Shown one piece after another: positions 1 through 64,000 of a stretch of 64,000 nucleotides of DNA (position 1 is the stretch's first letter; the number at the start of each line of letters is the position of its first letter). A model generated the notes under the pieces. That model saw only the letters and a program-made list of their open reading frames with translations, was not told the origin of the DNA and made no database searches. Origin of the DNA: Halieaceae bacterium (GTDB lineage Bacteria > Pseudomonadota > Gammaproteobacteria > Pseudomonadales > Halieaceae); the NCBI GenBank assembly GCA_902520195.1, contig CABYND010000006.1, forward strand, positions 1 to 64,000. The letters run 5' to 3'. A program made the translations under genes and the position numbers.

Positions 1-1
1 G

Positions 2-1174
2 ACCAATGCGCACGGGCGAGTCCTGCGGGTGCTGGAGAAGGAGGCACCGGTGCCAGGCAAGAATCTCCGTCTGTATCTCGATCTGGATTTGCAGCGGGAG
101 GCAGTGGCGGCGCTGGGTGATCAACGGGGCGCGGTCGTAGCGCTCGATCCGCTTACCGGTGGCGTGCTGGCCATGGTGTCGAACCCCAGCTACGACGCCA
201 ACCTCTTTGTTGAAGGGATCAGCCACTCCGATTATGCAGAGCTCCGCGGCTCACTGGATACGCCGCTCCTTAATCGCGCGGTTCAGGGCCAGTACCCACC
301 CGGATCCACGGTCAAGCCGCTGATCAGCCTTGGCGCGTTGGCTCAGGATTTCATCACCCCTGAGACTGAGATCCCTGACCCCGGCTGGTACCGGTTGCCC
401 GGCGATGATCGCCGCTACCGGGACTGGACGCTCCGTGTTCGCGGCACCGGCCATGCCGAGACGGTGGATCTAAGAATGGCCATTGCAGAGTCCTGCGATA
501 CCTATTACTACGACCTCGCGCATCGCATGGGTATTGACGCGATGGCCGAGGTGCTGAAGCCCTTTGGTCTTGGCCAGCGTACGGGAATTGATACCACCGG
601 CGAGCAGGACGGCATACTGCCCAGCACTGACTGGAAACGCACCGCATTGGGCGAGCCCTGGTACCTGGGCGAAACCATCAGCGCAGGGATCGGTCAGGGG
701 TACATGTTGGCGACCCCTTTGCAATTGGCACAGGCAGTAATGGTGCTGGCCAATAAAGGCCAGAGCTTTGTGCCCTCGATCGTTCATCGCGTCGATGATC
801 TGACGGTTAGGGGTGTGCAGCGACCGCCCATGCCGATGGATGAGGTTGACTGGCAGGCGGTCGTGGCGGGTATGGTGGATGTGGTCCACTCCGCTCGCGG
901 CACCGCGGCGGGCATAGGGAGGGGTATCGGTTACCAGGTTGCCGGGAAGACCGGCACCTCGCAGGTGGTCAGCATTGCGCAGGACGCGATCTACGACGAG
1001 GACGCCATCAGCGAGCGCAACCGCAATCACGGGCTGTTTGTAGCGTTCGCGCCGGTTGAAAATCCGCGCATTGTAGTCGCTGTTATCGCGGAAAATGGTG
1101 GCGGCAGCGGTGCGGCGTCACCGGTCGCCCGCCGAGTTATGGATGCCTGGTTGAGCAAGTCGAGCGATGTCTGA
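2..1174 (+). CDS. mrdA: Penicillin-binding protein 2, 3' part (transpeptidase domain)
   Basis: Elongasome D,D-transpeptidase that crosslinks peptidoglycan during lateral wall growth, working with RodA. The gene enters from the left edge: codons are open from base 2, so the N-terminal anchor and most of the dimerisation domain lie outside. The acyl-serine motif STVK starts at 305, the second motif is the SCD near 490, and the KTGTS box lies near 947. These three give the PBP transpeptidase signature in the right order. The stop overlaps the rodA start by 8 bases, which implies translational coupling. The assignment as PBP2 rather than PBP3 rests on the rodA neighbour and the overall match I recognise. 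Confidence 0.96.
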   Translation, partial: TNAHGRVLRVLEKEAPVPGKNLRLYLDLDLQREAVAALGDQRGAVVALDPLTGGVLAMVSNPSYDANLFVEGISHSDYAELRGSLDTPLLNRAVQGQYPPGSTVKPLISLGALAQDFITPETEIPDPGWYRLPGDDRRYRDWTLRVRGTGHAETVDLRMAIAESCDTYYYDLAHRMGIDAMAEVLKPFGLGQRTGIDTTGEQDGILPSTDWKRTALGEPWYLGETISAGIGQGYMLATPLQLAQAVMVLANKGQSFVPSIVHRVDDLTVRGVQRPPMPMDEVDWQAVVAGMVDVVHSARGTAAGIGRGIGYQVAGKTGTSQVVSIAQDAIYDEDAISERNRNHGLFVAFAPVENPRIVVAVIAENGGGSGAASPVARRVMDAWLSKSSDV

Positions 1175-2306
1175 GTACACCCGTTTTCTGGAGGGCTCTG
1201 AACGGGACTTCGCCCGAGCACAAACGCCCGCTGAGCGACTGCACCTCGATGTGGTGCTGCTGCTGCCCATGCTGGCCATTATGACGACGGGACTGTTTGT
1301 GCTCTTTAGCGCGTCTGATGGTGACTGGGGCACCGTCAATCGGCAGATTAGGAATTTCTTGGTGGGCTTTGCCGTATTGCTGGTCGTGGCCCAAATTCGC
1401 CCCGATACCCTGCAGCGGTGGGCGCCCACGCTGTATCTTGGCGCCCTGCTTCTGCTCCTGCTTGTTCCTTTCTTCGGGGTGGGTGCAAAGGGCGCGCAGC
1501 GATGGCTGAGCTTGGGGTTTATCCGCCTTCAGCCGTCAGAGATCATGAAGATTGCCATGCCGTTAATGGTGGCAGCGTGGGCGGTGCGGCATGCCCTGCC
1601 GCCGCGGCCGAGCACTACCGTGACGGCACTTTTGATCATCGCGCTACCGGCTGCCGCGATCGCGACCCAGCCGGATTTGGGCACGGCTATTTTGGTCGGT
1701 GCCAGCGGCGCGTTTGTGGTGTTCATGGCGGGCGTCAGCTGGTGGCAGATTTTCTCCGGTGCGTTGGCGGCGCTGGCCTGCATTTGGCCGGCGTGGTTGT
1801 TCCTGCTCAGGGATTATCAAAAGCAGCGCATTCTGACGCTGTTCGACCCGGAAGCAGACAGGTTGGGCGCCGGGTGGAACATCATTCAATCCAAGACGGC
1901 CATTGGCTCGGGCGGCTGGTCCGGAAAGGGATATCTTCAGGGTACCCAGTCACGTCTGGACTTTCTGCCCGAGAGTCAGACCGACTTCATTATCGCCGTG
2001 CTGGCCGAGGAGTGGGGGTTACGCGGTGTGCTTTTGTTGTTGCTCCTCTACGTCTTGGTGGTCGCCCGCGGCCTGTGGATTAGCTTCACGGCACAGACCA
2101 GCTACGGGCGGTTACTGGCCAGCGCCATCACGCTCACGTTTGGGGTTTATGTAGTGGTAAACATGGGCATGGTCGCCGGCATCCTACCAGTGGTGGGCGT
2201 GCCACTGCCTTTTGTTAGCTTTGGCGGCACGTCGATTGTCACCTTGCTGCTGGGTTTCGGTATTCTCAGCGCCATCAGCACTGAAAGGAGGGTCGTGTCA
2301 CGATGA
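1167..2306 (+). CDS. rodA: Rod-shape-determining SEDS glycosyltransferase RodA
   Basis: Polytopic inner-membrane glycosyltransferase of the SEDS family that polymerises lipid II in the elongasome with PBP2. The 379-residue product has many hydrophobic segments and the family's conserved C-terminal region with PLPFVSFGGTS near residue 345. The SEDS-like segment GWNIIQSKTAIGSGG, near residue 240, is also clear. Length matches the family (about 370-380). The ATG lies within the end of mrdA, and the TGA overlaps the mltB start as ATGA, so the three genes form one coupled operon. Confidence 0.97.
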   Translation: MSEYTRFLEGSERDFARAQTPAERLHLDVVLLLPMLAIMTTGLFVLFSASDGDWGTVNRQIRNFLVGFAVLLVVAQIRPDTLQRWAPTLYLGALLLLLLVPFFGVGAKGAQRWLSLGFIRLQPSEIMKIAMPLMVAAWAVRHALPPRPSTTVTALLIIALPAAAIATQPDLGTAILVGASGAFVVFMAGVSWWQIFSGALAALACIWPAWLFLLRDYQKQRILTLFDPEADRLGAGWNIIQSKTAIGSGGWSGKGYLQGTQSRLDFLPESQTDFIIAVLAEEWGLRGVLLLLLLYVLVVARGLWISFTAQTSYGRLLASAITLTFGVYVVVNMGMVAGILPVVGVPLPFVSFGGTSIVTLLLGFGILSAISTERRVVSR

Positions 2307-3319
2307 TCAAGACAAACCGACTTCGGCGATGGGGGTCCTCGCAGGTATGCCGCACATTGTTTCTCTGGGCAGGTCTCAGCATACCCTGTGTCGTTGCGTC
2401 TGGAGATTACAGCGACCACGAGGCGGTACAGCAGGTGATTGCCGCCGCGCAGGAAGCGGGGGTGGATCCGGACTGGGCGCAGCAGTTGATCGATGCCGCG
2501 GAGCGGCAGCAGAGTATCCTCGATGCGATCTCAAGGCCGGCGGAAAAAACCAAAGCTTGGTATGAGTACCGAAAAATCTTTCTCACCGATCGCCGTATTC
2601 GCGAGGGCGCAACATTCTGGAGCGCGCATGTGGACACGCTGCAAGCGGTGGCGGCGCGCTCCGGCGTCCCCGCAGAGCTGATGGTGGCGATTATCGGCGT
2701 GGAGACCTATTACGGGCGCATCACGGGGAGCTATCGCGTGATCGATGCGCTGGCGACGCTGGCATTTGATTATCCGCGACGCTCAACTTTTTTCACCAGA
2801 GAGCTGGAGCAATTTCTGGTGCTGGCCTGGGAGTCCGATAAGGATGCGTTGGCGTTGAAAGGCTCCTATGCGGGTGCCATGGGATACGGTCAGTTCATGC
2901 CATCGAGTTATCGCGCTTATGCACGCAGTTACGAGGGCGGGGGTGCGCCTGATATCTGGGACAACCCGGCTGACGCGATTGCCAGTGTGGGGAATTATCT
3001 CAAGGCCCACGGCTGGCGAGCGGGTGAGAAGGTCGTGACCGACGGCATTGCCGATGGCCCGGATCCGGCCGTATTCGAGGGTGGATTAAAGCCCCGGAAA
3101 ACGGTCGCCGCGCTGGCACTGGAGGGGCTTGAGCCCACCGAGCCACTGAACCCCGCAGAGCTGGTGACGCCGCTGTGGCTCGAAGAGGAAGACGGTATGC
3201 GCTACTGGCTGGGGCTACAAAATTTCTATGTCATCACGCGCTACAACCACAGCGCGATGTATGCGATGGCAGTATGGGAGCTCAGTCAGGCGATCGCGGC
3301 CGCGCACGCAGGCTCTTGA
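2303..3319 (+). CDS. mltB: Membrane-bound lytic murein transglycosylase B
   Basis: Cleaves the glycan strand between MurNAc and GlcNAc, forming 1,6-anhydro ends. The 338-residue product begins with a basic n-region and a hydrophobic stretch (about residues 17-33) typical of export; no clean lipobox is obvious. The catalytic glutamate is in IGVETYYGR (Glu134). MGYGQFMPSSYRAYA, near residue 193, is the conserved SLT-2 motif. It starts by ATGA overlap with rodA, in the same order as pseudomonad elongasome clusters. Its stop abuts the upstream, frameshifted part of rlpA. Confidence 0.95.
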   Translation: MIKTNRLRRWGSSQVCRTLFLWAGLSIPCVVASGDYSDHEAVQQVIAAAQEAGVDPDWAQQLIDAAERQQSILDAISRPAEKTKAWYEYRKIFLTDRRIREGATFWSAHVDTLQAVAARSGVPAELMVAIIGVETYYGRITGSYRVIDALATLAFDYPRRSTFFTRELEQFLVLAWESDKDALALKGSYAGAMGYGQFMPSSYRAYARSYEGGGAPDIWDNPADAIASVGNYLKAHGWRAGEKVVTDGIADGPDPAVFEGGLKPRKTVAALALEGLEPTEPLNPAELVTPLWLEEEDGMRYWLGLQNFYVITRYNHSAMYAMAVWELSQAIAAAHAGS

Positions 3320-4105
3320 GACAGCTGTTGATCAGTGCAGTGTGCTGCGCCGCGGTGACTTTGACCGCACGCTCCGCCGATCGCGAGGCGCCATCCGATG
3401 AGCAGGCGGATTTCGCGCCACCTCTCTCAGATCGACCGGCATGGCATGACGCCATGCCCCGCCCCGACCCCCCCCCTGGCCGAGGGTAATCAGAGCGCAT
3501 ATGAAGTGAACGGTGTGCTCTACACCGTGTACGCCAGCGCGCGGGGCTACCGCCAGCAGGGTGTGGCCTCATGGTATGGCATGAAATTTCAGGGCCGACC
3601 CACCGCCAATGGCGAAATCTTCGATGTGTTTGGCGCCACCGCAGCGCACCGCTCACTGCCGATTCCGACCTATGTCCGCGTGACTAACCTGGGCAACGAT
3701 CGCAGCGTGGTATTGCGGGTAAACGACCGTGGTCCCTTCCACCCCGACCGTCTGATTGATCTGTCCTATGGCGCGGCTTTGCAGCTCGGCTTTGCCGAGC
3801 AGGGCACCGCGACTGTCTTGGTCGAATCCCTTGATCTGGCGGGGGTCGATGATCGCCGCGAACTGGCCGCTTCTTCTTATCGCTATTTGCAGCTGGGCGC
3901 CTTCACCTCGGAGACTGCCGCGGGCGAGCTGGGTAGCGAAATCGGGCGTCGGTGGGACTATCCTGTCTCGGTCAGTGCTGTAGACACCGATAACCGGCGG
4001 CTCCATCGCGTTCGAGTAGGGCCCTTTTCCTCTATTTCCGCGTTGGAACAGGCGCGCGCCGTATTGATCGAGGCGGGCTATCCCGCACCGCAGCCAATCC
4101 TTTGA
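3316..4105 (+). CDS. rlpA: RlpA septal-ring lytic transglycosylase/SPOR protein, frameshifted at a C9 tract
   Basis: RlpA proteins are exported, denuded-glycan-specific lytic transglycosylases. Here the double-psi barrel (GVASWYG through RVNDRGPFHPDR) and a C-terminal SPOR domain (YLQLGAF onward) are read from frame 2, whose only ATG in the region is at 3398 and gives no signal peptide. A signal-peptide-like start (LRQLLISAVCCAAVTL) lies in frame 1 from a TTG at 3316, or possibly an ATG at 3274, and runs to a stop at 3487. The two frames meet in nine C residues at 3468-3476; eight would fuse them into one normal RlpA. The cause may be sequencing error, phase variation or a real lesion. Confidence 0.85.
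3468..3476 (+). repeat. Poly-C (C9) tract at the rlpA frame break
   Basis: Nine consecutive C residues lie at the exact point where the signal-peptide frame of rlpA must switch to the barrel/SPOR frame. Deletion of one C restores a continuous reading frame. Tracts of this length are known to slip in bacterial contingency genes, and also to be miscalled by some sequencing methods. Confidence 0.9.
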
Positions 4106-4198
4106 CGCGATTTTCATCAGACCGCCCGCGGGCGTAAACTGGCGTCGTCCCAGTATGAGCTGCAGGAGAATTTGCCGATGACAGGAGCAAGAGCGAAC

Positions 4199-5359
4199 AT
4201 GAAGCGCTCAGTGTGGTATCTAATCACCATATTGTGGCTGCTGCTGGCGGGATCGGCTAACTCGGCGTTGGTGCCCACGCCGCCAGCCATCAACGCCGAC
4301 TCCTACCTGCTCGTCGATTTCGATACCGGGGCCGTGCTGGTCGAACACAACCCCGAACTGCAGCTGCCGCCCGCCAGTCTGACCAAGCTCATGACTGCCT
4401 ATATTCTCGCTCAGGAGGTGGAGCTGGGCCGGCTGAGCCTCGATGACGTGGTGCCGGTGAGTCGCAATGCCTGGTCACAAAATCCCGTTTTCCAGGGTTC
4501 GTCGCTGATGTGGATCGAGCCCGGCAAGCCGGTCACGGTGGCGGAGCTGGAGCGCGGCATTGTGATCTCATCTGGCAACGATGCGACGGTGGCGATTGCC
4601 GAGCATATTGCTGGCAGTGAGGCGGCGTTTGTCGATCTGATGAATCGCTACGCCAAGGAAATGGAGCTCACGGGCACCCACTTTGAAAACAGCCATGGTT
4701 TACCCCACCCCGACCACTTATCGACTGCCCGCGATCTTGCGGTGACGGCCATTGCCGCGATTCGCGATCACCCTGAACGCTATGCGGTCTACAAAGAGCA
4801 GAGCTATACCTACAACGACATCACGCAATACAATCGCAATCACTTGCTGCGCGAAGACGACTCCGTGGATGGGCTGAAGACCGGCTACACCAGCGTGGCG
4901 GGCTACGGTCTTGTCGCCTCGGCGAAGCGCGAGGGGATGCGTCTGATTTCAGTGGTGATGGGTAGCAGTTCCACATCGAGCCGGAAATCCGAAACCCGTA
5001 GTCTGTTGAACTACGGCTTCCGGTTTTATGAAACGGCGACACCACTCAGAGGCGGAGCGGAGCTCACGCAGGGTCGTGTTTGGAAAGGTCATGCACCGCT
5101 GGTCGCCTTGGGTGTGACAACGGATGTTATGCTGACGCTGCCCAGAAGCACCGCCGAGATTACCCCGTCGGTTAAAATTGACGGCCCGCTGATTGCGCCC
5201 TTGAGGGCAGGTGACGTGGTGGGGCGGGTAATACTGACCCGCGCCGGAGAATCTGTGGGTGAGGCGCCACTGGAGGTTTTGCAATCGGTAGAGCCTGCCG
5301 GATTTTTCGCACGGCTATGGGACACCATCTTGCTTTGGTTTCAGCAGCTCTTGGGTTAA
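4199..5359 (+). CDS. dacA: D-alanyl-D-alanine carboxypeptidase PBP5/6 (DacA)
   Basis: Periplasmic carboxypeptidase that removes the terminal D-Ala from peptidoglycan stem peptides. From the chosen ATG (4199, preceded by AGGAG at 4183) the protein starts MKRSVWYL with a good signal peptide ending at ANSA. An ATG at 4178, also with an AGGAG, would add seven residues. Active-site motifs are SLTK at Ser60-Lys63, SGN at 125-127 and KTG near 225, so it is class C low-molecular-mass PBP. A C-terminal beta domain and an amphipathic tail (ARLWDTILLWFQQLLG) for membrane anchoring are present. It lies downstream of rlpA, as in many gammaproteobacteria. Confidence 0.96.
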   Translation: MKRSVWYLITILWLLLAGSANSALVPTPPAINADSYLLVDFDTGAVLVEHNPELQLPPASLTKLMTAYILAQEVELGRLSLDDVVPVSRNAWSQNPVFQGSSLMWIEPGKPVTVAELERGIVISSGNDATVAIAEHIAGSEAAFVDLMNRYAKEMELTGTHFENSHGLPHPDHLSTARDLAVTAIAAIRDHPERYAVYKEQSYTYNDITQYNRNHLLREDDSVDGLKTGYTSVAGYGLVASAKREGMRLISVVMGSSSTSSRKSETRSLLNYGFRFYETATPLRGGAELTQGRVWKGHAPLVALGVTTDVMLTLPRSTAEITPSVKIDGPLIAPLRAGDVVGRVILTRAGESVGEAPLEVLQSVEPAGFFARLWDTILLWFQQLLG

Positions 5360-5365
5360 TGAGAA

Positions 5366-5632
5366 GTGAGCGAGGATCCGCCAAAGATCGTTTTTCCCTG
5401 TGAATATCCCATCAAGGTGTTGGGCAGAGCGGGCGCTGCATTTCAGTCAGCGGTGATGGCAGTCTTTACCCAGCACGCAGCTGGGTTTCTCGAGCAGGAT
5501 GTCGTGGTTAAGGACTCGCGTAAGGGTACCTTCCAGTCGATTACCGTCACCATCGAGGCGCAGAGCGAAGAGCAGTTGCATTTGATTCATAAGGATCTGA
5601 TGGATACCGGTCTGGTATCCATGGTGCTCTGA
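5366..5632 (+). CDS. ybeD: YbeD/DUF493 family protein
   Basis: Small ACT-like protein of the DUF493 family, 88 residues, the usual family length. The conserved start [13 protein letters not shown] and the central [19 protein letters not shown] are recognisable. It begins with GTG 6 bases after the dacA stop and ends 4 bases before lipB, the same neighbourhood as E. coli dacA-ybeD-lipB. Its role is thought to be regulatory for the lipoate genes, but no biochemical function is established from the sequence. Confidence 0.9.
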
Positions 5633-5636
5633 CACC

Positions 5637-6251
5637 GTGTTGTGCCGGCGTTTGGGCACGGTCGACTTTGAGTCGACCCTCGATGCGATGAAAGCTTTTA
5701 CCGCGTCGCGCACCCCCGATACCGAAGATGAAATTTGGCTGCTCCAGCACCCCCCCGTATATACACAGGGCCTATCCGGTAAGCCGGAACATGTGCTCGA
5801 CCCTGGTGACGTGCCCATTATTCAGAGCGATCGCGGCGGTCAGGTGACCTATCACGGTCCCGGCCAATGGGTCGCCTATGTGCTCTACGATCTGCGTCGT
5901 GCGAACGTTAATGTCAGACAGCTGGTCACGCTGCTCGAGGCCGCTGTGGTGCAGGTTTTGGGTGAGTGGGGCATTGTAGCCCACGGCGATCCCGATGCGC
6001 GGGGTGTATATGTGGACGGCTGTAAAATCGCCGCGTTGGGTTTGAAGGTCAGTAAAGGGCGCAGCTATCACGGGTTGTCACTCAACGTCGATATGGATCT
6101 CACCCCGTTTCGCGGTATCAATCCCTGCGGTTATGAGGGGCTTGAGGTGACCTCTATCGCTAAACTCCTAGGGTCCGATTGCCCTGGTATGGGTGAGGTG
6201 GGCGAAGTGCTGCTCAGACACCTTGAGAGGCTTTTGCCCGTTCCAGACTGA
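5637..6251 (+). CDS. lipB: Octanoyl-[acyl-carrier-protein]:protein octanoyltransferase LipB
   Basis: Transfers octanoyl from ACP to lipoyl domains of 2-oxoacid dehydrogenases and GcvH; LipA then inserts sulfur. The 204-residue protein carries the family motif [17 protein letters not shown], the catalytic lysine in [10 protein letters not shown] and the catalytic cysteine in [13 protein letters not shown] start, 4 bases after ybeD. lipA, which usually follows directly, is absent: release factor 3 is next. A lipoylated E2 encoded at 44.3 kb would be a client. Confidence 0.95.
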
Positions 6252-6299
6252 CGCCAGTGGTATTGGCTGGCATAATCGCGCTTCCTCCGAGGAGCCATC

Positions 6300-7877
6300 A
6301 TGTCTGAACTACAGCGCGACATCGACGTGCGTCGCACCTTTGCCATTATTTCTCACCCCGATGCGGGTAAGACGACCATGACCGAGAAGCTGTTGCTGCT
6401 CGGACAGGCCATTCAGGTAGCGGGCTCTGTGAAGGGTAAGCGCGGGCCCCATGCGACCTCTGACTGGATGGCGCTGGAACAGGAGCGCGGTATCTCTGTT
6501 ACGTCCTCGGTGATGCAGTTCCCCTACAAAGAGCGCTGGGTGAATTTGCTGGACACGCCGGGCCACGAGGACTTCTCAGAGGACACTTACCGGACGCTGA
6601 CGGCGGTCGATTCGGCGCTTATGTTGATCGATGGTGCCAAGGGCGTCGAGGACCGCACCATCAAGCTGATGAATGTCTGCCGTCTGCGCGATACGCCCAT
6701 CATGACCTTCGTAAACAAGCTCGATCGTGATATTCGCGATCCCATCGAGTTGGTGGATGAAGTCGAGGAGGTGCTGGGTATTGCTGGCGCGCCAATCAAC
6801 TGGCCCGTCGGTATGGGCCGCGATTTCATTGGCGTTTACAACCTCTATACCGACACCATTCATCGGTATTACCCGGGTGACGGTAGTACGCTGGCTGACG
6901 AAGATGTGATTGCAAGTCTCGATTGTGACGAGGCCAGAGCCTTACTGGCGGAGGACTACGAGAGTTTTGTCGAGGAGATCGAGCTGGTTCGTGGCGCGTC
7001 TCATGAGTTCTCACTCGAGCACTTTCTGGCCGGCCAGCTGACGCCGGTCTTTTTCGGGACGGCGCTGGGAAACTTTGGCGTCAGGGAGATGCTCAATGAT
7101 TTTGTGGAGTGGGCGCCTGCGCCTCAGCCCAGAGTCTCTTCAGAGCGGCTTATCGAGGCATCCCAGCCGGACTTCACCGGCTTTGTCTTCAAGATTCAGG
7201 CCAATATGGACCCTAAGCACCGGGATCGCATTGCCTTCATGCGGATTTGCTCAGGCCGCTACGACAAGGGAATGAAGATGCGCCACGTGCGTGTCGACAA
7301 GGACGTGCGCATTGCGGACGCGGTGACCTTCCGCGCGGGTGATCGCACGCTGGTGGAGTCCGCGGTGGCGGGGGACATCATAGGCTTACATAACCACGGC
7401 ACGATTCAGATCGGCGACACCTTCACTACCGGCGAGGCGCTCCGCTTCACCGGCATCCCCCACTTCGCCCCGGAGTTATTCCGCCGCATTCGTCTGACCG
7501 ATCCCATGAAGACCAAAGCCTTGCAAAAAGGGTTGCAACAGCTATCCGAGGAGGGCTCGACGCAGGTGTTCTCGCCGCTCAACAGCAGTGACTTGATTGT
7601 GGGTGCTGTTGGCCAGTTGCAGTTCGACGTGGTGGCCTATCGGCTGGCCGACGAATATAAGGTCGATGCCATCTACGAGCCGGTCAACATCTACACCGCT
7701 CGCTGGATAGAAGCGGAGGATGAGCGCAAGCTGGAAGAGTTCCGCAAAAAAGCGGCGGAGCATTTATCGGAGGACGGCGGTGGCTACCTGACCTATCTGG
7801 CACCCACCCGCGTCAATCTCTCTCTGATGGAAGAGCGCTGGCCCGACATTCGCTTCCGCGAGACGCGAGAGCACTGA
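6300..7877 (+). CDS. prfC: Peptide chain release factor 3
   Basis: Translational GTPase that recycles RF1/RF2 from the terminated ribosome. The 525-residue length matches RF3. The P-loop is HPDAGKTT (residues 19-26), the G3 motif is DTPGHED, and the G4 motif NKLDRD lies near residue 140. The strong Shine-Dalgarno CCGAGGAG sits 8-9 bases before the ATG. A 48-base gap from lipB contains a short inverted repeat (GCCAG/CTGGC) and a CATAAT box, so it probably has its own promoter. It converges on the peroxidase gene with only 6 bases between stops. Confidence 0.97.
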
Positions 7878-7883
7878 GCCGCG

Positions 7884-8363
7884 TCAAAGCAGTGCTTCGA
7901 TGTCGCTCGCGATGGCCTCGGGCTTGGTCGATGGCGCGTAGCGCTTGACCACTTTACCCTGCTGGTTGACCAAGAACTTTGTGAAGTTCCATTTGATGCG
8001 ATTGCTGCCCAGCACGCCCGGCGCCTGCTCTTTCAGGTGGGTGAATAGCGGGTGGCTGGCCGCTCCATTTACCTCAATTTTGCTGAACAGCGGGAAGCTG
8101 GTCTGGTAATTCAGATCGCAGAAGGACCGAATCTCTTCATCGTTGCCAGGCTCCTGGCCGCCAAATTGGTTGCAGGGAAATGCCAGCACTGAAAAGCCAC
8201 GGTCGGCATAGGATTTTTGCAGCGACTCGAGGCCCTCATATTGCGGCGTAAACCCGCACTTGGAGGCGGTATTCACGATCAGTAACACCTTGCCGCCGAA
8301 TTCGCTGAGTGCGGTGTCGTCACCATTTGCCCGGGCGGCAGAAAAATCCAAAACAGTGGTCAT
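7884..8363 (-). CDS. Glutathione peroxidase (Cys-type)
   Basis: Thiol peroxidase of the GPx family, reducing peroxides with glutathione or thioredoxin. From MTTVLDFSA it has 159 residues, the usual bacterial length; an ATG 12 bases upstream would add four. The catalytic cysteine is Cys36 in ASKCGFT, with the partner glutamine in CNQFGGQEP and the tryptophan in WNFTKF. The second cysteine in FPCNQ is the likely resolving residue. No selenocysteine codon is involved. It is cytoplasmic as no signal peptide is seen. Similar to E. coli BtuE, but the symbol is not assigned. Confidence 0.93.
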   Translation of the reverse strand: MTTVLDFSAARANGDDTALSEFGGKVLLIVNTASKCGFTPQYEGLESLQKSYADRGFSVLAFPCNQFGGQEPGNDEEIRSFCDLNYQTSFPLFSKIEVNGAASHPLFTHLKEQAPGVLGSNRIKWNFTKFLVNQQGKVVKRYAPSTKPEAIASDIEALL

Positions 8364-8399
8364 ATGCTGCTCCAAAAAAGGGATGGGGTGAGAAGGAGG

Positions 8400-9743
8400 T
8401 CAGGCAGAGAGGTAGGTTTCCAACTCAAAGTCCGTCACGCGGCGCTCAAACTCGGCGAGCTCCTGCTTTTTGACCTCGCTGAAGGCTAATTGAAATTCTG
8501 CAGTGAGAGTCTCGCGCACGTTGGCGGATTCAGCAAATCGTGTGAGGGCCTCGGCCATGTGCCCGGGCAGCCAAACGTTGTCTGCGTCTTCAACCCACGC
8601 ATTGCCGGTGATTGGAGGGGGGGCCTGACACTGTCGGTCAATGCCCAGGCTGATTCCTGCAACTAGCGCGGCCACAGCTAGGTATGGGTTGCTGTCCGCC
8701 CCGGCTACGCGGTGCTCAATGCGCATGGCCGGACTCGGGCTGGCGGGGATTCTCAGTGCGGTGGTGCGGTTGTCGTAGCCCCAGTTGGGTTGCGTCGGTG
8801 CGTGATTTCCAGCCCGAAATCGACGGTAGGCGTTGTAGCTGGGCGCAAAAATCAGCTGCGTGTCCGCCATGAGTTCTAGACAGCCAGCGACTGCTTGCTG
8901 CAATAACGGCGTGCCTTCGGTATCGCCGCTGTCGAAAATATTGTTACCAGAGGTATCTAGCAGGCTGCAGTGCACATGCATGCCGTTGCCGGCCTGGTTT
9001 TCCATGGGTTTTGGCATAAAGCTCGCCAGCGCACCGAATCGTTCGGCGACGGCGCGAATACACCGCTGCATGCGAATGACTTGATCGCAATAGGCGACGG
9101 CGTCGTCGGAATAGGCAACATTGATTTCGTATTGGGCAGGTGCCGCTTCCTTCAAGACACCTTCGTAGGGCAGGCCTTGCGCCTCAAAACTGGCTTTCAG
9201 CGCTTTAAACAACGCCGCATGTTCGTCGAGCGCGCTAAGTCCATAAAGATCGCCGCCGGTTTCATTCTCGGCAGGCAGTGCGTCCCGCAGTGTCTGGTTT
9301 TCATCCGGGCGCCTGAACAGGTTGAACTCAAGCTCAATGGCGACTCTCGGGACGAAGCCTTTTTTCTCGAGCTTGTCGACCACCTGCGCCAGCACTTGTC
9401 TGGGGTCTGAGAGGAGGGGTGCGCCGTCGTCCTTGAACATGGTCAGTACGACCTGCGCGCGATCTATACCGGTGGCCGTCAAAACCGGGACCAGCGAGTC
9501 CGGCACCGCCTGACACCAGCCATCGAGATCCCCGTTGTCGAGTGCGATCCGCGGTACGTCGCGGCCCCAGGCGTCCTGTGCCACGGCTGACTTGGGGAGT
9601 TTGATGCCGTCGCTGAGGAGCGCAGGCAGCTTTTCGATCGGCAACCACTTGCCGCGGGCGGCACCATTACAGTCCGTGATCAGGGCCTCTACCGTCTCGA
9701 TGTCGGGATGTTGGGCCAGCAGTGTGTCAGCGTTTGAGTGCAT
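8400..9743 (-). CDS. Glutamine synthetase family protein (gamma-glutamylpolyamine synthetase-like)
   Basis: ATP-dependent gamma-glutamyl ligase of the GlnA/PuuA superfamily; 447 residues is nearer PuuA (about 470) than catalytic GlnA. Visible family motifs are NGMHVHCS (metal and glutamate site), the ATP-site segment APSYNAYRRFRAGNHAPT, and the EHRVAGADSNPYLAVAA block seen in PuuA-like enzymes. PuuA glutamylates putrescine in polyamine catabolism. No other puu genes are adjacent, so the amine substrate is unknown. It lies 36 bases upstream of the peroxidase gene in the same direction and may be cotranscribed with it. Confidence 0.9.
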   Translation of the reverse strand: MHSNADTLLAQHPDIETVEALITDCNGAARGKWLPIEKLPALLSDGIKLPKSAVAQDAWGRDVPRIALDNGDLDGWCQAVPDSLVPVLTATGIDRAQVVLTMFKDDGAPLLSDPRQVLAQVVDKLEKKGFVPRVAIELEFNLFRRPDENQTLRDALPAENETGGDLYGLSALDEHAALFKALKASFEAQGLPYEGVLKEAAPAQYEINVAYSDDAVAYCDQVIRMQRCIRAVAERFGALASFMPKPMENQAGNGMHVHCSLLDTSGNNIFDSGDTEGTPLLQQAVAGCLELMADTQLIFAPSYNAYRRFRAGNHAPTQPNWGYDNRTTALRIPASPSPAMRIEHRVAGADSNPYLAVAALVAGISLGIDRQCQAPPPITGNAWVEDADNVWLPGHMAEALTRFAESANVRETLTAEFQLAFSEVKKQELAEFERRVTDFELETYLSA

Positions 9744-9791
9744 CTGGGGATTCTCTGTCGAGGAGGCGAGTTTACCCGCGCGGGCACAGCC

Positions 9792-10369
9792 TCACCAGTC
9801 GAGAGGCGCGGTACGCCAGTGGTTTTCCCAGGCCGTGCGCACCTTGTTAGGGTAGCGGGGGCTGCCGTTGGAACCGTTGCAGGCAGCCAGTGCCCGGTTC
9901 AGGTTCTGATCCTCCCGGTCCAGATAAAAAGCGCAGAGTGTGACAGCCGCAACGAAGCTTGGTCCGAGTGTGGGTCAGGTTGTCGTCGCTTCGCCCGATC
10001 TCGTCTTTCCAGTATGGCATGACCTGCATCAGGCCCCGTGCCCCGACGCGAGAGACGGCGAAGCGATCAACGGTGCTTTCCACTTCGATCACCGACAACA
10101 CCAACTCGGGTGGCAAATTGAGCTCGCTCGCCTGCTGGTTAACCCGTGTTAACAGGTCGAGTCTTTCTGCGGGGTCGGCAAGAGAGCGGGCGCGCCGCTG
10201 CTGCATATCGACCAGCCACACCTCGGCGGCGTAGCGATCTTCAAAGCCGTACTCGGCGAAAGCCGAACTCAGCGGATAGAGCACGGTTCAGATAAGCGGT
10301 GAGCGCGGCCCTGTCCTCTTCAGACTCGGCTTTGAGTGCCGTAGCGGTTAGCAGTAGTAGTGAGAACAT
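9792..10369 (-). pseudogene. Small SLT-domain lytic transglycosylase, two apparent frameshifts
   Basis: Three reading-frame pieces together make one SLT-family protein. The first runs from ATG at 10369 (MFSLLLLTATALKA, a signal peptide) and breaks near FGF at about 10267. The second holds the catalytic ESTVDRFAVSRVGARGLMQVM region. After DDNLTHTRTKLRCGC it leaves frame at five A (T on the coding strand) at 9926-9930. The third (YLDREDQNLNRALAACNGS, then PRYPNKVRTAWENHW) runs to a stop at 9792. Removing one base at each break restores a full-length enzyme. Either the gene is decayed or the read has two homopolymer errors. Confidence 0.8.
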
Positions 10370-10398
10370 AATCCCGAGCTGAGTGGGGCGCACACCGA

Positions 10399-12117
10399 TC
10401 AGCCGCCGGCAAGCAGCTGCTGTAGGCGGCCGATGATGTCGGCGGGCGAGACCATGTCGGTCTCGCCGCCGCGGCGCTGGGTGAGCTCAAGATGACCCTC
10501 GGCCAGCGACCGTTCTCCCACGGTCACCCTCAGCGGCATGCCCAAAAGCTCCATTTCAGCGAACTTTACCCCCGGCCGCTCCGACCGGTCGTCGAGCAAC
10601 ACGCTGAGGCCTGCACCCGCACAGGCGGCGTAGAGTTGCTCGGTCGCCTCGCGCACCACTTCTGACTTGTCCATGCCCAGCGGGACGATGGCTACGTCGA
10701 AAGGCGCCATCGCGGAGGGCCAGATGATGCCGTTGTCGTCATGGTTTTGCTCAATGGCGGCCGCGACGATGCGTGTAATACCAATGCCGTAACAGCCCAT
10801 GACCATGGGCTGGCTGCGGCCCTGTTCATTCAGCACGGAAGCATTCATGGACTCGGAGTACTTGGTGCCCAACTGAAAAATATGGCCGACCTCAATGCCC
10901 CGGCGAATCTCCAGGGTGCCCTCGCCGCAGGGGCTCGGGTCGCCGCTCACTATCTCTCGAATATCGGCAAACTCTGCATCGGGGACGTCGCGGCGCCAGG
11001 TGGCGCCCTTGACGTGGTAGCCGTCCTCATTGGCGCCACATACGAAACTGCGCATTTGCGCCGCGGTATGATCCACCACAACCCTGATGGGGGCGCCAAC
11101 AGGGCCCAGTGAACCAAAGCCGGCGCCCAGACAGGCTTTCACCTCATCGGGCTCCGCCATCACCAGCGGCGACGCCATGCCCGGCAACTTGGCCGCCTTG
11201 ATGGCATTCAGGCGATGGTCGCCGCGAACGACCAGCGCCACCAGCTCGCCGTGCTCGTCTTTGGCGAGCAGTGTTTTGATCGACTGCTCGGCGGGAATAC
11301 CCAGCTGCGCGGCGAGCGCATCAATTGTGGTCATGCCGGGGGTCGCGAATTTCTCCAGCGCGGGCATTTCGCCGTCTTCGGTGGCGCCACTAGCCGCTGG
11401 CAGGGCGGGCGCCAGCTCCACGTTGGCCGCGTAGTCGCTGCCGGTAGAAAAGGCAATGGCGTCTTCGCCACTTTCTGCCAAAACATGGAACTCGTGGGAG
11501 TGTGCCCCACCAATGGCGCCGGTATCAGCCTCGACCGCCCGGAAGTCGAGGCCGAGCCGGGTAAAGATCGCGGTGTAGGCTTCGTGCATGCGCCAATAGG
11601 TCTGTTCCTGTGACGCTTGATCAATATGAAAGGAGTAGGCGTCTTTCATGATGAACTCCCTTGAGCGCATCACGCCAAAGCGCGGCCGGATTTCGTCGCG
11701 GAATTTGGTCTGAATCTGGAAAAGATTGATCGGCAGTTGTTTGTAGCTTTTGATCTCGCTTTTGGCGATCTGTGTAATGACCTCTTCGTGTGTGGGCCCG
11801 AGGCAGAAGGGGCGCTGGTGACGGTCCTCCAGTCGACACAGCTCGGGTCCGTAGAGCTCCCAGCGGCCAGACTCTTCCCACAGCTCGCCCGGCTGTACCA
11901 CCGGCATGCTCAGCTCCAGCGCGCCGGCGCGCTCCATTTCTTCCCGGACAATGTGCTCAACTCTTCGCAGCACGCGAAGCCCCAGCGGCATCCAGTTATA
12001 GATACCGGCGGCGACCCGGCGGATCAACCCTGCCCGCTGCATGAGCTGATGGCTGACAACCTCAGCGTCTGAAGGGGTTTCTTTCAGGGTCGACAGCAGG
12101 AACTCACTGGTTCGCAT
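10399..12117 (-). CDS. proS: Prolyl-tRNA synthetase (bacterial type with editing domain)
   Basis: Class II aminoacyl-tRNA synthetase charging tRNA-Pro, 572 residues from MRTSEFLL. An upstream GTG/ATG-type start would add nine residues that lack family resemblance. Class II motif 2 is in the [17 protein letters not shown] segment; the inserted YbaK-like editing domain occupies about residues 220-380; motif 3 is in the [13 protein letters not shown] region; the C-terminal anticodon domain follows. It is monocistronic leftward, with the broken SLT gene 30 bases downstream. Confidence 0.97.
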
Positions 12118-12394
12118 AACACACTCCACACAGATGGCGTTCATTCTAAGGGGGCCGGGTGCAGGCCGTACAGTTATGGCGATATGAATCCTAGATGTGC
12201 TGGCGATGTCTTGATACCGGTGACGGCGTAGATGATTCTGCGCGTAAGGCTCAGCCTATGGGACGCTAACCATGGGAATCTAGGGATGGTTAGTGCTAGC
12301 CTTGCTTGTCGGTGGCTGCCGGGTGTTGTTGAATCGTTTCCTAAGGAGTCGGGGCGATGCCGCCCTGGTTGGGGTAATCGCGTGAGGCAGGCCA

Positions 12395-12766
12395 ATGGGA
12401 AAGACGAAAACAGACAAGCAACCGAAAAAAGCCGCTGTTGCCAAAAAAATGAAGCCGGTGAAAACCAAGCTCACCAAGTCGCAGGTGTTTGATGCGCTGG
12501 CAGAAGACAGTGGTATGGCCAAGTCGGCGGTCAAAGAAGTTTGGGGTTCCCTCGAGCGGCTCATCGAAGCGAGTATTTGTGATGAGGGCTACGGTCAGTT
12601 CACCCTGCCGGGGCTGATGAAAGTAACTACGGTGCGAAGACCCGCGATCAAAGCGCGGCGAGGTATCAACCCGTTCACCAAGGAAGAAACCTGGTTCAAG
12701 GCCAAGCCGGCGAGCACCGGTGTCAGAATTCGGGCATTGAAGAAAATGAAGGGCTTCGCCAACTGA
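12395..12766 (+). CDS. HU/IHF-family DNA-binding protein with Lys-rich N-terminal tail
   Basis: Nucleoid-associated protein of the HU superfamily, 123 residues against about 90 for HU itself. The first 25 residues (MGKTKTDKQPKKAAVAKKMK onward) form a lysine/alanine-rich tail resembling histone H1-like tails. The HU fold follows from LTKSQVFDALAE, with the beta-arm region RRGINPFTKEETWFKAKP for minor-groove binding. It is expected to bend or bridge DNA or RNA. It is flanked by non-coding DNA on both sides and followed by a hairpin terminator, so it is a single-gene unit. Partner and DNA specificity are unknown. Confidence 0.88.
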   Translation: MGKTKTDKQPKKAAVAKKMKPVKTKLTKSQVFDALAEDSGMAKSAVKEVWGSLERLIEASICDEGYGQFTLPGLMKVTTVRRPAIKARRGINPFTKEETWFKAKPASTGVRIRALKKMKGFAN

Positions 12767-12782
12767 TCTGAGATTGCGTGCC

Positions 12783-12809
12783 GCCATAAGCGAGCGTATG
12801 GCCCTTTTT
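12783..12809 (+). terminator. Putative intrinsic terminator after the HU-like gene
   Basis: GCCATA (12783-12788) pairs with TATGGC (12797-12802) around an 8-base loop, followed by CC and five T. The stem is short, so termination strength is uncertain, but position 17 bases after the stop fits. Confidence 0.5.
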
Positions 12810-12959
12810 CACAGTCGGTCTCAGGGTGGGAAGCTGAATGTTCACACTCTCCGTATCTTTCACTGATTCAGGGTTTACGGTACGCTCCGCGCCCTTATAG
12901 AGAGACCCCTAAGCTTTGGCAGAGCCGTTCAAAATCGGACCCTGCTCGGGGAGAGCACT

Positions 12960-13292
12960 ATGCCGATTTACGAATACTGCTGTCAGGACTGTGGACACTC
13001 GCTGGAGGCCATTCAAAAATTGGCCGATGAACCGTTGACTGACTGCCCCGAATGCGGAAAACCCGCCTTGAAGAAACAGGTCAGCGCCCCCGCTTTCCGC
13101 TTGTCTGGCGGCGGCTGGTACGAGACCGACTTCAAAACGGGCGACAAGAAAAATATTGCTGGCGAGCGGAGCGATACTGCAGATAAGCCAGCCGAGAAAG
13201 CCGAGTCTGGCAGTGCCTCAGGTGAGGGCACCAAAAAAGCCGAATCGAAACCGGCTGCCGCGGCCAAGACCGACACCTCGAAAGCGAGCTAA
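12960..13292 (+). CDS. FmdB-family zinc-ribbon protein
   Basis: Small putative regulatory or metal-binding protein of 110 residues. The N-terminal FmdB zinc ribbon is clear: [13 protein letters not shown] and CPECGK supply two CxxC pairs. The remainder after about residue 55 is a low-complexity Lys/Ala/Ser/Glu tail, likely disordered. FmdB proteins occur next to aspS in many gammaproteobacteria, and here the stop is 29 bases before the aspS start, so the two are probably cotranscribed. The function is not established; formamidase regulation in the founding member should not be assumed here. Confidence 0.9.
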
Positions 13293-13321
13293 CGGCGAGA
13301 AACCACACCATGGAAACTGCG

Positions 13322-15100
13322 ATGCGAACCCACTTCTGCGGCCTGATCGATGAGAATCTGATCAATCAGACGGTGACGCTGTGTGGCTGGGTAGATCGCC
13401 GCCGGGATCACGGCGGTGTCATTTTCCTCGATATGCGTGACCGGGAAGGCGTAGTGCAGGTGGTGTTCGATCCTGACACTGAGGAGCACTTTCAGCGTGC
13501 CGACAGCGTGCGCAGCGAGTACGTGCTGCGCATCACCGGACGTGTTCGCGCCCGCACGGCCGAGACGGTGAATCCGAATATGGCCTCCGGGAAGATAGAA
13601 GTGCTGGGTAAAAGCCTGGAGATGCTCAATGCCGCGCAAACGCCACCCTTTCCCCTTGATGAGCACCATTCGGTGGGTGAGGACGTCCGCCTGCGATATC
13701 GCTTTATGGATCTGCGTCGACCGGAGATGCAGCAAAACCTGATTGCCCGGGCGAAGATCACCTCGAGCATTCGGCGCTACCTCGACGAGCAGGGTTTTTT
13801 GGATATTGAAACCCCGATTCTGACCAGGGCGACACCTGAGGGCGCACGGGATTATCTGGTACCCAGCAGAACCCAGCCCGGTGCGTTTTTTGCATTGCCC
13901 CAGTCCCCCCAGCTGTTCAAGCAGTTGCTGATGGTCTCTGGGTTCGATCGCTATTACCAAATAGCGCGCTGCTTCCGCGACGAGGATCTTCGGGCGGACC
14001 GACAGCCAGAATTCACCCAGATCGACATCGAAACGGCGTTTCTCAATGCCGAAGAGGTGATGTCGATCACTGAGGGCATGGTGCGAAGCCTGTTCCAAGA
14101 CCAGCTCGAGGTGGGGCTGGGCGCTTTCCCGCGCATGACCTGGGCAGATGCTATGGAGCGCTATGGCTCGGATAAACCCGATCTTCGGATCGCGTGGGAG
14201 CTGGTATCTATCGATGACTTGATGGCGGGGGTCGACTTTAAAGTCTTCAGTGGCCCCGCTAATGATGCGGATAGCCGTGTGGCCGCGCTCAAGGTGCCAG
14301 GCGGTGCGTCGCTGTCGCGCAAGGAAATCGATGACTACACCGACTACGTGGGCGTTTATGGTGCCAAGGGCCTCGCCTGGATCAAAGTGAACGACCGTGC
14401 GGCGGGCATAGAGGGCTTACAGTCACCGATTATCAAGTTTATGCCTGATGAGACCGTGCTCGCGATGCTGGAACGGCTCGACGCAGCAGATGGCGACATT
14501 TTGTTCTTCGGCGCTGACAAGCGCTCGGTGGTCAATGAGTCTCTGGGCGCACTGCGTCTCAAAGTCGCTGCCGATATGGATCAAATTGCCGAGGGGTGGG
14601 CGCCCCTCTGGGTGGTCGACTTCCCCATGTTCGAACGCGATGAGCGCGGCGGGATGACGGCCTTGCACCACCCCTTCACGGCGCCCGCCTGTTCGGTGGA
14701 CGCGCTGCAGGCAGAGCCCGAGGGTGCACTGTCGCAGGCCTACGATATGGTACTGAACGGCAGCGAGATTGGCGGTGGCTCCGTTCGTATTCATGATCAG
14801 GCCATGCAACAGGCCGTGTTCGACCTGTTGGGTATCGATGAGGCAGAGGCGGAATCCAAGTTTGGGTTCTTGTTGAGTGCGCTGCGTCATGGCGCACCAC
14901 CCCATGCGGGCCTCGCCTTTGGTCTGGACCGTCTCGTCATGCTGATGGTGGGTGGTCAGTCGATTCGCGACGTGATCGCCTTCCCCAAAACCCAGAGCGC
15001 GCAATGCGTGATGACCGAGGCGCCGGGTGAAGTCTCGGAGCAGCAACTGCGGGAACTGTCTTTGCGCCCCCGCAGTACCGAGCAACCGGCAACGGACTGA
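13322..15100 (+). CDS. aspS: Aspartyl-tRNA synthetase
   Basis: Charges tRNA-Asp; class IIb synthetase with bacterial GAD insertion. From MRTHFCG the protein has 592 residues, as usual for the bacterial enzyme; an ATG at 13310 in frame would add META. The OB-fold anticodon domain contains [22 protein letters not shown], motif 2 is [18 protein letters not shown], and motif 3 is [12 protein letters not shown] near the C-terminus. Whether it is discriminating or not (AspRS1 or 2) cannot be told here. It is followed 6 bases later by yebC. Confidence 0.97.
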
Positions 15101-15106
15101 TTCACG

Positions 15107-15850
15107 ATGGCGGGCCACAGTAAATGGGCGAACATCAAGCATCGCAAGGCGGCGCAAGACGCCAAGCGGGGCAAGCTCTTTACCAAGTTGATCCGGGAAC
15201 TGGTCGTGGCTGCGCGAGCCGGTGGTGCTGCTGTCGAGGACAACCCGCGACTCCGTGCAGCGGTAGACAAGGCGCTTGGCGCCAATATGAAGCGGGACAC
15301 CATCGATAACGCCATAGCACGTGGGGCGGGCACCGGCGAAGCCGACAACATGGAGGAGCTGACCTACGAGGGTTATGCGCCGGGTGGTGTGGCAGTGCTC
15401 GTGGAAGTGATGACGGACAACCGGAATCGTACGGTAGCGGAGGTGCGGCATGCCTTTACCAAGCGCGGCGGTAATCTGGGCACAGACGGATCTGTGGCTT
15501 ATTTGTTTTCCCGTGCCGGGCTCATTCAGTTTGAACCGGGCGCTGATGAGGAAGCCGTGATGGAAGCCGCTTTGGAGGCAGGTGCCGACGACATCGTGGC
15601 AGCTGAGGATGGCAGTGTCGATGTCATGACGCCCTGGGAGTGCGTGACTGAGGTGCGGGATGCGCTGGTCGCTGCGGGGCTCGAACCGATTCAGGCCGAG
15701 GTCACCATGCTGCCCAGCACGGAAGTACAGCTGGATGCCGACACGGCGCCGAGCGTTATGGGGTTGATCGACATGCTCGAGGATCTCGATGACGTCCAGA
15801 ACGTCTACTCCAATGCAGATATACCGGAAGACGTTCTCGCCACTTTGTAA
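15107..15850 (+). CDS. yebC: YebC/PmpR family transcriptional regulatory protein
   Basis: DUF28-family protein, 247 residues, the normal length. It begins [20 protein letters not shown], which is nearly invariant in the family, followed by the acidic-faced domains. Members act as transcription regulators or, as shown for some homologues, help ribosomes at proline stretches. It lies directly after aspS and before the ruv genes, the standard gammaproteobacterial order. A strong hairpin with a T tract follows the stop, separating it from ruvC. Confidence 0.95.
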
Positions 15851-15855
15851 GTTCC

Positions 15856-15885
15856 CATGAGTCGCGTGCGGCTCATGATCTTTTT
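15856..15885 (+). terminator. Intrinsic terminator after yebC
   Basis: CATGAGTCG (15856-15864) pairs with CGGCTCATG (15869-15877) over a CGTG loop with one G-U pair, and ATC plus five T follow. It lies 6 bases after the yebC stop and suggests the ruvCAB-tol run has its own promoter. Confidence 0.7.
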
Positions 15886-15930
15886 GCCACAATCGTTCAC
15901 ACTAGGCGCTGGTTTGCGCTGGTCGTTATC

Positions 15931-16449
15931 ATGACTGTCATCCTTGGCATCGACCCCGGCTCCCGAAAAACGGGCTTCGGTATCATCCGCGTTGAGCGAA
16001 ATCAGGCCCAGTACGTTTCGAGCGGCACCATCCGTCTGCCGGTCAAGGAAGCGCTCGGTGCGCGTCTTCGGGTCTTGTTCGAGTCCCTCTCAAAGATCAT
16101 TGACACCTATCAGCCCACGGTGGCGTCTATTGAAAGCGTCTTTATGGCCAAGAGCGCGGATTCTGCGCTCAAGCTGGGTCACGCCCGGGGCGCAGCGATG
16201 GTGGCCTGCGTGACCAACGATCTCGAGATCTACGAGTACGCAGCGCGACAGATCAAGCAGTCGGTGGTGGGCACGGGTGCGGCCAACAAACAGCAGGTGC
16301 AACATATGGTGACCGCACTGTTGGGCCTGTCCGCGGAGCCCGCAGAGGATGCGGCCGATGGCCTTGCCGCGGCGCTGTGTCACTGCCACACCCAAGGCCT
16401 CGCCGGTGCGCTGGCCGCCAGCCGCTTCAGCGCTGGGCGTTTGAGGTAA
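15931..16449 (+). CDS. ruvC: Crossover junction endodeoxyribonuclease RuvC
   Basis: Resolves Holliday junctions by paired nicks, acting with RuvAB. 172 residues, as in E. coli. Catalytic acidic residues are visible: Asp in LGIDPGSRKTGFG (residue 7), Glu in SIESVF, and the paired Asp of AEDAADGLAAALCH near 140. It starts the ruvCAB set and is 9 bases upstream of ruvA. Confidence 0.97.
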   Translation: MTVILGIDPGSRKTGFGIIRVERNQAQYVSSGTIRLPVKEALGARLRVLFESLSKIIDTYQPTVASIESVFMAKSADSALKLGHARGAAMVACVTNDLEIYEYAARQIKQSVVGTGAANKQQVQHMVTALLGLSAEPAEDAADGLAAALCHCHTQGLAGALAASRFSAGRLR

Positions 16450-16458
16450 AGTGGCGGC

Positions 16459-17085
16459 ATGATTGGTCAAATCCGAGGCACATTGATCGGCCGTCAGGCG
16501 CCCGAGATTCTGGTGGATGTCGGGGGCATTGGCTACGAAATTCAGGTGCCCATGACCACGCTTTATCAATTGCCTGAACTCGGCCAACCCGTCACCTTGC
16601 TGACACACTTTGTGGTGCGCGAGGATGCGCAACAACTGTTTGGCTTTGCTGAATCTGCCGACCGCCGTTTGTTTAGAGAGCTCATTAAAGTCAGCGGTGT
16701 GGGCCCGCGACTGGCGCTGACATTACTGTCAGGGATGGATGCCGCCGACTTCGCACGCTGCCTGCAGCGCGATGACGTGGCCGCCCTTGTGGCACTGCCC
16801 GGCGTGGGTCGCAAGACGGCAGAGCGGCTGTTGGTGGAGATGCGCGACAAGGCGGGGGATTGGCTCGATGAGTTGTCTCCTGAATCCGCCGCGCAAGCCG
16901 AGACCGGCAAAGCCGGCGCCCATGGCAATGACCAACGTGCGGAAGCCGAACAGGCACTCGTCACCTTGGGATACAAACTGACAGAAGCCGCACAGCTGAT
17001 CGCGGCCGCCGATGCGGCACCAGAGACTCCCAGCGAAGAATTGATCAGGCTGGCGTTGCGTATCGCCGGAGGGGCGAGAGGATGA
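16459..17085 (+). CDS. ruvA: Holliday junction branch-migration protein RuvA
   Basis: Tetrameric Holliday-junction-binding subunit that loads RuvB. 208 residues. The N-terminal OB fold starts [20 protein letters not shown]. The two helix-hairpin-helix motifs are [15 protein letters not shown] and [16 protein letters not shown]. The C-terminal three-helix domain that contacts RuvB ([16 protein letters not shown]) is intact. Its neighbours are ruvC and ruvB. Confidence 0.97.
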
Positions 17086-17110
17086 CAGCAGTGCAGCAGG
17101 GGGTGCGCCG

Positions 17111-18169
17111 GTGATCGAGACGGACCGTCTTGTAGCGGCTGATCGGGGCGACCATCGCGACCACCGTGAAGACGCGATGGACCGTGCGATTCGACCGCGC
17201 AGGCTCGATGAGTACATAGGGCAGCGCGCAGTGCGGGAACAAATGGAGATCTTCCTCTCGGCGGCGCGCGGCCGCGGGGAACCGCTCGACCATACTTTGA
17301 TTTTTGGCCCGCCGGGCCTCGGCAAGACCACGCTCGCCAGCATCATTGCGGAGGAGATGGGTGTCCAGCTGAAAACCACCAGCGGACCCGTTTTGGAAAA
17401 AGCCGGTGACATTGCGGCCCTGATGACCAATCTCGAGCCCGGTGATGTGCTGTTTATAGACGAGATTCATCGCCTGAGCCCGTATGTCGAGGAAATCCTC
17501 TACCCCGCGATGGAGGACTATCAGCTCGACATCATGATTGGTGAGGGACCCGCTGCTCGCTCCATCAAGCTCGACTTGCCGCCATTTACGTTGGTCGGCG
17601 CCACGACGCGCGCAGGGCTGCTCACTTCGCCACTGCGCGATCGCTTCGGCATTGTGCAGCGGCTGGAATTCTATGACGCCGCGGAACTTACTGAAATCGT
17701 GAAACGTTCAGCCGGTATTCTCGAGATTCCCAGCGATGATGAAGGCGCGGTGGCGGTTGCCAAGCGCTCCAGAGGCACGCCGCGTATCGCCAATCGCCTG
17801 CTGCGTCGTGTACGTGATTACGCCGAGGTGAAGGCCGACGGCGCGGTGACAGGCGGCACGGCTGAGGCTGCGCTCGATCTGCTCAACGTGGACGCTCAGG
17901 GTTTTGATCATTTGGATCGACGGTTGCTGCTGACCATGATCGAGAAGTTCGATGGCGGCCCGGTAGGGGTGGACAGCCTGGCCGCGGCTCTGTCGGAAGA
18001 GCGGGGTACGATTGAGGATGTGTTGGAACCGTTTCTGCTCCAGCAGGGCTTTATTTTGAGAACCCCGCGCGGTCGGATCGCGACCCGGCATGCTTATGCC
18101 CATTTTGGTATTGCTTTTCAGGGGTCCGTGGTGGAAACCCTCAGCCTCGATCTGGATGAATCGTCATGA
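17111..18169 (+). CDS. ruvB: Holliday junction branch-migration ATPase RuvB
   Basis: Hexameric AAA+ motor that drives branch migration. 352 residues from GTG, with an AGGGGG Shine-Dalgarno 7 bases upstream and stops in frame before it. Walker A is [12 protein letters not shown], Walker B is [10 protein letters not shown], sensor 1 is LVGATTRAG, and the arginine finger lies in LRDRFG. The C-terminal winged helix is present. The TGA overlaps the ybgC ATG, coupling repair genes to the tol operon. Confidence 0.97.
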
Positions 18170-18591
18170 CGGCAGAATTTTCCCTTCCGATTCGGGTCTA
18201 TATTGAGGACACCGACGCCGGGGGCATTGTCTATTACGTCAATTACCTCAAGTATTTGGAGCGCGCGCGCACGGAGCTGATGCGGACCTTCGGTTTGGAA
18301 AGGGCCGCTGTCGCGGATGCGGGGTGGAATTTCGTGGTGTCGGACGTGTCGCTATCCTACAGAGAGCCTGCGCGGCTCGATGATCAACTGCATGCCACCG
18401 CAGTGATATCGGCGGTGGGCGGCGCGACAATTAATTTCCACCAGAAGGTGCGCCGAGCTGGCGCGGTGCTGGTGTCAGGGGATATTCAGATTGCTTGCGT
18501 TGATCGTGGGACGGGTCGCCCCACGCGGCTGGATGCAGCGCTGCGGAAGCAAGTAGAGGCGACAATCGCTGCCACGGAGGAGGTGACATGA
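18166..18591 (+). CDS. ybgC: Acyl-CoA thioester hydrolase YbgC (Tol-Pal operon)
   Basis: Hot-dog-fold 4HBT-type thioesterase. 141 residues. The active-site signature [21 protein letters not shown] is split across residues 12-32 and carries the catalytic Asp. It overlaps ruvB and tolQ by 4 bases (ATGA) on each side, so it is translationally tied to both. YbgC hydrolyses short or acyl-ACP thioesters in studied bacteria, and its place in the Tol operon suggests a lipid-linked role at the envelope. Confidence 0.95.
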
Positions 18592-19298
18592 CACAAGAGC
18601 TGGGATTGATGGAGCTCATATTCGGTGCCAGCGCGCTGGTGCAGGCGGTGATGCTGATACTGGTACTGGCCTCGCTGTCATCGTGGTTTTTGATTACGCA
18701 GCGCGTGATGCTGATGCGGCGTGCTGACGATGAGCTGTTGGTATTTGAGGAGCAATTCTGGTCTGGCATCGACCTCGCTCAGCTTTATCGCGAGGGCAAT
18801 CAGGCGTTGGCGGATGGTCAATTGCCTACCGGTGTGGAGAGTCTGTTCCGCGCCGGCTTCAAGGAATTCTCGCGGCTGTCACAACAATCCGATATGGATG
18901 CCGACGCAATTCTCGAAGGCTCGCGTAGAGCTATGCGCGTGGCACTGATGCGTGAGACAGACCGAATCGAGCAGCATCTGCCTTTTCTGGCGTCGGTGGG
19001 TTCGACTAGTCCCTACATCGGATTGTTGGGAACGGTGTGGGGCATCATGCATTCCTTCAGGGGGCTGGCCAACGCGACGCAAGCCACCTTGGCGACCGTC
19101 GCGCCGGGCATCTCGGAGGCGTTGATCGCCACGGCAATGGGGCTCTTTGCCGCTATTCCTGCCGTATTGGCCTATAACCGTCTGGCGGCGCGGAGCGACG
19201 CGCTGCTGAATCGGTATGAAACGTTTCTCGATGAGTTTTCGGGCATTCTGCAGCGCCAGACCTATGCGCTTAAAGCGAATCAATCTCAGAGACCCTGA
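18588..19298 (+). CDS. tolQ: Tol-Pal system proton channel subunit TolQ
   Basis: Inner-membrane MotA/ExbB-like protein that, with TolR, converts proton flow into work on TolA. 236 residues with three hydrophobic segments (about 15-38, 140-160 and 172-195). PYIGLLGTVWGIMHSFRGL is the conserved TolQ/ExbB block. Gene overlap with ybgC and a 2-base gap to tolR show tight operon structure. Confidence 0.96.
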   Translation: MTQELGLMELIFGASALVQAVMLILVLASLSSWFLITQRVMLMRRADDELLVFEEQFWSGIDLAQLYREGNQALADGQLPTGVESLFRAGFKEFSRLSQQSDMDADAILEGSRRAMRVALMRETDRIEQHLPFLASVGSTSPYIGLLGTVWGIMHSFRGLANATQATLATVAPGISEALIATAMGLFAAIPAVLAYNRLAARSDALLNRYETFLDEFSGILQRQTYALKANQSQRP

Positions 19299-19300
19299 TC

Positions 19301-19717
19301 ATGCGTCGGCGTCGGATGCTCGCAGAAATCAACGTCGTGCCTTACATCGACGTGATGTTGGTGCTGTTGGTGATTTTTATGGTGACGGCGCCTATGCTCA
19401 TGCAGGGCGTAGAGGTGGACCTGCCCGATGCAGATGCGGCGCCGGTCAAAGAGCAGGACGCCGAGCCGTTAATCGTCTCGATCAACGACCGCGGTCAACT
19501 GTTTCTCAATGTGGGTGCCGATGAAAAGCAAGCGCTTGAGTTGGCGACGATTCGGCAGCGAGTGGCCGCTGTACTGAGGCGCACGCCTGACAAGCCAGTA
19601 CTGGTATGGGGCGATGAGAGGGTGGCTTACGGGGACGTTGTGGTGGTCATGACGGCGCTGCAGGAGGCCGGTGCGCCCACAGTGGGTTTGGTGACCGAGA
19701 GTCCGGCTGGGAACTGA
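19301..19717 (+). CDS. tolR: Tol-Pal system protein TolR
   Basis: ExbD-family subunit of the Tol proton channel. 138 residues with one transmembrane segment carrying the proton-relay aspartate in PYIDVMLVLLVIFMVTAPML. A periplasmic domain follows that ends in VMTALQEAGAPTVGLVTE. The TGA shares its A with the tolA ATG. Confidence 0.96.
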   Translation: MRRRRMLAEINVVPYIDVMLVLLVIFMVTAPMLMQGVEVDLPDADAAPVKEQDAEPLIVSINDRGQLFLNVGADEKQALELATIRQRVAAVLRRTPDKPVLVWGDERVAYGDVVVVMTALQEAGAPTVGLVTESPAGN

Positions 19718-20412
19718 TGTCAGCTGATCGGGTGCTTTTCACGGGTCTGCCCGCCATCCTGACACTGACCATACATGGCGGGTTGGTCTTGATGCTGGTG
19801 GTGCGCTGGACAGGCCCCAGTGAAGTGATCGCGTCGGCTCCCAGCATTAAGCCGATTCAAGCCAGCCTGATTCAGGCAGAGACGGTAAAACCCAAACCCA
19901 AACCCAAACCCAAACCAAAGCCGAAACCTGAACCAAAGCCTGAGCCTCAACCCGCGCCTGAGCCGTCTCCTGAGCCGACGCCTCAGCCCAAACCCGCGGA
20001 AGTTGAAAAACCGGAGCCTGCGCTGGATGCAGAGCAGTTGGCGACGTTGACCCGCAACGAGATCGATTCTCTTGTCGATGCAGAGATATCGGCCGCGGGC
20101 GCCAATGAGCCCAGCTTGCGTGACGTCGTGGCAGCCACCATTCGGGCGTCGGTCATCAATCGCTGGACTCGGCCACCCAGTGCCCGCAACGGTATGGTGT
20201 CGATATTGTCGATACAATTAGTACCAACAGGTGAGGTGGTAGGCGTCAGTGTGTTGCAGTCTAGCGGTAACACCGCCTTCGACCGCAGCGCGATGACAGC
20301 AGTGGAACGGACAGGGCGATTTCCCGAGGTTGCCAAGCTTGATAACCGCACATTTGAGGCTAACTTTCGGCGATTTCAGCTGATATTTAAGCCCGAAGAC
20401 TTGAGGTATTAG
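19717..20412 (+). CDS. tolA: Tol-Pal system envelope-spanning protein TolA
   Basis: Links the TolQR motor to TolB and Pal. 231 residues, shorter than the E. coli protein (about 420). One N-terminal transmembrane helix (about residues 10-29) is followed by a Pro-Lys/Pro-Glu repeat instead of a long Ala-Lys helix. The C-terminal domain (residues about 130-231) resembles TonB/TolA C, with the GEVVGVSVLQSSGNTAFD motif. The central repeat is a CCCAAA hexamer array in DNA, so its length can change without loss of frame. The stop is directly followed by the tolB ATG. Confidence 0.92.
   Translation: MSADRVLFTGLPAILTLTIHGGLVLMLVVRWTGPSEVIASAPSIKPIQASLIQAETVKPKPKPKPKPKPKPEPKPEPQPAPEPSPEPTPQPKPAEVEKPEPALDAEQLATLTRNEIDSLVDAEISAAGANEPSLRDVVAATIRASVINRWTRPPSARNGMVSILSIQLVPTGEVVGVSVLQSSGNTAFDRSAMTAVERTGRFPEVAKLDNRTFEANFRRFQLIFKPEDLRY
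19888..19920 (+). repeat. CCCAAA hexamer array in tolA
   Basis: Four perfect CCCAAA units (19891-19914) with partial units on each side encode alternating Pro-Lys. As a multiple of three, gain or loss of units keeps the frame and changes the reach of TolA. The PK/PE character continues as degenerate repeats to about 20000. Confidence 0.9.
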
Positions 20413-21705
20413 ATGGTGCTAGCTAAACGTGGGTTCATTTTATTTGCGCTGCTGCTGGCATCGGCCGCCCGCGCAGAGCTGCAGATCGAAATTAATCAGG
20501 GAGTGGAGAATCCCACGCCCATTGCGGTGGTGCCATTTGCCTGGCAAGGGGTCGGCTCGCCACCTGAGGATGTTTCACAGATTGTCGACTCGGATCTGGC
20601 CCGCAGCGGCCAGTTCTCGCCGGTCAGCCGGCGTGACATGCTGAGCTATCCCACCCGTGAGTCAGAGCTTTTTTTCCGGGATTGGCGGGCGATTTCTGCC
20701 GAGTATGTGCTGATCGGACGGGTCAGAGTGGGGTCACAGGCGCGCGTTGATTTTCAACTGTTCGATACCACTCGCCAGGCGGCCGTGGCCGACGGCACCG
20801 TGACAGGGCCTGTTGCGGAACTGCGAATGTTGGCGCACCGGGTATCCGACTCAGTTTATGAAACCTTGACGGGTATCCCCGGTGCTTTCGCAACGCGACT
20901 CCTTTACGTCTCGGTGACCCGCAATCCGGACGGTAAAGATTTTTATCGCCTGACGCTTGCGGATGCCGACGGGCGCCGGCCCATCGTTCTGCTGGAGGGA
21001 CGTGACCCTATATTGGCCCCGGCGTGGTCGCCCGACGGCACCGAGGTGGCCTATGTATCGTTTGAGACTTCACGACCGGCTATCTACCGGCAGAATCTGC
21101 GCACCGGTGAGCGGGAGCAGTTGACGAATTACAAAGGCTTGAACAACTCCCCTGCGTGGTCGCCGGATGGCAATAGTATGGCGCTAGTGTTATCCAGGGA
21201 CGGCAATCCGGATATCTACCTGTTGAATCTGAAGAGCCGCGCCTTGACCCGGCTGACCCGCCATTTTGCGATCGACACCGAGCCGACCTGGATGCCAGAT
21301 GGCAAATCATTGCTGTTTACGTCAGATCGGGGCGGACGACCCCAAATCTACCGCTACGACCTGCGGACTCAAAAAATAGAGCGGGTCACTTTTGAGGGGC
21401 GTTATAACGCCCGGGCGCGGGTAGCGCAGGATGGTCGTAATGTCGCGCTGGTTCATCAGCGAGACGGTCGGTATCACATTGCGGTGTTTGATTTGGTGAC
21501 AGACAGGTTGACGGTACTAACCGAGACGAGTCTTGATGAGAGCCCCAGTATCGCGCCTAACGGCTCCATCGTGCTGTATGCCACCAAACGCGGTGAAGAC
21601 AGCATTCTCGGTGCGGTGGCGGTCGACGGCGGTGTTCGATTCAGCCTGCCAGCCCGAGAAGGCAGCGTTCAGGAGCCTGCTTGGTCGCCTTACGTGACAC
21701 CCTAG
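20413..21705 (+). CDS. tolB: Tol-Pal system beta-propeller protein TolB
   Basis: Periplasmic protein that binds Pal and TolA. 430 residues, usual for the family. A signal peptide (residues 1-21, ending ARA) is followed by the amino-terminal domain. Six-blade propeller repeats follow with recurring APAWSPDG-type segments (for example [41 protein letters not shown]). It is directly adjacent to tolA with no gap. Confidence 0.97.
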
Positions 21706-21742
21706 ACCTTCTTCGCAGCTGGATTTTTGAAGACAGGGTGTT

Positions 21743-21884
21743 TTGAAAGTGAGCTATTATTGGTTTTTTAAAATTGGTTATTCGTTTGGTGCAATATTTC
21801 TGAGCTTCAACGCGAGAAAATTACCCATTTATGCGCTACATTACGGCAAGTTAAAGTTCCAGTGACTGGGGAAGGACTAACAGT
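21743..21884 (+). promoter_or_regulatory. AT-rich pal leader with possible promoter
   Basis: A 179-base gap separates tolB from pal and is much richer in A/T than its surroundings. TTGAAA at 21743 is a possible -35 box with only a weak TTTTAA partner. GGAAGGA gives a strong ribosome site before the pal ATG. The gap suggests separate strong transcription of pal, but no promoter can be fixed by eye. Confidence 0.35.
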
Positions 21885-22409
21885 ATGAAAAATGTAACGC
21901 TGAGTGCGAAGTGGTTAGGTGTAGTTTTTGCTGCGCTGTTTCTGGCGGCATGTTCCAGCAACGAAACCAGAGAAGCAGAAGCGGCGGCTGCCGCAGCTGC
22001 TGAGCAGGCTGCTGAGCAGGCGGCCGCACGCGAGGCGGAGCAACAGGCACAGGCTGCTGCTCAGGAAGCGCGTGAAACGGCTGCTGCCGATTTAGGCACG
22101 GTTTTCTACTTTGACCTCGATAGCTCGTCGCTGACCGGCGAAGCCCGGGGGCAGGTGGATGCTCATATCGCCGCGTTGCTGGGTAACAATGACAGCGTCC
22201 GACTCGAAGGTCATACCGATGAGCGTGGCACGCGTGAGTACAACCTGGCCTTGGGTGAGCGACGAGCAAATGCCGTACGCGATTACATGGTCGCTAACGG
22301 TGTGCCCAGCTACCGCATCGAAACTATTAGCTATGGTGAAGAAAACCCGGTCGCCTATGGCTCTGGCGAGTCCAACTGGCAGCAGAATCGCCGCGTTGAG
22401 CTTAAATAA
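21885..22409 (+). CDS. pal: Peptidoglycan-associated lipoprotein Pal
   Basis: Outer-membrane lipoprotein that binds peptidoglycan and TolB. 174 residues. The signal peptide ends in a perfect lipobox LAAC with the acylated Cys23. An Ala/Glu-rich linker (about residues 28-62) is followed by an OmpA-like domain with VRLEGHTDERGTREYNLALG and the meso-DAP-binding Asp and Arg. The stop is followed 33 bases later by an intrinsic terminator that lies inside the next gene. Confidence 0.97.
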   Translation: MKNVTLSAKWLGVVFAALFLAACSSNETREAEAAAAAAAEQAAEQAAAREAEQQAQAAAQEARETAAADLGTVFYFDLDSSSLTGEARGQVDAHIAALLGNNDSVRLEGHTDERGTREYNLALGERRANAVRDYMVANGVPSYRIETISYGEENPVAYGSGESNWQQNRRVELK

Positions 22410-22423
22410 CTGAGGATCTCACT

Positions 22424-23311
22424 TTGACAGTGTTACCCATCAAGCCGGCCTTATGCGCCGGCTTTTTGCTACTGGGCACCTCATTACGGGTTGCGCCAGT
22501 CTTTGCTCAGGACTACGTGGATGTGGAAGCGGAGCGTCGCGCCGCTGTGCAGGCGCCTCTGGAAGATGCGTCGGAGGTCGCACCTGCCACGTCTTATACT
22601 GGCATTCGGCCGTATTCTGGTTCCACGACGGTGGCGCAACCGCATGTGGAAACCACAGCCGCGCCGATCACGGGTACTGATTCCGGTAGCCTGATGCTCC
22701 GCGTGCAGCAACTTGAGGCTGATGTGCGCCGACTGAACGGCTTGCTTGAGGAAGCCACTCAGGCGCTGCAGCTCTTGGAAGCGCAGAGCCTTGAGCGCTA
22801 CGTCGATCTGGATCGTCGCTTGGCATCGGGTGCCGCTGCGGGGGTCGATGAGAGTACAGGGTCGGCGAGTGTTGCACCAATCACCGCAGCATCGGAGACC
22901 CCTGCGGCCAGTCGAGCCGTCGATGCGCAAGATGGTGAGGAGGCCGCATATCGAGCAGCCTACGAGCTGGTAAGGGGGCGGGAGTTTGATGATGCTGTCG
23001 CGGCGTTCACGGCCTTTCTCGCCGATTTCCCTTTTGGTCGATATGCGCCCAACGCCCATTACTGGCTCGGGGAGCTTTATCTGGTTTTGGACCCCCCCGA
23101 CCCTGAATTGGCGCGACAGAATTTCAAGTTGCTGCTTGATCAATACCCTGCAGACCCCAAGGTGCCCGACGCCCTGTATAAATTGGGCCGGGTGCAGTTC
23201 ATCAAAGGTAACCGCCAACGCTCGAAGGAGTATTTGGATGAGGTAATTCGGGAGTATCCGTCCCACGCGGCCGCACAGTTAGCGCGGCAGTTTTTGCTGG
23301 AGAATTTCTAG
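22424..23311 (+). CDS. cpoB: Cell division coordinator CpoB (YbgF)
   Basis: Periplasmic Tol-associated protein that coordinates PBP1b with Tol function during constriction. 295 residues from TTG at 22424; the signal peptide extends to about VFAQ (residue 29). A coiled-coil trimerisation segment lies around residues 85-125 (LMLRVQQLEADVRRLNGLLE). Tetratricopeptide repeats occupy the C-terminal 130 residues. The second to fifth turns of the signal peptide are encoded by a GC-rich hairpin plus T tract, so much transcription from pal may end here before cpoB is read. Confidence 0.93.
   Translation: MTVLPIKPALCAGFLLLGTSLRVAPVFAQDYVDVEAERRAAVQAPLEDASEVAPATSYTGIRPYSGSTTVAQPHVETTAAPITGTDSGSLMLRVQQLEADVRRLNGLLEEATQALQLLEAQSLERYVDLDRRLASGAAAGVDESTGSASVAPITAASETPAASRAVDAQDGEEAAYRAAYELVRGREFDDAVAAFTAFLADFPFGRYAPNAHYWLGELYLVLDPPDPELARQNFKLLLDQYPADPKVPDALYKLGRVQFIKGNRQRSKEYLDEVIREYPSHAAAQLARQFLLENF
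22442..22467 (+). terminator. Intrinsic terminator/attenuator inside the cpoB signal-peptide codons
   Basis: AAGCCGGC (22442-22449) pairs perfectly with GCCGGCTT (22457-22464) across a 7-base loop and runs into TTTTT (22463-22467). It sits 33 bases after the pal stop and within codons 7-15 of cpoB. Shape and composition fit a rho-independent terminator; translation of cpoB could melt it. Confidence 0.75.
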
Positions 23312-23380
23312 GAAGAGGCCGGCATACGCCGTGGGCAGGCTTCGCGGGTGGCCGTTGTACATTTCATGCTCTGCCGGGGC

Positions 23381-23408
23381 TTGTTTTTTCACCCGGTAGG
23401 GTTAGCAT
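23381..23408 (+). promoter_or_regulatory. Candidate tRNA-Lys promoter
   Basis: TTGTTT (23381) and TAGCAT (23403) are separated by 16 bases and lie just upstream of the tRNA 5' end at 23426. Both are near-consensus sigma-70 boxes; no upstream element was judged. Confidence 0.4.
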
Positions 23409-23425
23409 ACGCGCCTTCCCTTTTC

Positions 23426-23501
23426 GGGCCGTTAGCTCAGTCGGTAGAGCAGTTGGCTTTTAACCAATTGGTCGCTGGTTCGAACCCAGCACGGCCCACC
23501 A
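23426..23501 (+). tRNA. tRNA-Lys(TTT)
   Basis: A complete 76-base cloverleaf with encoded CCA. The acceptor GGGCCGT pairs with ACGGCCC, the D arm is GCTC/GAGC, and the anticodon stem GTTGG/CCAAT bears the loop CTTTTAA with anticodon TTT. The T arm is GCTGG/CCAGC with TTCGAAC. All arms pair. Confidence 0.97.
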
Positions 23502-23507
23502 TTTATC

Positions 23508-23530
23508 AAACCACCTTTGGGTGGTTTTTT
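23508..23530 (+). terminator. Terminator of tRNA-Lys
   Basis: AAACCACC pairs with GGTGGTTT around TTTG, followed by T residues. It lies 6 bases after the tRNA and against the stop of the convergent aldolase gene, so it may serve both strands. Confidence 0.8.
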
Positions 23531-24299
23531 ATTGCGCGTACTCTGGTTCCTCATGGTCCAGTATTGCCTTGAGCTCGGCAAAGTGACGCTCTGCCTGCCC
23601 GGGATAGTCTTCCAAGTCTTTTGCGGTTTTTTCAGCAACCTCGTCCGGCAGCACTCTTAAAGGCTGCCGGGTCCACAGCGCTTTTATGTAAGTCTCTGCT
23701 GCGCGCTCGAAATAAAACAGCCGATTGAAGGCGTCTGCCACGTCGTCGCCAATGACCATGACGCCGTGGTGACACATGACCAGCACCTTTTTATTCGGGT
23801 CTGACAACTGCTGGCAGCAGCGTTCAGCTTCCTCCTCAAACGCCAATCCACCGTATTCGGTATCGATGACGTAGCGATTGAAAAACATGGCGCAGTTTTG
23901 GTCGATGGGAGGCAGCCGCGGATCTTGCAGCGTCGCTAGCACGGTCGCGTGAATCGAGTGCACATGAAGGGCCACGCGGGCATGTTGGCACTGACGGTGC
24001 AGGGCGCCATGAAGACCCCAGGCGGTGGGATCGGGCGCGTTAGGCCGGTTCATCGTCTCTGGATCGTTGGCATCGACCAGAATCAGGTCAGAGGCTTTGA
24101 TGCGTGAGAAATGCGATTGATTGGGGTTCATCAGAAATTGCGTGCCGTCCTCGTTGACGGCTACCGAGAAGTGATTCGCCACGCCCTCGTGAAAGTTGAG
24201 CCGCGCGGCCCATCGAAACGCAGCCGTGAGGTCCGCTCGTTCTTGATGGTGAGAGGCTTTTGAAGCGGCCATGGATGATGTCGAGCGCGCGCTTTGCAT
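23529..24299 (-). CDS. Class II aldolase/adducin family protein
   Basis: Zinc-dependent class II aldolase/adducin fold, 256 residues; members cleave sugar phosphates or act as decarboxylases or epimerases. Metal ligands are in HVHSIHATVLA and the CHHGVMVIGDD block. A start 27 bases downstream (MAASKAS) is equally possible, and neither has a good ribosome site. It converges on tRNA-Lys. The substrate is unknown: the branch seen next to catabolic dioxygenases is often annotated only as class II aldolase. Upstream lies a divergent PhyH gene. Confidence 0.88.
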   Translation of the reverse strand: MQSARSTSSMAASKASHHQERADLTAAFRWAARLNFHEGVANHFSVAVNEDGTQFLMNPNQSHFSRIKASDLILVDANDPETMNRPNAPDPTAWGLHGALHRQCQHARVALHVHSIHATVLATLQDPRLPPIDQNCAMFFNRYVIDTEYGGLAFEEEAERCCQQLSDPNKKVLVMCHHGVMVIGDDVADAFNRLFYFERAAETYIKALWTRQPLRVLPDEVAEKTAKDLEDYPGQAERHFAELKAILDHEEPEYAQ

Positions 24300-24444
24300 A
24301 GTGCGGTGTCCAAAACAGAATCAGCTAACAATACCACCGCAAGGCTGGCCCGTGACCCTGCGTTGAACAAGTGCTGCTCATCATTATAAGTCGACGAGCT
24401 GTCGTCTGCTACGTGACCGCCGCATGATCGGGGTTATGGCGCGT

Positions 24445-24480
24445 TATACTCGACGCCGCGCTACATATACGCGGCGGGAG
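24445..24480 (+). promoter_or_regulatory. Leader of the PhyH gene: -10-like box and GC hairpin over the ribosome site
   Basis: TATACT at 24445 is a good -10 box, but no -35 is clear. CGCCGCG (24454-24460) pairs with CGCGGCG (24470-24476), and GGGAG at 24476-24480 is the ribosome site for the ATG at 24488. The stem touches the Shine-Dalgarno, so it could limit translation. Confidence 0.35.
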
Positions 24481-24487
24481 TATTGGT

Positions 24488-25282
24488 ATGACACTACAGA
24501 CATTTGCAGCGACGGATGACACCCACGATATGGTGGCCGCCCTGCAGCAAAATGGGGCGGTGGTGATTAGCGCTGTATTACCCGAGGCGGTCTCTGAGGA
24601 ATTGTGTGCCGACTTACGCCCGGAGTTTGACCGCGAGGGCCATCTGTATCAAAACGAATTTAATGGCCATCAAACTTTGCGCGTCGGTGGTGTGACCAAA
24701 TATTCCTCCCACTTTCCCACGCTCCTCTTACATCCCACCGTATTGGCGATCGCGGATGCCATTCTCAAGCCTCACTGCGAGGTCTATCAGGTGGGCAGCA
24801 CCACCGCGATCGAGATACTGCCTGGTGAAGACGCACAGGTGCTACACGCTGACGACGCCTGTTACCCCAGTCATTTGCTGCCCTTTGAAATGCAGATGTC
24901 GGCTCTATGGGCCCTCGATGACTTCACCGTGGAGAACGGTGCCACCCGTGTGGTCCCTAGAGAGATGGGCGTGGAGAAGCCAGAAGACGTCCGTGAAGAA
25001 CATGTGGTGCAGGCCGTGATGCCCAAAGGATCGGTGGTGATTTATCTGGGATCTACGATTCACGGTGGTGGCGCCAATCGGAGCGACGCGCCGCGAAAAG
25101 CGGTGGTCAATACCTACTGTCTGGGTTGGCTACGGCAGGAAGAAAACCAGTATCTGACCCTGACCAAGGAGGAGGTGGCGGCGCAGTCAGATGAAATGCG
25201 ACGGATGCTCGGTTTTCAGGCTCACGGCCCTTATTTAGGAGTGTGGCCAGAGGATCCTGACGGGCTCTGGTACGAGACCTGA
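24488..25282 (+). CDS. Phytanoyl-CoA dioxygenase (PhyH) family protein
   Basis: Fe(II)/2-oxoglutarate-dependent oxygenase, 264 residues. The HxD half of the iron triad is in LHADDACYPSH near residue 119, and the distal His is in IHGGGANRSD with a downstream basic residue for 2-oxoglutarate. The PhyH family hydroxylates fatty acyl-CoAs or diverse small molecules; the substrate is not shown here. It is divergent from the aldolase gene and convergent with the permease gene 57 bases on. No signal peptide, so cytoplasmic. Confidence 0.88.
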   Translation: MTLQTFAATDDTHDMVAALQQNGAVVISAVLPEAVSEELCADLRPEFDREGHLYQNEFNGHQTLRVGGVTKYSSHFPTLLLHPTVLAIADAILKPHCEVYQVGSTTAIEILPGEDAQVLHADDACYPSHLLPFEMQMSALWALDDFTVENGATRVVPREMGVEKPEDVREEHVVQAVMPKGSVVIYLGSTIHGGGANRSDAPRKAVVNTYCLGWLRQEENQYLTLTKEEVAAQSDEMRRMLGFQAHGPYLGVWPEDPDGLWYET

Positions 25283-25339
25283 GCCACAATGACTGCAGCC
25301 ACTGGGGGTTGGCCTTCAACTGGGAAGTCAGGCTGGAAT

Positions 25340-26752
25340 CTACCCCGCCAGACGAGGATCCTTTGCCAACAGCGCGTACAGTACCGGGCCAGATAACAGC
25401 GCCACCAGACCTGCTATCCCGTACCAACCGATCTCCAAACCCAGCAAGTTGAAACGATCCAGCCCCCAGAGGACGACACTCTGATCCATGATGGTGATAC
25501 TCATCATGAAGGCGATCAGGCACAGCGGTGGAACGATCAGGATGACCAGCGTGGAGGTGCCGCCCGGTATCGTGAAGGGTCGCACCAGGCCGGGCTCCTT
25601 CGCCCGCAGCCGCACCGCTGCAATAAAGATCAGGGCGTATGAGGCCACCATCAGCAACACATCAATGATGACGAGGCTCTGAAAGGGGCCAATGACGAGT
25701 ACCGCGTTCACGCCTGCAATCAGAAGTAGTGCCGCGACGGGCGTACCAAAGCGCTCATTGAATACCGCGAGGGGCTTTGGCAGAAGGCCGTCTGCCGCCA
25801 GTTTTTGTAGCGGGCGGGCGCCTGAGGCCATGTAATCCAGATACAGCGCCAGATTCCCCAGGACCACAGACGCCAGCAGCGCGTGACCAAGCGCATTACC
25901 ACCCAGTACACGCCCGATATCGACGAAAGATATCGTGCCCTCTGTGCCATCGACCGAGAACAGCTCCCATTGTCCAAAGGCGGCGAGGCTCCCGAGGGTG
26001 GGCAGGAGATACATCAGCGCCACAAAGGGGAGTGCCAGCATGAGGGCTTTGGGAATGATGCGCTGCGGCTCCTCGATTTCTCCCGCCAGCGTCGACATGG
26101 ACTCATAGCCTGAGTAAAACCACATACCAATACTGAGCCCCACGATGAGCGCTCCATCCGCGCCCAGCAGATCGGTGTCAGGGGGTGTCATCGGTGTGAA
26201 CGGGTTGAATTGCCAATTGGCGAGGCCAATGACGCCGAGCACAACAATGGGAGAAATGATCAGGATCGCAAACAGACTCGACCCGATGGCCACAATCTTG
26301 ATGCCCAAGACGTTGACGACAGTACACACGACAATGACGGCCCAGCAAATCGCATAATAGATCCCGTCGCTAAAGCCAATTTGATTTTGCAGGTAGGTGG
26401 CGCTAAGGACGATGTATAGCGAGGTGTCGACAAGCAGGGCCAACGACCACCACCACCCGGCCTGAAAACCCCAAAATTGGCCCAAGCCTCGCCGTGTCCA
26501 AACATAGAACCCGCCGCTGTCGGGTATTGCAGAACCTAACTCGCTGGCGATAAGCGCCATAGGAAGCGCCCAAATGATGGGGAGCACCAGCAAAAGCAGC
26601 AAGGTCAGGCCTGGGCCAGAGGAGGCCACCATCTCTTCGATGCCAAACGAGCCGCCTGACACGAAGATATAGATCATGAAAAACGCGCTAAAGAGCGGTA
26701 CGCGGGTGCGCTTTGCAGTATTAACTGCTGCTCCGTTCACGTCCTCAGACAC
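25340..26752 (-). CDS. APC-superfamily amino acid permease
   Basis: Polytopic inner-membrane transporter with about 12 hydrophobic segments and 470 residues, typical of APC carriers. The chosen GTG at 26752 has a GGAGGGG ribosome site 6 bases upstream; a GTG at 26767 would add five residues. The N-terminal FFMIYIFVSGGSFGIEEMV block fits the APC substrate-site helix. It is 134 bases downstream of the Rieske oxygenase gene and in the same direction, so it probably imports the compound degraded by the enzymes encoded upstream. The substrate is unknown. Confidence 0.85.
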   Translation of the reverse strand: MSEDVNGAAVNTAKRTRVPLFSAFFMIYIFVSGGSFGIEEMVASSGPGLTLLLLLVLPIIWALPMALIASELGSAIPDSGGFYVWTRRGLGQFWGFQAGWWWSLALLVDTSLYIVLSATYLQNQIGFSDGIYYAICWAVIVVCTVVNVLGIKIVAIGSSLFAILIISPIVVLGVIGLANWQFNPFTPMTPPDTDLLGADGALIVGLSIGMWFYSGYESMSTLAGEIEEPQRIIPKALMLALPFVALMYLLPTLGSLAAFGQWELFSVDGTEGTISFVDIGRVLGGNALGHALLASVVLGNLALYLDYMASGARPLQKLAADGLLPKPLAVFNERFGTPVAALLLIAGVNAVLVIGPFQSLVIIDVLLMVASYALIFIAAVRLRAKEPGLVRPFTIPGGTSTLVILIVPPLCLIAFMMSITIMDQSVVLWGLDRFNLLGLEIGWYGIAGLVALLSGPVLYALLAKDPRLAG

Positions 26753-26885
26753 CGTAAGCCCCTCCACATTTCAACCTGGGAGGCCAGTGCGCGTCGAGTG
26801 ACTGCGTGGACACAGTTACAGCGAGTGGCGGGAGAGAACCATCCCCTTCAGCACCCAATGTACTACATGAGCCACCTTCAATCTT

Positions 26886-28145
26886 TTAGTGGAGGCTGGA
26901 TTCCAGTGAATGCAGATACCAATGCACAAACTGCTGCAGAGTGAACTCGAACTCCGGATGATAGGGGCCGGGCTCAAAGAATCTGGAATTCACGCCTGCA
27001 GCATTGCGGGTAATGATGTATTCATCTTCCAGTGTGGTGTGGTGCCACAGCCAGGTGACTTTGTCGACGTCGTAGTCGACGCCCTCTTGCGCGTCCTCGC
27101 GCACGAACCACACCAGCTCCATGTCGGTTTCGGTGAGCGACCGCGGAATAAAGCGATAGAGCACGCAATGGTCAGGATAGTTGAGCATGAAGGTGACGGG
27201 GCCCATCTGAAAGTCCCCCGCGCCACCGTCGTAATCTTTGAAATTGCCCATGAGCGGCGCGACGGGCTGGCCGTCCTGACTGCCGGTAACATAACCCTCG
27301 AATAACCCGTACCGCATTGTATGCGCGCAGGCACCAAAGCTCGGTGCGTCCAGATAAATCTCCGTGTGTTCTTTTGAGATTCCTGGAATTCCGGTGATGG
27401 CGTCGGCGTTTTCCAGCATCTTCGCAACCACTGGTGCCGATTTTTCCTCGAGATCCTTCAAGGTATGCATTTTGGCGTAGGCGCGGTGGGACGTGGCGCA
27501 GTGGTAGCACTCGAGATAATTCTCGATCGCCAACTTCCAGTTCGCCTCTACCCGGTAAGTCCTGCGATGCGCGACTTTAGCGTGCTCTAGGTCGTAGGCG
27601 CCGAGTGGTTCCCGGATATTCTCAAGCGACGCCACCAGATCGCCGGCATCGCGATCGCAATTAATAAACACCAGGCCCATGTAGGTCACGCACTTCACGG
27701 GTTTCAGACCGTGTGCTGCGGCGTCAAAGTCGGGCATGACGTGGGTCTCGCGCGCAGCTTTGAGCGAGCCATCCACGTTATAAACCCACCCGTGGTAGGG
27801 GCAGACGTAGGTTTTTCGATTGCCGCTCAGTTCTTCACAGACCCGCGCGCCGCGGTGGCGACAGATGTTGTGCATGGCCCGGATATCTCCGGTCTCAGTG
27901 CGCGCCACGATGATCGAGTCCTCACCGATTTCTACAAGCTGGTAGTCACCGGCTGAGGGAATTTCGCTCGCATGCAGCGCATAAATCCAGCTTTTGAATA
28001 TCAGGTGCTCGAGTTCCTGCTCGTGTACCAGATGGGAGCGATAGAAGTAGGGGTCCATGGCGTGATGCGGGCGCAGCTTCTCTGCGTCTAGCTTGTCGCG
28101 CATGCGCTGAAAGGAATCATCTACAGAAGTCGCGATGGCGTTCAT
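26886..28145 (-). CDS. Rieske aromatic-ring-hydroxylating/N-demethylating oxygenase, alpha subunit
   Basis: Terminal oxygenase of Rieske non-haem iron type, 419 residues from MNAIATS; an upstream in-frame ATG at 28229 overlaps the neighbour and adds no conserved sequence. The Rieske cluster motif CRHRG...CPYH shows exact CxHx17CxxH spacing, and the mononuclear iron site is ECYHCATSH (Ex2Hx4H). This architecture resembles glycine-betaine, stachydrine and carnitine monooxygenases as well as ring dioxygenases. No reductase or ferredoxin gene is nearby. It sits 25 bases after a GcvT-like gene, which suggests oxidative release of a one-carbon unit. Confidence 0.9.
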   Translation of the reverse strand: MNAIATSVDDSFQRMRDKLDAEKLRPHHAMDPYFYRSHLVHEQELEHLIFKSWIYALHASEIPSAGDYQLVEIGEDSIIVARTETGDIRAMHNICRHRGARVCEELSGNRKTYVCPYHGWVYNVDGSLKAARETHVMPDFDAAAHGLKPVKCVTYMGLVFINCDRDAGDLVASLENIREPLGAYDLEHAKVAHRRTYRVEANWKLAIENYLECYHCATSHRAYAKMHTLKDLEEKSAPVVAKMLENADAITGIPGISKEHTEIYLDAPSFGACAHTMRYGLFEGYVTGSQDGQPVAPLMGNFKDYDGGAGDFQMGPVTFMLNYPDHCVLYRFIPRSLTETDMELVWFVREDAQEGVDYDVDKVTWLWHHTTLEDEYIITRNAAGVNSRFFEPGPYHPEFEFTLQQFVHWYLHSLESSLH

Positions 28146-28170
28146 GGCGTCACTCGGAGCAATCGATCGA

Positions 28171-29355
28171 TCAATGGGGTGGTGCGGGCGTCTGCCACCG
28201 CTTGGGTGATTTAAAAATCGGTGTGTCAATCACCTTGCAGGGCGCCAGTAAACGGGTCCAGTGCAGCTCGCGCTGATAGTAGATTTCCGCAACCAGTTCA
28301 TCTCCCACGGCGCCGTGGGGCATCTCGATCTGTGCATAGGCAATATTGGCTTTGGCCGTTGGGCACCAGGCGGCTGACGTCACAGTTCCCACCTGCTTGT
28401 TGCCTCTGAGTATGAAGGAGTGCTCCGCTGGTTTGTTGCCCTCAACATCCAGCATGGCAAAGCGATATCGAGAACCCTTTTCCTGCTCTTTAAGCAGCGC
28501 CGAGCGCCCGTTGAAAAGAGGCTTTTTAAAGTCCACAAGCCAGCCCAGACCCAGCTCAAAGGGACTACGGGTGCGCCCTACACGCACGACTTCTTCGGCG
28601 GGCATGAAATCGACATTGGCCTGCAGGAAACCCGCCTCGATCCGCGCAAGCTCTAAGGCATGCGAGCCAATGGGTTTGATCAGGTAATCGCGTCCTAGCT
28701 CAAAGAGTTGGTCCCAGAGTGCTTCAGCTGACTCTGGTGGGACCCATACTTCGTAGCCCAGATCACCGGTAAAACCGGTGCGACTCACCATCAGAGGTCG
28801 TCCCTCGAAGCTGTAGTGTGCGATTCCAAAGGGCTTCAACTGGTTGAGGTCAGTGCAGCCCAGCAGGGTCAAAACGGTGCAAGAGGTTGGGCCTTGCACG
28901 GCCAACCCCGCGACGGCTTCAGACTCGTTTTCAATCGTGACGTCAAAACCCAGTGTGTTCCAGGCAAGCCAGTCGTCCGCGCGCTGATAGGAGCAGATAC
29001 GGTAGTCCTGCTCACCCAGCCTAAAGATCGTGCCATCGTCCATGACCTGGCCGTTGTCGTCGCACCAGATTGCATAGCCCACCCGGTCGACGCCAATTTT
29101 GCTGACGTCTCGCGTAATCAGACGATCCAGATACCGCTGGGCGTCGGGCCCGGTCACGCGATACTTGTTCATGGGTGACAGGTCAAAGACGCCGGTTGTA
29201 CTGCGGACAGCGAAGTACTCCAGTTCAACATCGAAGTAGGCGTTGGGGGTGGTGTAACCCATCCAGTTGCCCCAGTCGTTCAGATCGCACATGGCCTCGA
29301 CCCGAGAATGGAAGGGCGTGGTGAGTAGCATGGTGTCTCGGCTAACGTCGCTCAT
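28171..29355 (-). CDS. GcvT-family folate-dependent aminomethyltransferase-like protein
   Basis: Relative of the glycine-cleavage T protein that uses tetrahydrofolate to accept a methyl or methylene group. 394 residues from MSDVSRD; the ATG overlaps the stop of the upstream FAD gene (TGATG). SRTGFTGDLGYEVW and ALELARIEAGF are conserved in the catabolic GcvT branch. The folate-site Asp lies in VMDDGTIF. It lacks any neighbouring gcvH or gcvP, so it is not the housekeeping T protein. The substrate is probably an N-methyl or N-methylene compound made by the operon's oxidases; S-methyl donors as for DmdA are less likely. Confidence 0.88.
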   Translation of the reverse strand: MSDVSRDTMLLTTPFHSRVEAMCDLNDWGNWMGYTTPNAYFDVELEYFAVRSTTGVFDLSPMNKYRVTGPDAQRYLDRLITRDVSKIGVDRVGYAIWCDDNGQVMDDGTIFRLGEQDYRICSYQRADDWLAWNTLGFDVTIENESEAVAGLAVQGPTSCTVLTLLGCTDLNQLKPFGIAHYSFEGRPLMVSRTGFTGDLGYEVWVPPESAEALWDQLFELGRDYLIKPIGSHALELARIEAGFLQANVDFMPAEEVVRVGRTRSPFELGLGWLVDFKKPLFNGRSALLKEQEKGSRYRFAMLDVEGNKPAEHSFILRGNKQVGTVTSAAWCPTAKANIAYAQIEMPHGAVGDELVAEIYYQRELHWTRLLAPCKVIDTPIFKSPKRWQTPAPPH

Positions 29356-30911
29356 CACAGTGCTCCTCGCTTGAGAATTTCCTTGGCAGCGTTGCGCCCG
29401 GGTAGCCCCTGTAGCCCGCCGCCGGGGTGCGCGCCTGCTCCGCAAAGGTAGAGACCTTCCACCGCAGTCGCATACTGGGTTGATCCGGGGAAGGGTCGCA
29501 TCATCAATGCTTGGTCAATGGAGAGTTCGCCGTGATGCCAGCTGCCACCGGTCATGCCATGAGAGGCCTCGAAATCGGAGGGCACCACCAGCTCGCTGGC
29601 GGTGACCAGTGCGCCGATGCCCGGGGCATAAGCCTCCAGTTCACTCACCAGCTGACTCAAAAGCTGGGGCTTACCAGCCTCCCACCCGATATCCGGTTCA
29701 TAGGGCACGTAGTGCACAATTGCGGTCAGACTATGTTGGCCTTCAGGCGCCAGCTCCGGATCCTCAAGGGTCGGAATATTGATATCAAAGGTGTGCAAGT
29801 CACTCAGCTCCCGGTACTTCATCGGGTTCAGAGCCGTCTCCATGCCGTCCATCGAAGGCGTGATGACCAGCCGCTCTGTCAGCTGTCCTTCGCTGAGTCC
29901 TGTGAAGCTGGGCAGCCCGCTCAATGCGAGATGCAGCTTTGCGGTGCCGCTTCGCGACCGATAGCACTCCACCCGCATGGCCATGCCGGCCTCCATCTGG
30001 TGGTAGCCCAGCAACCGGCGGAAGGTAGTGGCAGGGTCAGCGCTGGAGATCACCAGCTTCGCCGAGATCTGTTCGCCTGAATCGAGGGTGACGCCGGTAA
30101 CGCGTTCTTCCGTTTTAACAATCGCGGTAACTGCTGAACCCAGTCGAATTTTGGCGCCACATTTCTCAGCCGCGGTGGCCAGAGACTGCCCAAAGGCGCC
30201 CATGCCACCTAACACCTGCGTGGTGCCGCTTTGTCCTAAATGTTCACCGGTCGCGCGATGTAAGTAGCTGTAGACAGTGTTGGGTGAGCGGGGTCCCATG
30301 TTCGTGCCGGTGACAGCATCCAGGGCAATGGCGCTCTTCAGCGCGGCATGAGAGAAGTGCTCATTCATGACGTCGTAGATATTGATCATCACGATGCGCA
30401 TCAGATCCCTGAGGCGCTCGCGGCCCAGTAGTTTCAGGCTCAGGCCCAGCTTCATGAGAGTGAGGCGATCTGTCCAGTTCTGCTCCACGAGCTTGGGCGG
30501 ACGACTACGATAGAGCGTCGTCATCAGCTTGGCGAAGCTTCGTACCATATTTTTGAAGTCACGATAGGCCGCCTGATCCGCAGAATCGACGCCGGCACCG
30601 CTAATGGTGTCGCCGTCCAGAACAAGGTGGTCGCCATCCGATTGCAGTGAGATCGTCGTCTTCGACTTACCCAGTTTGAGCCCGGCAGCCTTCAAATCCA
30701 GATCTTTGACGATACCCTGGTCAAATTGTGACAGCCATTGCGCGCAGTCTGAAACATGATGCCCCGGAGCAAACTCCCGTGTACTCGCGCAACCGCCTGG
30801 CTCATTGCGCGCGTCTAGCACCAATACGTGTTTACCTGCTTTGGCGAGGTAACTGGCGCAGATCAGTCCGTTGTGGCCTGCGCCAATAATGATCGCATCG
30901 TAATCAGTCAT
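29355..30911 (-). CDS. NAD(P)/FAD-dependent oxidoreductase, phytoene-desaturase-like (copy 2)
   Basis: Flavin amine-oxidase/CrtI-type dehydrogenase of 518 residues. The N-terminal dinucleotide fold is IIGAGHNGLICASYLAKAGK, and the C-terminal FAD signature is LYLCGAGAHPGGGLQGLPG. It resembles its upstream neighbour along its whole length, so the pair arose by duplication. CrtI itself is a carotenoid enzyme, but no carotenoid genes are here; the PYROXD2-like branch is of uncertain function. It overlaps the upstream gene by 8 bases and the GcvT-like gene by one. Confidence 0.88.
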   Translation of the reverse strand: MTDYDAIIIGAGHNGLICASYLAKAGKHVLVLDARNEPGGCASTREFAPGHHVSDCAQWLSQFDQGIVKDLDLKAAGLKLGKSKTTISLQSDGDHLVLDGDTISGAGVDSADQAAYRDFKNMVRSFAKLMTTLYRSRPPKLVEQNWTDRLTLMKLGLSLKLLGRERLRDLMRIVMINIYDVMNEHFSHAALKSAIALDAVTGTNMGPRSPNTVYSYLHRATGEHLGQSGTTQVLGGMGAFGQSLATAAEKCGAKIRLGSAVTAIVKTEERVTGVTLDSGEQISAKLVISSADPATTFRRLLGYHQMEAGMAMRVECYRSRSGTAKLHLALSGLPSFTGLSEGQLTERLVITPSMDGMETALNPMKYRELSDLHTFDINIPTLEDPELAPEGQHSLTAIVHYVPYEPDIGWEAGKPQLLSQLVSELEAYAPGIGALVTASELVVPSDFEASHGMTGGSWHHGELSIDQALMMRPFPGSTQYATAVEGLYLCGAGAHPGGGLQGLPGRNAAKEILKRGAL

Positions 30912-32520
30912 CGGCGTAACCTCCCGGCACGGTATTGGGTTTCTTCAGATCAGCCAGAATTTCCCGCGCGGCGTTGGCGCCCGGCGCGGCCATCACGCCG
31001 CCGCCGGGGTGCGTGCCGGAGCTGCACATATACATGCCCTTAATCGGCGATCGGTACTGGGCGTAGCCTGGGAAGGGTCTGTTGAAGAGCAATTGGTCGA
31101 AGGTGAGCTCGCCCATGAAGATATTGCCTTCGGTCAGTCCCACCTCCGCCTCGATTTCGCGCGGTGTGCGGGTTTCGCAGTGCAAAATGAGATCGCGGAA
31201 GTTGGGGCTGTAGTTGGAGATTTGGTCAATGACCGACTTTTCAAAGCCGTCTTTGTCCTCGTCGGTCCACTCCCGGCCCTCAACTTTAGGCGGCGCATAC
31301 TGCACGAACACGGACATCATGTGCTTGCCGGGTGGCGCCATGGTCGGGTCGGTCAGTGATGGGATCATCATGTCGAGGTAGGGATCCTTGGACCAGGTAC
31401 CCGCTTTCCAATCGTCGTAGGCGCGCTCCTGTCGCTCCAGCGAGTCGCTGAAGTGAAGATCCCCCGCCATCAGGCGATTACGAGGATCGAGGCCGTGGAA
31501 CACGGGCAGGCCGTCGAGTGCGATATTGAGTTTTCCTGAAGAGCCTCGGATCTTGAAGTTACGGGCTTTTTTCAGCACATCCTTGGGCAGATCCGAGGGG
31601 TTCGTGATGTCCAGGAAGGTCCGCTTCGGATCAAGGTTAGAGACCACGATGGGGGCTTTGTACTCGGTACCGTCTTTCAGTGCGACACCCGCCGCCCGAC
31701 CATTTTTGACAATGATTTCGTCGACGTTGGCGTCACAGAAGATCTCACCGCCATAGGATTGGAACGCTTTGGACAGGGCATCGGCGATGGCGCCCATGCC
31801 ACCGCGGGCAAAGCCCCACGCGCCTACATTGCCGTCCACATCACCCATGTAATGGTGGAGAAGGACGTAGGCGGTGCCGGGAGAGTAGACTCCCAACGCG
31901 GTACCGATGATGCCGCTGCCCGCCATGTGCGCTTTGATGACGTCGGTTTCGAAATATTCGTTGAGGTAGTCCCCGACGCTGGCCGTCCAGAACTTGATGG
32001 TATCGAGCAGCTTCTCCTCGCCCAGATCCATAAAAGAGCGGGCGAATTCCAGCAGATCACGCAGATCTCTGGGCTTCATTGAGGTCGGATCCGGCGGAGT
32101 CCGCATCAGATACGGGCGTATCAGCTTGGTTTGGAGGCTGGTATCCGCTGCATAGCGATCGTAGGCATTGGCATCACGCTTGGAGTGTCGCGCCATCTCG
32201 CGGTAGTGACGGTCGTGGTCGCTGTAATTGCCGAAGTAGTCACCGTTACGCGTAAAAGTAGCGCCACCCCCGAACGAGACCACCTGCAAGCCGTGCCGAG
32301 GCAGCTCGAGGTCACGGGTAATTTCTGGCCTCAGCAGGCTCGATACGTAGGAGCAATTGGAGTACCACCAACCTTTATGCAATTCCCGGCTAACCGTGGC
32401 GCCGCCGATATAGGGATTGCGCTCCAGGACGGCCACTTTGAGCCCCGCCTTGGCGAGGTAGGCACCGTTGGTGAGGCCATTGTGGCCCGCACCAATGACG
32501 ATCGCGTCGTATTGGTTCAC
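30904..32520 (-). CDS. NAD(P)/FAD-dependent oxidoreductase, phytoene-desaturase-like (copy 1)
   Basis: First gene of the leftward operon, 538 residues. GTG start with GGAGAG 5 bases before it. The Rossmann motif is VIGAGHNGLTNGAYLAKAG and the C-terminal flavin motif is GMYMCSSGTHPGGGVMAAPG. It pairs with copy 2 and the GcvT-like protein. Likely role, by context, is to oxidise C-N or C-C bonds of a small zwitterion, with each copy acting on a different intermediate or both forming a heteromer. No signal peptide. Transcription starts opposite a TetR gene across a palindrome. Confidence 0.88.
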   Translation of the reverse strand: MNQYDAIVIGAGHNGLTNGAYLAKAGLKVAVLERNPYIGGATVSRELHKGWWYSNCSYVSSLLRPEITRDLELPRHGLQVVSFGGGATFTRNGDYFGNYSDHDRHYREMARHSKRDANAYDRYAADTSLQTKLIRPYLMRTPPDPTSMKPRDLRDLLEFARSFMDLGEEKLLDTIKFWTASVGDYLNEYFETDVIKAHMAGSGIIGTALGVYSPGTAYVLLHHYMGDVDGNVGAWGFARGGMGAIADALSKAFQSYGGEIFCDANVDEIIVKNGRAAGVALKDGTEYKAPIVVSNLDPKRTFLDITNPSDLPKDVLKKARNFKIRGSSGKLNIALDGLPVFHGLDPRNRLMAGDLHFSDSLERQERAYDDWKAGTWSKDPYLDMMIPSLTDPTMAPPGKHMMSVFVQYAPPKVEGREWTDEDKDGFEKSVIDQISNYSPNFRDLILHCETRTPREIEAEVGLTEGNIFMGELTFDQLLFNRPFPGYAQYRSPIKGMYMCSSGTHPGGGVMAAPGANAAREILADLKKPNTVPGGYADD

Positions 32521-32588
32521 TGCACTCTCCGGTGAGTCAATCTGAGCTGAAATACTGCCACGACAGGCTATGAGCGTCTACCCAGAAT

Positions 32589-32604
32589 GAATGAATGTTC
32601 ATTC
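32589..32604. promoter_or_regulatory. TetR-type operator palindrome between the oxidoreductase operon and its regulator
   Basis: GAATGAA-TG-TTCATTC: two perfect 7-base arms around a 2-base centre. It lies 69 bases from the operon GTG and 62 bases from the TetR ATG, the right place to control both. The spacing and TGAA/TTCA arms resemble sites bound by BetI-like TetR proteins. Confidence 0.65.
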
Positions 32605-32665
32605 TTGATTGAGACTTAGGTCCGAAATCCTTAGACTCGGGCGAATAGGTGTTGCGAGAACCCAC

Positions 32666-33328
32666 ATGACTGATGCATCCAGCGCAGTGACCGAAGCTCT
32701 ACCGGAGGCTGGCAGTAAGCGCCGTCAGATTCGCCCGAGAGCCGAGCGGCGGCAGCAGCTGATTGACGCGACGATTCGGTGCATTGCCCAACATGGGCTC
32801 TCCGCAGTCACCATGCAGATGGTGACCCGGGAGGCGGGCCTAAGCGTGGGCATCGCCAATTTGCATTTTGAGAGCAAAGACAATTTGCTCAAGGAAACGC
32901 TTCGCTTCGTTGCCGAGGAATACCACGGCGGGCAGATCGATATTATGGAAGGGGGTGATATCCCCGACCTAGGTGAACGGCTCGACGCCCTGCTGGATTT
33001 TCAGCTGGGCCGCGGCGTCACCCAGCGGCAAAAGATGTCCGTGTGGTTCGCCTACTATGGAGAGGCGGGTGCGCGGCCTGTCTATCAGAAGATCGTATCA
33101 ACCGTAGACAGGCTTGCTGCCCAAAAACTGGAAGCTTTATTTACCGATATTATCCGCGAGGGTGATTACCATGGCGTCGATGCGCGAGAGTTAGCAACGG
33201 GCTATTCGGCACTGATCGATGGTTTGCACCTCGGGCTACTGGTTACACCTCGAGAGCTCAGTAAGCGCCGCGCTAGGGCTGTAGCACGCGAATTCCTTCG
33301 CCGCGCTTTCCCCCAGCACATCCACTGA
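32666..33328 (+). CDS. TetR-family regulator, BetI-like
   Basis: DNA-binding repressor of 220 residues from MTDASSAV; an upstream TTG or similar at 32609 would overlap the operator region. The HTH is RRQQLIDATIRCIAQHGLSA and the following VTREAGLSVGIANLHFESKD, which closely follows the BetI pattern (choline-betaine repressor). The remaining all-helical part would bind the inducer. It is divergent from the FAD-GcvT-Rieske genes and likely represses them until the methylated substrate or a breakdown product binds. Identity of the ligand is unknown. Confidence 0.9.
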   Translation: MTDASSAVTEALPEAGSKRRQIRPRAERRQQLIDATIRCIAQHGLSAVTMQMVTREAGLSVGIANLHFESKDNLLKETLRFVAEEYHGGQIDIMEGGDIPDLGERLDALLDFQLGRGVTQRQKMSVWFAYYGEAGARPVYQKIVSTVDRLAAQKLEALFTDIIREGDYHGVDARELATGYSALIDGLHLGLLVTPRELSKRRARAVAREFLRRAFPQHIH

Positions 33329-33359
33329 AACGCCGTAATCCGCTGCGCTTAGGGATGAT

Positions 33360-33917
33360 TTAGCGCTGTATCTTCGTTGGTGGGATGTAATCGAAGATAA
33401 AGTTGATCCGCCCCTCGCTACCTTTGTTCATCACGCTGTGCTGTTTCTGGTTGTTGATTTCATAGACGTGACCAATGGGCATCTTTTGTGGTCGTCCGTC
33501 GATCATGAAGCGTACCCGGGGGTTGGTATAGATGGGGATGTGGATGCGGTGACCAAAGTGGAATGAAGGGTGATTGTCGGTGTGCGGCTTGATGATGCCG
33601 CCTGCTTCGAGCCGTGCCGCCATGGCACGGATAATGGTGCCCCCCGGGGGATAATGATCCTCGAGAATCTGGTGCATCAGCGGTATGGCCTCGTCGGCCA
33701 GCAGATCCCAACCTTCGTCTTTGGAGACCTCGATGTCGGGCCAGCCGTCGCCGTCGGTAAATACCATAACCACCGATTGCGTATGCTGATGAACCTCGTA
33801 CTCCAGCTGTCGGAACTGATTGCCCCACCAAGCCTCCTCGGGCAAGTCCATAATCTTGGCCTTCAGCGGCTCAATGTCATATTCACCGAGATCTTTGATG
33901 GGTATTCCAATGTCCAC
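33360..33917 (-). CDS. Aspartyl/asparaginyl beta-hydroxylase-like oxygenase
   Basis: Fe(II)/2-oxoglutarate oxygenase of the Asp/Asn beta-hydroxylase (AspH/LpxO) superfamily, 185 residues from GTG. The iron ligand region is KPHTDNHPSFHFGHRIHIPI with basic Arg for 2-oxoglutarate; the distal ligand is in NNQKQHSVMNKG. No membrane segment, so a soluble small-molecule or peptide hydroxylase. It lies 70 bases downstream of the amidohydrolase gene in the same direction and convergent with the TetR gene. Substrate unknown. Confidence 0.85.
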   Translation of the reverse strand: MDIGIPIKDLGEYDIEPLKAKIMDLPEEAWWGNQFRQLEYEVHQHTQSVVMVFTDGDGWPDIEVSKDEGWDLLADEAIPLMHQILEDHYPPGGTIIRAMAARLEAGGIIKPHTDNHPSFHFGHRIHIPIYTNPRVRFMIDGRPQKMPIGHVYEINNQKQHSVMNKGSEGRINFIFDYIPPTKIQR

Positions 33918-33987
33918 TTGATCTGCCCGTTACTGAATCAGTGTCGTGTAAATCATGGCGAAGTCGCGCTTGTGGTTCAACTTGTGC

Positions 33988-35355
33988 TCAATCTGTAGCA
34001 TCTGACTTGATGATGACCCCGGCCTGCATGACCACCGCAACGTCACGCAAAATCTCGGTATCCGCAAGAGGATCGCCGCGAACCGCGATGAGATCGGCGA
34101 CTTTGCCGGGCGTCAGGGCGCCGACGTCGGCTGACAAATCCATGTGTTCCGCTGCAACCGAAGTGGCTGATCGGATCGCGTCCATGGGGCGCATGCCCCT
34201 CTCTACCATGGTGGCAAATTGCCAGCCGCCCATGTCGTGCGGCAGCACTGCTGCATCCGTGCCATAAAGCAGCGTGACGCCTTTCTCATACGCCTTTTCA
34301 AATACGACTCGCTGAGCCTCGGTGGTATAGGTATTTCTTTGCAGAAAGATTTCAGGGTAGCCCTGCTCTCGACCGATGGTATCGGTGTAGGTCCCGTTAT
34401 AGACATCCATTGAAAACGCCACGCCACGCGCAGCGGCAAGGTCAATAGTGCTCTCCTTTAAAAGAGAGGCGTGCTCTAGCGAGTCGACGCCAGCTCGTAT
34501 CGCGTCATGACCTGATTGGTCGCTGTGCACGTGGGCCGTCACTTTTTTGCCATGCCGTTTAGCTACCGCTACTACAGCTTCAATGTCAGCCCGCGTCATC
34601 TCTGGTGCGCCCGGAGCGGTGCCCACTGAAAATACAGCGCCTGATGCGATGATCTTTAAAAAATCTGCGCCGGCGGCAATGGCGGCCTCAGCACGAGCCG
34701 CAAATTGCTCAGGCGTGCTGGCAATGCCCTGTTGGGACTCGGCCGGAATGTCCTCGACTGGAATCTCCGGGAAGGTCAGATCACCGCCGCCGCCCGGAAT
34801 CGTCAAGTAGGGGCCTGCTGTGTGAATGCGCGGTCCGGGTGCCTGGCCCTTCTCGATCAGTTCGCGCGCTCGATACACCGTATCAGGGAACCAAGCACCC
34901 ACATGGCGCACGGTGGTGAAGCCGGTTAACAATGTTGTTTTCGCGTTATCCAGAATCAGCTGCAGGGTTTCGTCGGCGGTGCGCCGCGCGTAAACACTGT
35001 AATCCACAGAATCTTCAGGATTGCCGTCAAAGTGCACGTGGGTGTTGATCAGACCCGGCAGGCAAGTAAATTCGGTCAGGTCATGGATAACTGTCTGATT
35101 CGTGAGGGGTGGCGGGGGACCCGGGTCGTAGATGTGGACAATACGCGCACCTCGGATATGGATCGACTGATTCAACCGTGGGTTATCAGACAACCCGTCG
35201 ATCAGACTACCACAGTGGACGATGACGTCAGTCGGCTGCGCACTGGAGGCCTGTTGCGGGTTTTCAGGCCCCGATGATTGTCCGCAGGCACTGAGGAGGG
35301 CGCACGCGGCATAGGTGAGATACCGAGAGAAATGCGATTGGGCGGAGCCGCTCAT
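33988..35355 (-). CDS. Amidohydrolase-family lipoprotein
   Basis: Metal-dependent hydrolase of the amidohydrolase superfamily, 455 residues from MSGSAQS. A signal peptide with lipobox LSAC (Cys near residue 24) suggests the enzyme is envelope-anchored, which is unusual for this superfamily. Metal ligands are in NTHVHFDGN, KVTAHVHSDQ and DSLEHAS, with the catalytic Asp in LYGTDAAVL. This resembles imidazolonepropionase/prolidase-like members that cleave Xaa-Pro, lactone or amide bonds. It is 26 bases downstream of an MFS gene, so hydrolysis and uptake may be linked. Confidence 0.88.
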   Translation of the reverse strand: MSGSAQSHFSRYLTYAACALLSACGQSSGPENPQQASSAQPTDVIVHCGSLIDGLSDNPRLNQSIHIRGARIVHIYDPGPPPPLTNQTVIHDLTEFTCLPGLINTHVHFDGNPEDSVDYSVYARRTADETLQLILDNAKTTLLTGFTTVRHVGAWFPDTVYRARELIEKGQAPGPRIHTAGPYLTIPGGGGDLTFPEIPVEDIPAESQQGIASTPEQFAARAEAAIAAGADFLKIIASGAVFSVGTAPGAPEMTRADIEAVVAVAKRHGKKVTAHVHSDQSGHDAIRAGVDSLEHASLLKESTIDLAAARGVAFSMDVYNGTYTDTIGREQGYPEIFLQRNTYTTEAQRVVFEKAYEKGVTLLYGTDAAVLPHDMGGWQFATMVERGMRPMDAIRSATSVAAEHMDLSADVGALTPGKVADLIAVRGDPLADTEILRDVAVVMQAGVIIKSDATD

Positions 35356-35380
35356 GTTGGAGGTTTCTGACTCCACGGCA

Positions 35381-36550
35381 CTAGGTGGCAGGCTGGTGAC
35401 GATATCTTAAGTAAATCAGTGTGTAGATCAGTAATGCGGCTGCTGAGGCCATTGCGCACAGGACAAAGACGCCATCAAAACCCCAGCCCCGCTCGAGCAT
35501 AAGAGAAGCGGCAAAGGGACCTACCGTTTGTCCCAGCCCCTGGGCGCCGGGGATAAAGGCGGCGGCGCTGCCCGAGCGATCGGCGACCGACACGCCGCCC
35601 ATCTGGTAGACATCAATAAAGATCCAGAGGAAGTTAAACATGGCTACGCTGAAGACGAACACCGCTGCGGTGAAATTAAAAGCCAGCAGCCCTACAGCCA
35701 GCGCCATGAGCACAAAGGTGAACAAAAGCGGTCGATCGTAATCAAATTTCTTCAGCACCCACATTGCGGTGAAACAGCCGCCAAAAGATAACAGCACACA
35801 CCAGGCAATGACTTGAGCGGCCCAATTGCCATCCAACCCGGCCGCCTCGGCGGCGAGCTCAATGTTGGACCAATAAGCACCAATATTGATGTACGCGATG
35901 ACGATCGCGCCAATCCCCACCCATGCGAGCAGCGTCGGTCGTTGCGCCCCTGTGGGAGTATTTTGAGCGGCAGTGGGCGGATGTGTCGTGGGGATGAGTC
36001 GCACGAAAGGAAGCGTGACCACGTAGGTGGCGATAAAGAAGAGGTAGATGCCGTTCATCGACAAGTGCGGTATCAACTGCAGTTCCAAAAACTGCGAGAT
36101 GGCGAAGGCCAAGAGCATCCAGTTAAACGCCTCTCGTGGCTTGGAGTGCGCACCCAAACCTGCCACTGCGACCGCGGTGTAGAAACCGGCGCCCAGCCCT
36201 GCGACAAATCGCAAGACCAGCGTCGTCTCGTAATCGACGTACTGGGTGCACAGCCCGTTCGCAACAATAGACAGCGCAATGCCGAGGTAGGTGAGGGTCC
36301 GTCGGTTCCATGAGCGAATCAGGAAGCTGGTCAACACTGCACCGATGAAAAGCCCCAACAGGTCTGAGGAGGCCACGCGATTGACCTCAACCTCACTAAA
36401 GCCAAGCTGATCGACCCAGGCACCGTTGATCGCCGGTAGCGCCACCAGGACGCTGTAACCCACCAGCGTCATAAAGAGGCTCAGCAGGAATGGCCCTCTA
36501 GCGTCAAACGGATTGGCTTGGCTCGATGTGGCGGCAGCGGAATCGGTCAC
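35381..36550 (-). CDS. Major facilitator superfamily transporter
   Basis: Inner-membrane carrier of about 389 residues with 12 predicted hydrophobic segments. GTG start preceded by GGAG at 6 bases; the 25 codons upstream are open but without conserved sequence. It is upstream of the amidohydrolase in the same direction. The protein has no specific substrate motif I recognise. Proposed role: uptake of the amidohydrolase product. Confidence 0.82.
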   Translation of the reverse strand: MTDSAAATSSQANPFDARGPFLLSLFMTLVGYSVLVALPAINGAWVDQLGFSEVEVNRVASSDLLGLFIGAVLTSFLIRSWNRRTLTYLGIALSIVANGLCTQYVDYETTLVLRFVAGLGAGFYTAVAVAGLGAHSKPREAFNWMLLAFAISQFLELQLIPHLSMNGIYLFFIATYVVTLPFVRLIPTTHPPTAAQNTPTGAQRPTLLAWVGIGAIVIAYINIGAYWSNIELAAEAAGLDGNWAAQVIAWCVLLSFGGCFTAMWVLKKFDYDRPLLFTFVLMALAVGLLAFNFTAAVFVFSVAMFNFLWIFIDVYQMGGVSVADRSGSAAAFIPGAQGLGQTVGPFAASLMLERGWGFDGVFVLCAMASAAALLIYTLIYLRYRHQPAT

Positions 36551-36710
36551 AGAAAACTCCCGTGGTGCGTGTACCCGCAACGCGCGGGCGCGGCCTACTC
36601 TCGCACCCGTTTGCGCGCAACGCAACGGTTGTTAATGTGAGGGGCGCGAGAATCTGGCACACTTTCTCCGCATTTTGTGAGCTGTATGCCTGTTGTTCGA
36701 GACTGAATGG

Positions 36711-38705
36711 ATGAATGACCAAAGCCCAAGAGCTGTCTTTGAGCGCGCCGTGTCGCTTCTCAAAGGGGGCGCCCGGCAGGAAGCGGAATCTCTATGCCGC
36801 GATATGCTTGAGCGAGACCCGGGAGATATTAATTTTGTCTCTCTGCTGGGCTCCATCCTAGCCACGCGCGGTGCACAAGAGGAAGCTGTAGATTTATTGA
36901 GTCGCGCTGTGAAGGCTGCCCCCGGGCACGCCAAGGCGCGCGAGGATTTAGGCACGCTGTTATTGAACCTGGATCGGGTAGAGGAGGCGCTCCCGCACCT
37001 CGAGCGCGCTCAGGAACTTCGACCACCTCATGCTCCACTCAAGAGCAAGCTGAGTGCTGCTTATCAGCGATTGGGGCGGTCTGACGAGGCACAACGACTC
37101 CGCAATGAAGCCGCCTCGCTATCGCCGACGCAGGCCAAGCTGGATGAAGCCACGCGTCTTTTTGTTAAAGGGCAGTTCAGAGAGTCGGAAAAGCTCGCTC
37201 AGGAGCTGGTCCGTGAAAATCCCCACGACGTCAACGCAGCATTGCTTCTGGCAAGATTAGCGATGATGGCGAACTGCTATGAGGATGCGCGCGAAATTCT
37301 GGAGCGGATCGTGGAAAAGCAGCCACGATTCATCGCTGCCTGGCACGATCTAGGTACCGTGCTTAAAGAATGTCATGAGTACGAGGAAGCAGTTGCGGTT
37401 CTGGAAAAAGCGCTGACGCTCGAGCCCGAGAACGCGCTGACACATTATTACCACGGCGCGGCGCTGGCGATGGCTGCCAGACCCGCAGAGGCCGTCGAAT
37501 CCTACGAGAAGGCCGTCGGTATTGATCCCGAGCTACCGGGCGCTCACATTGGGCTGGGCCATGTCCTGAAGACAGTGGGCGACCAGGAGGGTGGTATTGC
37601 CGCCTATCGTCGCGCCATCGACTTGCGACCCAACTTTGGTGAGACTTACTACAGCCTTGCCAACTTGAAGACGTTCCGTTTTACAGAACAGGATGTCGAC
37701 GCAATGAGCCAGCGCCTGGCTAATGATTCGCTGCCCGTTGAGTGCCGCGTCCATTTTGCTTTTTCGTTAGGCAAAGCCTTTGAAGATCAGAAAGACTACG
37801 ATCGAGCGTTTGAACATTACGCTCTCGCCAATCAGTTGCATCGTGACACGATTGCCTATGATCCGGTACAAACGGGTGTGGCCCACGAGAGGATGCGCGA
37901 GGTTTTCAGCGCCGACTATTTCGCTAGTCGAGGCGCCGAATCAGGATGCCAAAGCGCTGATCCTATCTTTATCGTCGGCTTGCCGCGATCCGGCTCGACA
38001 CTGCTCGAGCAGATCTTGGCCAGCCACTCGCTGGTCGATGGCACCAGCGAATTACCCGATATTTCCATGATTGCTCAAGGCCTGACACAACCCCGATCAG
38101 GGCAGGCGTTTCCCCGCTGTATGCCTGATCTAAGCGACGACGCAGTCAGAGGGCTGGGTGAGCAATACCTAGACCAAACAGGGCGTCATCGCGCCTCAGC
38201 GCCTTTTTTTACCGACAAGATGCCGAACAACTTTGCCTACGTAGGGTTCATCAAGGCCATTCTGCCCAATGCCAAGATCATTGATGCCCGCCGGCACCCC
38301 ATGGATAGTTGCTTTGGTTGCTTCAAGCAGCACTTTGCCAAAGGGCAAACCTTTACCTACGACCTGTTTGAACTGGGCGAGTTCTATCTCGAGTACTGTG
38401 AACTCATGGACCACTGGAATGCTGTGTTACCGGGAGCTGTGCTCCACGTGCAGTACGAAGAGGTTGTTGCTGACCTCGACACGCAGGTCCGTAGGATTCT
38501 CGACTTTTGCGGTCTGCCTTTTGAGGAGAGCTGCGTGAACTTCCACGAAACCGAGCGCGCCGTGAGGACAGCAAGTTCCGAGCAGGTGCGCCAACCGATT
38601 TATTCGGGGTCCGTGCAGACCTGGAAGCATTACGGCGAACATCTTGATGGCTTGAGAGAGATTCTGGAGCCTGTTTTCCCTGAGTTGCCGGCATCTCAAG
38701 CATGA
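36711..38705 (+). CDS. TPR-containing sulfotransferase
   Basis: Transfers sulfate from PAPS to a hydroxyl on sugar, lipid or protein. About 664 residues from ATG at 36711 (a TTG at 36693 is also open). The N-terminal 400 residues are tetratricopeptide repeats such as AWHDLGTVLKECHEYEEAVAVL. The sulfotransferase domain begins PIFIVGLPRSGSTLLEQIL, the 5'-phosphosulfate loop. A 3'-phosphate-binding segment is plausible in DARRHPMDSCFG. No signal peptide. It overlaps the next gene by ATGA. No PAPS-synthesis genes are in the window. Confidence 0.9.
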   Translation: MNDQSPRAVFERAVSLLKGGARQEAESLCRDMLERDPGDINFVSLLGSILATRGAQEEAVDLLSRAVKAAPGHAKAREDLGTLLLNLDRVEEALPHLERAQELRPPHAPLKSKLSAAYQRLGRSDEAQRLRNEAASLSPTQAKLDEATRLFVKGQFRESEKLAQELVRENPHDVNAALLLARLAMMANCYEDAREILERIVEKQPRFIAAWHDLGTVLKECHEYEEAVAVLEKALTLEPENALTHYYHGAALAMAARPAEAVESYEKAVGIDPELPGAHIGLGHVLKTVGDQEGGIAAYRRAIDLRPNFGETYYSLANLKTFRFTEQDVDAMSQRLANDSLPVECRVHFAFSLGKAFEDQKDYDRAFEHYALANQLHRDTIAYDPVQTGVAHERMREVFSADYFASRGAESGCQSADPIFIVGLPRSGSTLLEQILASHSLVDGTSELPDISMIAQGLTQPRSGQAFPRCMPDLSDDAVRGLGEQYLDQTGRHRASAPFFTDKMPNNFAYVGFIKAILPNAKIIDARRHPMDSCFGCFKQHFAKGQTFTYDLFELGEFYLEYCELMDHWNAVLPGAVLHVQYEEVVADLDTQVRRILDFCGLPFEESCVNFHETERAVRTASSEQVRQPIYSGSVQTWKHYGEHLDGLREILEPVFPELPASQA

Positions 38706-39643
38706 CGCTCCAGTTACCCAAACTGGTTGCGACCTCGGTAGTGAGAGGATCCGAGAAAGGACAAAGTCATGGAGGGGTGTACCTCATCGATTTTGCCGAA
38801 CAGCGGGTCGAGCAGAAGATTGACTGGAATACGGGCGATATTGATTTTGCCGGCCGCGGTTGGGATCGAGGGCTTCGCGGAATCGAATTCACAGGCGATG
38901 CGATTTGGATTGCAGCTAGCGATGAACTGTTTTGCTATTCGCCTGATTTCCAATTGATAGATTCCTACCGCAACGACTATTTGCGTCACTGTCACGAAAT
39001 CTGCCGTCGGGATAATTTGCTATTTCTCACCTCTACCGGCTTCGATTCGCTTCTGGCGTTCGATCTGAATCAGCGTGCATTTGTCTGGGGCCTTTATCTC
39101 TCAAAGAACGGGCAAGACTGGGTAGGGCAGGCGTTTGACCCCAGAACCCGGGGCGGCCCAGCATTCGTCAATTCCTATCACCTGAATATGGTGCGGGTGG
39201 ATCAGGATGGAGTGTCTTTCAGCGGACTTAACACACAGGCGCTGCTCGCCTTGTCGTCTGATCTGTCGGTGTCCGAGATCTGCAGCCTTCCCAGAGGTTG
39301 TCATAACGCCATGTCGCATCAGGAGGGGATTCTCTTAAATGACACGGCTGCGGATGTCGTCCGCTATGTGCCGCGTTCAGCAGATCAAGTCGCCGTGCCC
39401 GTACCGACCTTCCACGTTGAAGAGTTGGAGTTCAAGGGCGTCGACGATTCGCGCATCGCAAGACAGGGATTTGGCCGAGGGCTCTGTGTGATCAATGATC
39501 GTTTGATTGCGGCGGGATCCTCTCCGTCGACAGTGTCCATCATTGATATCGCGGCAGGAAAGCGCCTTACGGCGGTTAATCTGACCATGGATATTCGCAA
39601 CGCGATCCATGGGCTGGAATGCTGGCCTGCAAACTGGGGTTAG
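38702..39643 (+). CDS. Propeller-like protein of unknown function, coupled to the sulfotransferase
   Basis: 313 residues, no export signal. Recurring short strands (GVYLIDFAEQRV, GIEFTGDAIWIAASDEL, LFLTSTGFDSLLAFDL, ISIID-like near the end) suggest a beta-propeller. I do not recognise a catalytic motif. A similarity to the uncharacterised TIGR03032-type proteins that co-occur with TPR/sulfotransferase genes is suspected but not proven. Start codon overlaps the sulfotransferase stop, which means coupled synthesis, and a strong bidirectional terminator follows. Confidence 0.8.
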   Translation: MTLQLPKLVATSVVRGSEKGQSHGGVYLIDFAEQRVEQKIDWNTGDIDFAGRGWDRGLRGIEFTGDAIWIAASDELFCYSPDFQLIDSYRNDYLRHCHEICRRDNLLFLTSTGFDSLLAFDLNQRAFVWGLYLSKNGQDWVGQAFDPRTRGGPAFVNSYHLNMVRVDQDGVSFSGLNTQALLALSSDLSVSEICSLPRGCHNAMSHQEGILLNDTAADVVRYVPRSADQVAVPVPTFHVEELEFKGVDDSRIARQGFGRGLCVINDRLIAAGSSPSTVSIIDIAAGKRLTAVNLTMDIRNAIHGLECWPANWG

Positions 39644-39666
39644 CGACGCAATCGTCAGTGGCCCAA

Positions 39667-39696
39667 CAAAAAAGGGCGCCGAAGCGCCCTTTTTTA
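39667..39696. terminator. Bidirectional intrinsic terminator
   Basis: GGGCGC (39674-39679) pairs with GCGCCC (39684-39689) over a 4-base loop, flanked by A on the left and T on the right. On the minus strand the loop reads TTCG closed by C-G, the very stable tetraloop. It ends the propeller gene from the left and the TonB receptor gene from the right. Confidence 0.9.
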
Positions 39697-39710
39697 TTTG
39701 CAAGCTGACC

Positions 39711-42125
39711 TCAGAAGTAGTGCCTGATCGACAGCGCGTAGTTGCGAGGTCTGATGACGGCCGAGCTGTTTCGGCCCCAAACGGTATCGAAATCAGTTGT
39801 ATCCTCGTACGTAATCCCTCGTTCGTCGGAGATGTTGTTGAAGCGCAGCTGCGCTGACCAGTCGCCTTTCTCCCAGGTGATGACTGCGTCGGTGATGTCA
39901 TAGTCGCCTTGAGTCAGACGCGGCGAAGTGAAACCGTCCGTCAGCTGATTCAACGACTCGCCCACATGGCTGTGCTGGATGCGAATTCCAGCAAGACCGC
40001 CAAAGGCATTCATACCTGAATATTCGGCGTAGAGGTAGAAGCTGTTGTCAGCAAACAGAGGTAGCGCAGATTGCTGAGCAAGCCCCGATGGCACCTTCCC
40101 GCCTGGTACGCGAGGGTCATCGTACTCCTGTGCGGCGTTGACGTAAGCATCCTGAATATCGGTCATATTGAAGCCGATTTCGAAGTTTTCACTGAGCAAC
40201 GCCTTGAGTTCCAGATCATACCCATCTACCTCTGCGTCGCCGACGTTACCTACCACAATTTGGAAGGGAATGTTTTGATAGGCGCCATTACTCAAACTGC
40301 CTAACTGATTACTGGGGTCAGTCACTTCGATCTGCATGTCTTTCCACTTCATGGTGTAGTAGACCGCGTTGAAAATAACGCGCCCGTCAAGGAATGTGGA
40401 TTTCAGACCGAATTCGGTGTTCTCCAGAATGTCAGATTCGTATACCACTGGCAGGGTCGGACCGAATTTGCCGTTGCCGCCAATGTCTAGGCCCCGACCA
40501 CGGTTGGTGCCACCCACCCGATAACCCTCCGAGTACACGCCATAAACCATTACGTCATCAGTGATTTGAAGTTCCAGGCCGTACTTTGGAATAAATCCAT
40601 CGTCGGTCGCTTCGCGGTTCGGTAGCTGTCGATCTGTCCGTGCATCCGGTCGTTCAACGGTATAGCTAAGTTCTCTCTCGACGTCGTACCAGCGGCCGCC
40701 CAGCAGCGCAGTCAGCCGATCCTCAATGATTTCAACGTCGATTTCTCCGAATACCGCTTTGTCGGTTCTATCGGTACCCTGATATGAGTTCCACCACACG
40801 TCGGTGGGTGCGATGCCGGGATAGTAATAACTCCAGGCTTCGAAGGCCGGCGAATTACGATAGCCGTCTTCGTAGGTATAAAAATCCCAGAACTCCTCCG
40901 ACTCCTGCCAGAAGGCGCCCAGTGTCCAATCAATGCGATCTGTACTACCGGTCAACCTGAGCTCTTGCGTGAAACTCTCATTATTTTGCTCATTGGTCAG
41001 ATATCCGGTGGGATCAAGGCCAAAGTCGTAAGTGGCGTAGCCGTAATAAATGCCGAATGAGTAGTGGAAGTACGCCGCATAGGACTGCGTGTCATTGGAG
41101 TAGAACATGTCGCGGTCGTAGTACGACGTCGCAGATACCAGTTGCGCAAAACCTAGATCGCCTTCAATGATCAAACTCGTCTGCGTCCATTCGTCAGTTC
41201 GGATCTCTTTGTTGAACTTGATCGTTTGGAGATCACCCACGCTGGGGTCATAGTCGTTGTATCCGTCCGATTCAACGTCTTGGTAATTGAGCGTGCCAGT
41301 GACGGTCCAGTTGTCATTGACCAGCCAGCGGATAGAGGCTCGCGCTCCCATCCAATCTGTTTCGTTGATATCGTCTGAGACGGCGCTCGCGTTGGTTGCG
41401 CCGCCGCCCAAGCCCGCCAGGCCCGGGAAGCCGACACCCGCATCAACAGTCGTGCCCAACACGTTGTCGATAAAGCCTGCATCACTTGCGCTGAAGCCGG
41501 CCAAACGGATGGCCACGGTGTCGCTCAGTGGAATGTTAACCATGCCATCGACTTCGTAGCCTGTGCCGCCGTCGCTGGTGTTAGAGATACCGGCACCAAT
41601 GTTGGCGTCAAAGGCGCTGGGGTCGGGTTTGTTGGTGATGACTCTCACCGCGCCACTTTGAGACGACGCGCCATACAGGGTGGACTGCGGCCCCGCGAGT
41701 GCTTCGATTCGTGCGAGATCTACGGGATAAATATCGGGCGCAGCGGAGGTCAGTGACATCGGCTGTTCGTCTAGATAAATCGCGGCAGTCGGATCGACGA
41801 GGAAGCCGCCACCGTCACTGACGCCGCGGAAGACGATCGTATTTTGGCCTGGGACCGTGGTTTGCACATTCAAGCCAGCAACTTGTCGAGAAAAATCTTC
41901 GAGCGTTGTGATGCCTTGCTTTTGCAGGTCTTCGCCGGAAATGGACTGCACCATCATCGGGATGTCTTGCGATGATTCCGCGCGCTGACGGGCGGTGACC
42001 ACGACTTCTTCAAGCTCGGCGCTCCAGCTTAAACCGGCGCCACCGGCGCCGATCGCCGCGGCAACACCCGCGACAATGGTTTTACGGTGGAATGCGGTGG
42101 GACGTGCTTTGTACTGATTTGACAC
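39711..42125 (-). CDS. TonB-dependent outer-membrane receptor
   Basis: Gated outer-membrane importer, 804 residues from GTG with GGAGGAG 6 bases before it. A signal peptide (AGVAAAIGAGGAGLSWSA) precedes the TonB box-like ELEEVVVTA. The plug domain carries GEDLQKQGITTLEDFSRQVAGL and IYLDEQPMSL. The remaining barrel ends in ALSIRHYF with the terminal aromatic Phe. It is a large, Tyr-rich barrel of the type that imports siderophores, vitamins or oligosaccharides. No substrate clue lies in the neighbours. Confidence 0.93.
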   Translation of the reverse strand: MSNQYKARPTAFHRKTIVAGVAAAIGAGGAGLSWSAELEEVVVTARQRAESSQDIPMMVQSISGEDLQKQGITTLEDFSRQVAGLNVQTTVPGQNTIVFRGVSDGGGFLVDPTAAIYLDEQPMSLTSAAPDIYPVDLARIEALAGPQSTLYGASSQSGAVRVITNKPDPSAFDANIGAGISNTSDGGTGYEVDGMVNIPLSDTVAIRLAGFSASDAGFIDNVLGTTVDAGVGFPGLAGLGGGATNASAVSDDINETDWMGARASIRWLVNDNWTVTGTLNYQDVESDGYNDYDPSVGDLQTIKFNKEIRTDEWTQTSLIIEGDLGFAQLVSATSYYDRDMFYSNDTQSYAAYFHYSFGIYYGYATYDFGLDPTGYLTNEQNNESFTQELRLTGSTDRIDWTLGAFWQESEEFWDFYTYEDGYRNSPAFEAWSYYYPGIAPTDVWWNSYQGTDRTDKAVFGEIDVEIIEDRLTALLGGRWYDVERELSYTVERPDARTDRQLPNREATDDGFIPKYGLELQITDDVMVYGVYSEGYRVGGTNRGRGLDIGGNGKFGPTLPVVYESDILENTEFGLKSTFLDGRVIFNAVYYTMKWKDMQIEVTDPSNQLGSLSNGAYQNIPFQIVVGNVGDAEVDGYDLELKALLSENFEIGFNMTDIQDAYVNAAQEYDDPRVPGGKVPSGLAQQSALPLFADNSFYLYAEYSGMNAFGGLAGIRIQHSHVGESLNQLTDGFTSPRLTQGDYDITDAVITWEKGDWSAQLRFNNISDERGITYEDTTDFDTVWGRNSSAVIRPRNYALSIRHYF

Positions 42126-42325
42126 AGCGTGCTCCTCCAGTACCCCGATTAAGGGGCGTTTGATAGCGGACGTTGATGGTTGCCAACGCACCACGAATTT
42201 TAGTTATAAACAAAACAATTACCCTGTGAAGATATAGTACTTATGCGGTTTCGGCAACATGACCGGACATGGCTTATCGGACTGCGCCGGCCGACAATTC
42301 AGCCCGGAGAAGGAGGGCACTGGGA

Positions 42326-42949
42326 ATGACACTACTCACGTGGCTGTCGCTGGCACTGGTGTGTCTGCTGGGCGCGATGTCGCCCGGGCCCAGTCTTGCC
42401 ATCGTGGTGCGTCACTCGGTCACCAGTGGCACCCGCGCCGGCGTCATCTGTGCGTTTGCGCACGGTTTTGGCATTTTCCTGTGGGCGGCGCTGATGGTCA
42501 GCGGATTGGGTGCGCTGCTCTTGGCCCAGCCAACCTGGTTCGACGGTCTGCGTGTTCTGGGGGCCGGATTTCTGCTGTATCTCGGCTGCCGCGCGCTCAT
42601 GGCGCAGCGCGGAATTGCCGCCGATACGGGTCAGGCGAAAAGCGGAGGCGGCGAAGCGGCAAGAGAAGGCCTTGTCATTGCGTTATCCAACCCAAAAGTC
42701 GCGGTTTTTTTTGCGGCGCTTTTCAGTCAGTTCATCCAGCCCGATGCCACGCTGAGCGTCCATCTCGTGATTGCGGCCACTGCAGCTGTGATTGATGCTC
42801 TCTGGTACACAGTGGTGGCCTTGCTGTTATCCCGACCGGCCTGGTCGGGCTATTTCACGCAGCATGGCAGCTTGTTGGACCGCACGTTTGGCGTGATACT
42901 CGTTGCGGTGTCGGCGGCGGTGCTGTGGTCGATCTGGCAGCCGCTCTGA
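42326..42949 (+). CDS. LysE/RhtB-family amino-acid exporter
   Basis: Inner-membrane exporter with about six hydrophobic helices, 207 residues from ATG at 42326 with AGGAGGG 8 bases upstream. The family signature is MSPGPSLAIVVRHSVTSGTRAG, split across residues 19-40. The central loop carries charged residues. It is divergent from the TonB receptor gene and 42 bases ahead of an MFS gene. The exported amino acid is not predictable. Confidence 0.88.
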   Translation: MTLLTWLSLALVCLLGAMSPGPSLAIVVRHSVTSGTRAGVICAFAHGFGIFLWAALMVSGLGALLLAQPTWFDGLRVLGAGFLLYLGCRALMAQRGIAADTGQAKSGGGEAAREGLVIALSNPKVAVFFAALFSQFIQPDATLSVHLVIAATAAVIDALWYTVVALLLSRPAWSGYFTQHGSLLDRTFGVILVAVSAAVLWSIWQPL

Positions 42950-42991
42950 TCCGAGGAGCAGGGTTCCAAAAACAATAAAAGAGGGGCAGCC

Positions 42992-44227
42992 GTGGCCGTA
43001 CGCTGGCGCATCGCCATCCTTCTGGCGGTCATCACCACTATCAACTACATCGACCGGTCGGTATTTGGTGTGGTAGCACCCGTGGTGCGAGGTGAATTTG
43101 GCATCGGTGATGCCGATTATGGATTAATCACCAGCGGCTTTTTGTTGGCCTATGGCATTGGCCAGCTGATTGCGGGCCCACTGATCGACCGATTGGGTAC
43201 CAAACGGGCCTTCAGTCTTGCCGCCGTATTCTGGAGCGTGGCGACGATCCTGCATGCCTTGGGTCGCGGACTGTGGAGCTTTTTCGCGCTGCGAGTGATT
43301 CTGGGTATTGCTGAGGCGGCGAACTTTCCGGCAGCCAGTAAAGCGGTCGCCCAGTGGTTTCCTGCCAATGAGTGCTCGACCGCGGTGGCCATCTTTATGC
43401 TGGGGGCGGGCCTTGGCGCAATCATCACTCCGCCGCTCACGGTTTGGACAATGCAGTCTCTGGGTTGGCAATGGGCCTTTATCATCCCAGGCTCACTGGG
43501 ACTGGTGTGGGTCATACTGTGGCAGCGCTGGTATCACGCGCTCGAGACACACCCGGCCATAGATCCCGCTGAGCAAGCCTTAATACTCGAGAATCGTTCC
43601 GGTCAGCAGAGCGAGGCTGGCTGGACTTCCTTGCTCTCGCATCGGGAATTCTGGGGCATTCTCATTGCCCGCGTGGTCAGTGATTTCCCGTTTTATTTCT
43701 TTTTGTTTTGGCTGCCCCAATACCTCATCGATATCAGAGGCTTTGATCTCAGGGCGATCGCGTTATTCGCCTGGTTGCCCTGGGTCGCCGCTGATCTCGG
43801 CGCGCTTGTCGGTGGCATGATGAGTTCATCTCTTGTGACCCGAGGGCACTCCATTGATCGCGCGCGCAAGACCGTGATCTGGTTGGGTGCTGTATTGGTC
43901 GCCGTTGCAGTGGTGCCCGCGAACTACACTCGGTCCAGTGCACTGGCGCTGGCTCTGATCTGTTTTGGCTTGTTCGCGATCCAAATCAAGGGTGCCGTGT
44001 TCTTTACACTGCCCACTGATCTCTTTCCGGCTGACCGAGTCGCAACCGTGTGGGGCGTGTTCGGCGCGGTCGGGAGTCTGGGTGGAAGCCTGCTTGGACT
44101 GCTGGCAGGCTTCATGATTCAAGAGGCGGGCTATGAAAGCGTCTTTTTGCTTATCGCCAGCCTGCACCTGATCTCTGCGGTGCTGCTACAGATTTTCGTG
44201 CCGAGAATCGCCTTGGTCACTGAGTAA
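42992..44227 (+). CDS. MFS transporter, ACS (anion:cation symporter) type
   Basis: Twelve-helix carrier, 411 residues from GTG. NYIDRSVFGVVAPVVRGEFG and the RVILGIAEAANFPAASKAVAQWF block match the ACS family, which imports hexuronates, glucarate, phthalate and other organic anions. Same direction as lysE-like gene 42 bases upstream. It converges on the E2 gene across 67 bases. The anion is not known. Confidence 0.88.
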   Translation: MAVRWRIAILLAVITTINYIDRSVFGVVAPVVRGEFGIGDADYGLITSGFLLAYGIGQLIAGPLIDRLGTKRAFSLAAVFWSVATILHALGRGLWSFFALRVILGIAEAANFPAASKAVAQWFPANECSTAVAIFMLGAGLGAIITPPLTVWTMQSLGWQWAFIIPGSLGLVWVILWQRWYHALETHPAIDPAEQALILENRSGQQSEAGWTSLLSHREFWGILIARVVSDFPFYFFLFWLPQYLIDIRGFDLRAIALFAWLPWVAADLGALVGGMMSSSLVTRGHSIDRARKTVIWLGAVLVAVAVVPANYTRSSALALALICFGLFAIQIKGAVFFTLPTDLFPADRVATVWGVFGAVGSLGGSLLGLLAGFMIQEAGYESVFLLIASLHLISAVLLQIFVPRIALVTE

Positions 44228-44294
44228 GCGGGTGTTCGCCGGAGTGAAGCGCCGCGGCTCTCCGCTCCAAAATATTTAGCTGAGAAGTGCCCGC

Positions 44295-45467
44295 TCATAG
44301 AGAGGCGATGACCTCGCCGAGTACCGCGAGGTACTGCGCACCCACTGCGCCATCAATCACCCGGTGATCGCATGACAGGGTGGCGTTCAGTATTGTCGCC
44401 ACACGTTGCTCGCCGTCTTTGACCACAACCTGTTGAGTCGCCTTGCCTAGCGCCAGAATGGCGCCCATGGGCGGGTTCACAATGGCGGTAAACTGGGTGA
44501 CCCCGTACATGCCCAGATTCGAAACGGTGAAAGAGCCGCCTGAGATGTCTTCCTTGGCCAGCTTGCCGGTTTGCGCTTTGTCAGCTAGCCCGGCAGTGGC
44601 GGTGGCGACTTCAGCCGGTGACTTGGTGTCGGCATTGTAGACGGTGGCAGGGTAAAGGCCATCATCGGTGGCAATCGCGACCGAGACATGTGCCGCGCTG
44701 AACTGGTGGATATCGTCACCCACCAAGTTCACGTTGACGCGAGGCTCCTTCATCAGCGCCTGCGCCACGCACCATACAATGAGATCGTTGACTGAGACTT
44801 TGACATCGCCGGACTCGTTAAGCGCGGCGCGATGGGCAAGTAAGCCGTCCAATTCATACTCAGCCGTTAGGTAAAAATGGGGGATGGTCTGCTTGGCTTC
44901 GGTCAGCCGGCGCGCAATGGTTTTGCGAGTGGCTGTGAGGGGGATGACCTCGACCCCATCAGGTGCGTCGCTACTGCCTCCCGCCGCAGCTTTGACATCC
45001 TCGTCGGTGATGCGGCCACGGCGACCCGTGCCCGTGACGGTGCCCAGGTCGACACCCAACTCGTCTGCTAGTCGGCGCACGCTGGGAGACGAGCGGGTGT
45101 AGGCATCGCCGGTTTGCACGGTCTGCTTTGTTGCGGGCTCGCCGGCAGCGGGCGCCGCCTCGGCCTCGGCAGGCGCAATGCTGTGCGCGGTAATGAAGGC
45201 ATCGATATCGCTGTCCGCGACGCTCGCGTCAGCAATCACGCCGAGTAGAGCGCCTACAGGATGTGCATCGCCCGCGGGCACCAGTACACGACGCAGTACG
45301 CCGTCTACAGGGGAGTCCCACACGTTGACGATTTTATCGGACTCCATCTCGAACACTTCATCACCTTTAGCAATGGCATCGCCCTCTGATTTGTTCCAGG
45401 TGGTGATGGTGCCCTCGACCATTTCAATGCCCCACTTGGGCACCGCTATGGGATAAATATCGCTCAC
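44295..45467 (-). CDS. 2-oxoacid (acetoin-type) dehydrogenase E2, dihydrolipoamide acyltransferase
   Basis: E2 core of a 2-oxoacid or acetoin dehydrogenase complex. 390 residues, GTG start. A single N-terminal lipoyl domain has the modified Lys in ESDKIVN. The peripheral E1/E3-binding domain (SPSVRRLADELGVDLGTVTGTG) follows. The catalytic domain ends in CDHRVIDGAVGAQYL, with the active-site His and Asp. It is cotranscribed downstream of E1b and E1a, order E1a-E1b-E2. The lipoyl group depends on LipB encoded at 5.6 kb. No E3 gene is adjacent. Confidence 0.93.
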   Translation of the reverse strand: MSDIYPIAVPKWGIEMVEGTITTWNKSEGDAIAKGDEVFEMESDKIVNVWDSPVDGVLRRVLVPAGDAHPVGALLGVIADASVADSDIDAFITAHSIAPAEAEAAPAAGEPATKQTVQTGDAYTRSSPSVRRLADELGVDLGTVTGTGRRGRITDEDVKAAAGGSSDAPDGVEVIPLTATRKTIARRLTEAKQTIPHFYLTAEYELDGLLAHRAALNESGDVKVSVNDLIVWCVAQALMKEPRVNVNLVGDDIHQFSAAHVSVAIATDDGLYPATVYNADTKSPAEVATATAGLADKAQTGKLAKEDISGGSFTVSNLGMYGVTQFTAIVNPPMGAILALGKATQQVVVKDGEQRVATILNATLSCDHRVIDGAVGAQYLAVLGEVIASL

Positions 45468-45492
45468 TTCTCCGCTCCTAATATCACACTAG

Positions 45493-46494
45493 TCAAGCTA
45501 GCGTGGCTTTGATCGCTGCCGTGATTTTGTCTGCGTCTGGCAGATAAGCTGCCTCCAACTCAGGCGAGAACGGCGTTGGGCTGTGGGGCGCAGAAACCTG
45601 CTTGATCGGCGCCTTCAGACTGCTAAAAGCTTTGTCCGCCGCGAGGCCTGCAATGTCTGCGGTGAGACCGCAACGAGGCGGCGCCTCGTCCACAATCACC
45701 AACCTGCCGGTGGCCTCCACGGATTCTAGAATCGCGTTCTCGTCCAGCGGTGAAGTCGTCCGCGGATCAATGAGGTCGCAGCTGATGCCCTCCTCAGCCA
45801 GCGCATCGATGACAGCCGCCGCTTTGGGGACCATTTGTCCGAAGGCAACCACGGTGACGTCATCACCTTCACGGACAAAATTCGCCTCGCCGAACGGGAT
45901 GGTGTACGTTTCGTCGGGAACGTCCGCGGTCTCCTGATACAGAATCTTTGGTTCGAAGAACAGCACCGGGTCGTCATCCTGAATGGCTGAAAGCATCAAC
46001 CCCTTTGCATCGTAGGCATTTGAAGGCACCACGACTTTTAGGCCGGGAAAGGATGTCATCACCTGATACATGGCCTGACTGTGTTGGCCCGCAGCACTAA
46101 AGCCACCACCGGATGAGAAGCGGATGACGGCGGGGCAGCGGCTCTTGCCGCCAAACATATAACGGAACTTGGCCATCTGATTCACGATCTGGTCCATACA
46201 GACGCCAATAAAGTCGGCGAACATGATTTCGGCCACGGGTCGCATGCCGACCAATGCGGCACCGGCTGCGGCACCGACGATGGCTGATTCCGAGATAGGC
46301 GTATCGATGCAACGGTCAGGCCAACGGTGGTAGATCCCTTCGGTCACACCGAAGACACCACCGACAGCACCCACGTCTCCCGCGCTGCCGCTGCAGCCGG
46401 CGACATCCTCGCCAATAACGAAGACTGATTCGTCCTGCTCCATTGCCTGGTGCAGAGCCTCGTTGATCGCATCGCGCATGGTTTTCTCAGGCAT
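45493..46494 (-). CDS. 2-oxoacid (acetoin-type) dehydrogenase E1 beta subunit
   Basis: Thiamine-diphosphate transketolase-like subunit, 333 residues. DPVLFFEPKILY and the segment DAIGLMNEALHQAMEQDESVFVIGEDVAG-like start (visible as ALHQAMEQDESVFVIGED) fit the PDH/acetoin E1b family. AGGGGAGA gives a strong ribosome site before the ATG. It lies 12 bases downstream of E1a and 26 upstream of E2. Confidence 0.93.
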   Translation of the reverse strand: MPEKTMRDAINEALHQAMEQDESVFVIGEDVAGCSGSAGDVGAVGGVFGVTEGIYHRWPDRCIDTPISESAIVGAAAGAALVGMRPVAEIMFADFIGVCMDQIVNQMAKFRYMFGGKSRCPAVIRFSSGGGFSAAGQHSQAMYQVMTSFPGLKVVVPSNAYDAKGLMLSAIQDDDPVLFFEPKILYQETADVPDETYTIPFGEANFVREGDDVTVVAFGQMVPKAAAVIDALAEEGISCDLIDPRTTSPLDENAILESVEATGRLVIVDEAPPRCGLTADIAGLAADKAFSSLKAPIKQVSAPHSPTPFSPELEAAYLPDADKITAAIKATLA

Positions 46495-46506
46495 GATTTT
46501 CTCCCC

Positions 46507-47487
46507 TTAGGCCGTGGCGGTGTATTGGATGTAAACGTCTTCCGTGACCTGCTCCGCCGTGGGTCGTGCGGCGGCCTTGGCGTCTGTCACAGATTGTTCG
46601 ATCTCTGCCATCACCTCGGCATCAATTGCGTCTAGCTCAGCCTCGCTGAGCTCGTCGGTTTCGGCCATGCGCGCACGGAAATTTTTAAGTGGGCAGTGGT
46701 TCTCTCGCAGATCTTCAAGCTCGCCCTCGGCACGATACGCCTGCGGGTCTCCGACAAAATGGCCGTGGTAACGGCCTTGCTCTGCAAAAACGCCGGCGGG
46801 GCCGTTGCCGGCGCGGGCGTGGGCGATGGCTTTACCCGCTGCTTCATGAACAGCAAAGAAGTCAGCGCCATCGGCCACGAAGACCGGGAAGCCAAAGGCC
46901 TCAGTGCGGGCCTTCAGGTCGTCACAGCCCACCGCGTAGTTGATGGAGGTATGCTCGGAGTAGTAGTTGTTTTCGATCACGAAAACAGCCGGCGCCTGGA
47001 GCACGACCGCCATATTCATTGCTTCAAAGCAGGTGCCCTGATTCACGGAACCGTCGCCGGAGAACGACACTGCGACCTTGCCGTTTTTACGAATCTTTGC
47101 TGCCAGTGCAGAGCCCACTGAAATCGGTGGGCCCCCTGCCACGATGCCGTTGGCGCCCAAAATGCCCTTGTCTATATCCGCCACGTGCATAGAGCCTCCT
47201 TTGCCCTTACAGAGGCCTTCAGACGAGCCGAACAGCTCCTTCATCATGCCCGAGACTTCTGCGCCTTTGGCGATGCAGTGTCCGTGACCGCGATGAGTCG
47301 AGATAATAGTATCGCTCTCGTCGAGATGGGTGCAGACGCCGACAGCATTGGCCTCCTGACCCGTGTACAGGTGTGTAAACCCCGGTATCTGACCGTTCAT
47401 GATTTCTGCGTTCACCCGCTCTTCGAATTCGCGAATCGTCCTCATGGTACGATAGGCGTGCAGGAGGGTTTCCTTTGCAATGGACAC
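46507..47487 (-). CDS. 2-oxoacid (acetoin-type) dehydrogenase E1 alpha subunit
   Basis: Thiamine-diphosphate-binding subunit, about 326 residues from GTG at 47487, preceded by AAGGAGA at 6 bases. The ThDP motif starts GDGSVNQGTCFEAMNMA and ends in ENNYYSEHTS. RTIREFEERVNAEIMNGQIPGFTHLY is typical of the acetoin/pyruvate E1a branch (AcoA-like), shown here only by its first residues RTIREFEE. The set lacks acoX or an acoR regulator, so acetoin is a guess, and pyruvate or branched 2-oxoacids remain possible. Confidence 0.92.
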   Translation of the reverse strand: MSIAKETLLHAYRTMRTIREFEERVNAEIMNGQIPGFTHLYTGQEANAVGVCTHLDESDTIISTHRGHGHCIAKGAEVSGMMKELFGSSEGLCKGKGGSMHVADIDKGILGANGIVAGGPPISVGSALAAKIRKNGKVAVSFSGDGSVNQGTCFEAMNMAVVLQAPAVFVIENNYYSEHTSINYAVGCDDLKARTEAFGFPVFVADGADFFAVHEAAGKAIAHARAGNGPAGVFAEQGRYHGHFVGDPQAYRAEGELEDLRENHCPLKNFRARMAETDELSEAELDAIDAEVMAEIEQSVTDAKAAARPTAEQVTEDVYIQYTATA

Positions 47488-47932
47488 GTTGGGTCTCCTT
47501 GGATGTTTTGATTTTGATGGCTTTCCCGGTTGAGGTGACATTGCAACAGATTACATCCCGGATGCAATGTGCAGGTCGGCATCTGTTGCCCCCAAGCGCT
47601 CAGGCAAAGTAACCCTGACCTCAAAAACAGTCAACAGTGCTTTTTTTCTGTGCCCGATGCGGATGGGTCGGCGCTATGTCGGCTATGAGACTTTGTCGGT
47701 GACAGGGAGGATAGGTTAGGCGTCAACGCTACTGGGAGGTGCCTCAATTTGCGCCTGATTCAGTCTCGTTCAGCGATGTCGCTCTCAATCGGGCCGCTTT
47801 CAGTCGGCTTGCCTTTAATGAAGGCGCCCTAGCTGTCCACCCGCTGTAATCTCCACAACCAGTGCTTTTTGCTCCGCCGGGCGAAAAGCACTTTCCAAAG
47901 ACTCGTGATGTGAATGGGCATTTTCAAATTCG
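47488..47932. other. 445-base non-coding region upstream of E1 alpha
   Basis: No convincing gene is seen on either strand. It should hold the promoter of the E1a-E1b-E2 operon, but no sigma-70 pair stands out. The only strong structure is the hairpin at 47861-47892 near the end of the glycosidase gene. Confidence 0.7.
47861..47892 (-). terminator. Hairpin downstream of the GH1 gene (possible terminator)
   Basis: A 14-base stem (AGTGCTTTTTGCTC with GGGCGAAAAGCACT, two G-U pairs) closes a CGCC loop 41 bases after the glycosidase stop. There is no downstream T tract on the minus strand, so intrinsic termination is uncertain. Confidence 0.4.
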
Positions 47933-49465
47933 TTAGAATGGTCCTCGGTGTTGCGCCCACATCGCGTCGCTAATGCCGGCACGAATGATCTCTGCGTAGA
48001 CGCCGGCACTGTCGCGTGGTGTGCGGGCAAAGTCGTTGTCATAGTCCACAGCAAATAAGCCAAATCGTGGACCGAAGCCCTCCGCCCACTCGAAATTATC
48101 TAGATGAGACCAGTGAAAATAGCCGTCGATGTCGACGCCGAGGATATTCATGGCGTACCACACTTCCCGCAGGTGACTGACCATAAAAGTCTGGCGCAGT
48201 GAGTCGGGTTGAGCGGCATCGGCAATGCCGTTCTCCAGTATCTGTATCGGCTTGCCGTAGCTTGTCCAGGCCTGATTCAACACGTCGCTGAATCCGATAG
48301 GGTAGAGGGCCCACCCGAGGTCGCTCGTCAGCTCATTCGGGTCACTCGGGTCGCGCGTGTGGGTGACCGGGCCTGCCGCCATGGCATCGATATCCATTTG
48401 CACATAAAAGCGCCCGTAATAATTGATGCCCACATAATCCTGCGTGCCCGCGAGGCCGTCGATGTCAGCAGTGAAGTCAGTGTTGGTCATGGCGTAGCGG
48501 CCACTCTCAATGGCGTCAAAGACATCCCAAATGAAGGCCTGCTGCACAAACTCTGCGGTCAGTCGATCGATCGGGTGCCAGTTTCGCCACGGCTCGAAGG
48601 CGCGGGTGTGTTGCGTGAGGCCAACAGAAATCGACTGATCGCGCGCCTCGGCATCGGCGTGCAGGATGCGATAGGCATCAGCATGGGCTCGAAGCAGTTG
48701 CGCGACCACTGGGGCGACATCGACGGGGCCGGCGCGTTGTTCTAGCGGCGGGAAGATGCCCTCAATGTAGCCCCACAGAACATACACCATGGGCTCGTTC
48801 AGGGTACACCAGTAGTCAATCTCTGGGCCCAGTAACTGAGAGACCGCCCCTACGTAGCGGCGCCAATGGGTCAGCGCGTCGGGCCGCTCCCAACCCCGAT
48901 GTCCATCCTGTTCTTCCCAAAACCATTCGGGCGTGGAAAAGTGAAACAACGACACATGCGGTTCGAGCCCGTTGGCTTTGGCGGCCGCGATGACATCCTG
49001 ATAGAAAGCAACGCCGTCCGGGTCGGGTTCGGTCATATCCGCGCGGGGGAATAAGCGTGCCCATGAGAGACTGAAGCGATAACTGTTCAGTCCCAGTTCA
49101 GCCAGCGCCTGAAAGTCGCTGGCATAGCGACTGTCGAAGTCCGCCTTCTTTTGCCGGACTTCCTGAGGGTATTTGTCGAGATCGCGAATGTGTCCCGGCT
49201 TGGCCTGTCCCGGTTGATCACCCGTGCCCGTGTTTCCTTCACGAATGACGTGTCGTTCAAAGGCAGTCCAGTCACTGGGCTGCTGGTGCTCAACGTGTTG
49301 CGCGGCGACCGCTACGCCCCAGGCAAAGTCGTCCGGGAATGTCAGCGGATAGGGCGCTTCTAATCGCGAGGCCGTCTGAGTGCCGCGGGCCTGGCCAAAC
49401 AGCCAGGGCGTAAACAGTGCCACACCGACAAACGCCAACACGGCGACGAGAGCAATCCTTTTCAT
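47933..49465 (-). CDS. Glycoside hydrolase family 1 (beta-glucosidase-like), exported
   Basis: Retaining glycosidase of 510 residues. The acid/base Glu is in TLNEPMVY (near residue 237) and the nucleophile Glu in ILENGIADAA. The N-terminus (KRIALVAVLAFVGVALFTPWLFG) is a signal peptide or anchor, so the enzyme acts in the periplasm or on the membrane, unlike most GH1 enzymes. The late segment DGYFHWSHLDNFEWAEGF is the family's signature aglycone region. Alone, with no linked sugar transporter. The exact sugar is unknown. Confidence 0.92.
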   Translation of the reverse strand: MKRIALVAVLAFVGVALFTPWLFGQARGTQTASRLEAPYPLTFPDDFAWGVAVAAQHVEHQQPSDWTAFERHVIREGNTGTGDQPGQAKPGHIRDLDKYPQEVRQKKADFDSRYASDFQALAELGLNSYRFSLSWARLFPRADMTEPDPDGVAFYQDVIAAAKANGLEPHVSLFHFSTPEWFWEEQDGHRGWERPDALTHWRRYVGAVSQLLGPEIDYWCTLNEPMVYVLWGYIEGIFPPLEQRAGPVDVAPVVAQLLRAHADAYRILHADAEARDQSISVGLTQHTRAFEPWRNWHPIDRLTAEFVQQAFIWDVFDAIESGRYAMTNTDFTADIDGLAGTQDYVGINYYGRFYVQMDIDAMAAGPVTHTRDPSDPNELTSDLGWALYPIGFSDVLNQAWTSYGKPIQILENGIADAAQPDSLRQTFMVSHLREVWYAMNILGVDIDGYFHWSHLDNFEWAEGFGPRFGLFAVDYDNDFARTPRDSAGVYAEIIRAGISDAMWAQHRGPF

Positions 49466-49604
49466 AACGGCAAAGTCCTAGGTGAGAGGCGCAATCTGCT
49501 GCCATCTGCGCAGCGGCGTCAAGTTTACGGATAAATTCAAAACCATCGCAGTTTTTTGCTGCGGGCAACTTGCCGATTCAACGATAGCTCGCCCCGAGAG
49601 GTGG

Positions 49605-50951
49605 TCACAAAGTATCGAGTATTAGCTGGATGTCCTCGCGGTTGGTTCGCGGATTGACGATGCAGAATCGCAGTACCGTTTCACCTTCATGTTTGGTGGG
49701 CGTGACCAGTCCATCGCCACGTTCGAGTAGCGCATCACTCCACTGCTTATAGTCCTCCGGCGCCCAGCCGACACGGCGAAACACGCAAATCGACAGGCGT
49801 TGCTCGGTGATCATTTCCAGGTTGGGGTGTGCCTCGATCATGGTCGCTGCTTCGCGAGCGCAGTCCAGCGTGATTTCAACTGCGTCGGCGTAGGCTTTTG
49901 TCCCGTGTACAGCGAGGCTAAACCAGAAAGGTAGACCGCGCGCACGGCGAGATAGGTGGTGTGCGTAGTCGCTGGGATTCCAGGTGCCGTCGTGAAACAC
50001 CTCGAGGTAATCACCTTGCTGGCGGTGCGCTTTGCGCGCCTTTGCGGGGTCGGTATAAATGAGTGCGCAGCAGTCAAAGGGCGCGAACAGCCATTTGTGA
50101 GGGTCCACAATGAAGCTGGCTGCGCGCTCAATGCCGTCGAAAAGCGGCCGGGCCGACGTCGCCGCCAGAGCCGCCCCCCCGTATGCGCCGTCCACGTGGA
50201 ACCACAACTTCTCTTTGGCGCAGGTTTCGCCGATACCCTGCATGTCGTCGATGATGCCCAGATTGGTGGTGCCGGCGGTGCACGCCACCGCAAACAGCCG
50301 CGCTCGGTCTCCCGTGCTGAGCTCGGCAATGGTTGCTTTCACGTCATCCCCCGTGAGCTGGTGCTCACCGGATTGGACCAAATCGGCATCCATCACCTGC
50401 GCCGCCTGTGCCACTGAAGCGTGTGCACCGCGAGATGAAATGATCAGTCCGCGTTGGTTGCTGCATTCCGGGTGAGCCTGTCGCCAATCGTGGCGCGCCG
50501 CTACCAGAGCCGAGAGATTGCCAGCAGTGCCGCCGCTGACAAAAACGCCCCCTGCTCCTTGGGGGAACCCGGCGATATCTGCGATCCAACGCAGCGCCTG
50601 ATTTTCTGCATAGATGGCACCCGCGCCCTCGAGCCAGCTACTGGCGCAGATGTTGGAGGCCCCTACCACCAGATCAAACAGGGTCGAGACTTGCGAGGGG
50701 GCTGACGGCACGAACGAGAGGTACCTAGGGTGGTCCTGAGAAATACAGGCAGGACCTAGCGTGTCGACAAAGAGCTTCAGCGCCTCCTCGCCGCCCAGGC
50801 CCTCCTCGGTAATGGTCTGGCCCGCGAGCTCTTCCAGCCTCGTCTGCGGCAGGGCGTGATCGATGGTTGGCGGATCCATTCGCAGCCGCTCCATGGCGTA
50901 AGCGAGAATCGATGAAGATAACGCCTCGATATCGGACTTCATTTTGTGCAT
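49605..50951 (-). CDS. PLP-dependent group II decarboxylase
   Basis: Pyridoxal-phosphate enzyme of the aromatic-L-amino-acid/glutamate decarboxylase fold, 448 residues; ATG at 50951, or the Met three codons later. The PLP lysine is in VDPHKWLFAPFDCCALIY. Earlier FVSGGTAGNLSALVAARHDW is the cofactor phosphate pocket, and the catalytic Asp-Ala pair is in FHVDGAYGG. Substrate could be aspartate, tyrosine, DOPA or others. It precedes alanine dehydrogenase in the same direction but with a 99-base gap. Confidence 0.92.
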   Translation of the reverse strand: MHKMKSDIEALSSSILAYAMERLRMDPPTIDHALPQTRLEELAGQTITEEGLGGEEALKLFVDTLGPACISQDHPRYLSFVPSAPSQVSTLFDLVVGASNICASSWLEGAGAIYAENQALRWIADIAGFPQGAGGVFVSGGTAGNLSALVAARHDWRQAHPECSNQRGLIISSRGAHASVAQAAQVMDADLVQSGEHQLTGDDVKATIAELSTGDRARLFAVACTAGTTNLGIIDDMQGIGETCAKEKLWFHVDGAYGGAALAATSARPLFDGIERAASFIVDPHKWLFAPFDCCALIYTDPAKARKAHRQQGDYLEVFHDGTWNPSDYAHHLSRRARGLPFWFSLAVHGTKAYADAVEITLDCAREAATMIEAHPNLEMITEQRLSICVFRRVGWAPEDYKQWSDALLERGDGLVTPTKHEGETVLRFCIVNPRTNREDIQLILDTL

Positions 50952-51050
50952 GACAGAAAGCCTATACCCCTAATAAGTAGCGAAGTGTGCAGGAATTCGC
51001 ACCCTGCGCAAGAACAGGCCGGCGTGGGGGCGCCTGAGGCCGAGGCGCCG

Positions 51051-52190
51051 TCATGCCGATTTCAAATGCAACGATGCCCTCAGTATCTGGTCCGGCTCCG
51101 TCCACATTTGCCCCAAAGCCTCCGCCACAGCTCGATGAGTCAGCTGGCCGTGAACGATAGTCAGCCCGGCTCCGAAGTGCTTATCCTCCATCAGTAAGGA
51201 GCCTACTTCATTACTTGCCAAGCGTATGATGTAAGGCAGGGTCGCGTTGGTTAACGCCATCGTCGCCGTTCTCGCTACAGTGCCCGGCATGTTGGCGACG
51301 CAGTAGTGCACCACTCCGTCGACCTCATAGGTGGGATCAGCACGAGTGGTAGGTCGCGAGGTTTCAAAACACCCACCTTGGTCAATGGCGACGTCGACCA
51401 TCACTGTGCCGGGTTTGAAATCAGCCAGCATCTCGGCAGTGACCAGTTTGGGCGCATGCGCGCCCGGTATGAGCACAGCGCCAATGATCAGATCGGCCTC
51501 GCGGGTATGCATCTCTAGAGCCTCTGCCGTGGAATACACCGTGCGGAGTTGTCCCCGGTATTGTTCGTCCAGCTCGCTCAAGCGACTGACAGATCGGTCC
51601 AGCACCGTCACGTCCGCGCCCATGCCCAGCGCCACCCGGATTGCGCTGCTGCCCACGACGCCGCCGCCCAGGACAAGGACCTTTGCTGGTGCCACACCTG
51701 GGACGCCGCCAAGGAGTGTGCCGTTGCCGCCCTGATGAATTTTCATGTGGTGGGCGCCTGCCTGCACCGAGAGCCTGCCGGCTACAAGACTCATGGGCGC
51801 CAACAGGGGCAGCCCTCCCCGTGGCGATGTGATCGTCTCGTAGGCGATGCAAGTTGCACCGGAGTTGATCAATAGCTCTGCCTGCACTGGATCGGCCGCG
51901 AGGTGCAGGTAGGTAAATAGCAGCTGCTCAGATCGGAGCTGCAGGCACTCATGCGGTTGAGGTTCTTTCACTTTGACGATCATGTCGCTCTCGGCGAACA
52001 CCTGCTCGGCGGTCTCGACCACTGAGGCGCCGGCAGCGCGGTACAGGTCATCGGTCAAGCCAATCGCATCACCGGCTCCGGATTCAATCAGAACGCTATG
52101 GCCTGCGCCAACCAGTTCTCTGGCGCCGGCTGGTGTCATACCGACCCGGAATTCTTGTGCTTTGATCTCTCTTGGGACGCCAAGCTGCAT
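51051..52190 (-). CDS. ald: Alanine dehydrogenase
   Basis: NAD-dependent enzyme interconverting L-alanine and pyruvate plus ammonia. 379 residues from [15 protein letters not shown], which is almost invariant at the start of Ald. The NAD fold is [28 protein letters not shown] (residue about 170). [18 protein letters not shown] is the hallmark of the family. The upstream open codons lack resemblance. Divergent from an Lrp-type gene with an AT-rich palindrome between them, so probably controlled by it. Confidence 0.95.
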
Positions 52191-52290
52191 GGTGTTGTCT
52201 CCGGCAACGAGTTTGGCGGCATTCTGCCTCGCCCAGTTGGGGCAACAAAGGTCAAAATCGCTTTTTGAATCCATGAAAAAAGCGTATGTC

Positions 52291-52309
52291 TAAATAAAAA
52301 TTTTATTTA
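52291..52309. promoter_or_regulatory. AT-rich palindrome between ald and the Lrp-family gene
   Basis: TAAATAAAA-A-TTTTATTTA: two perfect 9-base arms around one base, 101 bases from the ald start and 90 from the regulator start. Lrp-family proteins bind AT-rich dyads, and the divergent placement fits an operator. Confidence 0.6.
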
Positions 52310-52398
52310 AAAGTAAATATAACTATATACAGATCATTTTTAAGCGATCTTATCTTTACATGTTGGGTGCTCCCCCGTGGATGCAGGAGGTTGAACGG

Positions 52399-52878
52399 GT
52401 GAATCATCAGTCATATCAGCTGGACAAGATCGATCGGAATATTGTCCGGTTGCTGCAGCAAGATGCGCGGATGCCGCACACGGAGCTCGCGCGCAAGGTG
52501 GGCTTAAGTGCCACGCCGTGTAAAGACCGAGTCAGGAGACTCGAGCGGGAAGGCGTCATACAGCACTATCAGGCGGTGCTGAATCCGGATGCCTTGGACA
52601 GAGGGCTGGTGGTGTTTGTCCAGATCAGTTTGAACAGGACATCGCAGGATATCTTTGAGGCGTTCACTTCGGCCGCTGTGGACTTACCCGAGGTACAGGA
52701 GTGCTACCTGGTGTCGGGTAATTTTGACTACCTGCTGAAGGCGCGCGTTGCCGACATGAATGCCTACCGAGTTCTGCTCGGAGAGACGTTATTGACCTTA
52801 CCCGGGGTGCTGGATTCTTCAAGCTACGTGGTGATGGAGCAGGTCAAAGAATCCCTGATGTTGCCGGTGCCAGCCTAG
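52399..52878 (+). CDS. Lrp/AsnC-family transcriptional regulator
   Basis: Feast/famine regulator of 159 residues from GTG, with AGGAGG 8 bases before it (longer in-frame starts at 52360 and 52381 lie upstream). The N-terminal HTH is LDKIDRNIVRLLQQDARMPHTELARKVGLS, visible as MPHTELARKVGLSATPCKDR. The C-terminal RAM domain has LPEVQECYLVSGNFDYLLKAR. Divergent from ald, so likely activates or represses it in response to alanine or another amino acid. Confidence 0.93.
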   Translation: MNHQSYQLDKIDRNIVRLLQQDARMPHTELARKVGLSATPCKDRVRRLEREGVIQHYQAVLNPDALDRGLVVFVQISLNRTSQDIFEAFTSAAVDLPEVQECYLVSGNFDYLLKARVADMNAYRVLLGETLLTLPGVLDSSSYVVMEQVKESLMLPVPA

Positions 52879-53221
52879 CTGCCCTCCGAGGAAGCTAGGT
52901 CGTTTTGAAGACGGGGACCGCCGGCTTGTTGCCGCGGAGCACCCCGTTAATTTCTATGTGCCAGGCACTCTGGTATCGCAACAGACAATAGCCGTTATCG
53001 GCGCTGGACATGGTGACATGTCTTGTCCGGCGCAGGCCCATGCGCTACTGTCGCCCGCCTATCTAGGGCACCGATGAAACCATGGTGGCACAGGCTTCTG
53101 GATTTAATGGCATAGATTATGTCATTATTTTGTTATCGCATAGGCGGTCAGTAGTCGCAGTCCGCCAAGCTCCTTATGAGTGAACCGGCGGGCCCGTCAA
53201 GCCTGCGCTGAGGTAAACGTC
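52879..53221. other. 343-base non-coding region before the acyl-CoA operon
   Basis: No gene seen on either strand. An AT-rich patch (53112-53150) lies about 90 bases before the first start and may contain its promoter. A short inverted repeat is present at 53007-53022. Confidence 0.6.
53007..53022. promoter_or_regulatory. GACATG-GTGA-CATGTC inverted repeat
   Basis: Perfect 6-base arms, 4-base spacer, about 200 bases upstream of the acyl-CoA dehydrogenase ATG. It could be a regulator site, but it may also be chance, and no cognate regulator is next to it. Confidence 0.3.
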
Positions 53222-54445
53222 ATGGATTTGGGTATTTCAGAAAAGGTGGCGCCGCTGCTCGAGCGGGTCCGAAGCTTCATTAACGAGCGGATCATGCCCG
53301 TGGAGCACGAGTTCGTCGCCGAGATCGAGGTTGACGATCCTTTCGTCCTCACTGACCGTCAGACTGAGATTCTGAAATCTTTGAAAACCCAAGCCCGGGA
53401 AGCGGGCTTGTGGAACTTCTTTTTGACCGGTGAGGAGGGCTCAGGTCTCAATACCGTCGAATACGCCTATTTGGCCGAGGAAATGGGCAAGTCGCGCTTG
53501 GCCGCCGAGGTCTTTAATTGCTCCGCGCCGGATACCGGTAACATGGAAGTACTGCATAAATACGGCAGTGAGGCCCAGAAAGAGCAGTGGTTGGAGCCCC
53601 TGCTCGCAGGCGAGATCCGCTCCTGCTTCGGCATGACCGAGCCGGCTGTCGCTTCTTCTGATGCGACCAACATCTGCACCGCGGCCACCCCCGAGGGCGA
53701 CGAGTGGGTGATTAACGGCGAGAAGCACTGGACGTCTGGCGCTGGTGATCCCCGCTGCAAGGTCATGATCTGCATGGTCAAAACGGACCCCGAGGCCCCC
53801 AAGCATCTCCAGCAGTCGCAGATCCTCGTGCCGATGGATACCCCCGGGGTTAATATTGTCCGACCGCTAAAGGTATTCAATATGTTGGACGCGCCGCACG
53901 GCCACATGCGCGTCAAACTCGAGAATGTGCGGGTGCCGAAGGACAACATCATCCTTGGGCCCGGCCGGGGCTTCGAAATCTCACAGGGCCGTCTCGGGCC
54001 TGGGCGGATTCACCATTGCATGCGTTCCATCGGCTCAGCCGAAAAAGCGCTTGAGTTGCTCTGCGAGCGCGCGACCGAGCGGGAAGCGTTTGGCCGACCT
54101 CTGTACAAGCTGGGTGGCAACATCGACATCATCGCCGATGCCCGCATGAATATTGAGCAGGCCCGGTTACTCACGCTGAAGACGGCGTGGATGATGGATC
54201 ACACGTCGGCTAAGGAAGCCCGTATATGGATCTCGATGATCAAGACAGTGGTGCCCAACATGGCGCTCAAAGTCATCGACGACGCAATCCAGATGCATGG
54301 TGGCATCGGCGTGTCGCAGGACACGCCGCTTGCGGAAATGTGGTCGGGGCAGCGTACCCTGCGCCTGGCGGACGGCCCAGACGCGGTGCACCGCATGGTG
54401 GTGGGGCGCAATGAGATCAAACAATACTTGGCGGAAGCCGGCTAG
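53222..54445 (+). CDS. Acyl-CoA dehydrogenase (ACAD11-like)
   Basis: FAD enzyme that forms 2,3-enoyl-CoA. 407 residues from MDLGISEKV; TGAGGTAA precedes the ATG, and the 14 upstream codons are unsupported. FGMTEPAVASSDATN is the flavin/substrate motif and MHGGIGVSQDTPLAEMW the C-terminal one. Its N-terminus and KLGGNIDIIADARMNIEQAR are like ACAD10/11-type dehydrogenases of long or branched acyl-CoA. First gene of a seven-gene unit. Electron acceptor, probably ETF, not encoded nearby. Confidence 0.93.
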   Translation: MDLGISEKVAPLLERVRSFINERIMPVEHEFVAEIEVDDPFVLTDRQTEILKSLKTQAREAGLWNFFLTGEEGSGLNTVEYAYLAEEMGKSRLAAEVFNCSAPDTGNMEVLHKYGSEAQKEQWLEPLLAGEIRSCFGMTEPAVASSDATNICTAATPEGDEWVINGEKHWTSGAGDPRCKVMICMVKTDPEAPKHLQQSQILVPMDTPGVNIVRPLKVFNMLDAPHGHMRVKLENVRVPKDNIILGPGRGFEISQGRLGPGRIHHCMRSIGSAEKALELLCERATEREAFGRPLYKLGGNIDIIADARMNIEQARLLTLKTAWMMDHTSAKEARIWISMIKTVVPNMALKVIDDAIQMHGGIGVSQDTPLAEMWSGQRTLRLADGPDAVHRMVVGRNEIKQYLAEAG

Positions 54446-54501
54446 GTCGCCGCGACTTTCCGCGATGGTTGAAGACCGATAACAGCGAGGAGACAGAAGC
54501 A

Positions 54502-54966
54502 ATGGCATTAACGATGGTAAAGCCAGAGGAAATGGAAGCACAGGCGGGGACAAAACTGCCGCCGGGGGAGTGGTTTGAAATTGATCAGGAGCGCATCAAC
54601 ACCTTCGCTGACTGCACCGAGGATCACCAGTTCATTCATATCGACGAAGCTGCTGCTGCACAGACACCCTTTGGTGGCACCATCGCCCACGGCTTTTTGA
54701 CGCTGTCGCTGATGACCAAGCTCAGCTCGGAAAATGGCGTATATCCGGAGGGGATCGTCATGGGCGTGAACTACGGGCTCGACAAGGTGCGTTTCTTAAA
54801 TCCCGTGCGTGCAGGCAAGCGAGTGCGTGCGCATACGGAGATCATGTCAGTCGATCGTAAAGACGCTAACCGGTTTCTGGTCAAGCAGGCCGTCACGGTC
54901 GAGATCGAGGGGGAAGACACTCCCGCCGTGTACGCTGAGTGGCTCGGCATGTCGATCATTGGTTAG
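54502..54966 (+). CDS. MaoC-family (R)-specific enoyl-CoA hydratase-like protein
   Basis: Hot-dog hydratase, 154 residues from ATG at 54502 with GAGGAGA 8 bases before it. Catalytic Asp and His are in DCTEDHQFIHID and FGGTIAHGFLTLSL. It would hydrate the enoyl-CoA product of the preceding gene to an (R)-3-hydroxyacyl-CoA. This is the stereochemistry used by the multifunctional-enzyme type 2 route rather than crotonase. 56 bases after the dehydrogenase. Confidence 0.9.
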   Translation: MALTMVKPEEMEAQAGTKLPPGEWFEIDQERINTFADCTEDHQFIHIDEAAAAQTPFGGTIAHGFLTLSLMTKLSSENGVYPEGIVMGVNYGLDKVRFLNPVRAGKRVRAHTEIMSVDRKDANRFLVKQAVTVEIEGEDTPAVYAEWLGMSIIG

Positions 54967-54984
54967 TAGAGCCGGAGACAGCAC

Positions 54985-55902
54985 ATGACCATTCGATACG
55001 ACGACAAAGTGGCATTGGTGACCGGTGCCGGCGGTGGCCTGGGCAGAAGCCATGCGATTGAACTGGCCAAGCGCGGCGCCAAGGTAGTAGTGAATGACCT
55101 CGGTGGGTCTGTCTCGGGGGAGGGCGCGAACTCGCAGGCTTCTCTCGATGTGGTAGCCGAGATCGCGGCGCTTGGCGGCGAAGCAATGGCTCATGGCGCC
55201 AATGTGGCGGACCTAGAGCAGGTGCAGGATATGGTGGCGCAGACCATGGACCGTTGGGGTCGTCTCGATATCCTCGTGAATAACGCCGGTATTCTCCGGG
55301 ACAAGAGCTTTTCTAAAGGGTCAGTCGAGGATTTTCGTCTGGTGACCGAAGTGCACCTGATGGGCACCGTTCACTGCACCAAGACTTGCTGGGACATTAT
55401 GAAAGAGCAGGAATATGGCCGCATTGTGGTGACCTCCTCCTCCAGCGGGCTCTACGGCAATTTTGGACAAACCAACTACGGCGCTGCGAAAATGGGTGTC
55501 ATTGGCATGATGAATACGTTGGCGCAAGAGGGCGCCAAGTACAACGTCAAAATCAATGCGCTGGCCCCGACCGCGGGCACGCGGATGACCGAAGGGCTCA
55601 TTGACGAGAACGCGTTTGCGTTGCTCACCCCGGCGACAGTGACGCCGGCAGTGCTGTATTTGGTGTCAGAAGACGCGCCGACCCGCACGATTTTGGCGGC
55701 CGGGGCTGGTAGCTTTGCCGTCGCCAAGATTGTCGAAACGGAAGGCATGTGGTTACCCGAGGCGGAGCAAACCCCCGAGGGTATCGCGGCAAATTGGGCG
55801 CAAATCTCAGACGGAGGCGAGCGCGCCCTGCAAGCGGGCTTTGAGCAGAGCATCAAAATGGTGGGTCAGGCGACAGAGGGGCTTGGGTTGGAGATGGGTT
55901 GA
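54985..55902 (+). CDS. SDR 3-hydroxyacyl-CoA dehydrogenase (HSD17B4-type)
   Basis: Short-chain dehydrogenase, 305 residues, longer than a plain SDR. TGAGGGLGRSHAIELAKRGA is the NAD site, NNAG is present, and the catalytic SS...YGAAK is in VTSSSSGLYGNFGQTNYGAAK, cited here in parts. The N-terminal half resembles the dehydrogenase part of peroxisomal multifunctional enzyme 2. It follows the MaoC hydratase by 18 bases, so the two would do in separate chains what MFE-2 does in one. Confidence 0.9.
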   Translation: MTIRYDDKVALVTGAGGGLGRSHAIELAKRGAKVVVNDLGGSVSGEGANSQASLDVVAEIAALGGEAMAHGANVADLEQVQDMVAQTMDRWGRLDILVNNAGILRDKSFSKGSVEDFRLVTEVHLMGTVHCTKTCWDIMKEQEYGRIVVTSSSSGLYGNFGQTNYGAAKMGVIGMMNTLAQEGAKYNVKINALAPTAGTRMTEGLIDENAFALLTPATVTPAVLYLVSEDAPTRTILAAGAGSFAVAKIVETEGMWLPEAEQTPEGIAANWAQISDGGERALQAGFEQSIKMVGQATEGLGLEMG

Positions 55903-56035
55903 TGGCGATGCCGCTGATGTCGGCAGCGCCGTGATTTGCGCATCGCAGTCTACGAGCTAACGGAGCCCTCTTCGGTAACACACTGAGCGGCTCACCCCAC
56001 ACGTAAATGATTAATTCGAGAGAAAGGATACGAAT

Positions 56036-57214
56036 ATGAAAGAAGCAGTCATCGTTTCAACTGCACGCACCCCGATCGGCAAGGCTTACCGCGGGGGCTT
56101 CAACAATTTGGCTTCGCCGACTATGGCCGGACACGCCATCAGCGCAGCCGTTCAGCGCGCAGGCATTGAGCCCGATCGCATCGAGGACTGCATCATGGGC
56201 GCCGCGCTGACTCAGGGCAGCCAGGGCGGCAACATCGGCCGCACCGCGGCACTCCGCGCGGGCCTGCCGGTCACCGTATCGGGCATGACAATCGATCGTC
56301 AGTGCTCCTCCGGCATGATGGCTGTCGCGACTGCGGCCAAGCAGGTACTCCATGACGGCATGGATGTGGTGGTTGGCGGCGGCGTGGACTCCATCTCGCT
56401 GGTGCAGAACGAGCACATGAATCTGCACCGCGCTGCCGATGAAGAGCTACTGGCCATGCATAAGGACATCTATATGCCTATGCTGCAGACCGCTGAGGTG
56501 GTCGCGGCGCGATACAACGTGAGCCGGGACGCCATGGACGAGTATGGTCTTCAGTCCCAGCAGCGTGCGGCGGCGGCCTACGAGGCAGGCAAGTTTGAAG
56601 ACGAGCTCGTCCCTGTGACCTGTGAGCGCGTCGTTTACGACAAGGAGACCGGTGAGCAGTCGACGGCGGAAGTCACCGTGAGTGCCGATGAGGGCGTTCG
56701 CGCCTCGACACTCGAGGGTGTGCAGGGACTGCGCACTGTGATTGAAGGCGGCACGATTACTGCGGGCAATGCGTCCCAGTTGTCTGACGGCGCGTCCGCG
56801 CAGGTTGTGATGGAAGCGGCGACCGCCGAGAAGCTGGGTTTGAATCCTCTCGGTGCTTACCGCGGGATCGCGGTAGCCGGCTGTGAACCTGATGAGATGG
56901 GCATCGGCCCCGTGTTTGCCGTGCCAAAGCTTCTCAAGGAGCACGGCCTGACCGTCGATGACATCGGCTTATGGGAGCTGAACGAGGCGTTTGCGGTACA
57001 AGTACTTCACTGCCGCGATACCCTGGGCATCGACAACGATAAGCTCAACGTCGACGGCGGCGCGATTGCTGTGGGCCACCCCTACGGTATGAGTGGCTCG
57101 CGACTCCTTGGCCACGCGCTGATCGAGGGTAAGCGTCGCGGCGTCAAATACGTTGTTGTCACCATGTGCGTCGGTGGTGGTATGGGTGCTGCCGGCTTGT
57201 TCGAGGTGTTTTAA
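56036..57214 (+). CDS. Acetyl-CoA C-acyltransferase (thiolase)
   Basis: Degradative thiolase, 392 residues. Nucleophile Cys90 in DRQCSSGMM, catalytic His in [10 protein letters not shown] and [14 protein letters not shown], and the acid/base Cys in [13 protein letters not shown]. It cleaves a 3-oxoacyl-CoA. AGAAAGGATACGAAT precedes the ATG. A 133-base gap separates it from the SDR and may hold a secondary promoter. The next gene begins with no gap. Confidence 0.94.
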
Positions 57215-58192
57215 ATGAAAGCTGTCGTTTGTCGTGAGCACGGCCTGCCCGATCGTCTGGATCTTGTCGACGACTGGCCATCGCCGGAGTTGGGCGATAA
57301 CGATGTCCGGATTCGGGTCAAGGCCGCAGGCCTGAACTTTCCCGATGTACTGATTATTCAGGGTAAGTACCAGTTCCAACCCGAGTTGCCGTTTATCCCT
57401 GGAGGCGAGTGTGCTGGTGTGGTCGAAGAAGTTGGCGCCGCGGTCACCCGCTGGAAGGTGGGGGACGAGGTGATCCACAGCGGTGGCTCGGGGAGCTTCT
57501 GCGAGGAGATTGTCGCCAACGAACTGGCGGTGTTACCCAAGCCGCCGGCGCTGCGCTTCGAGGCGGCTGCCGGAATCACGATTACCTACCTGACGTCCTA
57601 CCACGCGCTGGTGCAGCGGGCGAACATTCAGCCGGGCGAGACGCTCTTGGTGCTGGGGGCCGCAGGCGGAGTCGGCAGTGCGGCAGTTGAGCTGGGCAAG
57701 GCGCTGGGCGCGACGGTGATCGCGGCTGCGAGCAGTGATGACAAGCTGGCACTGTGTGCCGAGCTCGGTGCGGACCACGTCATTAACTATAGTAGTGAAT
57801 CACTCAAGGATCGCGTTAAGGAACTGACCGGTGGTGCCGGCGTTGATGTTGTGTACGACCCGGTGGGCGGTGACTTCAGCGAGCCGGCGGTGCGTTCCAT
57901 GGGCTGGAACGGACGCTACCTGGTGATCGGATTTGCGTCGGGGCCGATTCCCAGCATTCCCCTCAACCTCACCTTGCTAAAAGGCTGCTCAATTGTGGGT
58001 GTGTTCTGGGGCCGGTTTACGATGGAAGAGCCTGAGGTGCATTTGGCTAACATCGACACCCTGTGGCAATGGTTTGAGGAAGGCAAGATCAAGCCGGTGA
58101 TCACCGATCTGTTCCCGATCGAGGAATACGAAGGTGCCTACGCGGCAATGATGGAACGCCGCGCCAAGGGCAAGGTGATACTCACGTTCTGA
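57215..58192 (+). CDS. Zinc-independent MDR oxidoreductase (NADPH:quinone reductase-like)
   Basis: 325 residues, medium-chain dehydrogenase/reductase fold. GAAGGVGSAAVELGKALGATV is the NADPH site. LNFPDVLIIQGKYQ and the GECAGVVEEVGAAVTRWKVGDEV segment are typical of quinone-reductase or acryloyl-CoA-reductase-like members. The zinc-ligand set of alcohol dehydrogenases is absent. ATG directly follows the thiolase stop. Role within the pathway might be reduction of an unsaturated acyl or carbonyl intermediate. Confidence 0.88.
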   Translation: MKAVVCREHGLPDRLDLVDDWPSPELGDNDVRIRVKAAGLNFPDVLIIQGKYQFQPELPFIPGGECAGVVEEVGAAVTRWKVGDEVIHSGGSGSFCEEIVANELAVLPKPPALRFEAAAGITITYLTSYHALVQRANIQPGETLLVLGAAGGVGSAAVELGKALGATVIAAASSDDKLALCAELGADHVINYSSESLKDRVKELTGGAGVDVVYDPVGGDFSEPAVRSMGWNGRYLVIGFASGPIPSIPLNLTLLKGCSIVGVFWGRFTMEEPEVHLANIDTLWQWFEEGKIKPVITDLFPIEEYEGAYAAMMERRAKGKVILTF

Positions 58193-58193
58193 T

Positions 58194-59345
58194 ATGACCG
58201 GCTATCGGTTCAATACTGCCCCAGAGCTGCGTGTCGGCCTAGGTACTTCGCGTCAGGTGGGAGCGTATTGTGCGCAGTTGGGTATCAAGCGACCGCTACT
58301 GGTAACGGACCCCGGCCTAGTCACAATGGGTTTGGTTGCCCCCGTGCAGGACGCCATGGCCACGACCTGCGAGCACGTCGGTCTCTTCTCTGAGGTGACG
58401 GCAGACCCCGCTGAGTCGGTGGTATTAGACGCGCTGGAGGTGCTACAGGCGGGCGAGGCGGATGGCGTAGTCGGGCTCGGCGGCGGCAGCTCAATGGATG
58501 TTGCCAAAGCCATCGCCGTGTTGGCGGCGGGCACCCAGACCCTCGCAGAGGCCTACGGTGTAGACCAGGTTGTTGGGGGTCGGCTACCACTTATTCTTAT
58601 TCCCACTACCGCCGGCACCGGATCCGAGGTGACGCCGGTGGCGGTCATCACTACGGGCGAGACCACCAAGGCGGGCATCAGCTCTCCTGTATTGCTACCC
58701 GATATCGCGGTGCTCGATGCCGAACTGACACTGGGCCTGCCGGCTCACGTGACGGCTATGACCGGCATCGACGCCATGGTGCACGCCATTGAGGCCTATA
58801 CCTCAAAGATTAAAAAGAACCCGGTGTCTAACATGCTCGCCAGGCAGGCGCTGACCCTTTTGAGCGCCAATCAGCGCCGCGTGCTTTCTCATCCCGATGA
58901 TGTCGCAGCGCGGGAGGCGATGTTGCTGGGTGCTACGCTGGCGGGTCAGGCCTTTGCCAATGCGCCGGTGGCTGCGGTGCACGCGCTGGCCTATCCCTTG
59001 GGAGGTCACTACCACATGCCCCATGGGCTGAGTAACGCGCTGATGCTGCCCGCGGTAATGCGCTTCAACGCGCCGGCCGCCGAGGCACTCTATCTGGAGC
59101 TGGCACCGTTGTTGCCCGAGCCGGTTGCGCCGGATCTAGACGGCTTTGTGAGGTGGTTTGAGGACCTCATTGCCGATGCGGCACTGCCGACCACGCTTTC
59201 GGCGGCTGATGTGCCGGAGCGCGATCTGCCCATGCTGGCGGCTGACGCCATGCTGCAGCAGCGCCTGTTGGTGAACAATCCGGTCGAGGTCGATGAAGCC
59301 GCCGCGCTGGCGCTGTATACCGCTGCCTGGAGTGGTTCAGCGTGA
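58194..59345 (+). CDS. Iron-containing alcohol dehydrogenase
   Basis: Group III Fe-ADH, 383 residues. GLGGGSSMDVAKA is the NAD(P) site and MTGIDAMVHAIEAYTS with HALAYPLGGHYHMPHGLSN holds the metal-binding His residues and Asp. It begins 1 base after the MDR stop and ends by a GTGA overlap with the thioesterase. Substrate could be an aldehyde or alcohol made during upstream oxidation. Confidence 0.93.
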   Translation: MTGYRFNTAPELRVGLGTSRQVGAYCAQLGIKRPLLVTDPGLVTMGLVAPVQDAMATTCEHVGLFSEVTADPAESVVLDALEVLQAGEADGVVGLGGGSSMDVAKAIAVLAAGTQTLAEAYGVDQVVGGRLPLILIPTTAGTGSEVTPVAVITTGETTKAGISSPVLLPDIAVLDAELTLGLPAHVTAMTGIDAMVHAIEAYTSKIKKNPVSNMLARQALTLLSANQRRVLSHPDDVAAREAMLLGATLAGQAFANAPVAAVHALAYPLGGHYHMPHGLSNALMLPAVMRFNAPAAEALYLELAPLLPEPVAPDLDGFVRWFEDLIADAALPTTLSAADVPERDLPMLAADAMLQQRLLVNNPVEVDEAAALALYTAAWSGSA

Positions 59346-59785
59346 GCGATCGTGCGACACCTTCCGCTCGGTCGGACTATCCGATTTTTTATGCACTCGA
59401 ATCCCGTTGGGCGGATAACGATATCTATGGCCACATTAATAATGTTGCCTATTACGCTTACTTTGATTCGGTGGTGAATCGCTTCCTCATTGAGGAGGGC
59501 GGTCTGCGCCCGGGCATCGACACCGTGGTGGGCTACGTCGTGAACTCGAGCGCTGACTATTTCTCCCCTGCCAGTTATCCTGCGACGCTGTCGCTGGGGC
59601 TCAAAGTCCTCCGCATCGGCGAGAAGTCCGTGCGTTGGGAAGTCGGCGTGTTTGCATCCGACGTGGAACAAAGCTGCGTCACCGGCACGTTTACCCACGC
59701 CTTTGTTGATCGGGAGTCGGGCCGTTCAGCGCCCGTTCCCGAAGGAATTCGACGCGCAATCGAGTCATTGCCTGCGGCCGACTGA
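59342..59785 (+). CDS. 4HBT-type acyl-CoA thioesterase
   Basis: Hot-dog thioesterase of 147 residues. The catalytic Asp is in RWADNDIYGHINNVAYYAYF. It overlaps the ADH gene (GTGA) and is the last of the seven-gene run. It would release free acid from dead-end CoA esters. Its last 21 bases overlap the 3' end of a convergent MFS gene. Confidence 0.9.
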   Translation: MSDRATPSARSDYPIFYALESRWADNDIYGHINNVAYYAYFDSVVNRFLIEEGGLRPGIDTVVGYVVNSSADYFSPASYPATLSLGLKVLRIGEKSVRWEVGVFASDVEQSCVTGTFTHAFVDRESGRSAPVPEGIRRAIESLPAAD

Positions 59786-61033
59786 TCGGCAGAGTTTCGC
59801 TTGCGACGACGCAGGATCTCTGCGGGGCCTCAGCGTCACCGCTAAGACGATGAGCAGAATCAACACCGCGCCCCAGCCTGCCGCGGGCTGATAGTATTGG
59901 TAGAGAAAGCCACCGCTAATTGGGCCCAGAACAAATCCTGCGGCGGGGCAGGCGCTCACCAACCCTGACACGCTTCCTTGCTCCTCAGCCCCCACGGCGA
60001 GAGAGGCACCGGCGGCGACGGCGGGCATCAGTAGCCCCAGACCTGCGCCGATCAAGACCATGCTGGTCAGCACGGCGCCCCAACTGTCCAGCGCGCTGAT
60101 GATCACGGTGCCGACCAACAGCAGGCCGCCCCCCCAACGCACGAGTTGAATGGCTGGCCCGGTGTAACGCTGTGCGATCACCAATTGCATGAAAAGGGAG
60201 CTGGCCGCCGACACCATCATCGCCCAGCCCGTGTACTTTGCGGTCTCGATACCCGAGAGATTCAGAACGTCCTGTAATCGAAAGGCTAGCGTTTGCTGCA
60301 CCATCGCGAAACCCGTAAACGCACCGATCGCGGAAAACAGATAGACCCGCAGGCGGGCGTCAAGATAGCCGAGGCGACGGGGCGGGGCCTGGGTGACTCT
60401 CGGCTTTACGCCTCTCGAGAGTTTCAGGCCGATGATGACCGCGGCCAACCCAGACATAAACGACGCGACCACCAGTGGCGCTAATAGGCCGAGCCCGGCA
60501 ACCAGCCCAGCCATCACCGGCCCCATGATCATCCCGATGCTATTGGCACTGGAAAGTCGAGCCAGTGTCTTGATGCGGAACCGCGCCACGGTGTGATCTG
60601 CCGCATAGGCGGTGCAGCCAGGGCTGGTGGCCGACATGGTGGCCGCCTGCAGTGAACGGATGATCAAGGCGATGATAAATAGCGTGAGGCCTGTGATGGC
60701 GCCATCCCCGGCGAGGGAGAACAGCACGGCAAAGGCAAGCGAACCAATGCAATAGCCCATTAGCCCTATCAGGATGACGGGCTTGCGACCAATCTGGTCA
60801 GAGAAACGTCCCCAGAAGGGCGCGACGAGCGTGAAGATAAGTGCCGAGGTCGAAATGATCGCGGTGATGCGAACTTCATCGAGGCCCACCGACCGCCCCA
60901 GTGGGGGCAGGATAGCGAACACAAAGGCCTGACCGATGGCCGTTGCGAAAAGGCCGGTAAAAAGCAGGGAGAGAGACTGACGATCCAATCGCTCCGTGCC
61001 CGCTAGCGAGCCGGTGGCGACGGTGTCAGTCAT
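59765..61033 (-). CDS. MFS drug/metabolite transporter
   Basis: Twelve hydrophobic segments, 422 residues. PFWGRFSDQIGRKPVIL is the MFS motif A between helices 2 and 3 and it resembles TetA-type proton antiporters. It is in one unit with an SDR gene, whose last 8 bases overlap the start, and its tail overlaps the convergent thioesterase. Confidence 0.88.
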   Translation of the reverse strand: MTDTVATGSLAGTERLDRQSLSLLFTGLFATAIGQAFVFAILPPLGRSVGLDEVRITAIISTSALIFTLVAPFWGRFSDQIGRKPVILIGLMGYCIGSLAFAVLFSLAGDGAITGLTLFIIALIIRSLQAATMSATSPGCTAYAADHTVARFRIKTLARLSSANSIGMIMGPVMAGLVAGLGLLAPLVVASFMSGLAAVIIGLKLSRGVKPRVTQAPPRRLGYLDARLRVYLFSAIGAFTGFAMVQQTLAFRLQDVLNLSGIETAKYTGWAMMVSAASSLFMQLVIAQRYTGPAIQLVRWGGGLLLVGTVIISALDSWGAVLTSMVLIGAGLGLLMPAVAAGASLAVGAEEQGSVSGLVSACPAAGFVLGPISGGFLYQYYQPAAGWGAVLILLIVLAVTLRPRRDPASSQAKLCRSVGRRQ

Positions 61034-61850
61034 CGGCGACCCGGGCAGTAATCCAGTGATAACGGGTGGGCAAAATTTTTGTGAGCTGCAGTATCAACCA
61101 AGCATCCCAGCCCACCATGATCCGGCGTTTACCGCGGGCGGTGCCGCGCAGGATGATTTCCGCGGCGCGCTCCGGCGTGGTTTTGGCAAGGCGCCTGAAG
61201 TGCTGGTCTCGTTCATCCGCATCGGCCATGTTGTTCTCGCCGTCGGTGCGTGCAGAGCGTGCAATATTGGTCTGTACGCCACCCGGATGAACGCTCGATA
61301 CAAACAGGTTCGAGTCCATGTACTCCGCTTGAAGCGCTTCGCTGAAACCGCGGACTGCAAATTTGGCCGCGTTATAGGCGCTTTGTGTCGGGATGCCGAC
61401 CATGCCAAAAATGGAGGACAAGTTGACGAGATGTCCCCGCTCGGCCTGCGTGAGCAACGGTAAAAAGGCTCGGGTGGCATGCACCACTCCCCAGAAGTTG
61501 ATATCGATCAACCACTCGAAGTTTTCTTCGCTGGAGTCAGCGAAACGTGCGCCGTAACCAACCCCGGCGTTGTTGAACAGCGCATTGAGGCGATTGGTAT
61601 CGGCGCTGACAGCCTCCGCCCATGAGAACAATGCATCCCGTTGGCTGCAGTCCACTACCTGCGACGTGACCCGCCCGCGGGCGTCATCCAGCGACGCACA
61701 GGTCTCAGCCAGCGTTTCGGGATTGATGTCAGAGAGCCAGAGATGGCAGCCGGCGGCATTAAGGCGCTGGCTGAGCGCTCTGCCGATCCCGTCTCCTGCG
61801 CCGGAGATGGCGGCGGTCTGGCCTGCAAAATAGCGCTCTATCAGTGGCAT
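61026..61850 (-). CDS. SDR-family NAD(P)-dependent oxidoreductase
   Basis: Classical short-chain dehydrogenase of 274 residues from MPLIERYF; the longer open stretch starts upstream without resemblance. ISGAGDGIGRALSQRLNAAG is the cofactor site, NNAGVGYG the second, and the catalytic Ser and Tyr-Lys are in NLSSIFGMVGIPTQSAYNAAK (shown by its ends NLSS and YNAAK). The C-terminal tail has hydrophobic WLILQLTKILPTRYHW, suggesting membrane association. Upstream lies the divergent carA promoter region. Substrate unknown. Confidence 0.88.
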   Translation of the reverse strand: MPLIERYFAGQTAAISGAGDGIGRALSQRLNAAGCHLWLSDINPETLAETCASLDDARGRVTSQVVDCSQRDALFSWAEAVSADTNRLNALFNNAGVGYGARFADSSEENFEWLIDINFWGVVHATRAFLPLLTQAERGHLVNLSSIFGMVGIPTQSAYNAAKFAVRGFSEALQAEYMDSNLFVSSVHPGGVQTNIARSARTDGENNMADADERDQHFRRLAKTTPERAAEIILRGTARGKRRIMVGWDAWLILQLTKILPTRYHWITARVADD

Positions 61851-62089
61851 GAGGTGGTTTCCTGAGCGGAGGGGCGCGCAGTGTAACCGACATCGGCAGG
61901 GGGCGGGTCCTAGCCCAAAAAATAGACAGGCCGAGCCCTTTGCCGTAAACTGCAATCCCAGCCCATGCGGGGTTATTTTCGACCCCATCACGCGCTAAAC
62001 GACCGCAATTTGCGACCAAAGGGTGAATTTGACCCGACCTATTCGTGCACCCGATTGGCACGCATGGCAACAACGACTGGGAGGTCCGT

Positions 62090-63229
62090 TTGTCTCAACC
62101 CGCTGTCCTCGCACTGGAAGATGGCACGATTTTCCGCGGCCTCTCTATCGGTGCTTCCGGCACAACAGTGGGTGAGGTGGTCTTCAATACTGCGATGACT
62201 GGATACCAGGAAATCCTGACGGATCCCTCCTACTGCCGACAGATCGTGACTCTGACCTACCCGCACATCGGCAACACCGGCGTCACCAGCGAGGATGAGG
62301 AATCCACCGGGATACAGGCGGCGGGATTGATTATCCGTGACCTGCCGCTGCTGGCCTCGAATTTTCGCTCCGAACAGAGCCTGAGTGATTACCTGATCGA
62401 CGGGTATACGGTGGCAATTGCCGATATTGATACCCGGAAGCTGACGCGGATTCTCCGCGACGGCGGCGCCCAGAGCGGTTGCATCATGGCAGGCGCCGAG
62501 GTCGATGAGACCCAGGCGTTGGAGCAGGCGAGGGCGTTCGCCGGGCTCAAGGGCATGGATCTGGCCAAGGTGGTGACAACGTCGGAGCCCTATGAGTGGA
62601 CCGAGGGCACCTGGCAGCTGCCCGCCACAGCTGGGGACGCACGCGAGAGGCGCGCGCCGGCGTTTTCGGTGGTCGCGTTAGACTTCGGTGTGAAGCGCAA
62701 CATTTTGCGCATTCTGGTGGATCTGGGTTGCACCGTGACGGTGATGCCCGCTCAGTCGACGATTGAAGAGGTCATGGCCCATTCGCCCGACGGTGTGTTC
62801 TTTTCTAACGGGCCGGGGGATCCCGAGCCCTGCGAGTATGCGATCACCCTTGCACGTGAAGTGATGGATCGCAAGGTCCCACTTTTCGGGATTTGTCTGG
62901 GGCACCAAATTCTGGCGCTGGCCAGCGGGGCCCGCACCGATAAGATGAAGTTTGGTCATCACGGCGCCAATCACCCCGTGCAGAATCTCAGCGACAAGAC
63001 CGTGATGGTGACCAGCCAGAACCATGGCTTCACCGTCTCCGAGCAGGATCTGCCCGACACACTCGAGGTGACCCATCGATCCCTGTTCGATGGCACCCTG
63101 CAGGGAATCGCGCGCAAGGATGTTCCAGCCTACAGCTTTCAGGGCCATCCCGAGGCCAGTCCGGGACCTCACGATGCGGCCAATCTCTTCCAGCCCTTCA
63201 TCGCGGCGATGAAGAAAACAAAGCAATGA
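62090..63229 (+). CDS. carA: Carbamoyl-phosphate synthase small subunit
   Basis: Glutaminase subunit that supplies ammonia to CarB for carbamoyl phosphate (arginine and pyrimidine synthesis). From TTG at 62090 with GGGAGG 5 bases before it, the protein starts [12 protein letters not shown] and has 379 residues. The earlier ATG at 62045 would add fifteen unrelated residues. Catalytic Cys is in [10 protein letters not shown] and the His/Glu of the class I amidotransferase triad in [11 protein letters not shown]. The 5' leader has a short CGTGC/GCACG hairpin. Confidence 0.95.
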
Positions 63230-63246
63230 GTGGGAAGTGCTAGAGC

Positions 63247-64000
63247 GTGCCGCGTCGATCTGACATCGAGAGTGTTCTGATTCTGGGCGCAGGACCGATT
63301 GTCATCGGTCAGGCCTGCGAGTTTGATTACTCGGGTGCTCAAGCCTGTAAGGCCCTGCGGGGAGAGGGCTATCGCGTCATCCTGGTGAACTCCAACCCCG
63401 CCACCATCATGACGGACCCAGCCATGGCTGACGCGACTTATATCGAGCCCGTTGAGTGGCAGACGGTGGCCAGAATCATCGAGCGGGAGCGGCCCGACGC
63501 GGTACTTCCCACCATGGGCGGGCAGACGGCGCTCAATTGCGCACTGAAGCTCGCCTCCGAGGGTGTCTTGGAAAAGTTTGGCGTGGAGATGATCGGCGCC
63601 ACACAGGAAGCCATTGATAAAGCCGAAGACCGCGAGAAATTTGACGTCGCGATGCGCCGTATCGGACTTGAAACGCCTCGTGCCGGGCTCGCCCACAGCA
63701 TGGAGGAGGCGTGGCAGGTCCATGAGGAAATCGGCTTCCCCTGCATTATCAGACCCTCTTTCACCATGGGCGGATCCGGCGGCGGTATCGCCTATAACCG
63801 TGATGAGTTTGAAGAAATCTGCCTCAGGGGATTGGAGCTGTCACCCACCAGCGAGTTGCTGATTGATGAGTCTCTGATCGGCTGGAAAGAGTATGAGATG
63901 GAGGTTGTCCGGGACAAAAACGACAACTGCATCATTGTCTGCTCGATCGAAAATTTTGACGCCATGGGTGTTCACACCGGCGATTCCATCACTGTTGCAC
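63247..64000 (+). CDS. carB: Carbamoyl-phosphate synthase large subunit, 5' part
   Basis: Large ATP-dependent subunit of CPSase. Starts GTG at 63247 and remains open to the right edge; about 251 of the usual roughly 1070 residues are here. The start reads [20 protein letters not shown], which matches Car[18 protein letters not shown] and [11 protein letters not shown] follow. The ATP-grasp domain appears with [18 protein letters not shown]. Eighteen bases after carA, the standard pair. Confidence 0.97.

Follow-up and report, generated by a model that had tools for sequence, protein, structure and literature searches.

Dimethylglycine dehydrogenase/oxidase and heterotetrameric sarcosine oxidase couple flavin-dependent amine dehydrogenation to folate and have a flavin part of the DAO type, and the folate-type domain of TMAO demethylase probably traps formaldehyde. 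The known Puu/Spu clusters of polyamine catabolism contain, to our knowledge, no Rieske oxygenase, CrtI pair or GcvT. The glycine betaine route begins with a Rieske step, which is followed by flavin enzymes with 5,10-methylene-THF (PMC12093977). Methylated amines are reported to make up an important share of marine dissolved organic nitrogen, and a homarine pathway that is conserved among environmental bacteria has been described, with Mgd reported as a participant (PMC13390433). Here we analyzed a candidate N-demethylation operon of a Luminiphilus-like Halieaceae bacterium within a contig stretch of 64,000 nucleotides, hereafter the window.

Organization and conservation of the locus

The operon begins with the GTG-initiated gene of CrtI-1, a CrtI-like FAD oxidoreductase of 538 residues (30904..32520, minus strand; ORF and Pfam evidence). 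The start of CrtI-2, a second CrtI-like FAD oxidoreductase (29355..30911, minus strand, 518 residues; ORF, Pfam and NCBIfam), overlaps the end of CrtI-1 by 8 bases in the window sequence, and the start of the gene for a GcvT-like folate-dependent protein (28171..29355, minus strand, 394 residues, ATG at 29355; Pfam) overlaps the CrtI-2 stop by 1 base. A gap of 25 bases separates the GcvT-like stop from the ATG at 28145 of a Rieske oxygenase alpha subunit of the GbcA/Stc2 type (26886..28145, minus strand, 419 residues; Pfam), beyond which lies an APC-family permease (25340..26767, minus strand, 475 residues; Pfam AA_permease_2). A BetI-like TetR regulator is encoded divergently (32666..33328, plus strand, ATG at 32666, with TTG at 32609 also possible; Pfam), and the putative operator palindrome GAATGAANNTTCATTC (32589..32604, no strand assigned) lies between its gene and CrtI-1. 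Thus, the gene order, the overlaps, the 25-base gap and the divergent TetR gene across a palindrome, all described in the sequence-only reading, were borne out by the ORFs and the sequence. A promoter and terminator scan gave signals at chance level, and Pfam and NCBIfam found no polyamine-type neighbors (Pot, Puu or aminotransferase) in the ten genes scanned from 23.5 to 35.4 kb of the window.

To follow the unit across genomes we used 80 named loci kept by a scan, counting the CrtI-2 and GcvT adjacency by tblastn. Of the 78 loci that extend far enough downstream, 77 have CrtI-2 immediately after CrtI-1; GcvT comes next after CrtI-2 in 69 of 70, and a tally of 73 CrtI-1 stop sites showed the 8-base ATG overlap again at 56. 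The palindrome test covered the window and the 22 of 80 loci with a TetR ORF directly before CrtI-1, with single-base shuffles as the comparison; GAATGAANNTTCATTC recurs with 0–2 mismatches in all divergent regions examined (23/23), one shuffle equaling the observed match at locus L096. These results support the view that the genes form a single unit, conserved together with its putative operator. In a class sample the GcvT-like protein was matched at E ≤1e-90 in 5 of 369 genomes, the source genome included, and the other four carriers all possess TetR, CrtI-1, CrtI-2 and GcvT; no orthologous Rieske gene lies within 19 kb in those four, L030 having a 35% partial match at the edge.

Rieske matches (31–88% identical) occur in 39 of the 80 loci, and 16 of the 40 long loci (≥21.5 kb) lack one. 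Among family genomes, 51 of the 55 with a CrtI-1 orthologue also have the Rieske gene (Fisher p 2e-22, uncorrected for relatedness), and every same-contig pair of the two lies within 8 kb (43/43); the Rieske gene without a CrtI-1 orthologue was seen in 11 of 140 family genomes and the reverse in 4, some of these genomes being incomplete. The window permease, for which no NCBIfam cut-off was reached, was matched in 1 of the 80 loci. The CrtI-1/CrtI-2/GcvT core is strongly conserved; the Rieske and permease genes are the less fixed parts of the unit.

Flavoproteins, folate-dependent protein and Rieske oxygenase

CrtI-1 carries Pfam DAO/Amino_oxidase domains and scores 111.1 bits against CrtI TIGR02734 (cut-off 238.1) and 296.1 bits against CrtO NF045689 (cut-off 1000); the corresponding values for CrtI-2 are 133.7 and 217.8 bits. 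A carotenoid role for the pair was rejected, because both proteins fall short of these curated cut-offs and the scan of ten window genes showed no carotenoid gene. The AF2 model of CrtI-1 (pLDDT 85.5) has its nearest folds in 4rep and other CrtI-type chains, then in flavin amine oxidases; the CrtI-2 model reached a pLDDT of 88.3, and fold searches with the pair revealed resemblance to flavin amine oxidases, among them putrescine oxidase and NicA2. The relatives' CrtI-like proteins are annotated merely as NAD(P)/FAD-dependent oxidoreductases.

The resemblance to putrescine oxidase and NicA2 would also suit oxidation of a polyamine backbone rather than an N-methyl group by CrtI-1 and CrtI-2, with GcvT and the Rieske enzyme acting elsewhere. 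Some distant CrtI homologues accompany genes for a PuuC-like ALDH, an aminotransferase and an acetylpolyamine aminohydrolase, and others genes for GABA transaminase and semialdehyde dehydrogenase. However, the fold family is broad, and the tight linkage of GcvT to the pair is easiest to understand if the reaction yields a C1 unit; we consider backbone oxidation improbable. In eight control loci of distant CrtI homologues (34–41% identity) an aminotransferase was nearby in 3, within flanks of 6–8 kb versus the 12 kb used for the plasmid loci compared below, and this counts against the polyamine reading put forward there.

The GcvT-like protein exceeds the gathering scores of both PF01571 (GCV_T, 193.2 bits) and PF08669 (GCV_T_C, 38.9 bits). 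It reaches 162.2 bits against GcvT TIGR00528, below the cut-off of 235.85, and a true glycine-cleavage GcvT was rejected on that account. The TMAO demethylase model NF053776 gave 264.1 bits (cut-off 1100), only profile positions 384–732 of 763 being matched, and the nearest solved relative is the C-terminal part of TMAO demethylase (PDB 9q5a, E 1.4e-52), followed by GcvT. The folate-pocket and catalytic positions are intact, D106/D107, Y94, E202 and R238 being retained in ≥97% of the 61 sequences compared.

The Rieske protein possesses Pfam Rieske and Ring_hydroxyl_A domains. Among 37 sequences chosen at >40% identity, C96, H98, C116, H119, H216, H221, D375 and E213 (numbers one higher than counted from the ATG at 28145) are kept in at least 97%; these include the CxH...CxxH cluster ligands and the 2-His-1-carboxylate iron site of a Rieske non-heme iron oxygenase alpha subunit. 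These intact positions, with those of the GcvT-like protein and the conserved unit, uphold the Rieske plus GcvT logic of N-demethylation from which the analysis started. The comparison with GbcA, Stc2 and CntA proposed at the outset placed the enzyme in the Rieske subgroup of Stc2 and matched the GbcA model, but gave no orthology. The GbcA model NF058607 was matched over nearly its full length with 283.8 bits, the cut-off of 670 not being reached, and true GbcA identity was rejected. Stc2, the proline betaine (stachydrine) demethylase (PDB 3vca), aligns full-length with 34.7% identity over 401 columns, which is far from orthology, and the match to the CntA carnitine oxygenase covers residues 33–226 of 420 only.

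The GbcA and Stc2 matches also suit a pathway in which a small betaine (glycine betaine, proline betaine, or the betaine of a beta- or gamma-amino acid) is demethylated and the polyamine genes described below either have no part in it or belong to the use of a second substrate. The regulator is compatible with this: it shows Pfam TetR_N and TetR_C_6 and scores 105.5 bits against BetI TIGR03384, so that its earlier designation as BetI-like was sustained, whereas a true BetI choline repressor was rejected on the missed cut-off of 201.3. The GbcA score far under its cut-off argues the other way, and we hold a small betaine to be a possible but rather unlikely substrate.

Neighborhoods of relatives and the candidate substrate

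In relatives from Gamma- and Alphaproteobacteria, polyamine-type transport, aminotransferase and gamma-glutamyl-amine genes often stand beside the core. As raw counts, 25 of the 40 long loci have at least 3 Pot components, 15 a gamma-glutamylamide-synthetase-like gene and 20 a class III aminotransferase; one or more of these three markers are found in 34 and none in 6. The aminotransferase cluster mixes subfamilies (PRK07480, PRK07036, GntE/HemL-like and a fourth in L034). Seven plasmid records carry an orthologue at ≥60%, and the five examined with 12 kb flanks all encode TetR, CrtI-2, GcvT, a Rieske protein (30–43% identical), a Pot-type ABC transporter and a class III aminotransferase. A paralogous module in the source genome has nearby a gamma-glutamylputrescine-synthetase-like gene, a DAO gene and an SpdH homologue (E 6.9e-120); among the 80 loci, a single one holds a full-length SpdH homologue. 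The gamma-glutamylputrescine synthetase model was matched with 203 bits, far below its cut-off of 650, and an amine other than a putrescine-type one is therefore possible.

The operon-linked PotF proteins of relatives were compared with PotF in the numbering of PDB 7oyx, which is listed apart from 1a99 and is possibly engineered, so that residues 87, 88 and 276 may not be wild-type. W37, D39, W244, D247 and D278, among them the two proximal aspartates and the aromatic pair W37/W244, are kept in all 22, the distal glutamate E185 in none (S/T in 12, D in 10); the residue at position 38, in the proximal amine group, is variable. According to the PotF study that assigns the residue roles, D39 and D247 hold the primary amine (PMC8666671). 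Their retention speaks against betaines, which have no primary amine. A search for PotF in the source genome (69% complete), run without a positive control, gave no match.

Other neighbors agree with a betaine: acyl-CoA synthetase is found in 22 of the 80 loci and acyl-CoA dehydrogenase in 24, and a distant CrtI and GcvT pair of Shinella sumterensis shares its locus with genes of the CoA-ligase, hydratase and 3-keto-5-aminohexanoate-cleavage types, a setting that we read as carnitine-like. The PotF-type aspartates are also absent from all 12 alphaproteobacterial PotD-like proteins examined (one per locus, 12 of 15 found). For homarine (N-methylpicolinate) or another N-methylpyridinium compound, the published pathway with Mgd reported to take part (PMC13390433) is a precedent; yet the neighbors are polyamine-type and Pfam and NCBIfam found no ring-opening enzyme of known kind in the unit, though the Rieske enzyme could attack the ring, and such a substrate appears very improbable. 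The candidates of the sequence-only reading (glycine betaine, stachydrine, trigonelline and homarine) receive no backing from these neighborhoods, which are often of polyamine type.

Proposed pathway and comparison with known systems

The most plausible mechanism is a stepwise N-demethylation in which folate captures the carbon. The polyamine-breakdown genes adjoining the core in relatives point to a methylated polyamine-like substrate rather than the usual small betaines, and we give about even chances that the operon serves import and stepwise oxidative N-demethylation of such an amine. The amine would enter through the permease or, as in many relatives, through an importer of the PotFGHI type. 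The Rieske enzyme would attack the nitrogen with most methyl groups, oxidizing one of them and setting it free as formaldehyde. CrtI-1 and CrtI-2 may then oxidize the N-methyl groups that are left, giving methylene-iminium or formaldehyde, from which the GcvT-like protein would pass the carbon to tetrahydrofolate, giving 5,10-methylene-THF. The leftover primary amine would enter the class III aminotransferase or gamma-glutamyl-amine route encoded alongside in many relatives, and the BetI-like repressor is predicted to control the gene set through the common palindrome.

Variably methylated long-chain polyamines are found in algal silica and in sediments containing it (PMC12206195). More tentatively, and with the odds against it, the operon may encode a pathway dedicated to N-methylated polyamines, such as fragments of the methylated long-chain polyamines bound in algal biosilica. 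In it the CrtI pair and the free-standing GcvT-type protein would act together as a new kind of folate-coupled demethylating dehydrogenase, after the Rieske enzyme has acted on the nitrogen that bears most methyl groups. A limited literature search found neither a described bacterial route of polyamine demethylation nor a description of the CrtI-CrtI-GcvT unit. If the proposal is true, a route of this kind would be identified for marine Gammaproteobacteria (Halieaceae, Porticoccaceae, Woeseiaceae), for Rhodobacterales and for rhizobia, and the CrtI-like flavoproteins would gain a function.

With the GbcAB/DgcAB/SoxBDAG system the locus shares the logic of Rieske enzyme, flavin enzymes and folate, but its flavoproteins are CrtI-like, the unit has no reductase gene and the neighborhood in relatives is polyamine-type. 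Stc2 belongs to the same Rieske subgroup, albeit at low identity. The homarine pathway would have in common an N-methylated marine substrate (PMC13390433). Puu/Spu catabolism with PotFGHI is represented around the core in many relatives, whereas neither Pot nor Puu genes are among the ten scanned around the window copy. The C-terminal folate-type domain of TMAO demethylase resembles the GcvT-like protein, which is here encoded by a separate gene. The same protein matches the GcvT-type domain of dimethylglycine dehydrogenase/oxidase and heterotetrameric sarcosine oxidase, in which the flavin part is of the DAO type, in contrast to the CrtI-type pair of this operon.

Composition and conservation of the operon

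The operon comprises five minus-strand ORFs encoding two CrtI-like FAD oxidoreductases, CrtI-1 (32520-30904) and CrtI-2 (30911-29355), a GcvT-like protein (29355-28171), a Rieske oxygenase (28145-26886) and an APC permease (26767-25340), and a BetI-like TetR ORF on the opposite, plus strand (end 33328); gene starts were checked on the sequence. Pfam and NCBIfam gave the domains expected for all six proteins, none of which reached an NCBIfam cut-off (among the best 25 of 46 models for CrtI-1 and the best 25 of 59 for CrtI-2), so that none is a textbook CrtI, CrtO, GcvT, GbcA or BetI. By its closest named relatives in the CrtI-1 scan, the genome (2.14 Mb in 57 contigs, 69% complete) falls with Luminiphilus and other Halieaceae.

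A scan seeded with six aligned CrtI-1 proteins yielded at least 580 relatives, of which the best 80 (64 to 99% CrtI-1 identity) were kept, with carriers in Halieaceae, Porticoccaceae, OM182, Woeseiaceae, Pseudohongiella, Mesorhizobium, Shinella and others. By tblastn, CrtI-2 lies directly downstream of CrtI-1 in 77 of the 78 loci that extend far enough and GcvT follows CrtI-2 in 69 of 70, locus L109 being the sole exception each time, while Rieske is matched in 39/80 loci (31-88% identical) and the window's permease in one. These counts define the flavoprotein pair plus GcvT as the core, Rieske as a frequent partner and the permease as a local choice; four relatives from a class sample carry the core without an orthologous Rieske. 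In the window's family, CrtI-1 orthologues (our own cut, at least 74% identity) are present in 55 of 140 genomes and Rieske in 62; 51 have both, with CrtI-1 alone in 4 and Rieske alone in 11 (Fisher p 2e-22, inflated by shared ancestry). The two share a contig in 43 of the 51, every pair at most 8 kb apart, and occupy separate contigs in eight.

Seven plasmid records carry orthologues at least 60% identical. Five viewed with 12 kb on each side (Rhizobium, Ensifer, Shinella, Parasedimentitalea and Fuscovulum, the Ensifer stretch without annotation of its own) all repeat TetR, CrtI-2, GcvT, Rieske (30-43% identical to the window's), a Pot-type ABC transporter and a class III aminotransferase; in a sixth, viewed over 3 kb on either side, a substrate-binding protein, TetR, the two flavoproteins and GcvT are present. 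The operon proposed by the sequence-only reading is real and conserved.

Several other genes lie nearby. An aspartyl/asparaginyl beta-hydroxylase-like gene (33360-33917, minus) adjoins the TetR gene, has relatives in 16/80 loci, directly 3' of a PRK07480-like aminotransferase in L052, L054, L059 and L061, and encodes a protein that could possibly hydroxylate the substrate. A class II aldolase-family gene (23529-24299, minus), scoring above the PRK07490 cut-off, has a homologue (49%) beside the single CrtI and GcvT pair of Shinella sumterensis (L119). Between aldolase and permease lies a PhyH-type dioxygenase gene (24488-25282, plus), matched in 1/80 loci, the close relative L034. A large protein gene (36693-38705, plus) is related, at 28-72% identity, to a TPR-sulfotransferase-like cluster recurring in 12/80 loci (Pfam scan on the L044 member only). 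A single tRNA-Lys (TTT; 23426-23501, plus) lies downstream of tolA-tolB-pal-ybgF-like genes, as judged from their ORFs.

Palindrome, catalytic residues and folds

A 16-base palindrome, GAATGAANNTTCATTC, lies between TetR, which is matched in 54/80 loci, and CrtI-1. It recurs with 0-2 mismatches in 23/23 regions, namely the window and 22 loci, none alphaproteobacterial, with a TetR ORF directly before CrtI-1; shuffle means were 4.9-6.0 mismatches, and in L096 the best of 50 shuffles equalled the observed match.

In at least 97% of 37 Rieske proteins, C96, H98, C116 and H119, which we take to be cluster ligands, H216, H221 and D375, presumably iron ligands, and E213, presumably bridging, are kept. 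The GcvT-like D106/D107, Y94, E202 and R238, which by T-protein we take to be folate-pocket positions, are kept in at least 97% of 61 proteins. AlphaFold models of CrtI-1 and CrtI-2 (pLDDT 85.5 and 88.3) matched a carotenoid desaturase best, followed by nicotine oxidoreductase, putrescine oxidase and other flavin amine oxidases; the matches further include the desaturase CrtI and Rab GDI, and the likeness is fold-level only.

Neighbourhoods and the substrate

Genes recurring next to the core encode a polyamine importer of the PotFGHI type, class III aminotransferases, a ligase resembling gamma-glutamylputrescine synthetase, a DAO-type oxidase, a glutamine-amidotransferase-like protein, PuuC-like aldehyde dehydrogenases, an ADP-forming acyl-CoA synthetase and an acyl-CoA dehydrogenase. 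Of the 40 loci spanning 21.5 kb or more, 25 carry at least three Pot components, 15 the ligase and 20 an aminotransferase; 34 have any of these markers and six (L062, L076, L078, L080, L092 and L106) none. The sequence-only reading had named glycine betaine, stachydrine, trigonelline and homarine as candidate substrates, a list that these polyamine-type neighbours make probably wrong; a small betaine is still the main rival to polyamine demethylation. In a rough control with distant CrtI homologues (34-41% identical; eight loci, flanks 6-8 kb), GcvT and Rieske each occurred once, three or more Pot components never and an aminotransferase three times. Several observations count against polyamine demethylation: the wider CrtI family also lies near amine genes without GcvT, the operon unit holds no Rieske reductase gene, the ligase may use a different amine, the core of the four class-sample relatives lacks an orthologous Rieske, the genes scanned around the window operon include no Pot or Puu (gamma-glutamyl-amine route) neighbours, and a PotF search of its 69%-complete genome, run without a positive control, was empty. 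In the close relative L034 (CrtI-1 96%) the permease gene is followed directly by a class III aminotransferase gene that the window lacks. Alphaproteobacterial loci such as L093, L104 and L116 have a SAM-dependent methyltransferase gene beside the core, and many of them an amino-oxidase gene as well.

Passages of PMC8666671 describe PotF as holding the proximal primary amine by S38, D39 and D247, with W37, W244 and F276 as aromatic box and a distal group including E185 and D278; across 250 homologues, conservation of D247, D278 and E185 is 96% or higher. All 22 operon-linked PotF proteins retain W37, D39, W244, D247 and D278 and none retains E185 (S/T in 12, D in 10), and position 38 varies. 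This pattern might fit, as a clue and not proof, a binder of an amine that is free and primary at one end and altered at the other. The PotF-type aspartates are not kept in the 12 alphaproteobacterial PotD-like proteins examined, so the ligand there may differ.

A second CrtI-2/CrtI-1/GcvT module (42%, 60% and 44% identical) is present in the window's genome, near genes for a ligase and a DAO of the neighbourhood kinds, both under NCBIfam cut-offs, and for a spermidine dehydrogenase (SpdH) homologue. A protein 38.5% identical to this homologue flanks the operon in L053, the sole full-length match in 80 loci. In this genome, G000:C4, L007 (5807-13553) and L008 (840-4206) hold the second module, the SpdH homologue and another, divergent pair of CrtI-like genes. 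Rieske matches occur at 18 places in the own genome, seemingly many for its size (2.1 Mb, 69% complete).

Proposed pathway and known systems

The operon most likely serves N-demethylation, and the mechanism first proposed is largely right. Gene content, conservation and intact motifs were observed, and the substrate, complex formation and the order of steps are inferred: after uptake, Rieske would oxidise the most methylated nitrogen; CrtI-1 and CrtI-2 would perform two flavin-dependent demethylations, the GcvT-like protein passing C1 to tetrahydrofolate; and the bare amine would be transaminated or gamma-glutamylated. Three oxidants (Rieske, CrtI-1 and CrtI-2) would match three methyl groups.

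No description of a CrtI-CrtI-GcvT unit or of bacterial polyamine demethylation was found in the literature covered, which took in a minority of subscription papers and no bioRxiv preprint. A passage in PMC13390433 gives Mgd a part in homarine catabolism, and methylated long-chain polyamines are treated in PMC12206195. PMC8437039, on polyamines in SAR11, names pot, puu, spu and spdH genes; term counts gave zero occurrences of GcvT, phytoene and aminomethyl. Of the solved structures, the window's GcvT-like protein is closest to the C-terminal portion of TMAO demethylase.
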